Assembly (NCBI GenBank): GCA_002081555.1 | Contig: MZNV01001320.1 | Span: 1-64,000, forward strand | Direction: 5' to 3' | Origin: Protostelium mycophagum | Lineage: Eukaryota; Evosea; Variosea; Protosteliida; Protosteliaceae | Length of the DNA stretch: 64,000 bases | Shown here: piece after piece, positions 1-64,000 of the stretch | Numbering within the stretch: position 1 is the first letter of the stretch | Layout: the number at the start of each line of letters is the position of its first letter | Translations under genes and position numbers: made by a program | Notes under the pieces: generated by a model | Seen by the model: the letters and a program-made list of their open reading frames with translations, nothing else | Database searches by the model: none | Told to the model about the DNA's origin: nothing

Positions 1-60
1 CAGAGTTATTGTACAATAAGGTGTGATTGATGAAGCAGTCTGGTCCCTCTCACACAACAG

Positions 61-491
61 CAGGTCATGCAGTCAGGATGGACCGTAGTTATTATGGATC
101 ACATAAAGGGAAAGTTGTTGGTACAAACAACAGACAAGGTCCGTACTGAGGGAATTAAGAAAGTAAAGGATGCTATCAGCATTATGCATGAACGGAATTT
201 TGTACATGGTGATCTGCGCCCCAACAATATTATCTTGACGGTGAGTACCACTTTCTAAGTCAATACCATGCTACTGACAGCACTGTACAGGACAAGGTGT
301 ATATTCTAGATTTTGAGCGGGCAGGTATATATGGTACCAAATACCCACATTCTATTAATCCTCAAATCAAATGGCCAAATGGTGTTTCTCCTGGAGCATT
401 GATTGAGAAGTCACACGATCTTGAGATGATTGAGATCTTTCCTCCAGGAAAAATCACATATGGGAGTACATCAGGGGCTGTTAGGATTTGA
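61..491 (+). CDS. Kinase-like protein of the HGDLR/DF(D/E) family, 3' part
   Basis: The sequence shows the C-terminal part of a protein-kinase-fold domain. The catalytic-loop equivalent is FVHGDLRPNN (Asp and Asn kept), followed by ILDFERAG in place of DFG, then YPHSINPQIKWPNGV and a HDLEM segment. An intron runs from 241 (gtgagt) to 290 (cag). The exon appears to begin at 61 after an acceptor (acaacag), so the N-lobe lies upstream of the window or in its first bases. The tyrosine-proline, IxWPxGV and HDL pattern after DFE is what I recall from kinase-like proteins common in fungi and in Crinkler-type proteins; that family link is recollection and the function is unknown. Stop at 489-491. It could be a fragment of a mobile or expanded family gene. 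Base composition becomes very AT-rich just downstream. Confidence 0.6.
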
Positions 492-1082
492 GAACATAAA
501 TAATCTGTTAATGTTGCTGTAATCTAATTATAGAGTAAAATATCAAGTTATATTTTAAATTTATTTTAAGCTGGGGTTTGCATTGAAAGGTAACTCTAGA
601 TAATGCCAGATGAATATGTTGAAAATGAGTAATCTTGTAGAATTTCAGAGTAAAATATAGGAAAATCAGTAAATCTTCTTTTATTTGCACTTCGAGAGCT
701 AAAAACACTAAAATCTTACTATAATTACTATAAATTTACTGTATTGTGCTATAGATAATTTACTATTTCTACTATTCTTACTACTTATTTACTCACTAGA
801 ATAACTACATATATTTTAATACTACCATTTTACTACATTCTATTATCACCTAATGGTACAACTTTACATACAAGGATATAACCAGTCAACTTAAAACAAA
901 AGATACAGAATGAATTCTATGTTTGTGAGCTGAATCTCAAAGAATAGAACTTTTTATAGAATTCAGCTATTGAGAAATCAACTTTGGCCCTCTTTTGGCG
1001 TTGTTCCATATCTATACTCTATCTATAGTATAATGACAGTTCATGTGAAGACCTTAGATGTTGACATTTTATTCATCACTCG
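492..1082. other. AT-rich intergenic stretch
   Basis: There is no supported gene here. It is strongly AT-rich, with many irregular repeats of the word tacta between about 715 and 835, and lies between the 3' ends of two convergent genes (kinase-like, plus; capping enzyme, minus). It probably holds both 3' UTRs. Confidence 0.6.
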
Positions 1083-4000
1083 TCAAAATGGGTGGTAAGT
1101 CGGGTTGTAGCTGCTGGGAGGTACATAAGCCCCCGGCGTGTAACCCCCTGACCCTCCCGCTGCCGGCGCAGCGCTCTTCGAAGGGCTTCCATAGTTCTCT
1201 GGGTTGCTGCTGGTTGTAGACGGAGTCTTCTTGCGGTCATTCTCCACGATCGTCTTGATTTGCTTCTCGACCTTTTGCTTCCACTCTTCGGCGGTGTGAG
1301 AGGTGCTCTGGAGTCGGTATTGTATCTCCTCTGCGGTGACGTTTTCGGCCATCACTTCCATGGTGTCGAGCACGATGGCGATGTGATTGGGCGAGTTTTT
1401 GTCTTCTCTCATCACGCAGAAGAGCCATTTGCCTGAGATGTTTAGATATGGTTGTTGAAAACAGTGGTATGGACAGCTCTTTACATCGGGCTGCATATTT
1501 TTTCTGATGATTCAGACTGCAATCGTATTTTGGACATTTACCCAAGTCAAAGTCAATTCGCACGAGGATGCATCTTTTTGTGGCAAAGCCGCAGCATAAA
1601 CATATTCTGGTGCAAAATGCCCAGCACTCCACACACTTTTATGCGGCAGAGCCGCAGCACACAAACACATTCTGCCGCAATAAAAATATTCACCTTGCCA
1701 AGGGTCATAACTAAACTCGCCGATCACCACAAAATTTTTGTCTCTCGCTTTCACCCTGTTGTACTCGTGCAGAAGCGCCTCTTTGTTTAACAGCTTGTGA
1801 TCTATGTTATACTCCACCATGGCCTCGTCCCTGCCCGTCTTGACGAAAAATCTAAACTTTGTGTTGTGATGGTTGCTGTTGTTGTCCGTGACAATCTTGA
1901 AATCCACGGAGAGTTTGTCTGTGTATTTCCACTTGTAGAGAGTCGGGGAGCTGCGGAGGGGATAGGATTCGTCGACGTGGGTGAAAATGAGACCGTCCTG
2001 GAAATTTCAGTGAAATTTCGGGGATTCGGAGGTCTCACGGTCTTGTGGTTCCTGGTGTTGTCTTTGTAGATGCGCTCTGACCCTTTGGTGGTGATCATCT
2101 TGAGAAGGGTGCCGAGCTCTCTATCTCTTGTTATAAAGAAGAAAAGGTGTGCTACACATCCGGAAAAACAGTTTAAAAGTTTAGGTGATTTCGACGGTCA
2201 CGTGACCTTGACGACTAAAAATAGCACAAAAAACTCACCCCTTTTTTTTGAATTGCTTTCCGCACATATCGAAGGGCAGCTTTTCTCCACTGGATCTGTA
2301 CCTCTTTACCGCCTCACCGATGATTCCCAATCTCTCATCTAGATGTTTGGGAATGACGATCTACAACGCTTTAACAATCTACAACGACTTTTTTCTTCAA
2401 TTTCCAGAAATTCTTTTGATGGACTTGAGAAATTATCGAGAAAAAGACCTCGAAATTTCCCGGAAATTTCGACTTACGTTATTGTTCCACTTCATGACGT
2501 CGAAGAGCAAGAACATTTGTGCCGGCTTGTTCTTGTCTTTTCCGAGGAAATTGACCATTTCTCCATCAAAAAGGCATTCCGCGCCAAAAATGTGGTACAA
2601 ATCGACTGAAGTCTCCACTTGGTAAAAGTCGTAACGGCGGTTGCACAGGTAAGAGCCGTTAGGCGTCACCATCAAAAAGTACCTGGAATATATTTGAATT
2701 TTGAGTTTTTCTTTCGGGATTTTTATCAACATGAAACGATGACATTGTGCAGATGTCGCGTGCGACATCATGGTTTCAACAGGATGAGAAACTTTTTGTA
2801 ATTGCAATCTAAAAATACAAATCACACACAACCATTTCAAAAAAATAAAAATACTTCAAATACCTGATTCCGTCCGTCTTATCTGACACTCTGTACTCCT
2901 TCATCTGGATTTCGGAGATGACTCTCCTACTGAAATTGACGGGCATGCTCCCAGGGAAATCTGTACGCTGACCGGACCACTGGGAAAATACCGAGTTACA
3001 TTCCCGGACGAGTTCGTTTTGTTTTTCTTGTGAAACTTTTCGCATGAAGGAAAGATCTTTCTTTTGGTACCCGAAAAGTCCTGGAATATTCAGTAATGTG
3101 TCGTTGTAGATGCACATATTTGTATTTTCCAACAGAAAAATTTCCAGATTTCAAGAAAAAAAGTTAAAAAAATTCCTGTTAAAAAATTACAAAAATATTA
3201 AATACCATAAACAGTCTTCCAGTATTCGTTGATGATGACTCTGAGAGGTCCTTCCATCTTCTGCAGAGTTAAAGAGGGTAAAAATTTCTTCAAGACGTCC
3301 ACATCGAATTCGACCTCGGCCTCATACACCGTCTGTGCGCCCTGGCCTGCCGTGGTACTCCTGTTGTATTTAAGTTTTTTATCTATCTTATTGTTGAAAT
3401 TTCGGTGAAAATTCGAGTGAAACTTCGGTAAAAATCAAGTGAAATTTCAAAAAATCGAGTGAAATTTCGGCGAAAATTATGGGATAGTTAAATGAAATTT
3501 CGGTGAAAAATGACCTCTCTATGACTTTGGTCAACTCGATCATGAAGGGCTGGGGACTCGTCGCCTGCTGGAATGCGTAACTTCTCCTCTCTTTTTCTCT
3601 GACCATCTGCCATCCTGACGGAACTTCCGTACGCGTTCCAAGAACATGTTCGCGGGCGACACTGACTCTATACAGAATGAATAAACACGGTATGGACAAC
3701 AGCAATAAAAAAATGCCCAGCACAAGTGTGCGTCCCGACGGTGCAGTTGATGTAAAAGTTGAGGCAAAGAATGCTCAGCACAGATCTTTCTGATGATACG
3801 CAGTTTGCAAAAGTCATGCCCATTGAGCAGGTTTTATTCGGCTTTGCACAAAAGTGAAAAATTGATATCGATCTACAATGGTGTAAATACCTAGAATCAT
3901 ATGGCATATGTACATCTCGTCTCAGATCATCATGCTCCAAACTATGCATGTGAGATGGGATGAATAAAGAGAAGAAATAATCTTTACCTCTGCTTGCGTT

Positions 4001-4532
4001 GAACCATGACCTCATTGGGTGCGTGTTCATAACGTCTCATACGGACTTTATCGTGTACCACACCCTCTTCATCTTCCCATTCTGTAAAGATATAGTCACT
4101 ATGCCTCGTCTCTGTCAGATCGATTCCCCCCACTGAATTCAATTTGTTGACCAGGAGCTCATAATGTGTCTTGTCTATGGAGGCATTGAATGATCTGTCG
4201 GGCATAATAGTTCCGAGACGGACTTCTAATTCATGCTCTGCGATTTCTTCTGCATTGACAGATTTTGCCGCCTCTATAAGGAATTGAAACATGGAATCAG
4301 TGACATTCACATGAGCTATGGCATTCTTTGCAGATACAGAAGCACTATAAAATTGTCAATCAGATCAATTCGAGATCAGCTGATGTACTGAGCCAAATGG
4401 TGGCCATACTCACTTTTCCGCCTTCTCTTTGGCATGCTTGGCCACATCACCCAGCATATTATCGAGATCAAAAGAATCATCTGTCTTTTGTCTTTTCTGA
4501 GCAGGCTGTTTGGCCTGCGGTTTTCTGTCCAT
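1083..4532 (-). CDS. Bifunctional mRNA capping enzyme: tunnel-type RNA triphosphatase plus guanylyltransferase
   Basis: This gene adds the 5' cap to nuclear pre-mRNA. The start is chosen at 4532 (MDRKPQAKQP), joined by an intron (4413-4345) to the next exon. The N-terminal half carries the triphosphate-tunnel signature: ELEVRLGTI (first metal-binding strand), a KVRMRRYE strand, and an acidic strand EAEVEFDVDVLKKF near 3300. This is the Cet1/viral fold, not the cysteine phosphatase used by animals and plants. The C-terminal half is guanylyltransferase: KTDGIR with the nucleotidyl lysine (about 2870), ECLFDGEMV, FDVMKWN, DGLIFTHVDE, YKWKYTDKLSVDFKI, and the OB-fold segment WLFCVMREDKNSPN. The tail is Pro/Gly/Ser-rich and ends NPTYHPF. 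I see about ten exons. Introns carry repeated GAAATTTC words (3395-3510) and a pair of GC hairpins (1580-1656). No methyltransferase domain is visible. Neighbour DDX41 is read the same way, 160 bp upstream. Confidence 0.85.
1580..1656. repeat. Two GC hairpins in an intron
   Basis: TGTGGC-AAA-GCCGCA (1580-1594, one mismatch) and TGCGGC-AGA-GCCGCA (1642-1656, perfect) sit about 60 bp apart, each followed by a similar ACA-rich stretch, inside the last intron of the capping enzyme. They belong to the dispersed hairpin family described in the findings. Confidence 0.75.
3395..3510. repeat. Intronic cluster of GAAATTTC words
   Basis: In this capping-enzyme intron the word gaaatttc recurs in an irregular array, separated by cggtgaaaa or gagt-like spacers. 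Three exact copies and several variants (gaaacttc, gaaaattc) occur in about 115 bp. It looks like decayed short tandem repeats. Confidence 0.6.
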
Positions 4533-4692
4533 TGGAAGACAATTGATTTTTGTTTGTGGAATCCTCCAGTTGTAGTCCCAACCTTCTTTTGTTTTTCTTC
4601 CCTCTGTTCTGGGGTTTCACGTTAAGATACCGAGACTCTCGCGTGATCATAAGGCCAACATGATGAGACAAAGTGAAACAAAATATTTTATT

Positions 4693-7418
<2,726 letters not shown>

Positions 7419-8157
7419 GTTGATCTCGCGAAAATCTCCAAATTTCACTCAAACAACAAAAAAATGGCAAATAAACCAAAAATCTCGAAAAAATATAAAT
7501 CTATTCTACAATGACCGATGTACCTTCATTTATTTTGGGACCACACGGGCGTGCATCATGCCTTCGGTTGCCACACTGGGAGCTCCCATCTCAGTGGATG
7601 AGGGTAAGTTGCACGCAAGAACGTCGTGCTGACTCGGCCGAGTCAGGTGATTAAGGCGGGGATGCTGCACTAGTGCCAAGAGCTAACGAAAAAATCACCA
7701 AGACAGCCAGTCTAAATTTAGAAGGCCGTACAATGGAGGGATTTTAAAACTCAGAATGACCAATGCAATGGAGAGAAGAGTCAAATTGGAAAAGGTCAAT
7801 AAGACAAACACAGCAGTGAAGGTTACTTCACGACACTGGTTTTGGTTGATCAGTGATTAATGAGCTGACTTGGACGCTGGTGAGCGAAGTGACAACAGAT
7901 CTCGTCATGGATTGTCGATGCTGGCCTATTTTGGCAATTGAGTTGTACAAAATTGAACCTGTTGTGGCATTTTCCGAAAATATATCTTCTCAAGTCCCTG
8001 AACCTGTCATTCCTCCATGCTTTGATGATTTGGGACAAGATGATGACCAGTCGGATCGTCATCTGTGGCCAAATTCTCTGGTTTTGTTTGTGTTTGTGTG
8101 AATTTCCCAAAAAATATCTTCAGATGAGCGATGGAACTTCTCAACTACATTTTATTC
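7419..8157. other. Intergenic region between DDX41 start and CRAL-TRIO stop
   Basis: I found no convincing gene. Short open frames exist on both strands (for example plus 7853-8101) but match nothing I know and have no clear splice logic. The 5' UTR and promoter of DDX41 and the 3' UTR of the CRAL-TRIO gene should lie here. A perfect 16-bp palindrome is at 7630-7645. Confidence 0.5.
7630..7645. repeat. Perfect 16-bp palindrome
   Basis: TGACTCGGCCGAGTCA is a perfect inverted repeat without a loop, and its outer TGACT/AGTCA half-sites resemble AP-1/bZIP sites. It lies about 210 bp upstream of the DDX41 start codon, so a regulatory role is possible but unproven. Confidence 0.5.
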
Positions 8158-9253
8158 TTATTGTCCTCCTTCGGCCGCTGCCTGGAACTTTTGGTCGTAC
8201 TGTTCCATCTGCTCTATGAATTTCTCGTATGTTAAACCAGAAGATCCTCCAAGCGATGTTGGTAACCGATCGACGGGTACAAACTATAGACGTGTCATTA
8301 AGAGTTGTTGTGATGTTTCTCTTGTCACCTCATACAGTTGCTTATTGCTGGAAAAAAGTGTGATTCTCTTGGTGAGTTTACGAGGAGTGAAAAGCTTCAC
8401 CACCTGTGATCGAGATCAGAAATGTATCAAAAAAAATGAGACGGACCTGATACATGGCGGCAAAGGCAAAACCAGTGTTGACAACAACTATACTGCGCAG
8501 ACGTCTGGGGAAGGTTCCTGTCATCTCTTTGTACAAAGCTTTGCCAGAAGCGCTGGTATCCACATGTCGCAAGCCTGCATGACTCAGGATAAAGCCCAGA
8601 TCATTTGATTCCACTTACTGGAACGTTCGGCATCAGCAACGATGGAGAGACCGTTTCGCAGGTATCGGAGAGTGTAGTTGTCGGTCATGAATTGGATTTC
8701 AAACCACTGTTGAGGAAAGACGATTTCCTATAGAATGATCAGTACTGGCACTTAGAGTCGCAGTCTCACTCTTGTGTTTTTCTTGGTCATCCGCCCGGCA
8801 TCAAAATGGATAACAGGTCTGTCGTTCACATCCACATTGTTTTTGAAAAAATATATTGGACTGTCTTTCAGCTTGGATTCTTCGAAGGTCAATCTACGAT
8901 CGAGAAGATTAAACTCCTATTATGAGGTTAATCGCTGAGACGGATTCACGGCGTAACTACCTTCAATATCTTCAAACTGTCTGTTAATAACTGTTTGGTG
9001 CTCTCCACCTGTAGAAGAGTTAGCGTGTCACCTCAGAAAGCAATATACATACGTCACATCTTCTTGCAAATAAATAGTATAAAATGAGCTTGTCGTTCCA
9101 TCCTTGAATCTCAGGAAACTCAGTCTTCAGAGCCTCTATCATCTCCTTCTCTTTGGGATATATGTACTCTTCATCCATCCCTTCCTTCCATTGAAACTCA
9201 GCAGGTAGGCGGTTAAAAGTCTTCTCCTTCTTTTCTTTTTGTCCAGAGCCCAT
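8158..9253 (-). CDS. CRAL-TRIO (Sec14-like) lipid-binding protein
   Basis: The product probably binds a hydrophobic ligand or phosphoinositide and moves it between membranes. Start taken at 9253 (MGSGQKEKKEK); an in-frame Met at 9328 is the alternative. The N-terminal helical part has KLILYYLFARRCDV, equivalent to the LLRFLRARKFDV of the family. The CRAL-TRIO fold follows: SPIYFFKNNVDVNDRPVIHF, then GLRHVDTSASGKALYKEM, the diagnostic strand FPRRLRSIVVVNTGFAF, then VVKLFTPRKLTKRITLF and LPTSLGG. The protein ends QFQAAAEGGQ-like (QKFQAAAEGGQ). No GOLD domain or membrane segment is seen, so it is a short soluble member. It lies between DDX41 and SEC31, all on the minus strand. Exact ligand unknown. 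Confidence 0.82.
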
Positions 9254-9439
9254 GATGATGATGTTCCTGTGTTTCTGCTTGCTCCCTTTTTGTCTTCCGC
9301 TCTTTCTCACTCCCGGTGCAGATCGCATCTTTCAGTCAGAATCATCTCTCCGAGCGCCGAAAATCGACCTCCTTACGACCCTTAACGCGCCACATTTGGC
9401 AGACACAAGTGGCACACAAACACACCATCTTTATTTCTC

Positions 9440-12400
9440 TTATTGCTTTGTCATTTCCACAATCCTCTTAAAAGCAATGACCATTGAAGATCCGAGCTCC
9501 TCCCAGTGGTTAGAGGTGAGGCCAGTCATCTCTTGTGTCGCGGCGGCAGAATCTCCTGCGAGGATCGCTGCGACGTGTCAGGACTTGACATCTTCCATAT
9601 CTTTAGATCCTACCTTGCACCAGCTGCTTGCTCTGGGCGGATACAGGAGCAGAGACTTCGTTTCTCTTCAGCTTCTCGATGAAAGATTCGAACCTCTTGG
9701 ACACATCTTTTTCTAATTTCTGCACCTTTGGGTTCTGCGAAAATCAGTTTCGGAACGAATCTGAATCCTGCGAATTTATTCTCCGAATTTCCGAGAAACA
9801 AACTTCCGGTTCCGGCGATTGATGGAGTGAAAGGTTGCAGCTTTGCCGCTCATCACAAACGCATCTAACATGGTAGGAAAACAAAAACTCACGGTAGATC
9901 CACTGGCGTTGTCAAAGATGGTCTTGAGAGAGTCAATGGTGAACTGGTTGTCGGGTGAAGTAGGGCCAGGGGCGGGCTTGGCGGGTGGCGGTGTCGCAGT
10001 TGGGGGGTTTGAGCCAAAAGTGTTGTTTGTTCTGGATGGTGGTGTGGCGGAGCCAGTGGGTGGTGGTCCGACGGTCGTGGGGGGAGGTGCCATCACGTTT
10101 TGTACGGGGGGAGGGGCGAGGGGGGTCACGGGAGCGGACACGACTGGGGGTGGGGCTAATACGGTAGGTGGGGGGGCAACCTGTGTATGGGTGGGGGCGG
10201 TGTGCGCGTAGTGTACAGTGGGTGGTGGTGCGTGTACAGAAGGTGGGGTGTTAACACTGCTTGGTACGTTCTGGAAGGTTGGTGGTGGGGCGAAGGGGAC
10301 CATGGGTGGTGGTGGCATCACTGGGTTGGCCTTGGTTACAACGGCACCCGGAGCAACTACCTTGGAATAAGCTCCACCTGGTGCGGTTGTGGGAGGTGCC
10401 GATAATGGCATAGAAGTGTTAAGCACGGGGTTGACCTGTGGGATTGGAGGTGCGACAACAGGTGCGGCTGTGGGTTTGTATCCGCTTCCCAGATGCTGAG
10501 AGTTTGTGACGGGGGGCACTCTCGTGGCGACTGGGCTGGGTAATTTTGGTGCGGTAGCGAACCCTGGTACGGGGGTTGGGGTAGGGGTTGGGGTGGGCAG
10601 TCCAAAAGTGTTTCTGGGGGGTGCAGCTGTGGGTTGCATGACAGTGGGTTGCATAACAGTGGGTGGGGGTGCAGTTGTCTTTCCTGGAGCGGGGAGGGTC
10701 TGATTGTAGACGGAGGGAGGTGCTTGGGTGCCAGGAGTGGGGTAAAAGGGACCGGCGGGTGCCCTGACACCAAAAGATCTCCGTCGCTTCATTTCTCTTT
10801 CCTTGAGAGGCAAGGTAACCAGTGTATTCGCTGTACAGATTTAAGATCTGATCTGATCTATAAAAAGACGAACCTGAAACGGGCGATGACGCGGTCGTTC
10901 AGTGCCTCGTTGTAGTTGGTGGCTTTCTTGAGGATGACCACCTTCTCCACGAACTCTTCGAGTTCCTTGGCGTGCTCCTTTCTTCCCTTGCTTTCTGTGG
11001 AGCTGGTCCACATCTGGGTGGCCTTGTCCATGTTTCCAGCGCAGATGTAACAGCAAGTGGCTCCATCAACATTTTCCTCAGAAAGACGGTCACCAAGGCG
11101 ACTGACAAGGAGCGTAAACTCGTCCGTCTTTGCGTAAGTGCAGAGGGTGGCGAGTACGGACTTCCAGTCTGAAAGTCTGCAGTGGTCCACCAACTTCTTA
11201 TAGTCCTTGTTCACGATGGGATCCATCAGCGACATGTAAGTTCCCTTTTGAGACTTGAAGTAAGCCTTCTGGGCCTTTTCCCACACGCTCTGGTTTTTTC
11301 AATACTTCTCCACGAATTTTTCCTGAAGTTTCACCTTGTTCTTGGCGTAAGCTGCGAGTAAGAGGGCGTCTGCCATGCGCTTGCTGGCAAGGCACAGATC
11401 TACGGCCTTCTCCACGTTTCCAAGGATGACAGCCTCCGCGATGGCGGCCTCGTCCTTATCGTCTGGCATCGCGATCTCTGCGACTTCTGCGTCTTCTGGC
11501 TCTTCGGCTTCCTTTTCCTCTTCTGTTTCTTCGGTCTGGCCCATAATGAGTTTTTTTAAAAATAAAATATGTTTTCGCAATATTTTTTGTGAAGCACACG
11601 ATAATTTTTTCAAAATTTATAATTACAAAGGTGTTGTAGATAGACATGGATTACTTTTGAATCATTGTTTGTCTCTGCAACAAGTTCTTTTTTAAAATAA
11701 AAACCCACCTCGGCTTCTTTAGGGTCATAACCCAACTGCTGCAAGATCCTCTGTCTCTGATCCTCTGCAAATAATGCACCCATAATGGACCACGGATCAG
11801 GGTTAGAGTCTGATTTTGTGGAGAGTCTGTCCCTGCAGAGACCTTCTACAGAGGCACGCTCTGTAGTGAGGATCTCATGCAATCTGTTGGCTGTCTTCTC
11901 TACTTCTGGGTCGGTCACGACCTGGTGGATTCTGACCTGATTGATGACGTCAGATCACTTCATGTCTTGTTAATCATTAAATCTACCTTGCCCTTTCCTT
12001 TGGATGAAAAACAGGCGAGCTTGCCGCCAAAACCAAAAGCAACACCAGCTGGACGCTTCAACCACTTGGGAGCGTGGGCGCTCTTAGAGGGCTCGAACAG
12101 AGGAACAGAAGAACCGTCTCTAGCCTCTTCACTGCGTGTGTCTTGTAATGACACGACCTTGATCTGCTCATTTTTAGTATGATTACGTGGATGATTGTCT
12201 TCACCTTGCCCTCGAAAGAACATGTAGAGAGAAGAGCTGGAATTCTGGGAGACCACTGGACATCAAAATTCCATGAGTTAGAGTTGTGGTCTACTTCGCT
12301 CTGTATTTCGCCGTTCTTAAGGTTCCAGCAGAGTGTCTTGTGATCTTTACCGGTAGAGAGGAGAAGATCGCTGTCTTGTGGACACCATGACAGAGCCCAG

Positions 12401-13335
12401 ATACCCTTCGTGTGGCCAGTGAGCTCTTTAAGAGGCGAATGTGTGATCTTGAGATCCCAAATTTCGATAACAGGAGTCTGATCGTCTTCTGAAGCGATAA
12501 TGAGCTGTGTTGGATCATCTGGATTCCACGCCATAGCTCTACATCTGATACGCTTGTTGGCATCGTGGAAAGTGAGTAATGATCTCTTGGCCTTAAGATC
12601 CCAAACAGAAGTGACTCCATTGTAGTTGGTAGAAGCGAGAATGTGTGCGACCTTTCTGTTCCATGCCACGCAGGTAATATCTGCATCTCCAGAATTGTTT
12701 TTGTTTCCTGGATTATAGACAGTGGGTGATTCTGCGTTAGAAAGATCCCAAACATTAATCTGATTCGTGTCAGAATATCTCGCCTGCTATTTCTTTGTGA
12801 TCTTGTCACCTCGCTGTTGCTTCCTCCGGAAGCAAGAAGATTAGGTTGAAAGGGATTAAACTCCAGCCCTTGGACGGGTCCTTTTCCATGTTCCACATTG
12901 ACCACTAAACTGTCTCCTCCATCCCTGATTGTCAAATCAGAACAAATCTTGCCACGATTTAGCTGCCACGTACTCATCCGTATTTGTGGAGTCCATGATT
13001 TTCTTTGGATCCCAGATGGCAACAGTGCCATTAGAAAGACCTCCTGCCAATAAACCCATAGGGTATTTACCGCCAGTTTGTGCGCCACTTAATCCCCATG
13101 TTAATTTGTGGAATCTCTCAGATGCAGCAGTTCCACCTAATGACTTCATCGTGCGAGTCACACCAGGTGATTGTCCTTCTTCAGGGTTGAGGTCGACCTT
13201 GAATAGCTCTAAATGGGCAGAATAGTCGAAATCAGCTCCCATTGTGCCTGCGACAGTACCGGCGGCGAGGATGCCAGCATTTGTGAGTGATGGGTTCCAA
13301 GCGACCACTGCGCTTCTTTCTACCTCTAACCTCAT
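9440..13335 (-). CDS. SEC31: COPII outer coat subunit SEC31
   Basis: SEC31 forms the outer cage of COPII vesicles at ER exit sites with SEC13. Start chosen at 13335 (MRLEVERSAVVAWNP), typical of the family; an in-frame Met at 13422 is less likely. The N-terminal WD40 propeller is clear (GLLAGGLSNGTVAIWDP, LASGGSNSE, CVAWNRKVAHILAS, AMAWNPDDPTQLI, GIWALSWCPQDSDLLL, WNLKNGEI). The SEC13-binding insertion reads APKWLKRPAGVAFGFGGKL. The alpha-solenoid follows (AIAEAVILGNVEKAVDLCL, YLLAAYAKNKVKLQEKF-like segment, CYICAGNMDKATQMW). Next comes a Pro/Ala/Thr-rich disordered region at 10200-10800 and a conserved C-terminal helical domain ending RIVEMTKQ. The Pro-rich region is expected to bind SEC23. 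Long Gly-rich open frames on the plus strand here are antisense shadows. Confidence 0.93.
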
Positions 13336-13761
13336 GTTGATTTTCGTATGAAGTGTCTTTGTTTTTCTTGCCGAGTCAGCTGCCCCAAAATGATATCGCG
13401 AAAATTTGTCATGAAAAATCACCAGCCTTGTCCAGCTCCCATCCTTGCATCATCAAGCCTTCCATCTTGCACAGTTTGGAGAGTTGAGTGTTTTGTGCCT
13501 GGTCAGCAGCCAATATAAACTACTTGGAAGTGAAGGCAAAATAAAGACGATAAATCATCATTTTGGATGATAAAATACCACCTCTAAAAACACCATTTGA
13601 CTCAAAAACATCTGCCAAAACAAAGAGATGCTAGTGCCAGTGAAGAGTTTCAAAATTTAAAAAGGTGGAATTTGAATTTCAATACTGTATTCATATTTTG
13701 AAATTCAATGACATTTTTGAAGTTGAATTTTTTCACTTTTTTGCGATTGCCACCCACGATC
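13336..13761. promoter_or_regulatory. Divergent intergenic region SEC31 / VPS13
   Basis: This 426-bp interval separates the start codons of two oppositely directed genes and must hold both promoters and 5' UTRs. I see AT-rich stretches near 13670-13745 but no motif I would call with confidence. Confidence 0.5.
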
Positions 13762-16700
13762 ATGTTTGAGAGGGTGGTGAGTGAGACCCTCGTCAGATAT
13801 TTAGGGTCTTATATAAAAGGTAAAGTGGCCAGACGTCAACATCTGATACATGAAGGTCTCGATCCAAAAAATCTAGAGTTTGTAATCTGGGGAGGAGATG
13901 TGACTTTAAAGAATTTAGAAATAAGAGTTGAGCCTCTCAATCGACTGGATCTGCCACTGCATATCAAGAGCGGTAACTGTAATCTGATGTATCATCACAC
14001 TAATACTAGCTGTAGGTTACATAGGAAAATTACGCCTCACTATACCCTGGCTCAATCTGATTAACATCAGAAATCAACCGCTCGTGATCAGATTAGAGAA
14101 GGTCTTTCTCCTCGTGGGTCCCAAAAATGATTCAGAGGTGATGATCAATTCCAATCATGTTCTTAATGTCACCAGCCTTGGGATGATACCAGAGAACAAG
14201 AGATCAAACAAGAAAAATTATTGCTTGCTGAAAAAGTAAAGAGGGAGGGAACCGCGGCTGCTCCTTCTGCGAGTAAGTCATCAAATCATGAAAAAGGTGT
14301 TGATCACGAGAAGGTGGACAAAGGATGAGTGTCTTCACCTCCATGATCAATAAGATCGTCGACAATATTCAGTTCTCTGTCGACGATGTACACGTCCGAT
14401 ATGAAGACAATGAGGACAGACAGGTGATATTTTTAATTTAATTTAATATTCTTTTGGATAAATCAATTTTAAAAATATTTTCATTAATAAGAAAAAGATA
14501 TTCAATTTTTGAATATTTTTGAACAATTTTTATTTTTGAAATATTAAAATTTATGTTATTTTGCAGGGGGCTTTCAGTTTTGGATTTACTTTAGAACATT
14601 TATCAGCAGAATCTGTAGACGAAAATTGGAGCCCGAAATTTGTTCTCGGGCAGACACTCATCCACAAAGTACAGTCATCATCATCACATTACCACTTCTT
14701 CATACCAATCATGACCACAGTTGGTGAACCTGAGAAACGTTTCATTCTATTGGAACCCACAGGAGACTGATCTGAGCTCGATGCATGAGGACGTCCCCGC
14801 ATGGATGGACTCTCTTATTGACAGAGGCCAAAATGTGGCACAGAACCATTACGTACTGCATCCCTCCTCAGCATCATTGAAGGTGAAGAATTTTTATTAT
14901 TTTATGTTGATATATGAATATGCAGACCTGCAGACTTGTAGAGATTGATCAAAAACTTATCTTAAAGTCTGCGTGATGGGACAAATTCCAATGTATATAT
15001 TTGTTTCTGCAGCTATGCTGCAGATATAAAGAATCAGATAAAAAAATCCTCAGAAGAACCTCACCAAATCGCCAAACAAAAAATATCCTCATGTTGATCA
15101 TGTACAGATGATCATAAACAAAGGAAACCAGACGAATGAACCGAAGATATCGGCACGTTTAGAATTGGACGAGGACGTGTCTATAGGACTTGAAGAATTA
15201 CAATTCACACAGATCCAAGATTTTGTGGAGAAATTATCCATGTACAAGGCCGTTTCCAAGGTGATTGATCTATACTCCTCTTGGCGCGAATTTTTGGTTC
15301 TGCAGGGAATTTTCAGAAAATGATCATATGATGACGTATGATGACGTCATATTGATATTGTACAGTACCGCGCATTCCAGAGGCCTATACAGAGGCCGAA
15401 GAGGGGAGATCCTAAAAATACAATGAGATGGTGGAAATTTGCAAGTATGTCCTCTACAACTATTTTTTTGTTCATCAGCTCCAACAAAATTAAAAAGACA
15501 TCCACTAGTCCATTGTAAAAAACACTTTTTCTCTGACCGCCGAAATACCATCTAAATTGTCTATAGCGGACTGCATATTATTCGATATCAGAGCTAGAAA
15601 TTTTCAAAAGAGTTGGTTGTATATTCAACGAAGGAAAATCGACAGGATCCAATACATCTCATTGTATAAATTGAAGCAACAGAAGGTGAGGACATTTCAA
15701 TATATTTCAACGTGGTCATGATGAGACATGTATATTCGTGAAGGTTAATAATTTCTCACCTGCAGCTTTGCTGCAGACGCCATTTGTTATATGTTGGAGA
15801 ATAATGCTCTTCTCCATTCTATAGTGATTGTACTTGGACAGACATCACCTTTTTCAAGTTGAAAAGTGTACTCATTATGTATAGGGAATTCACGATCCCG
15901 CCATCGACGATTTGGAAAGAGTATTTTCCTTCGAAGATATTTTATTGTGAGTTTATTTTTTCTAATCTTTCAGAATAATCCGATGAAATTTTCTGACGGG
16001 AAAAGTTTCCGGTCCTTAGCCGAGGCCCAAATGAAAATTGAAGAAGAGGAGATGAAATCATTAATTTCATCAAGTGATCCGCGGGATAACTCTTGGTACA
16101 GCTATCTCTACAGACGTAACCCCGCTGTACAGGTGCGTGACGTCATCGTGACGTCATAGAGATGTCGTGTTGAGACGTCTTAGAACGTGGGAGCGGGGGA
16201 GATGTCAGTGAGCGGAATGACGGCAGAACAGAAAAAGGAATATTTTGCAACAGTTGATTATGGTTCGGAAATCATGATCACCAACACGTACGATGACGAA
16301 GTGAGTTTACAACTCTTCAAGAATAATTTGTTTTTATTTCACTGTAAGAAAATGTGAAGAATATCTCACCAATTGATGATACACTTCTTCAGTATTTAAT
16401 TTTAATTCTTTCTTTGTATGTTAATACAAAAAGATAATAATGTGTCTTGCAATCGACATTGAAAAAAATAAATGATTAATATTTCTAGTATGTGATATGT
16501 GAATTCAACATAGATCTTCCCAAGGGAAGTATCAGGTTGAAAACAACAAGCGGCAAACCCATTGCGAAGCTAAAATTCACGGAATTATCCTTGGATTGGC
16601 ACCAACGTAATTCGACTTTTCTGGTAGGATATCATTCTCCCTTTTCACGACAATGTCATCACATGTGCACATATGATCATCATGATTGTCAGGGTTGATC

Positions 16701-19700
16701 TCATCGCATGTACACAAGACGATCCTCATGTGCGATGCTCAGATCTGCACATGTCGATCTCATGCGCAATGATCACATGATGTACAGAATATTCACGATG
16801 TACAGATGGCGTTGAGTCTTGGTAGTGTTGGGGTTGAAGACGAGTACACTGAGGGGAGCGTGTACAGAGAGATAGTAGGTTCATGGAACAAGAGGACAGA
16901 GCTAAACGATACCCCTTTACTCACCATGGAGGTATACATCTATCATTCATTTTTCTACTCCAAAAAATATATTTTATAACTTAAAAAAACTTAATTTCTG
17001 GGTATTTTTACAAAGATCTATAAAAATGAAATATTTCATTTCGATTTCCGACTTTTTGCAAAAAAAATTTGTTGATAAAAAAAATATAAATTTGTTTTTG
17101 TAAATTTGGAAAAAATCGGCGTTTTTCCCTCTGTAGATTACTTCTGCTGAAGACGTACACGATTAAATATCAACAGATGGAGAGCCGAACGAGTAGTATG
17201 AGCAACCCCGGATTTAAGATGTACATACAGATGCTCCCCTTGGAATTGATTTATAGCCCAGAATGTACGGATAAGATATCTTCGTTTTTCGCATCGGCTC
17301 TGTCATCATCATTCATGGATGACATTGTCATCGCGGCGAGAAGGCAATACCAATCGGGCACGAATCTTTGGTCCGATATCATTCTACAACACCAATCTGT
17401 GGATGTGAATGTGGATGTACACGTAAGTGATTGAGAACTACAACACTGTTTTTGAAACCATCTTGTGGAACACAGTTTTTGTCTATAACATTAAAGCGGT
17501 ATTGAAGAGCAATATTCTCCGCAGCAGAGCTGCCATTTGTGATACAATTTGCTCATAGTAAAAATTTAAATAATGCAACGGATGTTTTTACAGCAGTATG
17601 TGTCGCTGAATTGAGTTTAATATCCCAACCTCTGTTGTATAATTTTAAACATCACATCAGCAATATTTCTGCAGAGTTTCCATTTGTGGTACTATTTTCT
17701 TTCAACAATTACAAACAACACACCGTTTCTACAGCAGAGCTGCAGCATGTATTTGTCATATACTTTCAACATCTCTTCAACAAACAATTCCACCCATAAT
17801 GACTATCCAAAGGCCCCAAAGATCTACCTCCCCCAGAACGTCCGCGACAAGAACGAATGCCTCCTCGTACTGGATCTGGGAAGTATCTCCGTCAAGACAG
17901 TCTCCCTCGACCCCTCCACCCCCGTCGACACCCTTGTCGACAATAACGTGACCCCCAACCGGCACAGACGCGGATCCTCGTCCGTGGAATTCGGCAGCAT
18001 GGCCAAAGAGGAGTACTACGACAAGTTCCAAGTGTCTCTGTCTTGTATAGAGTTATTCTTGATGGATGCATGGCGGGAGAATAGGAGGGCACAACTTATT
18101 GACAAGTTTGATATCAACATAGCGATGTATCTGTGCAAGTTGACAGACTTGACGGTGCCGCAGTTCAAGTGAGTGGTTTGGGATATTTGTATTTTGGGCG
18201 TATTGTTGGAACATCTGTGAACAGAAAATACACTACACTACGGCTATGCAAAAGCACATTGCAGCTCTGCTGCAGAAAAACACACTGCAGATATATATGA
18301 TCACTACAGCTACACTGCACACACTGCAGCTCTGCTGCAAATAAATATACAACAGCTCCAATGCATACAAACAAAATAACTCTGGTGCCTATGTTAATTT
18401 TTTGGTCAAAATCTTTTCATATAATTTGTCCATCTACAACAATGTAGATGTAGAGTTGATATCTGCAGATTTTTCGGAGATCTACCTTCTCTTGTGTTCA
18501 GACTTTCTACTGACAAGATCATCCGAGTGGCAAATGTTCTCAAGACCGTAATTTCTTCCAATTCTACAACTCAACCCATCACCATGACAACCCCCCACCA
18601 AGACACCCCACCCGAAACCACCCCAAAAATAGCTCCGAAACGTAGACAGCTCACCGCCAACAAAGAGGCCCCCGACCTTGATTCGACTTTTGCAAAGAAA
18701 AAGAAGGACAAGAGTATGGCGGAGATGATTTTGGACACAGTCATATTAGAATGTCAATTTTCAATACCAAAGATAGTCTTGTCGGGTGCGGACCACACGG
18801 ACACTCCACTATTTGAGGTATGTCTATGTGGACCTTGGCGGTAGCTGTGGTCGTAGCCTTTTGTGCGTGTTTTACTCCAAATGGTGTATTTATTTTGCAG
18901 CAAAGCACCTTTTTCTCAAAACACTGAGTGGAAGTCTATGTCTTTGCAAATCACGGAAAACGTTCTTCAATTATGTTTAACAGATACAAAGATTCTCAAA
19001 AAATTGACACCTGTCATATTCACTTCTCCAGGTTTGCGCGGGAGAACTTGAATTTGAATTGATCCAACGGACATATGACCTGACACTTCACGGATCCATC
19101 CACTCCTTCCACCTGCAAGATTGCCGTCCCTCCCCAGGGAACCTCCGATACGTCATCCAATCCGTGCGCGAGCACGGTTACTTATGCGAAGAGCACGGTA
19201 AGGTCACGCGGGAAATTGGAGAGAAGGACCTGATGCAAGTGAGCCTGTTTCTGGTGGACTCGTCTTTTGGAGGAGACGCCGCGCCAAACTCGTTGTCTAT
19301 ACAGTTGAATAATGTGTATCTGTACTTGAATGAGGAGCGGATATTGCAGATTTTGAAGCTTTCAACGCCCGTATTGCGAGCCCTCAGGTTTTTATTTACT
19401 ATTTTCATTCAAATTTACAAAAGAATAAAAAAATGCAGTGAATTATTACCGCCAGCTCCGGCCCAAAAGATCCAATCTACAATAGTGACGTCATCTGAAG
19501 GCTTCGACCTTGATGTGAAGGGACAGCTGGTATGTGTGGTGTCGTCTATTCACATACAATTAGCCACAGCCGGCCACACCATCGCTTACTGGTCCCTCCA
19601 CGACCTGAAGACTTTGGGACATAATTTCGAAGAAGGTGGGGTGCAGTGCCAGGGATCCCTGGGAAATCTGTCACTGCGAGACTCCAACTGCCTGTCAAAA

Positions 19701-22700
19701 GAACACGGAAAAACTCTATTTTCCGGAGATCAATCTACAACGGGATCTACAGTTGATTCAGAACACATGCTCGACATTTCCTTCAGAATTCTACCTTCGG
19801 TCATGCCAAAATTAGATATCCTTTCTGTTTACAATCATTACGTCAAGTCACGTGATCGTTTCTTAACGTGACACCGATGAGATTACGCCCCCTCCATCTA
19901 CAACTCGAGCCGGCATTCATTCGCGCTGTACAGCGATGGGCGATCAGTATAGGTAAGGAGACGATGGAGACTTTTGGACTCGCCTCGTTACCCGCCCCAT
20001 CCAAGACACCCGAGATATCTCAACCGAGTAACACCCCGTTTACAACGATGACTCAATGTGAGTGTTGCACATATTTAAACTCCGAAGAAATTAACAATTA
20101 AAAAAATATAATTTTAAATTGCAAAGAATTGAAATATGTGCAGTTCCTGTGGAGATGGACATTTGCATTTCTCCGATGAAGTTGATCTATTCATTTGAAA
20201 AGATAACATCCTCCCACCACAAACACCTCATTCTACACTTGGGTCACGTGACCTTATTGGGATCTCCGGTATGTCTCGTTGTAGAAGGTGATATTGAATT
20301 TTCCAGGAATTCGCGTTCACTGTAGAGGGCGTGAAAGCCGTGTTATGCGAAGGAACGGAGGGTGTGGGAACTTCTGTTGTTGACGATCTACAACTAGCCA
20401 TCAGGGTGGATTTTGTCGACGGAAAGAGGAAGGTGAGTTGTAGATCACATTCAAGAATTTCCAGAAAATAAACCATTGTAGATCGCCTGTCAGATATCAA
20501 AACTGGGAATACACTTGGACATGACATACTACATCTATGTAGACTCCTTTCTGCGATCATGCTTCTCCATCATCAGCGGGATGTTGACGAAGACAAGTGA
20601 AGATACCATAACTACCACAACTACACCGACAGCCTCCCCCTTTGTAAGTACTTCTTTCAATCATGATTGCATGTTTCTATTTTTAGAAAAAGATTATTTT
20701 CATTCTGATGAAACACAGGAAATTCCCCGAAATTTCCAGGTGGTTTTCCATTGGGCGGGTGTTGAATGCAGCATCCGTGATAACGAGAGCAGCCCTTTGG
20801 TATCCTTCAACGCCATGGACATACAGTTGTACTTACGTGTATATGACGTCATCACCCTGGACGTGTCGGTGGGAGACCTCAACATACAGGATTGTCATTC
20901 GACTGAAACCCATGACAACAAGGTGAGACCATGCATGATGACGTTGACGACATGTGATTCACCCTCTATAAAGTGCATCTTGATGCTCTCAATGTTGACA
21001 TGATGACAGATGATTTTATGCCGAAGATCAGATGACGGCTTGCCCAACATGATGCGTCTGCACCTGAAAGCCTCCACCGACTCCCTCCGCTTTATCTCTC
21101 TACAACTGGACGGAATCCACCTCTTTCTATACCCCAAGTTTATCACAGAGGTCATCCTCTGCGCCCAATCCTTCTTATCACAAATCAACGCGACCCTCAC
21201 TGACATTTTTCCATTCAAACCGAAGAATGTCAAGTCCGTGACAATATACAACGAGCCAAAAGTGACCGTGGAGAGCTTGGAGATTAGAGTGGACGTCATC
21301 GGCTTCCTCTTAAGGATCGGCGACGCGGGTGCGGACTCGTCGTCCGTGCTGTCTGTGGGGTTCTCCACCTCTTCGAAATTGTTTAAGAGGTGGGACGATA
21401 CGGGGTTTCAGTTGTACCTCAAACAGTTTGAGATCTACTCTGGTGTACAGGTGAATTTTCTCTTCCTTTTCTTGGAAAAAGATCGGAAAGAGATCTGAAT
21501 ATTCCATATTTTGTGACAAATGTGATGTCTTATAAGACAATCGATTTTTATAAAAATCAATTAGAAATACGAGAAGATAACAGAGATAGGAGGATCTACG
21601 TGGTATATCGTGGATTCTACCGGGTCTCGACTGCTACATCGATGTAGATCATGGTATCCACGCAACAACAGTCCATTGTAACACCCAATCTACAAACCTC
21701 ACTTTCTCATGGCAGGTACGGCATACATTTATTTCAATTTTGTTGAATACATTTGTGCTGGTGTTTTTATCCAGCAGAACGGCCTTACAACTCATAGAAA
21801 GCCTTTTCGTCATCTATGGGATGAGTGCATTTACTGCTATTCTTCACATAATCAAATATTATTTTCGTTTGTCGACGAAAATATTTATTTTTTGCAGGAT
21901 TTTCTTCTCATCAGCCGAATTCAAGAGGGATTCACCCCCCTCTTCAATAAGATATCACAGCTCCAAAGCAAAGACGTCACAGACCGGAAGTCCAAGCGCA
22001 AAGACACCAGAGAGCGTAAAGAGGATAGGGACGTACAAGTCAACATGCAATGCGATGGGATCTTTGTCACTCTGCACAATGATTACCAGAACTCGAATCA
22101 TCCATTTTTAGAACTCAACGCGAGGCAGTTGTGTCTGAAAGCTAGTGGCGGGGAGATGCACGAGATCACGTTAACTACCGTGCTGCAAGCACGTTACTAC
22201 AGCAACGCGAACGCGGTATGGCAACCCTTCGTGGAGAATTTTCCGCTGTCATTGAGATGTCTGTTGAGGGGAGCGTTGCCACGCGACGTGGAGATCTCAA
22301 CGGACAGAGGGGACGGCCCTGAGGAGAGCTCCATCACTATCAGTAAAGACATGATCTGTACACTACAACACACTGTCGACAAACTGAAAGAAGCGACGGA
22401 GAGGACGAAGAAGGGGTGGATGTACAACTCCCGCTCCCACCCCGGGGTCAACCCCGTCATCATACGTAATGACACCGGTGCCGACATGCTGTACTGGGTG
22501 TATCACAACACGGCACACTATGACATCTCGAACGAGATGTCACATAACCATCAGAGTTTAAGAAGATATCATATCGAAGATGGGGGGGAGAAGGCCATCT
22601 ACATCGACGATGACGTGTCAGAGGAATGGAGGGGGGCAGGTAGGGGCAAACCGTCCTCAGAGGACAAAGGACGCCTCTGCGTCGAGATCTATCCGTACAG

Positions 22701-25700
22701 ATGTGTCCACGACCTCACGCTTTCGAGACTCGGAGAGTATTGTCTCACGATGTACATGCACCCCACCCACCCCATGGGGGGGAAGTCGGAGCAAGAGGAG
22801 TCTATTGGCATGGTGTACAGTGTCACTTATCAAGGAGGCTGCAAGAGGATCGTGGTGAGATCTAATGTAACGATAAGAAACGTGACGCTCTTCCCGATGC
22901 ACATTGCGACGCACAAACACCCATCTACAATCATCGGTACGTGTTAATAGATCTATTTTTAGCTCAAATCTCGTTGTAGATTCTGGGGGGACCTATGCCA
23001 TCCCGATAGATTCTCTGAACGCCGGATTTTGCCTGAAGCCCTCTATGGGCGATGATTCGGCGTCAGACAGCAACTACAACTGGAGTGAACCATGTCACGT
23101 GACCTCTTTCACCGACACTCCCAAACTCTTAGAATGTACACCTGTCGACACGAACAGCACACACACGTCATCACATAACAGCTTCTGGATCAACACTTCT
23201 ATGGTTCATCTGAACAGCAACACCCACGGTGATAGGGGCGAATACGTCATCACTCTCTCAGCACCTGTCATCGTGTCGAATCTGACGTGTCAAGATCTAC
23301 AATTCCAGATCGTGGAGGCGGGGAAGATACAGAGCAGCACTCAGGGAATGCTGGGACCGGGCGTGGAGCAGGCGGTCCACTTCGTGGATGTCCTTCCCAA
23401 GCACAATGAGGAGGGAGTCGGGGGTATTCCGTTGATTAAGATAAGCATAACAGGATATGATTGGTCCAATCTGGTACCAATCACGGACCCCGGAAGAGAC
23501 AGACACTTCAAGTGAGAGGAAGTCTTGACTATTATTTCTTAGAGAAGAATTCATTTTTCAAATAGAAAGCGAGCGTATTACCACGTTTTCATAATGATGA
23601 CGAATGATGACGTATTCCAGATTATTCGATCAAAGGGGACAGTTCTTATGCCTAGAATGCGAAGAGTCCGAGACCACCACCGGGACCATCAAACTGATCA
23701 TGTACTGCAGATACTGGATGGTGAATCACACCGGACTCGTGGTCCAGTACAGATCTGCACTGGAGGAGCCCGGGGGACAATTCTCCCCGATCTCCGGTGT
23801 TCCCACTGGGATGGAGGATAAACTATCGGAGCTGAGCGACGACCCCAGCGACTGGTATAATGAGACCAGAACCACAGAATTCTCCAGGCCCGTGCTGTTT
23901 TCGTATTCCGCACCTGACATTCGAGACCACAAGACCTGCATCAAGATAGAAAATTCCACGTGGTCCAAGGGCATCACTTTGGATTCTCCAGGAATGGTTG
24001 GGTATCTGGAGATCTCAGACAAGAAGATACAAGACCGTAAGGATAGATTGTACCAGTTGGGCGTGACCATTAACTTGGCCCCTTCACTGTTCTTTCGCAC
24101 CAAGATGATCACCATCGCGCCGAGATTCGTCCTGGTGAATAATACGGATCTTCATTTAAGATATAAACAGAAGGGGGAGGATGAGGGATATTGTCTTGGA
24201 GCTCATACGGAGATCCCATGGCATTGGACTAACCGTGACGGACAGGTGAATTAACGTGATTTTTTCTCTTCTTCTCATATGATTCATTGACAAATAATGT
24301 CATATGTGCACCGTTGTTTTACACTTGAGATATTAGCACTAAAAAAAATTCTCTACAACTTTGTAAATTAAGACTTTACTTTGGGCACACTCCACGAACA
24401 CAAAAAATACCTAAAATAACTCGTTGTAGAGAGAAGTGTGCATCCGATTGAACGGATCTGAATGGTCCGCCGGGTTCGCACTGGACCATCTCGACGATTT
24501 CGCCATCAAGATTCCCTTCAGTAACAGACCTCCTTACCTGGCCAGAATCCAGCTCCATTATGACCGCTCCATCTTCTTTATTATCGTCCACCCCGAATCC
24601 GAGGAATTTCCCCCCTACCGTATAGAGAACCTCACCCCCATGTCCCTCGTCATATACCAGAGGGTGATCTAAAAATAGAACGGTGATGACGTGTACTGAT
24701 TCTGGTAGGTGGTGGGCGTTCCGGAAAAAATAGAACCTTATCAAGGGACTTCCTACACGTGGGACGAACCGACACGATTTCACGGACTCGTGGTAGAGGT
24801 GTCCGGAGCGGATTTTAAGAAGGACTATTCTTTGGATGTGATCAAGACGCACAAGCCGGTGATGATCAACTGGCAGAATCACAATGGGACCATCATCACG
24901 GTTCAATTGGTGGTGGAGATCGTGGCGAATGGACCGACGAGGATTATGAGATTGATCGATGAGAATGTGCACAACATCATCACACCTTCTTTATCTTCAT
25001 CTTCTAATAGTAACTCCTCCGCACTCACTGTCATAAAGGGGGACCAAAGAGTGGTATGTTATTCTATGATGAATATCTAATGGATTCCCAATGATCGATT
25101 TCAGGTGGACCCCGAGAGATTGAAGATATCGTGTTCTATAAATAGATTGTACATAAGCATTGTAGACGGGACACCGCAAGAGCTGATGTTGATATCGGTG
25201 AAAGGCCTGTGGTTGAATTACGTATCCACCACCACCAACCACAACCTAGAGATGACGCTACACCAACTCGAGGTCAGTCTCATTCCGATAAAACACATCC
25301 CTCTACAACCAGCCAAATAACAATACACAGGTGGACAACCAACTCTACGGCACCCCCTTTCCGAAATTATTGGTGGGGATCGCGGTCAAGTCCTCGCATT
25401 TCATGCACATCAGCATAGTCAAATTGAAGAAATACACCAGCATAGACTTCTTCCAGTACTTCTCCATCTTGGTGCAGACCGTCTCCATCAAGCTAGAGGA
25501 GAATTTCGTGACACTCCTCTACAACTTGGTCAATGAGATCCAGAAGAAGGAGTCGGATCTGACGGATTTCGAAAAGATGAGGACGCGATGGGAAAAATCA
25601 CTCTGGAATCGAAAGATCGTGGACAAGAGGATGGGTTCTTTCGGTGAAAAGAAGATGTACTTCGAAATGATGCACATTAACCCTTTAAGAATCAATCTGA

Positions 25701-27335
25701 GCTATACTGGTGGGTCCAAGAGTATCTCTGTGGGGAGATCGAGGTTGCGTCACCCTTCTGCGAATAACTATACAAACAGGTATGTTTTTATTACTTTAAT
25801 GTGGATACAATTTATTTTTTGTAAAAGAATTTTAATGTTTTTTATTGAAGATTTTCTTAATTGAAGAATTTTAATATTTTTACAATTTTATGAAAGTAAT
25901 CATTATTTGGAGATTAAAATTAAAATTTATTTTGAGATAAATTTTAAATTGAAAATAACATGAGATCAGCTTGCTGAAAACCATAATGAACGCGGTGGGA
26001 GTCACATTGGCCAATTTAGACGGTGCAGCTATCACCTTAAACGGTCTATTTTTAGAACACCCCTTCAGCACCAGAGAACAACTACTCAACCGAATGAGCA
26101 AGCACTACAGCATGCAGGCTGTTCGAGAACTGTACAAAGTCGTGGGGTCTTTTGATGTCCTTGGGAACCCCGTGTCCCTGGTCTCAAACTTGGGTACGGG
26201 GGTCTACGACTTTTTCTACGAACCAGCACAAGGTCTAGTCAGATCTCCCGAAGATTTCGCACAAGGTCTCGCGAAAGGTGAGAAAACTCCTCGAAATTTC
26301 ATGATGACGTGTACAGGCACGATGAGTCTGGTCAGGATGACCGTGTCCGGTATTTTCAATACCGCCGGGAAGATATCTGGAAGTCTTGGGAAGGGGCTCG
26401 CCGCGCTATCCATGGACGAAGAATACCAAAGAGAGAGAGAGATGCGGAGGAGTAAGCCGCTGCATCTTGGTGAAGGAATAGCTGTGGGGATAAGCGAATT
26501 TGGAAGGAGCCTTCTAAACGGTATATCTGGCATAGTGGTGAGTTTTTTGCCGAGATGTGTTTTTGGATGTGATTTTGTCGTGATGAAATGAAATCGAAGA
26601 TATTGATTTCATTTAGAACGAACCTTTAGTCGGTGTTAGAGACGAGGGTGGTGTTGGCGGGCTTTTCAAGGGTGTTTCAAGGGCATTTTTAGGGTAATTC
26701 ATGTTATTGTAATATTCGCCGAGTCATCTCACTCTGAAACAGAGTCACCATCAAACCAACAGTGGGTCTTATAGACCTCGCCACAAGAGCGAGTCAAGCC
26801 ATCAGCCACACCACCAGCAACCTCACCTCTATACCAGAGCACAGATACAGAGCCCCCAGATTCATTCTCCCCGAGCGCATCTTGGAGGAATACTCTTACC
26901 GCAAGGGCTACGGGCAGGCACTCGTGATCATGTTGGAGAATGGAAAATACAGGATGGAGCAGTACGTATCCCACCACACTGTGGGAAAATATATGATCTT
27001 GGTCACGGTTGAGTGTATCCTGTACCTGAGAAGGCCGAGCAACAAGACGCAAATCAGGACGAAATGGCAGATCCCTATCAACAGTGAGTAGATCCTTAAG
27101 AGTATTTGTCTTTGTCGTTGGCTTGGAATCTCGCTGAGATATCACAGCGATAAGAGACGTAGAGAGGAGTAGGGAATGCCTCACTTTCCACCTTCAGATG
27201 GACAACATCAGCCAAGGATCTCCTGTGATGAACCGGATCAGCAACAGAAGGATCCACATATCCAGTGGGCAACTGTTGGATGATGTCTATGGGTCCATCA
27301 TCCGTGCCATTCAGGAGCATAGAATCCAAAAATAA
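13762..27335 (+). CDS. VPS13: VPS13 bridge-like lipid transfer protein
   Basis: VPS13 bridges membranes at contact sites and moves bulk glycerolipids along a hydrophobic groove. The start at 13762 gives the classic chorein N-terminus MFERVVSETLVRYLGSYI, with LEFVIWGGDVTLKNLEI and LDLPLHIKSG, then IGKLRLTIPW-like sequence. The middle is a long series of extended repeating-groove segments over dozens of small exons. The adaptor-binding region and the conserved C-terminal block are present: GNPVSLVSNLGTGVYDFFYEP, SGIFNTAGKISGSLGKG, AALSMDEEYQ and GVRDEGGVGGLFKGVSRAF. The end has a PH-like segment (CILYLRRPSN, KWQIPIN) and a tail ending EHRIQK. The last intron is best read from 27083 to the acceptor near 27145, giving IPINTIRDVERSRECLTF. 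The whole 13.6 kb seems intact. Introns contain hairpins (15007, 15760, 17521, 18260) and many TCTACAAC words. Which VPS13 paralogue it is cannot be told by eye. Confidence 0.92.
15007..15023. repeat. Intronic hairpin
   Basis: CTGCAGC-TAT-GCTGCAG, perfect 7-bp arms with a 3-nt loop, lies in a VPS13 intron and belongs to the dispersed hairpin family. Confidence 0.75.
15760..15776. repeat. Intronic hairpin
   Basis: CTGCAGC-TTT-GCTGCAG, perfect 7-bp arms, lies in a VPS13 intron. It is near-identical to the copy at 15007 but has a different loop. Confidence 0.75.
17521..17746. repeat. Intronic hairpin pair
   Basis: GCAGC-AGA-GCTGC (17521-17533) and a related acagcagagctgcagc (about 17731-17746) lie within one VPS13 intron. 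Between and around them are similar stretches (ccatttgtg...), suggesting a repeat longer than the hairpin alone. Confidence 0.6.
18260..18339. repeat. Two intronic hairpins in a short array
   Basis: TGCAGC-TCT-GCTGCA occurs at 18260-18274 and 18325-18339. Intervening pieces (acactgcagatata, ctacagctacactgca) look like partly decayed copies. The array lies in a VPS13 intron. Confidence 0.75.
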
Positions 27336-27382
27336 ACCTGTTGTATACTTGCACCAGCTGTAAATGGGGACATTGTTCTACT

Positions 27383-27486
27383 TCTCCGGGAAGGGGTCCG
27401 CTATTCGCGTTAAGCTAACGTGAGCGTGTTTCCTTTTTTTTAACGTGATTCTGCCCAATTATAATTAGCGGACCCCTTCCGGAGAG
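27383..27486. mobile_element. MITE-like short inverted-repeat element
   Basis: The left arm TCTCCGGGAAGGGGTCCGCT (27383-27402) is mirrored by AGCGGACCCCTTCCGGAGA (27467-27485), matching except for one extra G. The arms enclose about 64 bp with no open frame. Terminal inverted repeats, small size and lack of coding fit a non-autonomous DNA transposon. I do not see a convincing target-site duplication, so a structured RNA or transcription-factor site is an alternative. Confidence 0.45.
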
Positions 27487-27566
27487 AAAATTTTCGGCTT
27501 TTTAGTCAGTCTTTCCGGCTGGCCGCAACACTTGAATATTTCGTTCTTGTTCTCGCCACAAGGGAT

Positions 27567-27620
27567 TTGTTCAGATTCCCCCAACCGAGATGTTTAATGT
27601 TGTGCAGGGAATCTGACCAA
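27567..27620. repeat. Hairpin, 14-bp arms
   Basis: TTGTTCAGATTCCC (27567-27580) is mirrored by GGGAATCTGACCAA (27607-27620) with one mismatch and a 26-nt loop. It stands between VPS13 and the Cys-rich gene. It could act as a terminator-like or regulatory RNA structure, or be the remains of another small element. Confidence 0.5.
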
Positions 27621-27890
27621 ACTCTGCAACAATCCCAATCTCATAGAGGAGGTTAAAGTCTCTGTTCAGAAGAGCAAGTTTCCAGCTGGTTCTCCGAATC
27701 ACCGAAATTTCCACAAAATTTGAGATTCCGGCGATTCCTATCAACTTCCATACGCATTCTTACCGCGCACTTCACGATAAGCTAACGTTACCATCACGGT
27801 ACATACCAAAAGAATCACACACAATCACGATTTGGCGCAAAGCAGAGACATAATTCAAAAACCACGACAACAACAACTACAAAACGAAAC

Positions 27891-28571
27891 ATGAGAGTTC
27901 TTTCTACCATCCTCTTCCTCTGCCTTTCGCTGTACATAGTCCAGGCCCAGCTAGTTGTACCCTCAGTACACGATGATTGCCAGAGCAGTTGCCCCTCTTC
28001 TAACAGCACTTGTTGTGGATGCTGCGGCTCCGACAGTTTCTGTAGCGGAAATGCCATCTCAAGAAGGTGTTGCCCCGCAAATACTGGCTTCTGTGGTTGC
28101 ATATCCAACAGACGCAGCTGGTTGTACCCTCAGTACACGATGATTGCCAGAGCAGTTGCCCCTCTTCTAACAGCACTTGCTGTGGATGCTGCGGCTCCGA
28201 CAGTTTCTGTAGCGGAAATGCCATCTCAAGAAGGTGTTGCCCCGCAAATACTGGCTTCTGTGGTTGCATATCCAACAGAGCCTTCTGTTCGGGCTCCGTC
28301 TACAACTCAACCCACGTGTCTGGGTACAACACTTTCGGTGCCTGCTTCGACAGCTCTTCCGGTAAGACACCCACCCATCAGTGATGATTAATGACGTGTA
28401 GGTGCAACATGCACATACAACCCCAACCCCAACTTGTGGATCGTTTGTCCCGCTGGCTACTCTGCTTGTGAGTCCAACAGCTACTTCTCTTGCTGTGATG
28501 CCGGCTCTGTTTGCACCACAACTTCCGCCGATTCCTACCCAGTCTGCTCACCCAAGAACGCTTCCGCTTAG
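27891..28571 (+). CDS. Small secreted cysteine-rich protein with internal DNA duplication
   Basis: I do not recognise the family. The start at 27891 gives a signal peptide (MRVLSTILFLCLSLYIVQAQ), followed by a cysteine-dense segment (DDCQSSCPSSNSTCCGCCG, SFCSGN, RRCCPANTGFCGC). A 167-bp block (27948-28114) is repeated at 28115-28281. Because 167 is not a multiple of three, reading straight through shifts the second copy out of frame; splicing from one copy to the same point in the other restores it. After the repeat the frame reads AFCSGSVYNSTHVSGYNTFG, then an intron (about 28363-28401, ending gacgtgtag) and a last exon ATCTYNPNPNLWIVCPAGYS to SPKNASA. All of this is probably extracellular and disulphide-bonded. 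The end is followed by a short agcataaag duplication. Confidence 0.65.
27948..28281. repeat. 167-bp tandem duplication within the Cys-rich gene
   Basis: Two adjacent copies (27948-28114 and 28115-28281) are nearly identical, differing by only a few bases (for example cacttgttg versus cacttgctg), so the event is recent or the assembly is at fault. Each copy contains AAGAAG|GTGT (28061-28070 and 28228-28237). Confidence 0.85.
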
Positions 28572-30232
28572 AGCATAAAGAGCATAAAGATTGTCTTGAA
28601 TCGTAAACCAAACATTGTTTTTCTCATTTGTGGTATTTTGTCACGTGATCAGCGGGGGTTATGGTGGGATGTTCGGGGATGTTCCGTTGAATTTTCTGAG
28701 AAAAATCAGAGGTGACCAGACATCACAAGAGAGTCAGATTTTGAGCATTTTGCTACGTTTTTCTCCTCTGCGGACTGTACAGCGGGGTTTGTCGACGGAC
28801 TGGATGTCGACATGCCGCGGTCTTTGGGTGGGTCAGAAAAAAGGGTGTCATCACCGGTAAATTCATAAAAGACATGAAACCCACCAGACTTTTCGGCTTC
28901 TACAACGAGTCAACTTTATTTTCTGGAATGAAATCGTGTTCAACCTATTCTTGAAATTTCTTTGTGAAGAAATAACGTAAACAGTGTGCTTCTACAACGA
29001 AAGAAATAAAAGATTACTATTGCGGCAGGAATAAATGATTTTGGAGGATCCTTTTCTTTCGGACTACTTCCCACATCCAGTATACTTGCAGAGTGTACTC
29101 CGCATTGTTGTGTCGTTCTTCCTACTTCTTTTATTCTACAAATCCTAGGATTTGAATTTTTAATTTCGTGGGAAATTCGTTGCCTTTTTTGGTTTTCTTC
29201 TCTGCGGACTGTACAGCGGGGTTTGTCGACGGACTAGATGTCGACATGTTGCGGTCTTCGGGTGGGTCAGAAAAAAAGGGTGTCGTCACCGGTAAATTCA
29301 TATAAGACATGAAATCCACCAGACTCTTGGGCTTCTACAACGAGTCAACTTTATTTTCTGGAATGAAATCGTGTTCAACCTATTCTTCAAATTTCTTTGT
29401 GAAGAAATAACGTAAACAGTGTGCTTCTACAACGAAAGAATTAAAAATAATTACTATAGCGGCAGGAATAAATGATTTTGGCGGATCCTTTTCTTTCGGA
29501 CTACTTCCCACATCCAGTATACTTGCAGAGTGTACTCCGCATTGTTGTGTCGTTCTTCCTACTTCTTTTATTCTACAAATCCTAGGATTTGAAGTTTTTA
29601 ATCCTTTTTTTAATTCAAAATAAATTTTCGTCTTCTTGACAATTTTTGATTTTTTTTCAGAAAAAATTTCTGAAATTTTAAAAATAAAAGAATTCAATAT
29701 TTACTTTTCTTGATAGTCAGCTCCTTCATATTCTAGTACTTCAGACAGAAGGAGAATGGGGACAAGAACCTGCATCTTCTCAACTCTAATGTCTATGTGA
29801 TGTGGCCTTCTCTTAGGCGTGAATTGGATGAGGTGCGGCGTCTTTATCATAACTTTCGAAAAATTTTCTGGGTATTGTCATTCTAAATCAAACGATTATC
29901 GATGAACACAGACAAAGATGGAGTTTGAAAGAATGGTTTCAATATTCACGCCACTCACTTTTGGATTTCTAATAGACTGATGGGATCTGCTGCGAATGGA
30001 TCAAATTATGGGTGGACAAGATGGCTGACAAAGACATCACATGTCACATCGAATGCTCCATTCCTGTGTGTGCTTGTCATGATCACAGATCTTCCAGCTT
30101 TGATCGTATGGACCTGTGTGATTGATTCAGAGGGAAGATTGAGAGGTGTAATTGACTACGAAGGACGGTGTACAACTCAGAGCCGACAAAGTATATGGAG
30201 TGAATTGCGTTTATTGTTTGACGAGTTCAACT
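28572..30232. other. Gene-poor region with tandem repeat and weak coding traces
   Basis: A direct repeat of about 400 bp fills 28758-29592. Its minus strand reads as protein-like segments (GGFHVFYEFTGDD, MSTSSPSTNPAVQSAE, EVGRTTQQCGVHSAS), but I cannot build a gene. From 29730 to 30246 the plus strand also has protein-like pieces (LRRELDEVRRLYHNFRKIF, HRQRWSLKEWFQYSRHS and an open frame from 29980) that do not join by evident splicing. They may be a decayed gene. Nothing else is supported. Confidence 0.45.
28758..29592. repeat. About 400-bp direct tandem repeat
   Basis: Copy 1 spans about 28758-29155 and copy 2 about 29192-29592, offset 434-437 bp, with high identity and a few small indels. 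Each copy includes two TCTACAAC octamers (28900, 28991; 29334, 29425). The roughly 40-bp spacer and the absence of any coding body between the copies argue for a local tandem duplication. Confidence 0.85.
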
Positions 30233-33200
30233 TTAAGCAAGAATAGGTAACTCGGTCATTCTGAGGTATCCTGCACCGAAAGGAATCATCTCAAACTCCT
30301 TTAATTCTCCAATGGGGTGGACTGGACTCTGAAGGTATTCAGAATCCCAGATCGTCTTTTTGCAAACATTGCGGCTTGCCGCGCCACGAAGGCTCAAAAT
30401 ATGGAAATCCGTTCGATAGTTCACCTTGGGGGGAACTACGGCGGCATTTCTGTCGGTGCCCCAAGTGATGGGTGCAAACTTGGCCTTCACCTTCACTGGA
30501 GTATTCAAAGAGAAGGGCTTGTCTCCAACTTTGCCCTTGGATATGTCAGCCTTAAAAAAAATCATAAAATTTGTGCAGAAAACCCTTTTCGCATTTTCTA
30601 TGCGATTTGCGGCTTTGCCGCAAATACAAGACACAACCCGACGCATTCGAATCATTTGCGTCGCTTACGCTGTATTCGAACTGGAGTGACTTGTCCAAAT
30701 TGCTCTTGTCCAACTGAATTCCCCAGCCGAATGACATCTCAGGCGTGATCTCGTAATCATACGAGTTCATGTAGTAGTGTGCTGTCTGCTTCATCTTTTG
30801 GCCGATAGGAAGAGAGTACAGGATGGGTCCTCTATAGATAGACACGGCACCTGTCGGTGTCACTATTGCCCTCTCTATGTGACATACCGTTGAAGCGCTC
30901 GACAATGCGGAATTTGAAGTTGAATTTGACTTGGACAGTCGTGACGGCGCCTCCCTTGACGTCCACCTTCGTTGGTAAAGACATTGAAAACAGGTGATCA
31001 AGATATTATAAAAATGGTCAAAGTCAAAGGACGAACCTTGGCTTCAGTTCCAGCAGCAGCAGTCTTCACGGTGCTCATGTTGATGGTGATTTGGGTGTCA
31101 TCAGCCCATGTCGGCATCCTGATATAGAAGGGAAAGTCTTTAGCGGCCTTGATGGTGAAGCTAATCACGTCCTCGAAAGGATACTGAGTCTGTGACGTGA
31201 TGGAAATGTCATTTCCATTTACGTTGGTCCTGTACGAGTTATGATTAACTTGAAGATAATCTTTACTTGAGGGTAGAAGGACCAAAAGTGGCCGCAATGA
31301 TGCCATTGTCTTGTGTCTATAGAAATGAGCGAGTTGAGTGATGTATGTGTGGCACCTTTAAGAACATGTGGGACACGTATTTGGGCCATCCATTGACAAA
31401 GTTGGCGGTACAGCATCCGAACCAAGGTGCCAGGCCGAAGACATTTGCGTCTGCACCATCTGACAGGTAGATCCAAGATGACAATCTGGCCGAAGAGATC
31501 TCATTGCTCTGCAGATGTCATCAAAATGATAATGATGATGGGTTGGGTCACCTGTTGTAGATAGACATGAGCCCACATGTCATCGGTGGTGGATGCGGGC
31601 ATCGCATTAAACGCGAGGGACTCAATTCTGTCCGCCATCGCGGACAAACCGGTGTGTCCATACATGAATACGTAAGAGTAGAGTGTCTCTACAACGGTGC
31701 AAGTCTCAGCACCTGATCATGATCAATCATCATGTCAAAAATGGATGTTCATACCTTGCGAAGGGTTGAGACCGGCAAGATGCTCGGAGCATCTATTTTT
31801 ATCAGTAAGAAATCATATAATCAATAATAATTAATTAAATAAAATTTACGTGTGGATACCGGAGGCCATGCTGTGGTACTTGTCGACAATGTTCATTCTG
31901 TCGACCGTCGAAGCGTACTGCTCGTCCGTGGGTTCGTATCTGTGAGGATGAGTCCATCGAAAGGTGAACCTTCACGAACCTTGACCAGACTGCCGAACTC
32001 TTCATGGCTTGTCCCACATTAACACCATGAGTCCAGAGCCCCATGCATGATCCATTGCATGCTCCCTGGAAGAATAAATCATGTTGAGCATGTTTTCAAT
32101 CTTCTTACATGAGGGAATTTAATACCACCGAATTGGTCTCCTCTATCTTGGAAAAAGTGGAGCCAATCAACTCCTTGGGAGTGGACGATGGAGGCAAAGT
32201 TCATGAGGAATTCCTGTCTTCCACGTGGATAGTTATCGTACATCCAAAAGATAGAATAAAGAAGGTCTTGGTAACGGAACTGCATGAGATCAGAGCGGAA
32301 AATGGATGATCACGATCCACCTGTCCCCACTCAAACAAAGGGTTGGTGAGCAGCTTGGCTCTCTGAACAGTGAAATACTTCCACATGGAGTCCACGATCT
32401 GCATGTCTTAATATGATGAATCTTGAAAAGACCTACGGCAGGCGCGAAAGAAGGATTAAGCTCGGCGTATTGGATCAGTGCCATCAGCAGAGGCATCCTG
32501 CAACTCTTTAGAACCTCCTCGAATTATATAAACATTTACTTGGGCCATGCGTCCTTATCATCTCCGTACCATCCTTCCTTTGTCTGGCTTTTGATAATGT
32601 ATTGGATGTAACGATCTACTTGTGCTGTTGTGGCGGCATCCTTGGTGAGGTAAGCAGTGGGTACCATTCCGTTCAACCAATAAGGAACTCTCTCTCCATA
32701 CTTTCCAATGTTGTCGCCTGTCTTTCCACCGATCCAAGAAGAATTAGCGATGTCAGCCCAAAACTGAGTGTGTCAGATGACTCATGTCTTTGGTTGTACC
32801 TCAGAGAGGTGACCTCCAAGTCCTGTGGCTTGTATTTTTAATTGGTTGAATAGCCATCCTGTTGGTTTCACGTCTCCTGTCTTGAAAGCAGAGTATTTGA
32901 GTGGCTTCAACTTCTTCTCAACTGCACATGTGAATACCGGATCGAAAATGCATGGAATATCAATACCTTTCACGCCCATGGTCATGCAGGGATTTCCTGA
33001 CACGGCTTTGAGTTCATTTTTCAGCCAGCATAAGGATTGAGTTCCACATGCTCCTCCAGGTGTTTTGATTACCCATGCAACACAACCTGTAAAATGATCA
33101 GCATCAGAAATTCCAATCCTGACGAACTTTCTCGCTGATTGCAAAGAGCTTGACAGTCTTCAGGTTTCGCTGTTTGTTTGAGCACCGTGGGCATATTAGG

Positions 33201-33284
33201 GAGGTCGCCATATGGGCGGTCGAGTCCCGCCTCGTAGGCGACAGAAATCGCCAAGAGACACGAGATGAAAAAGAGTCCTCTCAT
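30233..33284 (-). CDS. Secreted PAN-domain plus GH127-like (DUF1680) glycoside hydrolase
   Basis: The start at 33284 gives a signal peptide (MRGLFFISCLLAISVAYEAG). An apple/PAN-like module follows with KPEDCQALC, GCVAWVIKTPGGACGTQSLCWLKNE and PCMTMG. The rest matches the DUF1680/GH127 (beta-L-arabinofuranosidase-like) fold: YWLNGMVPTAYL, RYIQYIIKSQTKEGWYGD, THGVNVGQAMKSSAVW, the signature GTETCTVVETLYSY and FNAMPASTTDDMWAHVYLQQ, then a beta-rich tail (VISFTIKAAKDFPFYIRMP, FGWGIQLDKSNLDKS, YLRMTELPILA). It probably acts outside the cell or in food vacuoles on arabinose-containing polysaccharide; the substrate is inferred from family only. The catalytic cysteines of true GH127 were not verified. 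Many short introns; one contains a perfect hairpin (30607-30623). Confidence 0.8.
30607..30623. repeat. Intronic hairpin
   Basis: TTGCGGC-TTT-GCCGCAA, perfect 7-bp arms, lies in an intron of the GH127-like gene and is a member of the dispersed hairpin family. Confidence 0.75.
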
Positions 33285-33865
33285 GTTGGTGTTTTGGTGA
33301 TTGTGATCTGTTTTACAGACAAACCGGCAAGATGGGGATGTCAGAATTTGAAATCATTCTTCCATTTCTACGCGGCAACTGACGTGACATCAACGTTGCG
33401 GCCAACAAACGTCAATGGAATCTTCTGTCGGCGGTTATCATGATACACAGGTGTTCTAAAACTATTCTTCGCCCACCTTTTTTATCAGAGAAATGTCGCT
33501 CGCTAAGTCGAACTGCCAAAAATTTCAGGCCCTTTGCAAGAACAACTCACTTACAAATGGGATTGGTAAATTCTCCAAACACGTGAAGCTTTTACGGTTT
33601 GATAACTCAAAATTCACGGTTATAATAGAGATGTGGCTGATCTATACTGGATATCTATAATGATCACGGTGGTGAACTTTACGCCATATCTTCTATTGTC
33701 ATCGTCATTGCCTCCTTCGATATTCTCGGCCACTGCGTGAGATCGACCCTTTTGGCGGGAACGGTCTGAAACTTTATGATGATGAGAATTTTGGAATGTA
33801 AGTAATTAAACCATCGATATTTATATGAGGCTTGTGTCATTAGAAGAGTCCGGCAGCTAGACACC
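33285..33865. other. Intergenic region upstream of GH127-like gene
   Basis: It should contain the promoter of the GH127-like gene and the 3' UTR of the next gene. A 61-codon minus-strand frame (33679-33864) is protein-like in part (FQTVPAKRVDLTQWPRISKE) but has no relative I know and no clear splice partners, so I do not call it. Confidence 0.45.
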
Positions 33866-35242
33866 TTAAAGATCCAACTTTATTCCTCTCTCAAAGTTAC
33901 TAAATATAGCCCGATTGAATCCCTCCTTATTTTCGTGGTATATCCCGTGTCCCGAGCCACTAAAGACTACGTACTCTGCTGGCTTCAGTATGTCTCTCAA
34001 TATCTCTGAGTTGACATGCTTCACCAGCTTGTCTTGATCTCCCGTCATGATGAGGATGGGAATACCTGAGATGTCAGTGAAGTTCGACCAGAGATATATC
34101 TCACCGGAGTTTCTGATGTCATTCAGCCTGGATTCAGACATGTAATGAGTTTGCACAGCTGCATATTGTCCCAAAAAGCAATTCAACCTGGATCATTAGA
34201 CATTCTAATGGATGTGGAGAACGATGACCATGAAAAAAAAACTGATGAAAATGGTAACAATGATGGATGACGTCTCACCTTGGTTTTCCGTCTAATCTAT
34301 TCCTCTCAAACGACATTTTCCACGCCTTTTCAAAATTCTCAGGGTCCTCCAGAAACTTCTTCGAAATTTAAATAAATGAAAAACACATTGCATCTGAACA
34401 TTACATCTGAGTACTCTAATGTGAGGGTGGTCTTTGCATTTTCTTCTGGATCGCTGATGATCATTGCGCTCAATAAACCGTATATGCCTCTCCACTGCAA
34501 TAATTTAATATTGTTCGAGGTCATTCTACTTCTACACAAATGAGCCGTACGACTTTAGTCATCACAGCAAAGCCGAACAAAACACAAATATTGTTGGCAA
34601 AGCACTTTCACAAATCTGATCTCCAAAAGTACATACTGGGGTGAATGCGGTTCGGCCGCCACTATGTGTGCACGCCAAACAGAGTGAAAGTAACCGAGGT
34701 CTTTCAAATGATGAATCAGGGACTGTCAGAATGTGTGCTAGTTCTTGAGAGATCATGCCACCTGATGTAATTTAGAACTCAATGTAAAGATGGGATGGGA
34801 ATACCCATGGAGATTCCGACAATGTGCACGGACTCCCATTTAAGATGTTTCAAGAGCTCGAATGCATCCTGCGCCATCATAGAGGTTGTGTATCTTTTTC
34901 GATGAGCCATCTTAACGGCTCATGATCGATCATACCTTCCGGATGGTGTTTCTGATTGCGCACAGCCACGATTATCAAATACGCATATCTGGTAGTCATC
35001 GTTGAACATATCATCCGTTTCATTTTGGGGATACATATCAGTCGGTTGTACCTTTCGAAAAGCATTCACCTTCCAAATTAGAGATCATACTGGGAATCTG
35101 ATGTGCTCACTTGCGGTCTCCAGCCGCGATGAGAAGTGACAAAGCCTCTAACAAACAGAACTTTGTTTTTTCCCGTGCCATGTGTTTGGTAATATATTTG
35201 ACAAGGCACTCCTCTCGATTCTCCCACTTTTAATAACGGCAT
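33866..35242 (-). CDS. Alpha/beta-hydrolase fold protein
   Basis: This is a serine hydrolase of unknown substrate. The start at 35242 gives MPLLKVGESRGVPCQIYYQ; an exon further upstream (Met at 35373) is possible. Visible core: KVLFVRGFVTSHRGWRPQ (first strand), CVFDNRGCG (strand 4), HIVGISMGGMISQELA with nucleophile elbow GISMGG, IPILIMTGDQDKLV with the acidic residue, and GSGHGIYHE with the catalytic histidine. The order matches the family and the length (about 330 residues) is usual. Stop at 33866 after ERGIKLDL. The oxyanion strand reads RGF where many relatives have HG. No signal peptide or membrane segment is seen. Introns are short, with ordinary GT-AG ends. Confidence 0.78.
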
Positions 35243-35506
35243 GATGAGATGTGCAGTTCTGGAATCGATTTCCGGAAAAATGCGAACAAACCCTCAAGGA
35301 TTTCTATTCTACAATTATCACTTGATGCAAGTGGTGGCCCTCTCCGCATTTCGAGGTCACTTTCTTTAGCCATCATCGGATGGACATTCAAATCTCGAAA
35401 ATAAAACGACACAAAGCACCCCCAGAAAACCTGATGAGTTTCATTTTTACAATCTCGAGTTTATCTCACGTTGAGGTTGTTTATAAATAAGTGTTCCGTG
35501 ATGCAC

Positions 35507-36878
35507 TACCGTGCCCCCTTCTTTGCCCGCCTTCTGCTGGTGTCTTGTTCGTTTGAACTCAATTCTGATGAGGAAAGATTTACAATTTCACATTTCATGC
35601 TCTCAATTTTGTCCAATAAGTCGCTCATCTACAATCAATCAATTTATTTTTTTTATTATTTTTTATGGGTTTTCCGATTATATTACAGTAATGAGTCTGA
35701 ACCTTTACAAAGATCACGCTTGCATACCGCAGTTTTTCGTGGTTACTACCGCAGTTTTTCGCAACTCCCGGATTTGTCACAACATTTTTTTAAAAATTGT
35801 TATTGACGAAAAAAAGATAAATTACCTTGTGATCGCTTTTCGTCAGCTCACTCTCGTATTCTTTGACGTATTTCACCAGTTGCATCCTCTCATTGTATAA
35901 CCTCTTCACGACTATTACATTTAATTCTACTCATCTTGACATGTGATGAATATCCTCTTTACAGGACAGAATCTGTTGCGAAACAACGGCATAGACACAA
36001 AACCTAGAGATTTTATATTGCCGTAGATCCATCACAGGCTCATCAAGCCTTGGTGACAAAGTCGCACGATATACGATGGAGCTGCAAAAATTCACCACAA
36101 AGGGCGAGTAGATCACCAGCATCTCTGACACACTCCAAACGAAAAAATAATATAAATAGACAAAAACTCACTCTTCTTCAACTTGTCGTACTTCTCCCTG
36201 AATTGGACATATTCAGACTCCGTCTGATCTGATAGAGGTGTCTTCGTTCCATTTTGATCACTCATCGCGAATGATGATGTCGCCTCAAATACATTCTTCT
36301 CTCTCTCCCTCTTTAGTTTCTTCTCAAGATCCTCGCATCGTTCCTTCAACTTTTTGTTCTCATTGTCTATTGCTGGAGAATGATCAGGAGATTATGTGGA
36401 AAATGATGATCTCACCTCTCTGAAGAGTTTCAAAATTTTTGAGATCGACAACATATGTGCTGTTCCGCTCTTCTGTTTCCTCGAGTATGTCTTGCAGTCT
36501 TTGTATTGTGTATCTGGCATCTAATAATTCGACCCTTTGCCTCTCAACCAACCGATCTTTCTCCTCGCATTCTCTTTGCAGAAATACCACCCTGCCTCTA
36601 TCTGGCGTCTTTACACTGAATAAGTTCAGAATCATCTTAAAGCTCGATTCGCCACCTTTTCGCCAGATCTTTAAATTGTTCTGCCTCTACTGAAAGTCTA
36701 TTGATGGCCTCAAGATACTGATTGTTTTCTGTTTTTAAGCTGGGAGAATCAGCTAAAGATTAAGTTGTCGAATATGCCTATTGATTTCTTCCAATAATGA
36801 TTCATGTTCTTCATTGACATGTCCATATTGCCCCCTGACGGTGCGGTTTGTGTGCAGCAACCGTGTTGGTGCCTCCAT
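35507..36878 (-). CDS. Coiled-coil protein of unknown function
   Basis: I do not recognise the family. The start at 36878 gives MEAPTRLLHTNRTVRGQYG, then HESLLEEINRHIRQL and later exons ENNQYLEAINRLSVEAEQF, ECEEKDRLVERQRVELL, YTIQRLQDILEETEE, ENKKLKERCEDLEKKLKRE and VQFREKYDKLKK. These have heptad spacing of Leu/Ile/Val and are rich in Glu, Lys and Arg, so most of the protein should form a parallel coiled coil. Later exons read DLLALCGEFLQLHRISCDF, RLYNERMQLVKYVKEYESEL and a basic tail RRRAKKGAR. It is divergent from the TPX2-like gene, with 142 bp between start codons, so shared cell-cycle control is possible but only inferred. Confidence 0.65.
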
Positions 36879-37020
36879 TTGTATCAACGGCTTTTGGCGC
36901 CATCAAAATGATTTGCCACTTTTTTATTTGTTGAAAAAGTAAAATTATTCTACAACGATAAAAATCCGTTTCGCGCCAAATTCAACATTTGAGAAACATT
37001 TGAATGCATAAAGAGGGATG
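36879..37020. promoter_or_regulatory. Short divergent promoter region
   Basis: Only 142 bp separate the start codons of the coiled-coil gene (minus) and the TPX2-like gene (plus). It contains one TCTACAAC octamer (about 36950) and the palindromic word tttgaatg/cattt remnants. No TATA box is convincing. Confidence 0.45.
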
Positions 37021-38305
37021 AATCGATCTTCTCCAAATGTTTTGAGGACAGAAGACGATCCAGTGGACGATTTTGCTGACGACGCTTTTCAATTCGATGC
37101 TCCACAATGGGTCGATTTAGTCCTTGATGCAGAATTAACTAAAAGTTATACTCAAATCGAAGGGTAATCCGATGATCTCTGAACCTAATCTCACCTATTT
37201 CAGTGCTGATGAGTGGTTTTCACAGAGTCACATGTAGGTTGCATTATATCACCTCCACTGAGTATTCAAGATTACACGAGAGTGCAGATTTTAGAGAATC
37301 TCTGCTCAGTCGCAAGACACCCATCATAGAACCAATTCGACGGAGTGGAATACAGTCGAGACAACCTATGAGAATCTCCAAGACCTTGGTAAGAGATCGA
37401 TGAAAATCCAACTCATTATTTTAGGAGTTTGGCGAAGAGCCAGCAATTAAGGCTACAAAAGAGGATAAAAAGGTAAGATTTGTTTTAAGGTGAATTAAGG
37501 AGGTGTACATACCTCTTTGTTCTGCTTCAGATGAACATGTTTTATGTGAAATCTTCAAAACAAAGAGTGTCGTCTTTTGAAGGATCATTGAATCGTGCAG
37601 AACGAATCACCAGTCAATGCAACACAGAAGCCAGCGCCGAGAAGAGCTCCAGCACGAATAGGTGCTCACAACAGCTGATTCTAAACTGAATCTCTGTAGA
37701 AGTGACTCATGAACAAGAATGTTCTCCAACGACAAACAAATCACCGATAACGCTAAATCAGCAAAAGAACCAGAAGACGATTACATTACAGATCGCAACA
37801 AAAGAGAACAGCGGAAAGAATCGGATACAGACTAAAGTTCCTCCAAAGAAACCCTTGCAGCCATCGAACAAAACAAAAACAGACATAGTAAGACCAAAGA
37901 CATCATCCTGTATCTTGTCGTTGGTGTCTTTATTTCACAGTTTTTCATCACCCATGGTAGTAGCATGAAGACATCTAAGAGTTTGCAGAGTCGGGACGTT
38001 GCGTTTGAAGAAGAGATCCTGGCTATGTTAGGTATGAGTTGAATTGGATTCACATGATGTGATTAAAACATGATACATTCACAGCTGAACATAACAAGAA
38101 GCACAAACCAAAGTCGACCTATGAGCCAAGAAAATATTCTACACGTGATATCCGCATGGTGATTCATCGACATAATGATCTGTTCCTGATTGATGGTAAA
38201 CAGTGGGAGGACCACAGCGGCAAGAAATGGAACGAATGTAGCCCATCAGAGAAAGAAGAGGCGAATGAATGGATATCTCATCGAAAAACGAACCAGTTAA
38301 CATAA
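37021..38305 (+). CDS. TPX2-like microtubule/spindle protein
   Basis: TPX2 nucleates spindle microtubules and activates Aurora A. The start at 37021 gives MNRSSPNVLRTEDDPVDDF, then FQFDAPQWVDLVLDAEL and ADEWFSQSH, which parallel the YSYDAP...F and WF Aurora-binding pieces at the N-terminus of TPX2. Then come SRKTPIIEPIRRSG and a basic, Pro/Gln/Thr-rich linker (QKPAPRRAPARI, TKVPPKKPLQPSNKTK). The C-terminal block EEEILAMLAEHNKKHKPKS, TYEPRKYSTRDIRMV and KQWEDHSGKKWNECSP resembles the conserved central part of plant and protist TPX2. At about 240 residues it is much shorter than animal TPX2 (about 750), lacking most of the C-terminal repeats. I inferred the intron ending at the acceptor gtgcag before AACGAATC because it keeps one frame open throughout. 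Confidence 0.6.
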
Positions 38306-38548
38306 CAAACAAAGATATATGATGTCTTTTGGCATCATGGTGCATGTACATGGACGCTGCGGCGGAGAGATAAATGTGGACAAAATTGAAATTTATTGTC
38401 GGAATTTGTTGTAGAGGAGGTTAGATTACGTAGGAATCTCGATGAGAAAAGATGTTGATCTCCGCGACGACTGCTAAAAACACGACGGATGGGAAACGCA
38501 CAAGGCACAGAGTCAGTATAGACTGTCGTAAGAAGGGAATATTCTGAT

Positions 38549-39785
38549 ATGAGATTTAGGGAGGCACCGGCAGGAACACAGATCGCCGTTAGAACCCCAG
38601 AACCATATGAGAGACCGGTGGCAGGGTTCGATGCTTGGAATTCGCTTCAAGATGATGTGATCTGGAAGATAATGGGTTATCTATCACCCAAAGATCTATG
38701 TCGAGTTGGTAGAGGTCAGAGCGGGTGACAAACAAATTCATACTGATTCTTACAGTAAATCAGAGGCTCAAGACACTATCGGAAGATAATCTCATCTGGT
38801 GAGAAAATGGCCAAAGATTCAGGGAGATTTAATGATTTCCAGGAAACCTCTATATGAGAAGAGCTGTGGAATAATACATCTCGAATCAGCAAAGAATCGA
38901 AGCTACAAGTATTGGTATAAGAGTGAAATAGTGGGGAAAAACAACAACGTAAGGCCACTAACCAAGATCCCCACACAACGCAAGTGCTGCGGAGGCGCTG
39001 GAGATAAGGATTTGGCTCGAGACAGTGCGTATAAATCATCACACTCGGACGTGTATCGACATCTTTTAGCGGTGAGATTGGCATCCCAACAATACGAACA
39101 AATGTCACCGACAGAGAAATTACATGAGGGTGCCAAGTTGGTCATGCTGGGTGATTCCTCAGCCGGTAAATCATCTCTCGTCTTGAGATTCTGCAGGGGC
39201 ACATTTAGTCCATATCATGAGGCCACCATCGGGTATGTGTTTATGTCAACAAAATAATGACATGATCAGAGCGTCATTTCTGGTGCAGCAGATCGTGGTT
39301 GATGACATCCCAGTCAAATACCAAATCTGGGATACAGCCGGAAGTGAGCGATTCCACTCCTTAGCTCCCATGTATTATAGAGGTGCTCTTGCCGCCATCA
39401 TCGTCTACGACATTTCCAACTATGTACGAATGTTTTTCTCGATCTAATACTCATGATCACAGGACTCTTTTGAGAGGGTGCAGAAGTGGGTCGATGAGCT
39501 GCAAGCACAAAGAGGAGAGCCACCAATCATCGCCATAGTCGGAAACAAATCTGATCTCATCCAAACTAAAGGAAGAGAGGTGCCCATTTGAATCATACAC
39601 GTCGATCATCTTCTAATGATGAGAAGGTTAAAAAAGAATTGGCTCAGAACCTCGCCTCTGATAAAGGAAGCATTTGGATGGAGTGCAGCGCGAAGACAGG
39701 CCACAATGTGATAGAATTGTTCTCAGAAGTTGGAAGGAAATTATGTGAGAAGGCTAAGAGCGAAGAAGAGAGGTCACGAAGATGA
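38549..39785 (+). CDS. F-box domain fused to Rab5-like small GTPase
   Basis: The start at 38549 gives [11 protein letters not shown]. An F-box follows: [40 protein letters not shown], then KPLYEKSCG and YKYWYKSEI. The same uninterrupted exon (38820-39230) runs through a Cys/Gly linker ([11 protein letters not shown]) into a Rab domain: P-loop GDSSAGKSS, switch [45 protein letters not shown] and ECSAKTG. The effector region is closest to Rab5/21/22. F-box proteins recruit substrates to SCF ubiquitin ligases, so this could place ubiquitin transfer under GTP control or on endosomes; that is inference. The catalytic Gln after DTAG is Ser, and the protein ends EEERSRR without prenylation cysteines, unless a further exon follows. 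An upstream Met (38489) meets a stop. Confidence 0.85.
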
Positions 39786-40192
39786 TAAACTCTTTATCTT
39801 TAAGACATTCTCGAGGCCAGAAAATGTCCCAAAAATATTCAATTTAATGTCCAGAAATTGATTATTTGCGGATACAATGGTGTAGATGTACTTGGTGTGA
39901 CTTTTTGACAACAGCACTGCAGTACTTCAAAATAATGAAATTCTAGTCAAGAAGCTGTTATTAAGGGATGCACTGTGAATGATACGAACATATTAATATT
40001 AAATACGTCCTGGTTACGGTTTTTTTGCATGATCACGAGAACTTGGTAAGATCAATATTGGATTTTATTCATGAGAGAGCGATAGACATGTGTTGTCGAA
40101 ATCCCTACGGTTGGGAGGAAGAAGATTGCCTTTCAGACCTGACCCAGAGCCAGGAAGATATATCATCGTAGAACTCAGCAAAAACCCGTTCT
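39786..40192. other. Convergent intergenic region
   Basis: It lies between the 3' ends of the F-box/Rab gene and the PLP-enzyme gene and likely holds both 3' UTRs. I see nothing else in it. Confidence 0.55.
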
Positions 40193-42116
<1,924 letters not shown>

Positions 42117-42344
42117 GTTTATCGTCCTTTGTTGTCCTTGATGTCTCACCAGACAGCTTTGTCGGGAAGAATCGCAGCATCATCCTTTCGCTGATTTCAG
42201 AAACCATCGCGAAATGCAAGATTCTCGGTCATTTCTCAAATCTTGCGTGCTGTCAGGGCTCCTTCGGGCTGCACACTCACCAACTCTAAAGAAGTACGTC
42301 GAGGAATAGCAGTGCTCACTTTTATTGATTGTTGCAGGACTACA
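42117..42344. promoter_or_regulatory. Divergent promoter region
   Basis: It separates the start codons of the PLP enzyme (minus) and FARAT (plus) by 228 bp and should contain both promoters. A short intron in the FARAT 5' UTR may end at 42337 (gttgcag). No strong motif seen. Confidence 0.45.
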
Positions 42345-45300
42345 ATGGCGCTCAGCATCACGAGATCCCTTCAGGGAAGAGGGATCCTCTTGACAGGATG
42401 CACTGGTTTTGTCGGAAAGGTTCTATATGAGAAGATAATCAGAGACATACCAGACATTGGAGTCATCTTCATTTTGATTAGAGGGAAGGCTGAAGAGCGC
42501 TTCTGGGCGGAAATACATGGTTCCCAAATCATGACCAGATTGAGACAGCAGTACAACAATGACACCGCTTTAGACGCTTTTGTTAAAAGCAAAGTGATTC
42601 CCATTAGAGGTGATGTGCAAAGAGCAGACCTTGGCCTTTCCAAAAAAGATCATCAATTACTGATCGAAAGAGTCAATGTTGTCGTGCACTGTGCTGCCAC
42701 AGTCGATTTCAAGTGGGTGTCCTTATCATGTGATTATATAATGATTTTTTCATAGGGAGAGACTGGACATCGCTGCCAGACAGAATGTACTCGGAACTTT
42801 GAACATCTTCGAGCTATCTAGAGGCTTCGCCCGTCTCGAATGTTTCATACACGTCTCTACCGCTTATGTCAATTCAGATCGTGAGGGCTTCCATCGCGAA
42901 CAGTTACCTCCTCTCGACTTTGATGCAGAGGAGATGGTCGATCTGATTCTTCAAATGAATCCACAAGATTTCGAGAAGGCTACTGCCGATATGATTGGAA
43001 ATTACCCAAACACCTACACTTTCACAAAGGCATTAGCGGAGACCATCTTGTGTAAGAGAAGAGGAAACATGCCTCTGAGCATCGTGAGACCCACTATCAT
43101 CGCATCATCATGGGAAGAGCCCGTGCCAGGATGGATAGACAGTGTTTCTGCAGTCGCTGCCGCTGTTTTGTTTGGAGGTCTCGGAATCGTGCACTCCCTG
43201 ATTGGAAATCCGGGTGCGTATTATTACTTCTTAATCATGATTTTGCATTGTTCTAAAACAATTTCTTTCTCTATTTGGTGCTGTGCTCATGTTTTATAGA
43301 GGTGGTCGCCGATGTGGTCCCCGTCGATTACGTCGTCAATGCCATCTTGATCGCCATCGCTGCCCAACAGACAGCAGCACCAGGTGAGCACCTCTTACCA
43401 AGATTAGAAATAAAAAACAACAGGCAACATCCCCATCTATCAATCAGGGACCTCTAAGCTCAACCCAATCAAATGGAAAAACGTCACTCGGTGGGGATCC
43501 ACATACTGGCGCCAACACAACGTGGAGAAGCGCGTAAACAACAAGCCCCTCTACTTCAAGATGTACCAAAACCGCAACATATACCGCACCATGTTTTTCC
43601 TGGAAAACGAAGTTCCCGCCAAATTATACGGACAATACGCAAAGTGGTTAGGTACTGAAAAGCAAAGGAAAGACGCGCAGCTTTTAAATAAGGCCAACAA
43701 CAGTGCACTTGCTGTGTGCGACGCATTTGTACATTTCACCACCAAGCATTGGACATTTGATACGAAAAATACGGAGGAGACTCTGAACACTCTGACACCT
43801 GAAGACCGCAAGAAGTTTGACATAGATGTCAGATCTATAGATTGGGAGAGATACATGAGATTCTTGTGTTACGGACTCCAGAAGTACGTACTGAAAGAGG
43901 AGGTACTATTTTTAGATTTTTGGCATTTTTTTGCATTTTTTCGTGCGTAAGTGAACACTAATTACACTTTGTACAACCTCAAAATATCACTCAATTTTCC
44001 CGCCATTACGTGGCACTCAAAAAATACCCAACTCGGTCTCAATGTGATGACAGGTTCGACCCCCCACAGAGTTGCTAAAAATAGATCTCATCAACGAGCC
44101 ACGAAAATTACCCGGAGAGAAGAGCTTCTTCATGAATTTATTTCCCGACGCAAAATGGGCCTTCTCCAGGAAATACCACCAATCCAGCGGACTTGACAGT
44201 CTCAACACCCTCCGCACCACCGTGGAGACCAAATCCATGGTCCTCAAGTATGTCGACGTCGACACGAAATTTCCGCGAAATTCACGCTTTGACAGGTCAC
44301 CCAAAGTGAAAGAGGCCATCAACTACATCGTTCGCTTGGAGAAAATCAGCAACGCGGAGGTAGAAAAACGGGCGGAGCAAATTTTTGACCGCATGGCGCA
44401 CACCATGACTCTAAAAATAGTCCGGGGACTGGGATATTTTCTCAGAAAAGTCTTCAGAAGGATCTATCAAGGTATCCACGTTGAAGAGAAGGGAATAGAC
44501 ATGATGCGTCAGATGCTGGGACAGGGTCCGGTACTGCTGGTACCATCACACCGCAGTTACATTGACTTTCTGATCGTTTCTTACATCATGTATGAATATG
44601 ATATGCCACTGCCACATATCGCCGCAGGCGAGGATTTCCTCGGAATTTTATTTGTCAACTGGGTTTTCCGTAATTCGGTGAGTTTTATTTAAATTTTCAA
44701 AAATTTAATTAAATTTTTTGAATTTTTATTTTTTTTAAAAGATTTATTTTTATTTGGAAATTCTTGATGTTGATATTCTTCAGGGAGCTTTCTTCCTTCG
44801 CAGAAGTTTCAAGGAAGACGCACTCTACGCTGCTATTTTTAGCGAGTACGTACAGAGATTAGTCGTCGACTGGAGCCCAATTGAATTTTTCATCGAAGGA
44901 AAGAGGTGCGTGATTTATTTCATTAAAAATATAATACAAAAAAGTAATTTTATTTAGGAGTCGCACTGGAAAATCACTCCATCCCAAATTCGGACTTTTG
45001 AACATCACGATGGAGCCGTTCCTCCAGAAGAAGGTCCCAGATCTGGTCATTGTTCCCATCAGTATTTCATACGAAAAGGTGACGTCATCACATACCCCCC
45101 CACCCCTCACGTGACCAGGTCTTGGAGGCGGAGCTCTACTCCAATGAATTACAAGGCGAACAGAAGATTAAAGAGTCATTCTCTGGACTTTTAAAGGCCA
45201 GGAGCATCCTAAACACAGATTTCGGCAGAGTCAACATCATTCCCAATGCTCCAATCTCCGTAAAAACTTTCATGGAGCAGAAGTACGGTGACCGATTCGA

Positions 45301-46570
45301 CCCCTTCGGACAAGAGAATGACAGGAAGAAGTTGACGACAGATCTGGGACACACCGTGTCAAACTCTATCAACTCTGGCCTCACCATCACGACCACATCC
45401 ATCATCGCGACAATCTTGTTGGCGTACCGCAAGGGTAAGTCTTTGTGACAGATTTTTGTCGGTTTTTCGGGGTTGTGGCAAAGCCACAACAAAACGATCA
45501 GTAAAGAGAAAAAATTTGATCTGACGCATCGCAGGAATTAGCTTTGACGACATCGCATCCAAGGTCGAATGGATGCGTGATGACATCTCAAAAAGAGGCA
45601 GCAGCGTGGCATACGAGGGTACCTCCAAAGACCTCGCCAAGCACGGGCTCGCACTGTTGTCCAACGTGATCAGCAAAGTCAGAAACGTTTACATTCCCTC
45701 CACATTCAATCAGATCGGAAAGCAGAACAGATCCGCTTTGATTTTGGACTACTACAGAAACCAGCTAATACATCTTTATGCCAAGGACGGCATCATCGCT
45801 GCCGTCTTCGGTGTCTTTGGACAGAATGTGAGCCGAAGTAAAGTGGAAAGACTGATGAGATGCAGGGGAAGATAGAGAGGCAAAAGTTGGTGCAGGAGGC
45901 TGTAGAACTCACAAAGATATTGTGGTTGGAATTTTTGAACGAGCCCGACACGCCCGTAGAGAAGGTACGCACGCATCGACATTAAATGATGATATGACGA
46001 TATCGTCACTGACGACATCAGATGATCTCAGAAGGCATCGACGGATGCATTGAGAGAGGATTACTCCGATCAGAAGCCGATGGACAGATCACCATGGGTC
46101 CTGGTGCTGAGAGCAGACTCTCATTCGTCTCCCAGATGATCTGGCCATTGATTGATGCTTACTGGGTTGCGGGTGTTTCCCTAGTCTCCTTGCAGCCCGA
46201 CTTGCGCGTCCAAAGAAAGGTCGTTGTCGAGAGAATGCAATGGATTGCCGAGAAGATGTTTGCCGAGAACAACATGCAACACTACGAATCATCATCCATG
46301 GAAACACTGCAGAACTGCATAGACTCCTTCGTGAGAGCTAGAGTGATCAACAGCAATGTCATGGTTGTCGGAAAGAAAGGCAAGGCTCCGGGCACAGAAG
46401 TCGAAGTCATCGAGCTCGCACCAGAGTACCGCGATAACAGCAAGGAGGAGACAAGATTGCATCAGTGGATAGAGAAGCTGGCCTCTTTCCGAAAACCGTC
46501 GGCCAACTATGCCACTATACACGGGCTGCGGTCGGTGATCACAGATTTCCCTGTGTTGGCTAAACTATAA
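42345..46570 (+). CDS. FARAT: fatty acyl-CoA reductase fused to DHAP acyltransferase
   Basis: One protein appears to carry two peroxisomal steps of ether-lipid synthesis. The N-terminal half is fatty acyl-CoA reductase: [15 protein letters not shown] (NAD(P)H motif), [19 protein letters not shown], active site [20 protein letters not shown], and the FAR C-terminal domain to LQKYVLKEE. An intron (43904 to about 44051) joins KEE to [16 protein letters not shown] with no stop and the frame kept. The second half is GNPAT-like: [18 protein letters not shown] (HX4D motif), [31 protein letters not shown], and VPISISYE. It ends FPVLAKL, a peroxisome targeting signal (AKL), as in animal GNPAT. Products would be fatty alcohol and 1-acyl-DHAP. 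This fusion is known from Dictyostelium as far as I recall. An intronic hairpin lies at 45472-45490. Confidence 0.92.
45472..45490. repeat. Intronic hairpin
   Basis: GTTGTGGC-AAA-GCCACAAC, perfect 8-bp arms, lies in a FARAT intron. It is the longest-armed copy of the dispersed family in this window. Confidence 0.75.
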
Positions 46571-46833
46571 ATTCTTTTGCGATTTGTCGTCTTCTTTTTG
46601 CAAAGGCAGGCAACTAGACCGTCTATCTCTCTCAGAGAAGGGTGATGCGTTGGATTCGAGCCGTGCAACCACAATTCTGGACCACCAATAGCCATGATTG
46701 CAGGATTTTTCATGTAGTACTCGCGGATTTTTAAGCAAGTACAATTTTTAAGTGCTGTCAGCTGGGTCGTAGAACCGAACTTTCACCGGAGAGGGCCATC
46801 CACCCCAACTATTTTTCTGGCCACAAGAGCACC

Positions 46834-48392
46834 ATGAGGTGCGACTGCTTCATCGCGATCACCTTCGCCCTCTTTGTGTGCACTTGCCGTGCACAGACGT
46901 TCACAAATGCGACGGAACGAGCATTGATCAACTCGACTGCGCCACCCACGAGAGTGTACAACTGTTGGGTCAATAAGTGAGTCTGTTCAGACACAACCTA
47001 ATGCATGCGCTGATACCGTTAGTCCTGATTGTAGTGGAAATGGCCTATGTCTTGATGATGGAACATGCAAATGCTATGCTGGGTAAAAGTCCAATCACTG
47101 ATTGAGGTTTAACCAACATAGATACTTCGGTCTGTTGAATAATGAGAGGGGAGGGACCGGTGATGACTGTCCCTATAGTATGTATCGTCAAATTGATCCA
47201 ATAATATCTTCTGACACCATTCAGACGTTCTCCAGATGCCTGGCATCTACGAGGAATATGTGAGAGGAACGTTGATTTACCAAGGCGTCAGCTGGACTCT
47301 ACTTCTTCTGATGGTGATGTACCGTCTCCTCCTGCAATATTTCATTTCAGGTTGCGACACGAACGTGACGGTACTCACCACTTGGTGGGTGTTGGCCCTC
47401 ATATTCGTGCAGAGTGTTTGTGAGTCTAGTTTTCGTTGAAATTTCATGATGGATTTACAGTTGGGGTTCTACAATGCACCGACTATTGGGGAATGCAAGG
47501 GAGGGTCAGTTATCTGGTGATGTGCATCACCTTTCTGTTCGGAGACCCCATCTTTCTGCTCATCTCTTCTACTCTTCTTTTCTATTGGTGAGATTTACCC
47601 TCAGAATGTCATAATGATCCCCGAGTCAGGGTGGAGTTGTACTACAACTCAGTCCGCAAGATGAAGAGAAAACAGATGATTAAGAGGGTGAAGCCAGATT
47701 ATCAATCCAATGTGACTGTCGAGGAAGTCATGTTAAGGATGCAATTTCTGTCCAAGTTTCGGCTCGGTTATGTTGTCCTTTCGGTTGTATCGATTGGTTT
47801 CTGGATCGGCAGTGTAGAAGTCAGCCTCATTTTCCTTTTGATGACACCATTAGGTGTACGCAACTTTGGGTCTCAGAAACCTTCGTACTTCACTGATTTA
47901 CGCAAAATTCTTTTCAATTTATATGGTGTTGGTGTTTGCCGTATCCGCAGTTGGCTTCATCATTTATGGAATCAGGTTGACTCACATCTTACCAATGAAG
48001 TTAAATTAGAAGGGTAAGTTTTGATCAACGCAAGCTTTGAAATGATTCATCCTCCTTTGCTGATGAGCTTTCCAGATCATGTGTCTAATTATCTTGTATT
48101 TGGTTCTCGCCATTACGTATCAAATCACAGTGTTGATTCTCGACCTCAGTCCAAAAGGTATCGAAGGCATGTATATGTGCTTTCGACCCTCCAGTTTCTT
48201 CGAGCATTTTGCGCATTAAACATTTTCATGCCGATCTGGGAGTACCACAAGTGGTTTAACTTGTTCAACATCACGAAGATCAATTCTGAAGATCGGGACC
48301 CGTCGCATTCGAACATTTCACACAAGACAATGAATAGGGACCCAAAAGAAGTGACGTCTGAGTCGCTTGAAAGTTATAAAATGGGCTTCTGA
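46834..48392 (+). CDS. Signal-peptide, EGF-like, multipass membrane protein
   Basis: The start at 46834 gives a signal peptide (MRCDCFIAITFALFVCTCRA). A single EGF-like segment follows (CSGNGLCLDDGTCKCYAGYF). Then come several hydrophobic helices: SWTLLLLMVMYRLLLQYF, WWVLALIFVQS, YLVMCITFLFGDPIFLLISS, LGYVVLSVVSIGFWIGS, YMVLVFAVSAVGFIIYG and IMCLIILYLVLAITYQ, with basic loops between (RKMKRKQMIKRVK). I count six or seven, so a receptor-like seven-helix topology is possible. I do not recognise the family; it faintly recalls TOM1/THH1-type proteins. The end is uncertain: the frame of the last helix stops at 48219, while a protein-like tail in another frame (MPIWEYHKWFNLFN) reaches 48392, so an intron or a base error lies near 48210. 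Confidence 0.6.
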
Positions 48393-48638
48393 AAATAGAA
48401 ATAATCTTATTCAAGAGTATTTTCTGTTGGCAGACATTCTTAGAGTGAACCTTGTGTTATAGAATGAAACAAATCTTCAGCTGCTGAAAGACGGATATAA
48501 TGGAGATGTGGTGATATGCACTAAATATAGCAACTGAGAATAAAACAAGGCCATACAGTTGCAACCGTCAAGTGAAATCTATCTACAACGTTCATTTCTT
48601 GGAATTCACATGAGATCAGATCAACAAATGGACAATTG

Positions 48639-51600
48639 ATGAGAGGAGGGAAATTTCAAACACCTGTGAAGGCAAGAAGAAAACATTTACCTCAACTAAC
48701 GTCTCTGTAGAGACCAGGTCCTGGGCAAAACCTGAAACCACAAAATACGACAGGTAATCACACTCCATTTTCTCCACTCATACTTTACAGACATGAGCTC
48801 TACATCAAACATTTTCTCAGATGAAAGGAAAAACCCAGGTTGACCATTAATCCTTCATCAATTTAATCATCTGACCTCTCTCAGAGGAATCATCTCCAAT
48901 TCTGACCGGTTTCACAAGTGGAAATGGAAATAAAATCGGTGCGCCTCGCGCCGCAAGTCTTGTCAGAGCACAGAAGATTTTAGAGGACACTAAGGAGGAA
49001 GCACACCCAGAATCTGTGGGATTCCAAAGCGGAAGGGGCACCAAAATCGCGCCACCTGCAGCGGCTAGTCTGGCGAAGGCACAGAGGATTTTCGCAGAAA
49101 CTTCTGGGGAAGAGATCGGTGTACAGACGGGATTTACAACGGGGAAAGGCCAGAAATCATCCGAGCCATCCGCTGCAAGCAAAGCAAAGGCGGAAGCTAT
49201 TCTTATGGAAGATACGTCTACAGCGGACCAAAAGAATGAGACACCCGCGGTGCAGGGTTTTGTGATGACTGGATTTACGACGGGAAAAGGCAAGAAGTTG
49301 ACTGAACCGTCTGCTGCAAGTAAGGAAAAAGCAGCGGCCATCTTCAAAGAGGACGACACAATGGAGGCACATGTTAATACCGGATTTACAACGGGGAAAG
49401 GCAAGAAGCTGTCAGAACCTTCTGCCGCGAGCAAGGCCAAAGCGGAGGCTATTTTTAGAGACGATATGAATGGAACAGACCAAAAAGATGAGCCTCAAGA
49501 CTTTGTGATGACGGGATTTACAACGGGGAAAGGAAGAAAACTGTCCGAGCCTTCTGCTGCGAGTAAGGCAAAGGCAGAGGCCATATTTAGAGAGGAAGAC
49601 ACCACAACAATAGAGAAGATAGACGATGTACAGACTTTTAATACCGGATTTACAACGGGGAAAGGCAAGAAGCTATTAGAACCCTCTGCCGCGAGCAAGG
49701 CGAAGGCTCAGGCCATCTTTCAAGAGAAAAGCGCATCTACAACGGACCAAAGAAATGAGACGTCAGAGACACAAAATTATGAGATGTCAGGATTTACATC
49801 AGGGAAAGGCAAAAAGTTATCCTCGCCCTCCGCTGCGAGTTTGGCCAAAGCGCAGAATTTTCTTAGCGATGACAACTCTACAGACGCATCTACAACGAAC
49901 AACAACATGCCAATGACAGGATTCACTAGTGGGAGGGGCAGTAAATTGGCACCACCTTCTGCGGAGAATCTGACAAAGATGGAAGAATTGTTCTCAGAAG
50001 ACGAGAAATCCGTAACAAAAAAACCAAACTCCACCAAAATATCGGTGAGTACATTGATACTCTTCTTTGAAGATTTTTTAATATTTTTTTTAGAATTTTT
50101 AATATTTCTGGTTGCTTATTTATTTTGATTTTTTAAATGATGTTGTGATCTCCTCTGATTTATTGTTCAGGAGAACACCACTAATCTTTCCGTTGGGAGC
50201 GGTAAAACTCTAAAACCCTCTCCTTCCAATCTCGAGAAGGCCAGATATTTCAGAGAAAATTCCACGCAAAGCGCTAGCCAAAAAGAAGAGACAGATGCGC
50301 TGATGGATTTGGTCAATTGTGACGATGCAGAAAATTCACGGAAAGATCCACAATTTAAGTCTGACTTGGACCAATTGGACGAGGACCAACTGGATCAAAT
50401 TTTTGCTACAAAACCAGAAGCAAAAACTCCGGTGACTCCGGTGAACTCTAAGGCGGGAAAGAAGTTTGTTTATCCCTCCCCTTCCAACGGTCAAGTGTGA
50501 GGAAATTTCAAAGTTCAAACTGAGAGTAACCGCCACAGAACCATCACGCCGCGAAAATTACTGGCTCGCCCGGCAGTCGGTGCCTCTCCGTTAAAAACAC
50601 CAAAACGTCCCTTTGAGACCTACACGTCATCTGCCAAGAAACCCTTTTCCGCGCCAAAAATGACTGGGAAAAAAGAGGATTCTAATGGCGGCAGTTCGCC
50701 CGCAGCATCCCCGTATCTTCAGAGAAAAAGACAGAGACTTTATGATGAGAATTTGACCACCCCCAAGAAGAATGAAAAAAAAGTGGAGCGGGGGGAGGCG
50801 TCGAACAAGATCACTCTGAAGGAGTTTGAGAAAACAAACAAATTGGTCAGGAGAACGGCAATGGAGCTGATGAGCGCTCCCTATAATTTGCCCCCACACG
50901 TCATCAGAATGACGTCAGAATCTGCCAAGTGAGTCTACAACTGCTTTATATCTTTATCTTCTAATTTGATGATGAAATCCCGTCTAACATTTTCTAAACC
51001 ATAATTCAGTCCAATTTCAAAGAGAAACTAATGGCACGCAGAGATTTTATATTTAAGGGGCACATTGATGAGGTAGATCACTTTCCTTCCACAGAAAACA
51101 CCGGAATAGGTAAGACAATTTTCTACAAATAAAAATATTGTTAACTTGCTGAAAAATCTCCTCCGGTTGTTGCAGAATGATCATATATATTCTGGTTTTA
51201 TCTAAAAAAACATCTACGACTTGCCAAAATGTCGACAGGTCCTGCCGACATGCGCCGCTCCATGATTGCCACTGGATCGGATCAAAAATTCGCGACACCA
51301 GAGTGGGTGGAGAATCACTACCGCTGGATCGTATGGAAACTCTGTTCTCTGGAACGATCTTTCCCAGAACCCCTGGGAAACCAGCTCCTTTCACCCCTGT
51401 CAGTCCTGTCACAATTACGTCATCGCTATGAGAAAGAAGTGGAGCAGGCGAAGCGCTCCGTGATCAGAAAGATCTGTGAGAAAGATGAGAGCTCCACGAG
51501 GTTCATGGTCCTGTGTGTTGCGTCGGTGAAGGACGCAAATGCCGGTAGTGTGGAGGTATTATTTTTTCCACTTGTCAAAACACCACAGAGCTCTGTTGCT

Positions 51601-53903
51601 TCACAAGAACATACATTGAATTTATTCCGAAAAATACCAAAAGATAACAGAAAATAGCTCACAGATGGGTGGTACAGTCTGAGGGCATCCCTCGACGAAT
51701 TCCTCACCGCAAAATTGAAATCTGGAAATATCTATCCGGGTCTAAAACTCCGGATCTTCGGTGCGCAGGTAGATGACGTCATCGTTTTACTCAGATGAAA
51801 CTGAACGTTGTAGATTGAAGGGCTGGAGAATGCTGCTCCTCCGCTGGAAGCTACTTCTGCCACACTGAAGTTATCAGCTAATTGTGTAAGAAGGGCGGCT
51901 TGGTACACGAGATTAGGTCTTTTTACACCATTGTAGATCGTCAATGATTGACTTTAACAGGAGCACAGCCTCAGATCACATTCCCTGTGACTCTATCATC
52001 ATTAACCCCGACTGGTGGTCTTATCCCCTGTGTACAGGTACGTCGACACCTGTCGACATCCACAGACACGTGAAAAATTTTGCCAGGTTGTAGTGCATAG
52101 GAAATATCCGAAACTATTCAGAGAAGTGATTGGGGAGGGTGGTGTAGTTCGTGACGGGAAAGAAGAAGAGTTGGTCGAGCTTGCTCACCAGCGAAAGAGG
52201 TAGTAATAATGTTGTCAACAGATGAGACAACGGAAGACTCTCCCTGTGATAAAATACCGAGATCGAGTTGTAGAGGCGAACGTTAAGATATCTTAGGGAG
52301 CTGCTCGTCTCCAAACGGTCCGCGGAAATTTGGAAGGAAATTGAAGACGAAGAGAGAGAAGAGTTGAATGACGAAGTTAAACCAGGAGCTTTCCGTGTCC
52401 GCCAGAAGAAAAGTCAGTGAAATTTCGATGAGTTTCAAGTGGTCAACATCGTTTCAAAATATGGAGAAGCTCTGCAGCTCCACAAACGGAAAAAATCATT
52501 CTGATAATTCTCCCCACGAGCCGTTGTAGAACCTGACATCTTACGCAGAGGAATTACCACAGATGACAAGCGGGGAGGATTTATACAAGGAGATGTTGAG
52601 GCGAAAATCCGAAGTAAACGAATTCACGACGAAACTGACCAGGGAACAAAGGGAGGAATTTCACACTTTTTACGCCTCTAAAACAGAAGAGAACAAGAGG
52701 CGGTTCGACTCTGAAATGGCGTGAGTTATTTTTAACATCAAGCCGACTGCTGGACCATCTTGGTTTTATGCGAGAATGAAAAGGCGCGAATGTTTATTTT
52801 GAAATTCGAACTGAATAAATAGGGCCGTGATGGAAGAAACGCGCAGGAATGTGTCCAGCTTCTTCCGAGTCAAACTGACAGATTGTCCATCTACACCTCG
52901 CCAGAACTTTTCATCAGCACTTCTCACTATTTGGCGTCCTGACGAATACCTCATGTCATCCATAACTGAGGGTTCTGTCTTTAAGATTTACGGCTTGTCC
53001 CCCTCAAAATCTCAAAACGGTCAGTCCCTTGGTTTCCCGCCAAAATTGAAAATGTCGAGTTGTAGATGAGTTTTAATCTGCCATAGGGGATATCATCCTG
53101 CTGAACAGTACCAATGCTATGAAGTGGGAAAAAGTTAACGTCAGCGAAACCGCGTTGAGGCACGTCTACCAACCGAGAACAGCCACGAGACTTTGTGACC
53201 TGGGGAACAGAGCAAAAGGAGAGGAGGTAAGAACTATAAATAGACCCACTAAATATCAAAATTCCATATCTCAACATGTTCAGATCGACCTCACCTGCTT
53301 TGTTCTACACTTGGACAAACAAGTCACATCTGAAGGCACAAACTACAACGTGTTTGTCTCAGATACCTCTTTACGCGTAGCTGTTGTACATTTAAGGTCC
53401 GGGGGTGTTCTCGCCGCACAGTTGGAGCGTTGTAGAGAGAAATTTCCGGTAATCTTCGGGGTGAACGTCACGTACCGAGGATTCGACGATCTACACTCGG
53501 TCGAACAATTGGCGGGAGGTGATGGTTGTCAGGTAAAGATAATCTAAATTTAGCACGAATTCCTCACATCTTGAAGCTGTCAAACACTCGACCACCACTC
53601 CATCTTCGCATCCCGATGGAGGATCTGCAGAAATGGGTCACCTCGAGCAACAAAGAGGATATATCAGAGATACAGAAGTATGTCATGTCTTTAACAAAAG
53701 GAGAAAACCCCACAACACCCGCACATCTCACACCCGCACGAAGGAATGACCCATCACAAACCTCCATGGAGAAGTTCTTCTCTCCCATCTGTGGACAGAT
53801 GGATGAGTCCATGGACATCACGGAAGAGGAAGCAGATGCGGCTTTGGAGGCGTCTCTGTTGCAGATGAAGAAGAAGGAGATGGCAAAGAATTCTCTTTCA
53901 TAA
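48639..53903 (+). CDS. BRCA2: BRCA2 recombination mediator
   Basis: BRCA2 loads RAD51 onto single-stranded DNA for homologous recombination. The start at 48639 gives MRGGKFQTPVK; a GC-AG intron (gcaaga...ctgtag) then joins RPGPGQNLKPQ. Nine clear BRC repeats and one weak one (48900-50250) occupy mostly one long exon. The DNA-binding domain follows: the helical part has WVENHYRWIVWKLCSLERSF and YEKEVEQAKRSVIRKI; OB1 has ELTDGWYSLRASLDEFL-like sequence, LKLRIFGAQ, LEATSATLKLSANC and AAWYTRLG; a charged Tower-like stretch (LTREQREEFHTFYASKTEE) leads to OB2 (LTIWRPDEYLMSSITEGS) and OB3 (VFVSDTSLRVAVVHL). The C-terminus carries a PIP box QTSMEKFF and a UIM-like helix. It is about half the length of human BRCA2. 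No PALB2-binding motif is evident. Exon limits between 52000 and 52800 are approximate. Confidence 0.92.
48905..50010 (+). repeat. Array of nine BRC repeats
   Basis: Units begin near 48905, 49016, 49127, 49268, 49379, 49511, 49643, 49787 and 49916, with a degenerate tenth near 50183. The core is GFTTGKGKKLSEPSAASKAK with a hydrophobic-Phe end (AIF). Units 3-7 are almost identical even in DNA (ggatttacaacggggaaagg), so they expanded or were homogenised recently. The FxxA alanine is Gly in every clear unit. Confidence 0.9.
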
Positions 53904-54336
53904 AATTCAAATTTGTGGTGAGATTGTAAGACATCTTGTGTGTATATCGTACGTAAAGAAGGAAAGGCAGAGATGAGATCACAAACAGATCAGGCAAGGT
54001 GAGGACACGGATCAGAATATCTTTTCGATTTTATTCACATGATGTGAAATTCTGAACCCAGCTCTCTGAGAACAACTTGATGAGAACTATGTTATCAATA
54101 CTGACAGCTCATAATCAAAACTGTGCCATAGCATGAATTTTAAACTGATCTTTTGTTAGGTCTGCCACCTTCCTCGAGAAAAACCATCTTAGAATAAAAA
54201 TAACTTGTAATCTTGTCTTGTCTATTGTCTTAGCTGTCTTTTCGAGCTTCTTTCAAACACTTCTTGGTCATGTCGAAATGCACTCTCGTTGTAGTCCCAG
54301 TCTGGTCTCACAATCACATGCCATACACCATTCGAT
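53904..54336. other. Intergenic region BRCA2 to COG6
   Basis: It holds the 3' UTR of BRCA2 and the promoter of COG6, both on the plus strand. It is moderately AT-rich. I found no gene or clear motif. Confidence 0.5.
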
Positions 54337-57300
54337 ATGAACCCGACACTGAGTCGAAAGCTCTCTAAAGTCTTAGAGACAAGAGCGGACAACAATAAGG
54401 AGCTTCTCGTGGCAGTAGAGAACCTATCGACTTTTTATGGAGAGAACTCTCTGGAAGCGAGAAGGAATCTAAGAGGTCAGATTGAGAAGAAGGGCATCGA
54501 GACAAATTTGAGCTTTCTTCAGGTCCTTCAATCAGTCCAGAAGGAAAGTATGATGGATCGCGAAGAGGTTTCATCTATCTGTGATAATGATCACATCATT
54601 CACATTTTATCTTGAAATAATCTCTATAAAATGATACATCCTCTAAATTCTCACAGCATCTTGACGAAGTGGAACAGAATGTAGCCCAGATGAAACACTG
54701 TTGCGAAGAGATGTCAGGCAAGCTACAGACAACACGCGACATGTCTGGTAGGCTATTGCAGCAAGCAGAACAGCTCAATCAACAGAGGTAAATGATGATG
54801 ATTAAACATCAAATTGAAGAAACAAACAGAAAAAAGAATGAAACACAACTGGAGATTGCTTCTGGCTTCCTAAAGAGGTGCGGTCTTTTCTGATCAACAC
54901 ATCTCCTCGCATTTCGAAGAAACGTCCAAATGATTTATTTTCAACATTGGATAAGAACATGAAAAATTGACGAAATTTCAGGTTTCAACTTACACAAGAG
55001 GAGCAAGAGATACTGAAGGGCCCAACGGTCGATGGAGAATTCTTCAAGTTATTAGACAGGGTGGCACAGATCCACGCAGACTGCAAAGTCCTGCTGAGGA
55101 CACAACACCAGACAGCAGGTCTTCAAAATTATTTTTCGTACAAATTGATTTTCTTTATCCCGCAAAAACACGGTTATTAACGTCTCTCTCGTTAACAATT
55201 CCACTATTACTTCCAATCCAAATTTAGAAAAACAAATAACCCCAGAAAAAAAAACTGACCGGGGGTAGGGCTCGAAGTGATGGACGTCATGATTGTACTG
55301 CAAGAGACAGCTTATGGGAAATTGTACAGATGGGTCAGGAGTGAATGCAGAAAATTCGAGGATTCAATGAACCCAGAGATACCCACTATGCTGAAGAACT
55401 CAATCGAAGCACTCAAGGACAGGCCAGGTCTCTTGACGTGAGTTGTCGTGATGGATTTATGACTATTTTCTTGCGGCTTCGCTGCAAAGATGTTTTTCTG
55501 GTGATTTTTGTGTGGGTCTTGAATGTGCAATGTAAAAGTGATTCGGGAAGTTGTAATTTTTTATTGCAACAAAAGATGACTTGATGATTGTTCATCGTGA
55601 CAATATTGATGATGTCATAGTTATTGCCTGGACGAAGTCGCGGAGAGCCGAAGTAGAACGATCGTCAAAGGTGATCTATATTTAGATCAAAATAACCCAG
55701 AATTCGTCACACAAAAATTATTATCTTCAAACATATTCACATTTTCCACCACATGTCTCGTTGTAGACCCACATCTCTTCCATCTACAACTCGTCAGGTT
55801 TTCTGACCGCCCTTACCGTCGGTGGACCCAATGGCATGCCCCGTCCAATTGAATTTTACGCACACGATCCACTCCGTTATGTCGGAGATATGTTGGCATG
55901 GATACACCAGACCACCGCTTCTGAAGTAGAGTTCATCATCTCGTTGTTGCCGAAAGAGATCGTGGAGGCCAACACTGGCCCCAAAACGGCCCAGGGAGAA
56001 GTTGGTGAGTCACCACGTTTTTCTGGGAAAATTTTTAGTGATTTTAATTTCGAAAATAACGAATTGTAGAGAAATCTGCGGATATTAAAAAAGTCTTGAA
56101 CTCCACTTTAGAAGGAATATACCGTCCTTTCAGGGTGAGAAATTTCCCAGAAAAATCATGATGATTAACTCGTTGTAGATTAGACTTGCACAGGTCTTGG
56201 GATCTCAGCCAGGAGTCGTCGTGATCTTCAAACTCTCGAATTTATTGGATTTTTATTCTCGAACCGTTGTAAAATTGACAGGGGTTGAGGGTGCTCTCCC
56301 CGCGGCATTTGTAGAGTGAGTATATTTGTCCTATCAGAATGCGACTTTTCATGTAAAATAAATAAATGACTGGTTGTAGATGTAAAGCTGAGACCTTGAG
56401 AGTCTTGAACGTGACAGCGAGAGAATACGGGGAGAAGATGCAGAGGACGGCAGCAACACCCCCATCTACACTTGTCCCATCACAACAATATTATGAAGCT
56501 ATCAGCCAAATGGTGAGTTGTGACTTCATCATGCTCATCATGCCATCATTTTGGAAATTTTATAGACATCGTATTTTGTGTGTGGCTGTGCCGCAACAAC
56601 ATGAAGTGGAGCTGCAGAGGTTCCAAGGAACAATCCATCAAAGAACAGAAAATGGTTGTAGACAAACCATTCTTTCGTCTGTATGACGTGTGATGACGTC
56701 ACACAGAACGAGATATGTCGCATATTTGACACGTCCCTTGTGCCTCCTGCAGAGAGAGAGAAAGAATTTGCTCCAGTTTTAGATTCACTTGTAGATCCCT
56801 TGATACAAGCTTGTACATTGAGGTAATGATCCCGCCATTTATTTTCGCGCGAAAAGTGAAAATTCAAATTTTGAAATCATCAATTCGTTGTATTTATATG
56901 TGAACAGTGCCACGCGTTTAAACACAGGAGCTGACATGGCTGTCTACATGATCAACTGTTACAATACCCTCCAAGTGAGTCCCGTGGTGCCAAATCTATT
57001 TTTCGAATTTTGAACTTTCACAGACTCATCTCTCCAATTACGAGTTTGCGGCGGCGCGAGTGGAAAAGCTAGGGATAAACATCAATGTCCACATGGACAC
57101 TCTAGTCGAAGAACAAGCCTCAAGCATTCTGGCACCTTCAGGGCTCGCCACGAAGATGGGACTGATACAAAACAAAGGAAAGGTGATGGGATCTTCTCAT
57201 TAATCATTCGAATGACAGATGACCAGGAACCATTATCAAAGACATTGGCCATGGATCCGAAATCAGTTTCCGATTCGATCAGAGCTTTCGAGGCCCTCAT

Positions 57301-57591
57301 TCGAGACTCTTCCGCCTTCAACATGCTGCAATGTGAAAAACTACTCAACAGGTGACTCTTCGCAATCACAAAAATACAAAATCATTTTGTCGACATTCTA
57401 TAACATTGTAAACTGACCAAAATAGTTCGCTGAGGACCTATGCTCGCACGAGAGTCGTACAGTTGATCTATGACAGCTACATGTGGTTCTATAATGCCAT
57501 ATGTGACCCAGAGAACCAATACGACAATCCTTATTTCATGTTCTCGTACCAACCACAACAGATACAGACATTGTTGGATGCGGCTGCTTGA
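54337..57591 (+). CDS. COG6: Conserved oligomeric Golgi complex subunit 6
   Basis: COG6 is a lobe B subunit of the COG tether that retrieves Golgi enzymes in COPI vesicles. The start at 54337 gives [20 protein letters not shown], matching the family start, then [19 protein letters not shown]. The coiled-coil part follows ([30 protein letters not shown]), then the helical body: [28 protein letters not shown], and the highly conserved [35 protein letters not shown]. Later come [29 protein letters not shown] and [14 protein letters not shown], ending [14 protein letters not shown]. Length and order agree with animal COG6. There are about 15 short introns; hairpins lie in two of them (55471-55487, 56581-56595) and octamers in several. 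Confidence 0.94.
55471..55487. repeat. Intronic hairpin
   Basis: TTGCGGC-TTC-GCTGCAA, 7-bp arms with one mismatch, lies in a COG6 intron. Confidence 0.65.
56581..56595. repeat. Intronic hairpin
   Basis: TGTGGC-TGT-GCCGCA, 6-bp arms with one mismatch, lies in a COG6 intron. Confidence 0.6.
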
Positions 57592-57787
57592 ATAAAGGAG
57601 TACAGTTCACTGTTATATTATTGTGAAGATGTCTTTGGTTCTGCGCAGTGTACAAGCAAAATAAATTCGAGTATTGAATAAAATACATCACTTTCCATTA
57701 CTGCTTAGAGGACCACTTGAAAGTATGAAATGTTGAAGATCCATTTGTTCATCAGTTCCATACACGATGTTTTGATTTAATAAATGT

Positions 57788-58252
57788 TTACTCTTCAGTT
57801 TTGGCGGACTTCTTTCTTCCTTTGGTGGTCTTGGCGACTTTCTCGACGGTGGCCTCTGCCTTCTGTGCCAGGGGCTCGATCTTTTCTGTGATGGGTCCGC
57901 TGGAGGCCTTTCTGATGAAACTTGCGCCCTTCTCAAAGCAGTATTCGCCAAGATCTAGGTATCTGTGTGCGAGATTCTGCGTTGTGCCTTGGGGAAGTCT
58001 GTGGATGCTGATTCCAATCAGGTTAAATAAAAGAAGGGTATCTCACAGGAAGCGGGGCATGTCCATGCCCACTGTTCGTCGTACGCCAGCAAGACCAGCA
58101 GAAATTAAAGTTGCTTCAGCAGCGTATTTGATGAGGACTTCTGTGATCATCTTATCTTGATTGGGTGCGTGATGTGATGTGATTTCTGGTATGAGTTGAT
58201 GCGTAAGACGAAAGCACTTACAAATGTTGACATTTTCCATTTTCCCGCTCAT
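57788..58252 (-). CDS. Mitofissin-like (DUF1748) small protein
   Basis: A small protein of about 125 residues. The start at 58252 gives MSGKMENVNIYK, then the core MITEVLIKYAAEATLISAGL, AGVRRTVGMDMPRF, and a second piece NLAHRYLDLGEYCFEKGASF. This pattern (hydrophobic helix ending in LAGxRRxxG, then YLxxGExxF) is what I recall of the fungal DUF1748 family, now called mitofissin (Atg44), which remodels mitochondrial membrane during fission and mitophagy. Here an extra Lys/Ala/Glu-rich tail (KVAKTTKGRKKSAKTEE) is present, lacking in the 73-residue yeast protein. Family match is by memory and needs a profile search. It is divergent from the lipase-like gene, whose start codon is only 11 bp away. 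Confidence 0.55.
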
Positions 58253-58263
58253 TATCCGGACGA

Positions 58264-60174
58264 CATGGCCAGTGCCATCTTAGAGGAAGTAATTCCTGGG
58301 GAAGGCCTTGTCGTACAAAATATCAAGGTTGAAGATGGTCTCGAGACAGAGGTGCAATATGATGACATCTCGTTTATATTCCTTTTGTTTACAACGGCAA
58401 TCTTACAACAGCAGGAAGAAGATCTTGTATCAAGAGATGGCTCAGAGTTATGGTGTAAATCATGGAAGGTATTTTTCCAAAATGCACCTCATTTTATCAA
58501 AAGACATTCTTAAGGGGTTGATCACTTATAACCAGTATAGCCACCCAAAAATGTGCAGACCATAGCAACCATCAGCTTCGTTCAAGGAATCGGTGCGAGC
58601 TAACATCTTCTAATTATTCTACAACACTTACAAGCTTAGGAGAACACATTCTGAGGTTCGGGGACACTTTTAGAGAGTATGCGAAGGGTGGATTTGTGGT
58701 CAATGCACTGGATCACAGAGGCCATGGAAGGTAAAAATCCTATAGATATCTTTTCACTTCGTCAATTTTATTCATGAGATAGTGAAGATTAAATTATTTT
58801 GTAGATCATCAAAACCAAAGTCCATGCCAACACTAGATGATCACATCGAAGACATACATTACCTCCTTCAAACAGCCGATCAGAATGTGAGCATAAGTTT
58901 TTCTGCGATTATTAACATTTTCTTGAAGAATAATTAATTAAAATCTTTTACAGTTGCCGAACTATCTATACGGATACTCTCTTGGTGCCGCGTTTATTAT
59001 CGGATACTTATGCGGTAATCGCAAACCCACTCGTTTAGACGGTTTGGTTCTGGTATCCCCATTATTCGTGCCACCAAGCATGAAATCAAATGTGAAGAGG
59101 TCGTGGGAAGGTGTGTTCATTTATATTTTCAATCGATAAGAATACACAAAATAATCTCAACATAAGAATTCATAGAAAATATCTGGTTCGTTGTAGATTG
59201 ACATATCGCAGGTTTCAGAGCCAAATTAACCCCGAAAACGCATTGTCCAATCGGGATGAGTGAAAAGTACATGACCAAAGATCCTGCGGCTCTCGAGGAG
59301 TACAGAAAGGCCAAGTGAGTTTTCCTCGGATTTTCGCATGATCCGAGGAATCTCTTGAATTTTCACGGAAAACTCAATCTGTGACAGGTCTCAATTGTAC
59401 ACTCCCATATCGACGGTCATGCAGATCACGGAGCAGGGGAATAAGATAGACACTCTGCTGCCAAAAATAACTCTCCCGGTGCTGGTAGTACAGGGCGAGA
59501 AAGACAAGATAGCTACACCTGCTCAGAACCAAGAATTATTCAACCAGGTTATTTTTGGGAAATTTCGAGGAAATTTCATAAGAACTTCCAGAAGAATATT
59601 TGAAAATATAGTCAATTAATTTGTTTGTAGATGGTCAGTACGGATAAATCATTTGTCACAATTGCAGAATGCTTTCATGACGTACATCACGAGCCTGAGA
59701 GGGAGGAGGCACAAAAGATTGTGTCAAGGTGAGTTCAAATCATCAAACTACAACGAGGAAATTGCATGCGGCACATGTCAAATGTTATTTAAAGAAAAAT
59801 ATAATTTGGCCTCAAGGTCAAACCTCTTCGACATCGGTCTGACCCACACAGGTGGATGATATTGCACAGCACTCCCGAGGCTGAGAGAGCTGACATTCAG
59901 AGAAAATTCGACGAAGAAGACAAGAAAATTCCGGACGGAAAATCGGAAGAAAAACCCAAAGAAAAAGCGACAGAAATTTCTGAGAAAAAGGAATCAATGT
60001 CCCCCACAATCGTCATCTCAGGATCTACAGATGTGAGTCGACGATCTACAACTGGATTTAATTTCTGACGCGTTGTAGTCCAGTTTCTCCGACCCCACAG
60101 CCCCGATCGTTGACAAGCGTACCGCTCTTCTCGCCGCTCAGGGTATGGGAATCACAGAGATGATGTCGTTGTAG
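58264..60174 (+). CDS. Monoacylglycerol-lipase-like serine hydrolase
   Basis: Probably hydrolyses a monoglyceride or similar ester. The start at 58264 gives MASAILEEVIPGEGLVVQN. The fold is of the serine aminopeptidase S33/MGL type: LVSRDGSELWCKSW, FVQGIGEHILRFGDTF, GGFVVNALDHRGHGR, nucleophile elbow YGYSLGAAF, LDGLVLVSPLF, PVLVVQGEKDKIATP with the acid, and ECFHDVHHEPE with the histidine. The usual HG of the oxyanion strand is QG. The lipase domain ends at VSRWMILHS and a charged Lys/Glu linker follows (EEKPKEKATEISEKKES). In the reading given here it ends with the exon SSFSDPTAPIVDKRTALLAA to EMMSL and a TAG at 60172. The frame after that TAG is that of the next kinase. Confidence 0.8.
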
Positions 60175-61691
60175 ATTGACCCCTCCCTAGGGTTAGTACC
60201 CACCCCCTCTAACTCTTCAGAGTCTGTCATCACGTCCCCCACAACTGGCCAGAAGAGGAAGATTACACCTGCTGATTTCGAGTTTACCAAAGTTTTAGGC
60301 CAGGGAGCCTTTGGGGAGGTGCGTCTACAATACTCATTATTATGAAAACAAATTTTTTATAATCGATAAATATTTTATTATAAAATAACATCTCATCAAG
60401 GTGAAACTTGCAAAGGAATTGAGAAACGGGAATGAGTATGCCATCAAAATGCTGGACAAAAATCATATCATCTCCTCAGGCAAGAAGAAGTATGTACACA
60501 CAGAGAGAAACATATTCAACCTGTTGAGCCACCCCAACGTTGTCAAACTATTTTATACCTTTCAAGACGCTACCACATTGTGTATCCTTGTATATTTCCG
60601 AGAAACCCCAGGGAAATTTCGTGGTTGATTTTGTGGCTCCACCTCATCAGACGAAATTTCGTGATGTTTCAAATTTTATTGTAGAGTTGTAGATGCTCAT
60701 GAAATTTCCTTGACTTTTCAGATTACGTCTTGGAGCTCTGCCCCAACGGAGACATAGGTTCTGCCCTAAAAAGAGTCGGAATCTTCGAAGAAAGTGTCAC
60801 CCAATTTTACGCCGCAGAAGTGATTAGCGCATTAGAACACATGCATGGAAAAGGTGTAGTACACCGCGATTTGAAGGTAAATAATTCACAAATATGCATC
60901 ACTTCTCTCGTGCCCTTCGCTGCGGCATAAAATGATTCCACGAACAACTTTTTTTCTTTAGATTTTGATGATGTACAGCCCGACAACATATTACTGGGTC
61001 AAAATGGTCACGCAAAGTTAACAGATTTTGGCACTTCTAAAGAGTTGGGATCAGATGAAAGAGGTGAGCTTGGAATCTCCAAGAAAACTGGTAGAAAAAT
61101 TGACATATGCAGCACGTTCAGATTCATTTTGTGGCACGGTGAGTTTTACGTCTAAAATTGCTCCTTTTTACCGATTAAATCTCAACGAATTCTACGTGAA
61201 ATTCCAACGAAATTTCAGGCTGAGTACGTACCACCAGAATTGTTGACGGAGAGCTATTGCGTGAGAGCCTCAGATCTGTGGGCGTTAGGATGTATAATTT
61301 ACCAATTGTTATGTGGAAAGACACCTTTCAAAGGGGACACGGTAATGTCATTTTGACATTTTTGACATCTCAGCATGTTGTAGATGGAGTTGTAGTTGCT
61401 GATTTTTCTAGAATTATTTCACCTTCGAGCTGATCAAGGCTGGGGACTTGCATTTTCCCGAAAACTTCCCCAAACATGGTAGAAACCTCGTTGAGAGACT
61501 TCTGGTAAATTTTTGTACCAGAATTCATCTTTACAACGAACCAGGTCAAAGATGCAGACCAAAGGCTTGGCGCACGTGACTACACAGAGCTCAAATCCCA
61601 CCCATTTTTTGTGGGCATCAACTTTGAGACGCTGCATGAGAGTACGCCTCCCACGATTAAAGCTCCAGAGGGGTACTCTTCCTCTATATAA
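59998..61691 (+). CDS. PDK1-like AGC protein kinase
   Basis: A kinase closest to 3-phosphoinositide-dependent kinase 1, which phosphorylates the activation loop of Akt, S6K and other AGC kinases. Motifs: PADFEFTKVLGQGAFGE and VKLAKELRNGNEYAIKML (Gly loop, Lys), HTERNIFNLLSHPNVVKLF, ALEHMHGKGVVHRDLKP, AKLTDFGTSKELG, TFCGTAEYVPPELLTESY, SDLWALGCIIYQLLCGKTPF, and QRLGARDYTELKSHPFF. The end TPPTIKAPEGYSSSI carries no PH domain, unlike animal PDK1. No in-frame Met lies between the kinase domain and the upstream stop, so the N-terminus must come from upstream. The simplest model starts at 59998 (MSPTIVISGSTD) and splices from 60033 to 60175, skipping the lipase's last exon; it then shares an exon with the lipase or forms a fusion with it. 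Confidence 0.8.
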
Positions 61692-61944
61692 ATCACTCTT
61701 GTAAAGCTTTCGCACTCAATTTCTTGATGGTCCGAAGTGTGTCAGCGCAAGTTGTAGTCACATCATGATTATGTTCCTCCTTTCTTTTGGGCCACAACTT
61801 TTTTTGCACGTCTTTCCACAATTCCAAATCAAAATTTCTTTCAAAAAAAGAAAGGTTTCCAAAATTAAAAAATAAAACTATTTCTAAATAGAGTACATCA
61901 ATAGTACACTGAAACGCCTTCTGTATAAAAAATGGCTGGACCTG

Positions 61945-61980
61945 TTGCTAATGGATGTTAGCAATTATAATAACATCCAT
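61945..61980. repeat. Two overlapping inverted repeats
   Basis: TTGCTAA-tggatg-TTAGCAA (61945-61964) and ATGGATGTTA-gcaattataa-TAACATCCAT (61951-61980, perfect 10-bp arms) share bases, so only one hairpin can form at a time. Confidence 0.6.
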
Positions 61981-62502
61981 CATATAAAAAAGAGGATATA
62001 ATAGTGGATTTATCTACACATCCACACTGAATGCTTGCTTCCTGTGATCAGTTTGTAAATTCTCTGGAAAACATTTGTAAGTTATTTTTATCTGAAGAAT
62101 TTAGGTTTAGCTAGTGGATATATTTGGATGTAGCATAATGTGCCCAAATAATAGTTGTACTGCTTACACATGTAATACAGATGCTATAAGGTAATTACTG
62201 TTGTATATTTTGTCATATTAGTTTAGTTAAAGTTGTTATTTATCTATCACCACCAATTTGGCAAATTTCAGAATCCCTGCACTATTGATGCCTGCTCCAC
62301 TTACACTCAAGTACTCAAATATATTGAATATTCTACCAGTAGTGTACCTTTAGGGGATATAGGACTTCTGTTTCAACCTTCACAGAATACCACTTGCATC
62401 ATTATATAAAATTGAATATTCTTCTTACCTCCAAATACTATCTAGTTTTATTGCCTTTATATTGTACTGTGTTAAACCCAATGATATTTTATAATTAAAG
62501 AG

Positions 62503-62640
62503 TTCTGTATCCTATGTTTTGAACAGACTACAATGCTTTGTAAAAACAGAGGCAAAATTTCCCAACAAGAGAGGCAAAAAATACTGATCGTTGTATTCTG
62601 TATCCTATGTTTTGAACAGTCTACAATGCTTTGTAAAAAC
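62503..62640. repeat. 45-bp direct repeat
   Basis: The segment beginning ttctgtatcctatgttttga is present at 62503-62547 and 62596-62640 with a single difference (cagact versus cagtct). The offset is 93 bp. Confidence 0.85.
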
Positions 62641-63073
62641 TGACTGATTATATCATTATCTGCAAGTATAAATTATTAACTTGTTCATTTTTATGTTTAT
62701 TTAATTGTTATGTTAGCAGCCGCCACTTGCACTGACCCACTACATCTATACCGTTGGCTGTTGGAGTGGGATGCAAATGTCTTCTTGTTGGTACTGAAGA
62801 GAATTAGCATTAATCATCACAATCGACCTTCACCCTCTTGAGTACGATGAAGCGGCCACTGGGCCCATTGCAACATCCAAAAACTACTCCCTATACATTA
62901 CTATGGTGCAGCAGATATGCATTTTTCTGGGTGTTTTTGAAAGGCAAATGCTCACAAAAAAACACCAATTATCAAAAACACTTGGATAACATCGAAATGG
63001 TGTGTTTGGCCGTATGTATGGTGAAAAAGATGTCACGTATTCTGAGGCACCACAAAGGCAACAAGGCGAGGCA

Positions 63074-64000
63074 TTACACATGGATTGGTATGACATATTG
63101 ACGATTCAAACTTGTCATATGAACATTGAGCCACCGAAATTTCACTGCAATCTTCAACAAGGAGAATAGACTCACGTTTTGGCTTGATCTTGATATCTTC
63201 GTATCTGACAGGTTTGCTGAGGTCATCGATGGGAGAGGTATCTTCTGCGTAGATGAGATACCCCACATCTAAATTCAAGGCGTGCATGTAGGCCATCATC
63301 TGGTAGATGTCGGCTGATTTGGACTTGCTCTCGTCTTCTTCGTAGAACCGAAGTTCTTGTGTCGTTGTAGACTTGAAGAATATCAATTAAAATATTATAA
63401 AATAATTCGGAACTAACCTTACGTCTGAGCCTCTTGTATTTACAATCACCAACAAATACACATTGTGTATGTTCCCAGAACGTCAGATCAGGTTTGATGA
63501 TGTAACTGTTCTGGTCATCTAATTGGATCGATGCATTCTGTCTCAAAGTTTTGAGACTCGAACCGATACTCTGCAGGGCTTTGGTCTCCCTCAAGGCATT
63601 GATAGTAAAATCTTCAAACACCTGTCACGTTGTAGACAGACAAATTTTTCATGGAATTTTCACCTTTGGCATGTACAGTAGGAAAATCGGGGCGTCAAAT
63701 GAGCCTGTGAAAATAAATCAAATCGGTTCAATTAAAAATAAATTACCAACAAATCCAAAGATCGAAGATTTTCCGCGAAAAATCACGGAAATTTCACAGA
63801 AAACTTACCGTGTTGAATCGTCCACATCAAATTCTTGATAACAAATTTGGAAATTTCAATTGCCGGTAAGTAGTGGTCATCCACACCCTTGCTGTACCCC
63901 ACAGTGGGGAGATTATTGCTTTGAAACTGTACAAGTGACACGTCATCCAACTTATTGTCGATCAGCCTGAGGCTCCTCCGAAACTCCGGGCTCAAATTTT
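63074..64000 (-). CDS. McrC-like PD-(D/E)xK endonuclease, C-terminal part
   Basis: The gene runs off the right edge, so its 5' end is missing. Visible on the minus strand: LRLIDNKLDDVSLVQF, YSKGVDDHYLPAIEISKFVI, then SFDAPIFLLYMPKVFEDFTI with the McrC-type FE(D)F block, INALRE, and the nuclease core IKPDLTFWEHTQCVFVGDCK-YKR, where PD and DxK are the expected catalytic residues. Next comes SADIYQMMAYMHALNLDVGY and LIYAED, the QxxxY and LIY segments typical of bacterial McrC. It ends IKIKPKLKFRWLNVHMTSL to VIPIHV at 63074 if the intron at about 63172-63142 is used. In bacteria McrC cuts methylated DNA when driven by the McrB GTPase; no McrB is in this window. Introns with gtgaaa/gtgagt donors, some carrying the GTTGTAGA octamer, show it is a resident nuclear gene and not contamination. 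Confidence 0.75.

What the first reader, a model, noticed from the sequence alone, without database searches (positions are those of the whole stretch)
63074..64000. McrC-type restriction endonuclease subunit in a eukaryotic, intron-bearing gene
The nuclease core keeps PD...DxK and the downstream QxxxY/LIY blocks of bacterial McrC, yet the gene is split by short introns like those of its neighbours. McrBC defends bacteria against modified phage DNA. A domesticated eukaryotic copy could police methylated foreign DNA, transposons or engulfed bacterial DNA. The partner McrB-like AAA+ GTPase might lie next to it, beyond position 64000.
Basis: partly seen in the sequence, partly recalled or inferred. 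Interest (0 to 1): 0.8.

Follow-up and report, generated by a model that had tools for sequence, protein, structure and literature searches.

The report
Bacterial-type McrC nuclease in eukaryote
A eukaryotic genome carries an intron-split, apparently intact gene for the DNA-cutting half (McrC) of a bacterial anti-phage restriction system, a protein that published work says eukaryotes lack, so it is a good candidate for a bacterial defence gene captured by a complex cell.

Summary
The finding holds. On the minus strand at 63074-64000, removing four GT-AG introns (104, 42, 46, 31 nt) gives a 233-aa, 5'-truncated protein that matches only McrBC subunit C in Pfam (PF10117, 73.1 bits, E 2.4e-20). 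Splicing raises its score against a bacterial McrC HMM from 61.9 to 154.6 bits. The catalytic residues are kept: D122, D136-x-K138 (E. coli D244, D257, K259) and Q169xxxY173. The locus is truly eukaryotic: a PDK1 gene (E 6e-92) with seven introns of 22-140 nt lies 1.4 kb away, and BRCA2, VPS13 and capping-enzyme genes share the window.

The closest bacterial relatives (31-42% identity) form a Chloroflexota/Acidimicrobiia-rich McrC group. The window protein sits on a long branch in or next to it, so I infer an old transfer from an unresolved donor. No McrB lies in the window; in bacteria it usually sits just 5' of mcrC, here beyond position 64000, so the partner question stays open. Two papers state that McrBC lacks eukaryotic homologs, or that no McrC has been reported in eukaryotes. 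Policing of modified DNA is plausible but untested. It is a new member of a known nuclease family in an unexpected domain of life.

The parts
63809..64000 (-). McrC exon 1 as seen here (5' end cut by the window end; first full codon at 63998); finger-to-nuclease region
   Evidence: Pfam PF10117 from profile position 146; splice test
63705..63808 (-). Intron 1, 104 nt, GTAAGT...TTTCACAG, contains GAAATTTC
63664..63704 (-). McrC exon 2, 41 nt, (G)SFDAPIFLLYMPK
63622..63663 (-). Intron 2, 42 nt, carries an in-frame stop
63418..63621 (-). McrC exon 3 with the nuclease core: VFEDF helix, D112, PD (D122, 63487-63489), D136xK138 (63439-63447)
   Evidence: Invariant in 73 bacterial McrCs for D122, D136, K138; equivalent to E. 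coli D244, D257, K259
63372..63417 (-). Intron 3, 46 nt
   Evidence: Removing it raises the HMM score from 118.3 to 154.1 bits
63176..63371 (-). McrC exon 4: longer linker STTTQELRFYEEDESKSK, then ADIYQMMAY (Q169xxxY173) and GYLIYA
63145..63175 (-). Probable intron 4, 31 nt, GTGAGT...TTGCAG (least certain)
   Evidence: Adds 0.5 bits only; joined tail aligns with the conserved C-terminal strand; a 22-nt intron exists in the neighbour gene
63074..63144 (-). McrC exon 5 and stop codon: KFRWLNVHMTSLNRQYVIPIHV*
60175..61691 (+). Neighbour, not part of the system: 3-phosphoinositide-dependent kinase 1 (PDK1) gene with seven introns of 22-140 nt, convergent with mcrC; shows that the host is a eukaryote

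Best explanation
This is a eukaryotic nuclear gene for McrC, the PD-(D/E)xK endonuclease subunit of McrBC type IV restriction systems. It was acquired from a bacterium long enough ago to gain spliceosomal introns and diverge to about 35% identity, while the catalytic residues were kept. Most likely it is still a metal-dependent DNA nuclease driven by a McrB-like AAA+ GTPase, cutting DNA recognised as foreign or modified. Shown by sequence: family, intact active-site residues, introns of the host's own type, eukaryotic neighbours. Inferred: horizontal origin, nuclease activity, partner, substrate and defence role. The confidence given covers the identity claim with an active nuclease and a McrB-type partner; for identity alone (McrC in a eukaryotic gene) it is about 0.95.
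For: PF10117 as the only Pfam family, E 2.4e-20. Profile match to solved McrC of T. gammatolerans (2.1e-39) and E. coli (2.5e-28). D122, D136 and K138 invariant among 73 bacterial McrCs. Splicing raises the score from 61.9 to 154.6 bits. PDK1, VPS13, BRCA2 and capping-enzyme genes in the same window, PDK1 with the same kind of introns. A McrB homologue lies close to mcrC in 77 of 83 bacterial loci, some redundant, and McrC is known to need McrB for cleavage (PMC3874153).
Against: Substrate and activity are untested. The N-terminal finger domain that contacts McrB is not in view. No transcript data.
Confidence: 0.55

Rival explanations
1. Solo domestication: the nuclease was kept without McrB and works alone or with a host factor, for example in DNA repair, degradation of engulfed or organelle DNA, or transposon control.
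For: No McrB in the window. A linker of about 18 residues after the DxK motif is longer than in the bacterial relatives.
Against: The McrB position (5' of mcrC) lies outside the window, so absence is not shown. Bacterial McrC is not known to cut without McrB (PMC3874153).
Confidence: 0.3
2. A decaying or recently dead gene: the copy is a remnant without function.
For: Long branch; C-terminal boundary uncertain.
Against: No stop or frameshift in five exons, and the catalytic positions are kept after about 65% divergence, which is unexpected without selection.
Confidence: 0.08
3. Artefact: bacterial contamination or a chimeric assembly joined to a eukaryotic contig.
For: A restriction nuclease is unexpected in a eukaryote; the gene lies at the window's edge.
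Against: Introns interrupt the gene and resemble those of PDK1 1.4 kb away, including the shared GAAATTTC motif. Base composition does not jump.
Confidence: 0.02
4. Another PD-(D/E)xK family (such as Cas4, RecB or Mrr-like) misread as McrC.
For: Weak Cas4 match in PADLOC, E 0.011.
Against: PF10117 at E 2.4e-20 with no other Pfam family; alignment extends through the region before the nuclease core; solved McrCs are the only significant PDB matches of the profile.
Confidence: 0.02

Closest known systems
Bacterial McrC of the Chloroflexota/Acidimicrobiia-rich group (L061, L010, L012, L007)
   Same: 31-42% identity over the nuclease half; same PD...DxK, QxxxY and LIY motifs; near-identical CVFVGDCKYKR block in L012
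   Different: Single-exon, next to mcrB in a bacterial operon; no longer linker after the DxK motif
E. coli McrC and T. gammatolerans McrC (solved structures 6hz4, 6ut5)
   Same: Same family by profile and equivalent catalytic residues
   Different: Very distant in sequence; bacterial/archaeal; partner McrB known
Divergent McrB-like GTPases of animals (mentioned in PMC11090510)
   Same: A McrBC-related component in eukaryotes
   Different: Those are the motor subunit, described as highly divergent in function, with no associated McrC reported; this is the nuclease subunit

Membership tests
McrC (PF10117, McrBC subunit C) | Profile match above the curated cut-off | tested here: met
   73.1 bits against 23.9
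McrC (PF10117, McrBC subunit C) | PD-(D/E)xK catalytic residues (E. coli D244, D257, K259) | tested here: met
   D122, D136, K138
McrC (PF10117, McrBC subunit C) | N-terminal finger/stalk domain that inserts into the McrB ring | not testable with these tools
   Encoded beyond position 64000; match starts at profile position 146
McrBC type IV restriction system | Adjacent McrB AAA+ GTPase | tested here: inconclusive
   None in the window; the expected side is outside it
McrBC type IV restriction system | GTP-dependent cleavage of modified DNA | not testable with these tools
   Needs biochemistry
Eukaryotic nuclear gene | Spliceosomal-type introns and eukaryotic neighbours | tested here: met
   (by sequence only; no transcripts)

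The most novel reading that the evidence does not exclude
The gene is one half of a complete, working McrBC system in a eukaryote, with a McrB-like GTPase just upstream of position 64000: a motor-driven, modification-dependent restriction enzyme used as eukaryotic innate immunity against foreign or modified DNA.
Probability: 0.3. Interest if true: 0.85.

Novelty: new member of a known kind. Interest (0 to 1): 0.6.

Why it matters
Published work states that these machineries lack eukaryotic homologs (PMC7680126) or that no McrC has been reported in eukaryotes (PMC11090510). An intact, intron-bearing McrC would add a restriction nuclease to the prokaryotic defence modules captured by eukaryotes. 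It also raises a testable question: how a cell that may methylate its own DNA tolerates an enzyme from a modification-dependent cutting family.

Tried and rejected
A single-protein PDB search found nothing meaningful; the profile search did. Protein scans of viral contigs gave no close relative (one search gave one distant one, L060), the phage search none, and an exact-DNA scan of viral contigs did not find the source contig. No whole genome is held for the window, so McrB could not be sought elsewhere in it. The trees did not resolve a donor: the quick tree drew the window protein inside the Chloroflexota-rich group; the careful tree put it just outside with weak support (84/65), and the AU test did not reject including it (p 0.35). 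I did not name the organism, because no eukaryotic sequence collection is held here.

Full report
Observation. The minus strand of 63074-64000 reads as five exons separated by four GT-AG introns at 63705-63808, 63622-63663, 63372-63417 and 63145-63175 (104, 42, 46 and 31 nt). The joined 233-residue protein is open at its N-terminus because the window ends. Pfam gives a single family, PF10117 McrBC, 73.1 bits, E 2.4e-20, profile positions 146-318 of 318. NCBIfam gives only the McrC model PRK09736, E 2.8e-8, below its equivalog cut-off.

Introns. They pass every sequence test available. Against an HMM of 11 bacterial McrCs (window protein left out) the full splice scores 154.6 bits; without removing intron 3 the score is 118.3, and the best unspliced frame scores 61.9. 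The 31-nt intron adds only 0.5 bits and is the least certain, but the joined tail aligns with the conserved C-terminal strand of bacterial McrC. The neighbouring PDK1 gene, reconstructed here, has seven introns of 22, 40, 70, 80, 82, 102 and 140 nt, so a 31-nt intron is not out of place. McrC intron 1 and two PDK1 introns share the palindrome GAAATTTC, which occurs 31 times in the window against 3.3 expected.

Eukaryotic context. Spliced PDK1 matches solved PDK1 at E 6.1e-92. Other ORFs carry VPS13_N, BRCA2 helical and OB1, mRNA capping enzyme, Ras-family, NAD_binding_4 (fatty acyl-CoA reductase type) and GPAT_C domains; the capping and OB1 matches are slightly below their curated cut-offs and VPS13_N, matched in one exon only, is below its own. 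Base composition does not jump at the McrC gene. Contamination is therefore very unlikely.

Active site. In an alignment with 73 bacterial McrCs, the residues matching D122, D136 and K138 are invariant; Q169 and Y173 are present in 72 of 73, the other row being gapped there. A profile that includes the window protein matches T. gammatolerans McrC (E 2.1e-39) and E. coli McrC (E 2.5e-28). The E. coli catalytic residues are Asp244, Asp257 and Lys259 (PMC6624300). The nuclease is predicted to be intact; that it cuts DNA is inferred.

Relatives and origin. tblastn and genome scans find many bacterial relatives. The best scores come from Chloroflexota, Acidimicrobiia and related MAGs, 31-42% identical. 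In evenly drawn samples, 21 of 301 Chloroflexota and 14 of 246 Actinomycetota genomes gave a match, against 8 of 349 Pseudomonadota (mostly weak) and 1 of 199 Planctomycetota, each sample including the genome that centred it. Trees place the window protein on a long branch in or next to that group. The direction of transfer, bacteria to eukaryote, is inferred from the wide bacterial distribution and the single eukaryotic occurrence seen here.

Partner. In 77 of 83 bacterial loci (partly redundant) a McrB homologue lies near mcrC, nearly always directly 5' of it, most with GPPGTGKT and MNTADR. Searching the window with three McrBs gives nothing. The 5' side of the window gene is beyond 64000, so absence is not shown. 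In eight close relatives Pfam recognises only the AAA motor of McrB and no base-reading domain, so the substrate of the ancestral system is unknown.

Mechanism. In known systems McrB rings translocate DNA using GTP and the McrC dimer cuts it (PMC6624300, PMC7680126, PMC3874153). The most likely reading is that the eukaryotic protein keeps this nuclease role with a McrB-like partner and acts on foreign or modified DNA. Solo domestication is the main rival. Neither can be decided without the sequence upstream.

Novelty. PMC7680126 says these machineries lack eukaryotic homologs. PMC11090510 says animals have divergent McrB homologues but that no associated McrC has been reported. Literature searches for eukaryotic McrBC found no counter-example. 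Only open-licence papers were searched, and unreported eukaryotic entries may exist in databases not held here.

Noticed in passing
window, 31 sites, e.g. 2001-2019, 3396-3501, 60613, 60653, 60701, 61209, 63788: The palindrome GAAATTTC occurs 31 times against 3.3 expected. In the two genes reconstructed here five copies lie in introns. It may be an intron-spreading element (introner-like) or a splicing signal of this genome.
   Followed up: partly
window 61091-61112: A 22-nt GT-AG intron in the PDK1 gene, supported by the restored kinase sequence TARSDSFCGTAEYV; very short for a spliceosomal intron.
   Followed up: partly
window about 1086-4355, minus strand: A capping-enzyme gene whose guanylyltransferase part matches weakly seems to follow a tunnel-type RNA triphosphatase-like stretch; neither Pfam nor PDB confirmed that stretch. 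If real, it would argue against an animal or plant host.
   Followed up: partly
window about 31000-33350, minus strand: A GH127 beta-L-arabinofuranosidase-like gene (middle domain E 8.5e-10) split into several frames; possibly another gene of bacterial origin.
   Followed up: no
window 48875-51654, plus strand: BRCA2-like gene: helical and OB1 domains at 51181-51654, preceded by a long repeat array that looks like BRC repeats (tandem repeat 49374-49720, period 132).
   Followed up: no
window 27948-28279: A 167-nt unit tandemly duplicated at 98% identity inside a cysteine-rich reading frame; recent duplication or assembly effect.
   Followed up: no
L007-L033, L045: Many of the closest bacterial McrBC loci come from MAGs whose isolate names (IRC, APA, RHO, SB06xx) suggest sponge-associated bacteria. 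McrBC enrichment has been reported in two Ircinia sponge metagenomes (PMC9531527).
   Followed up: partly
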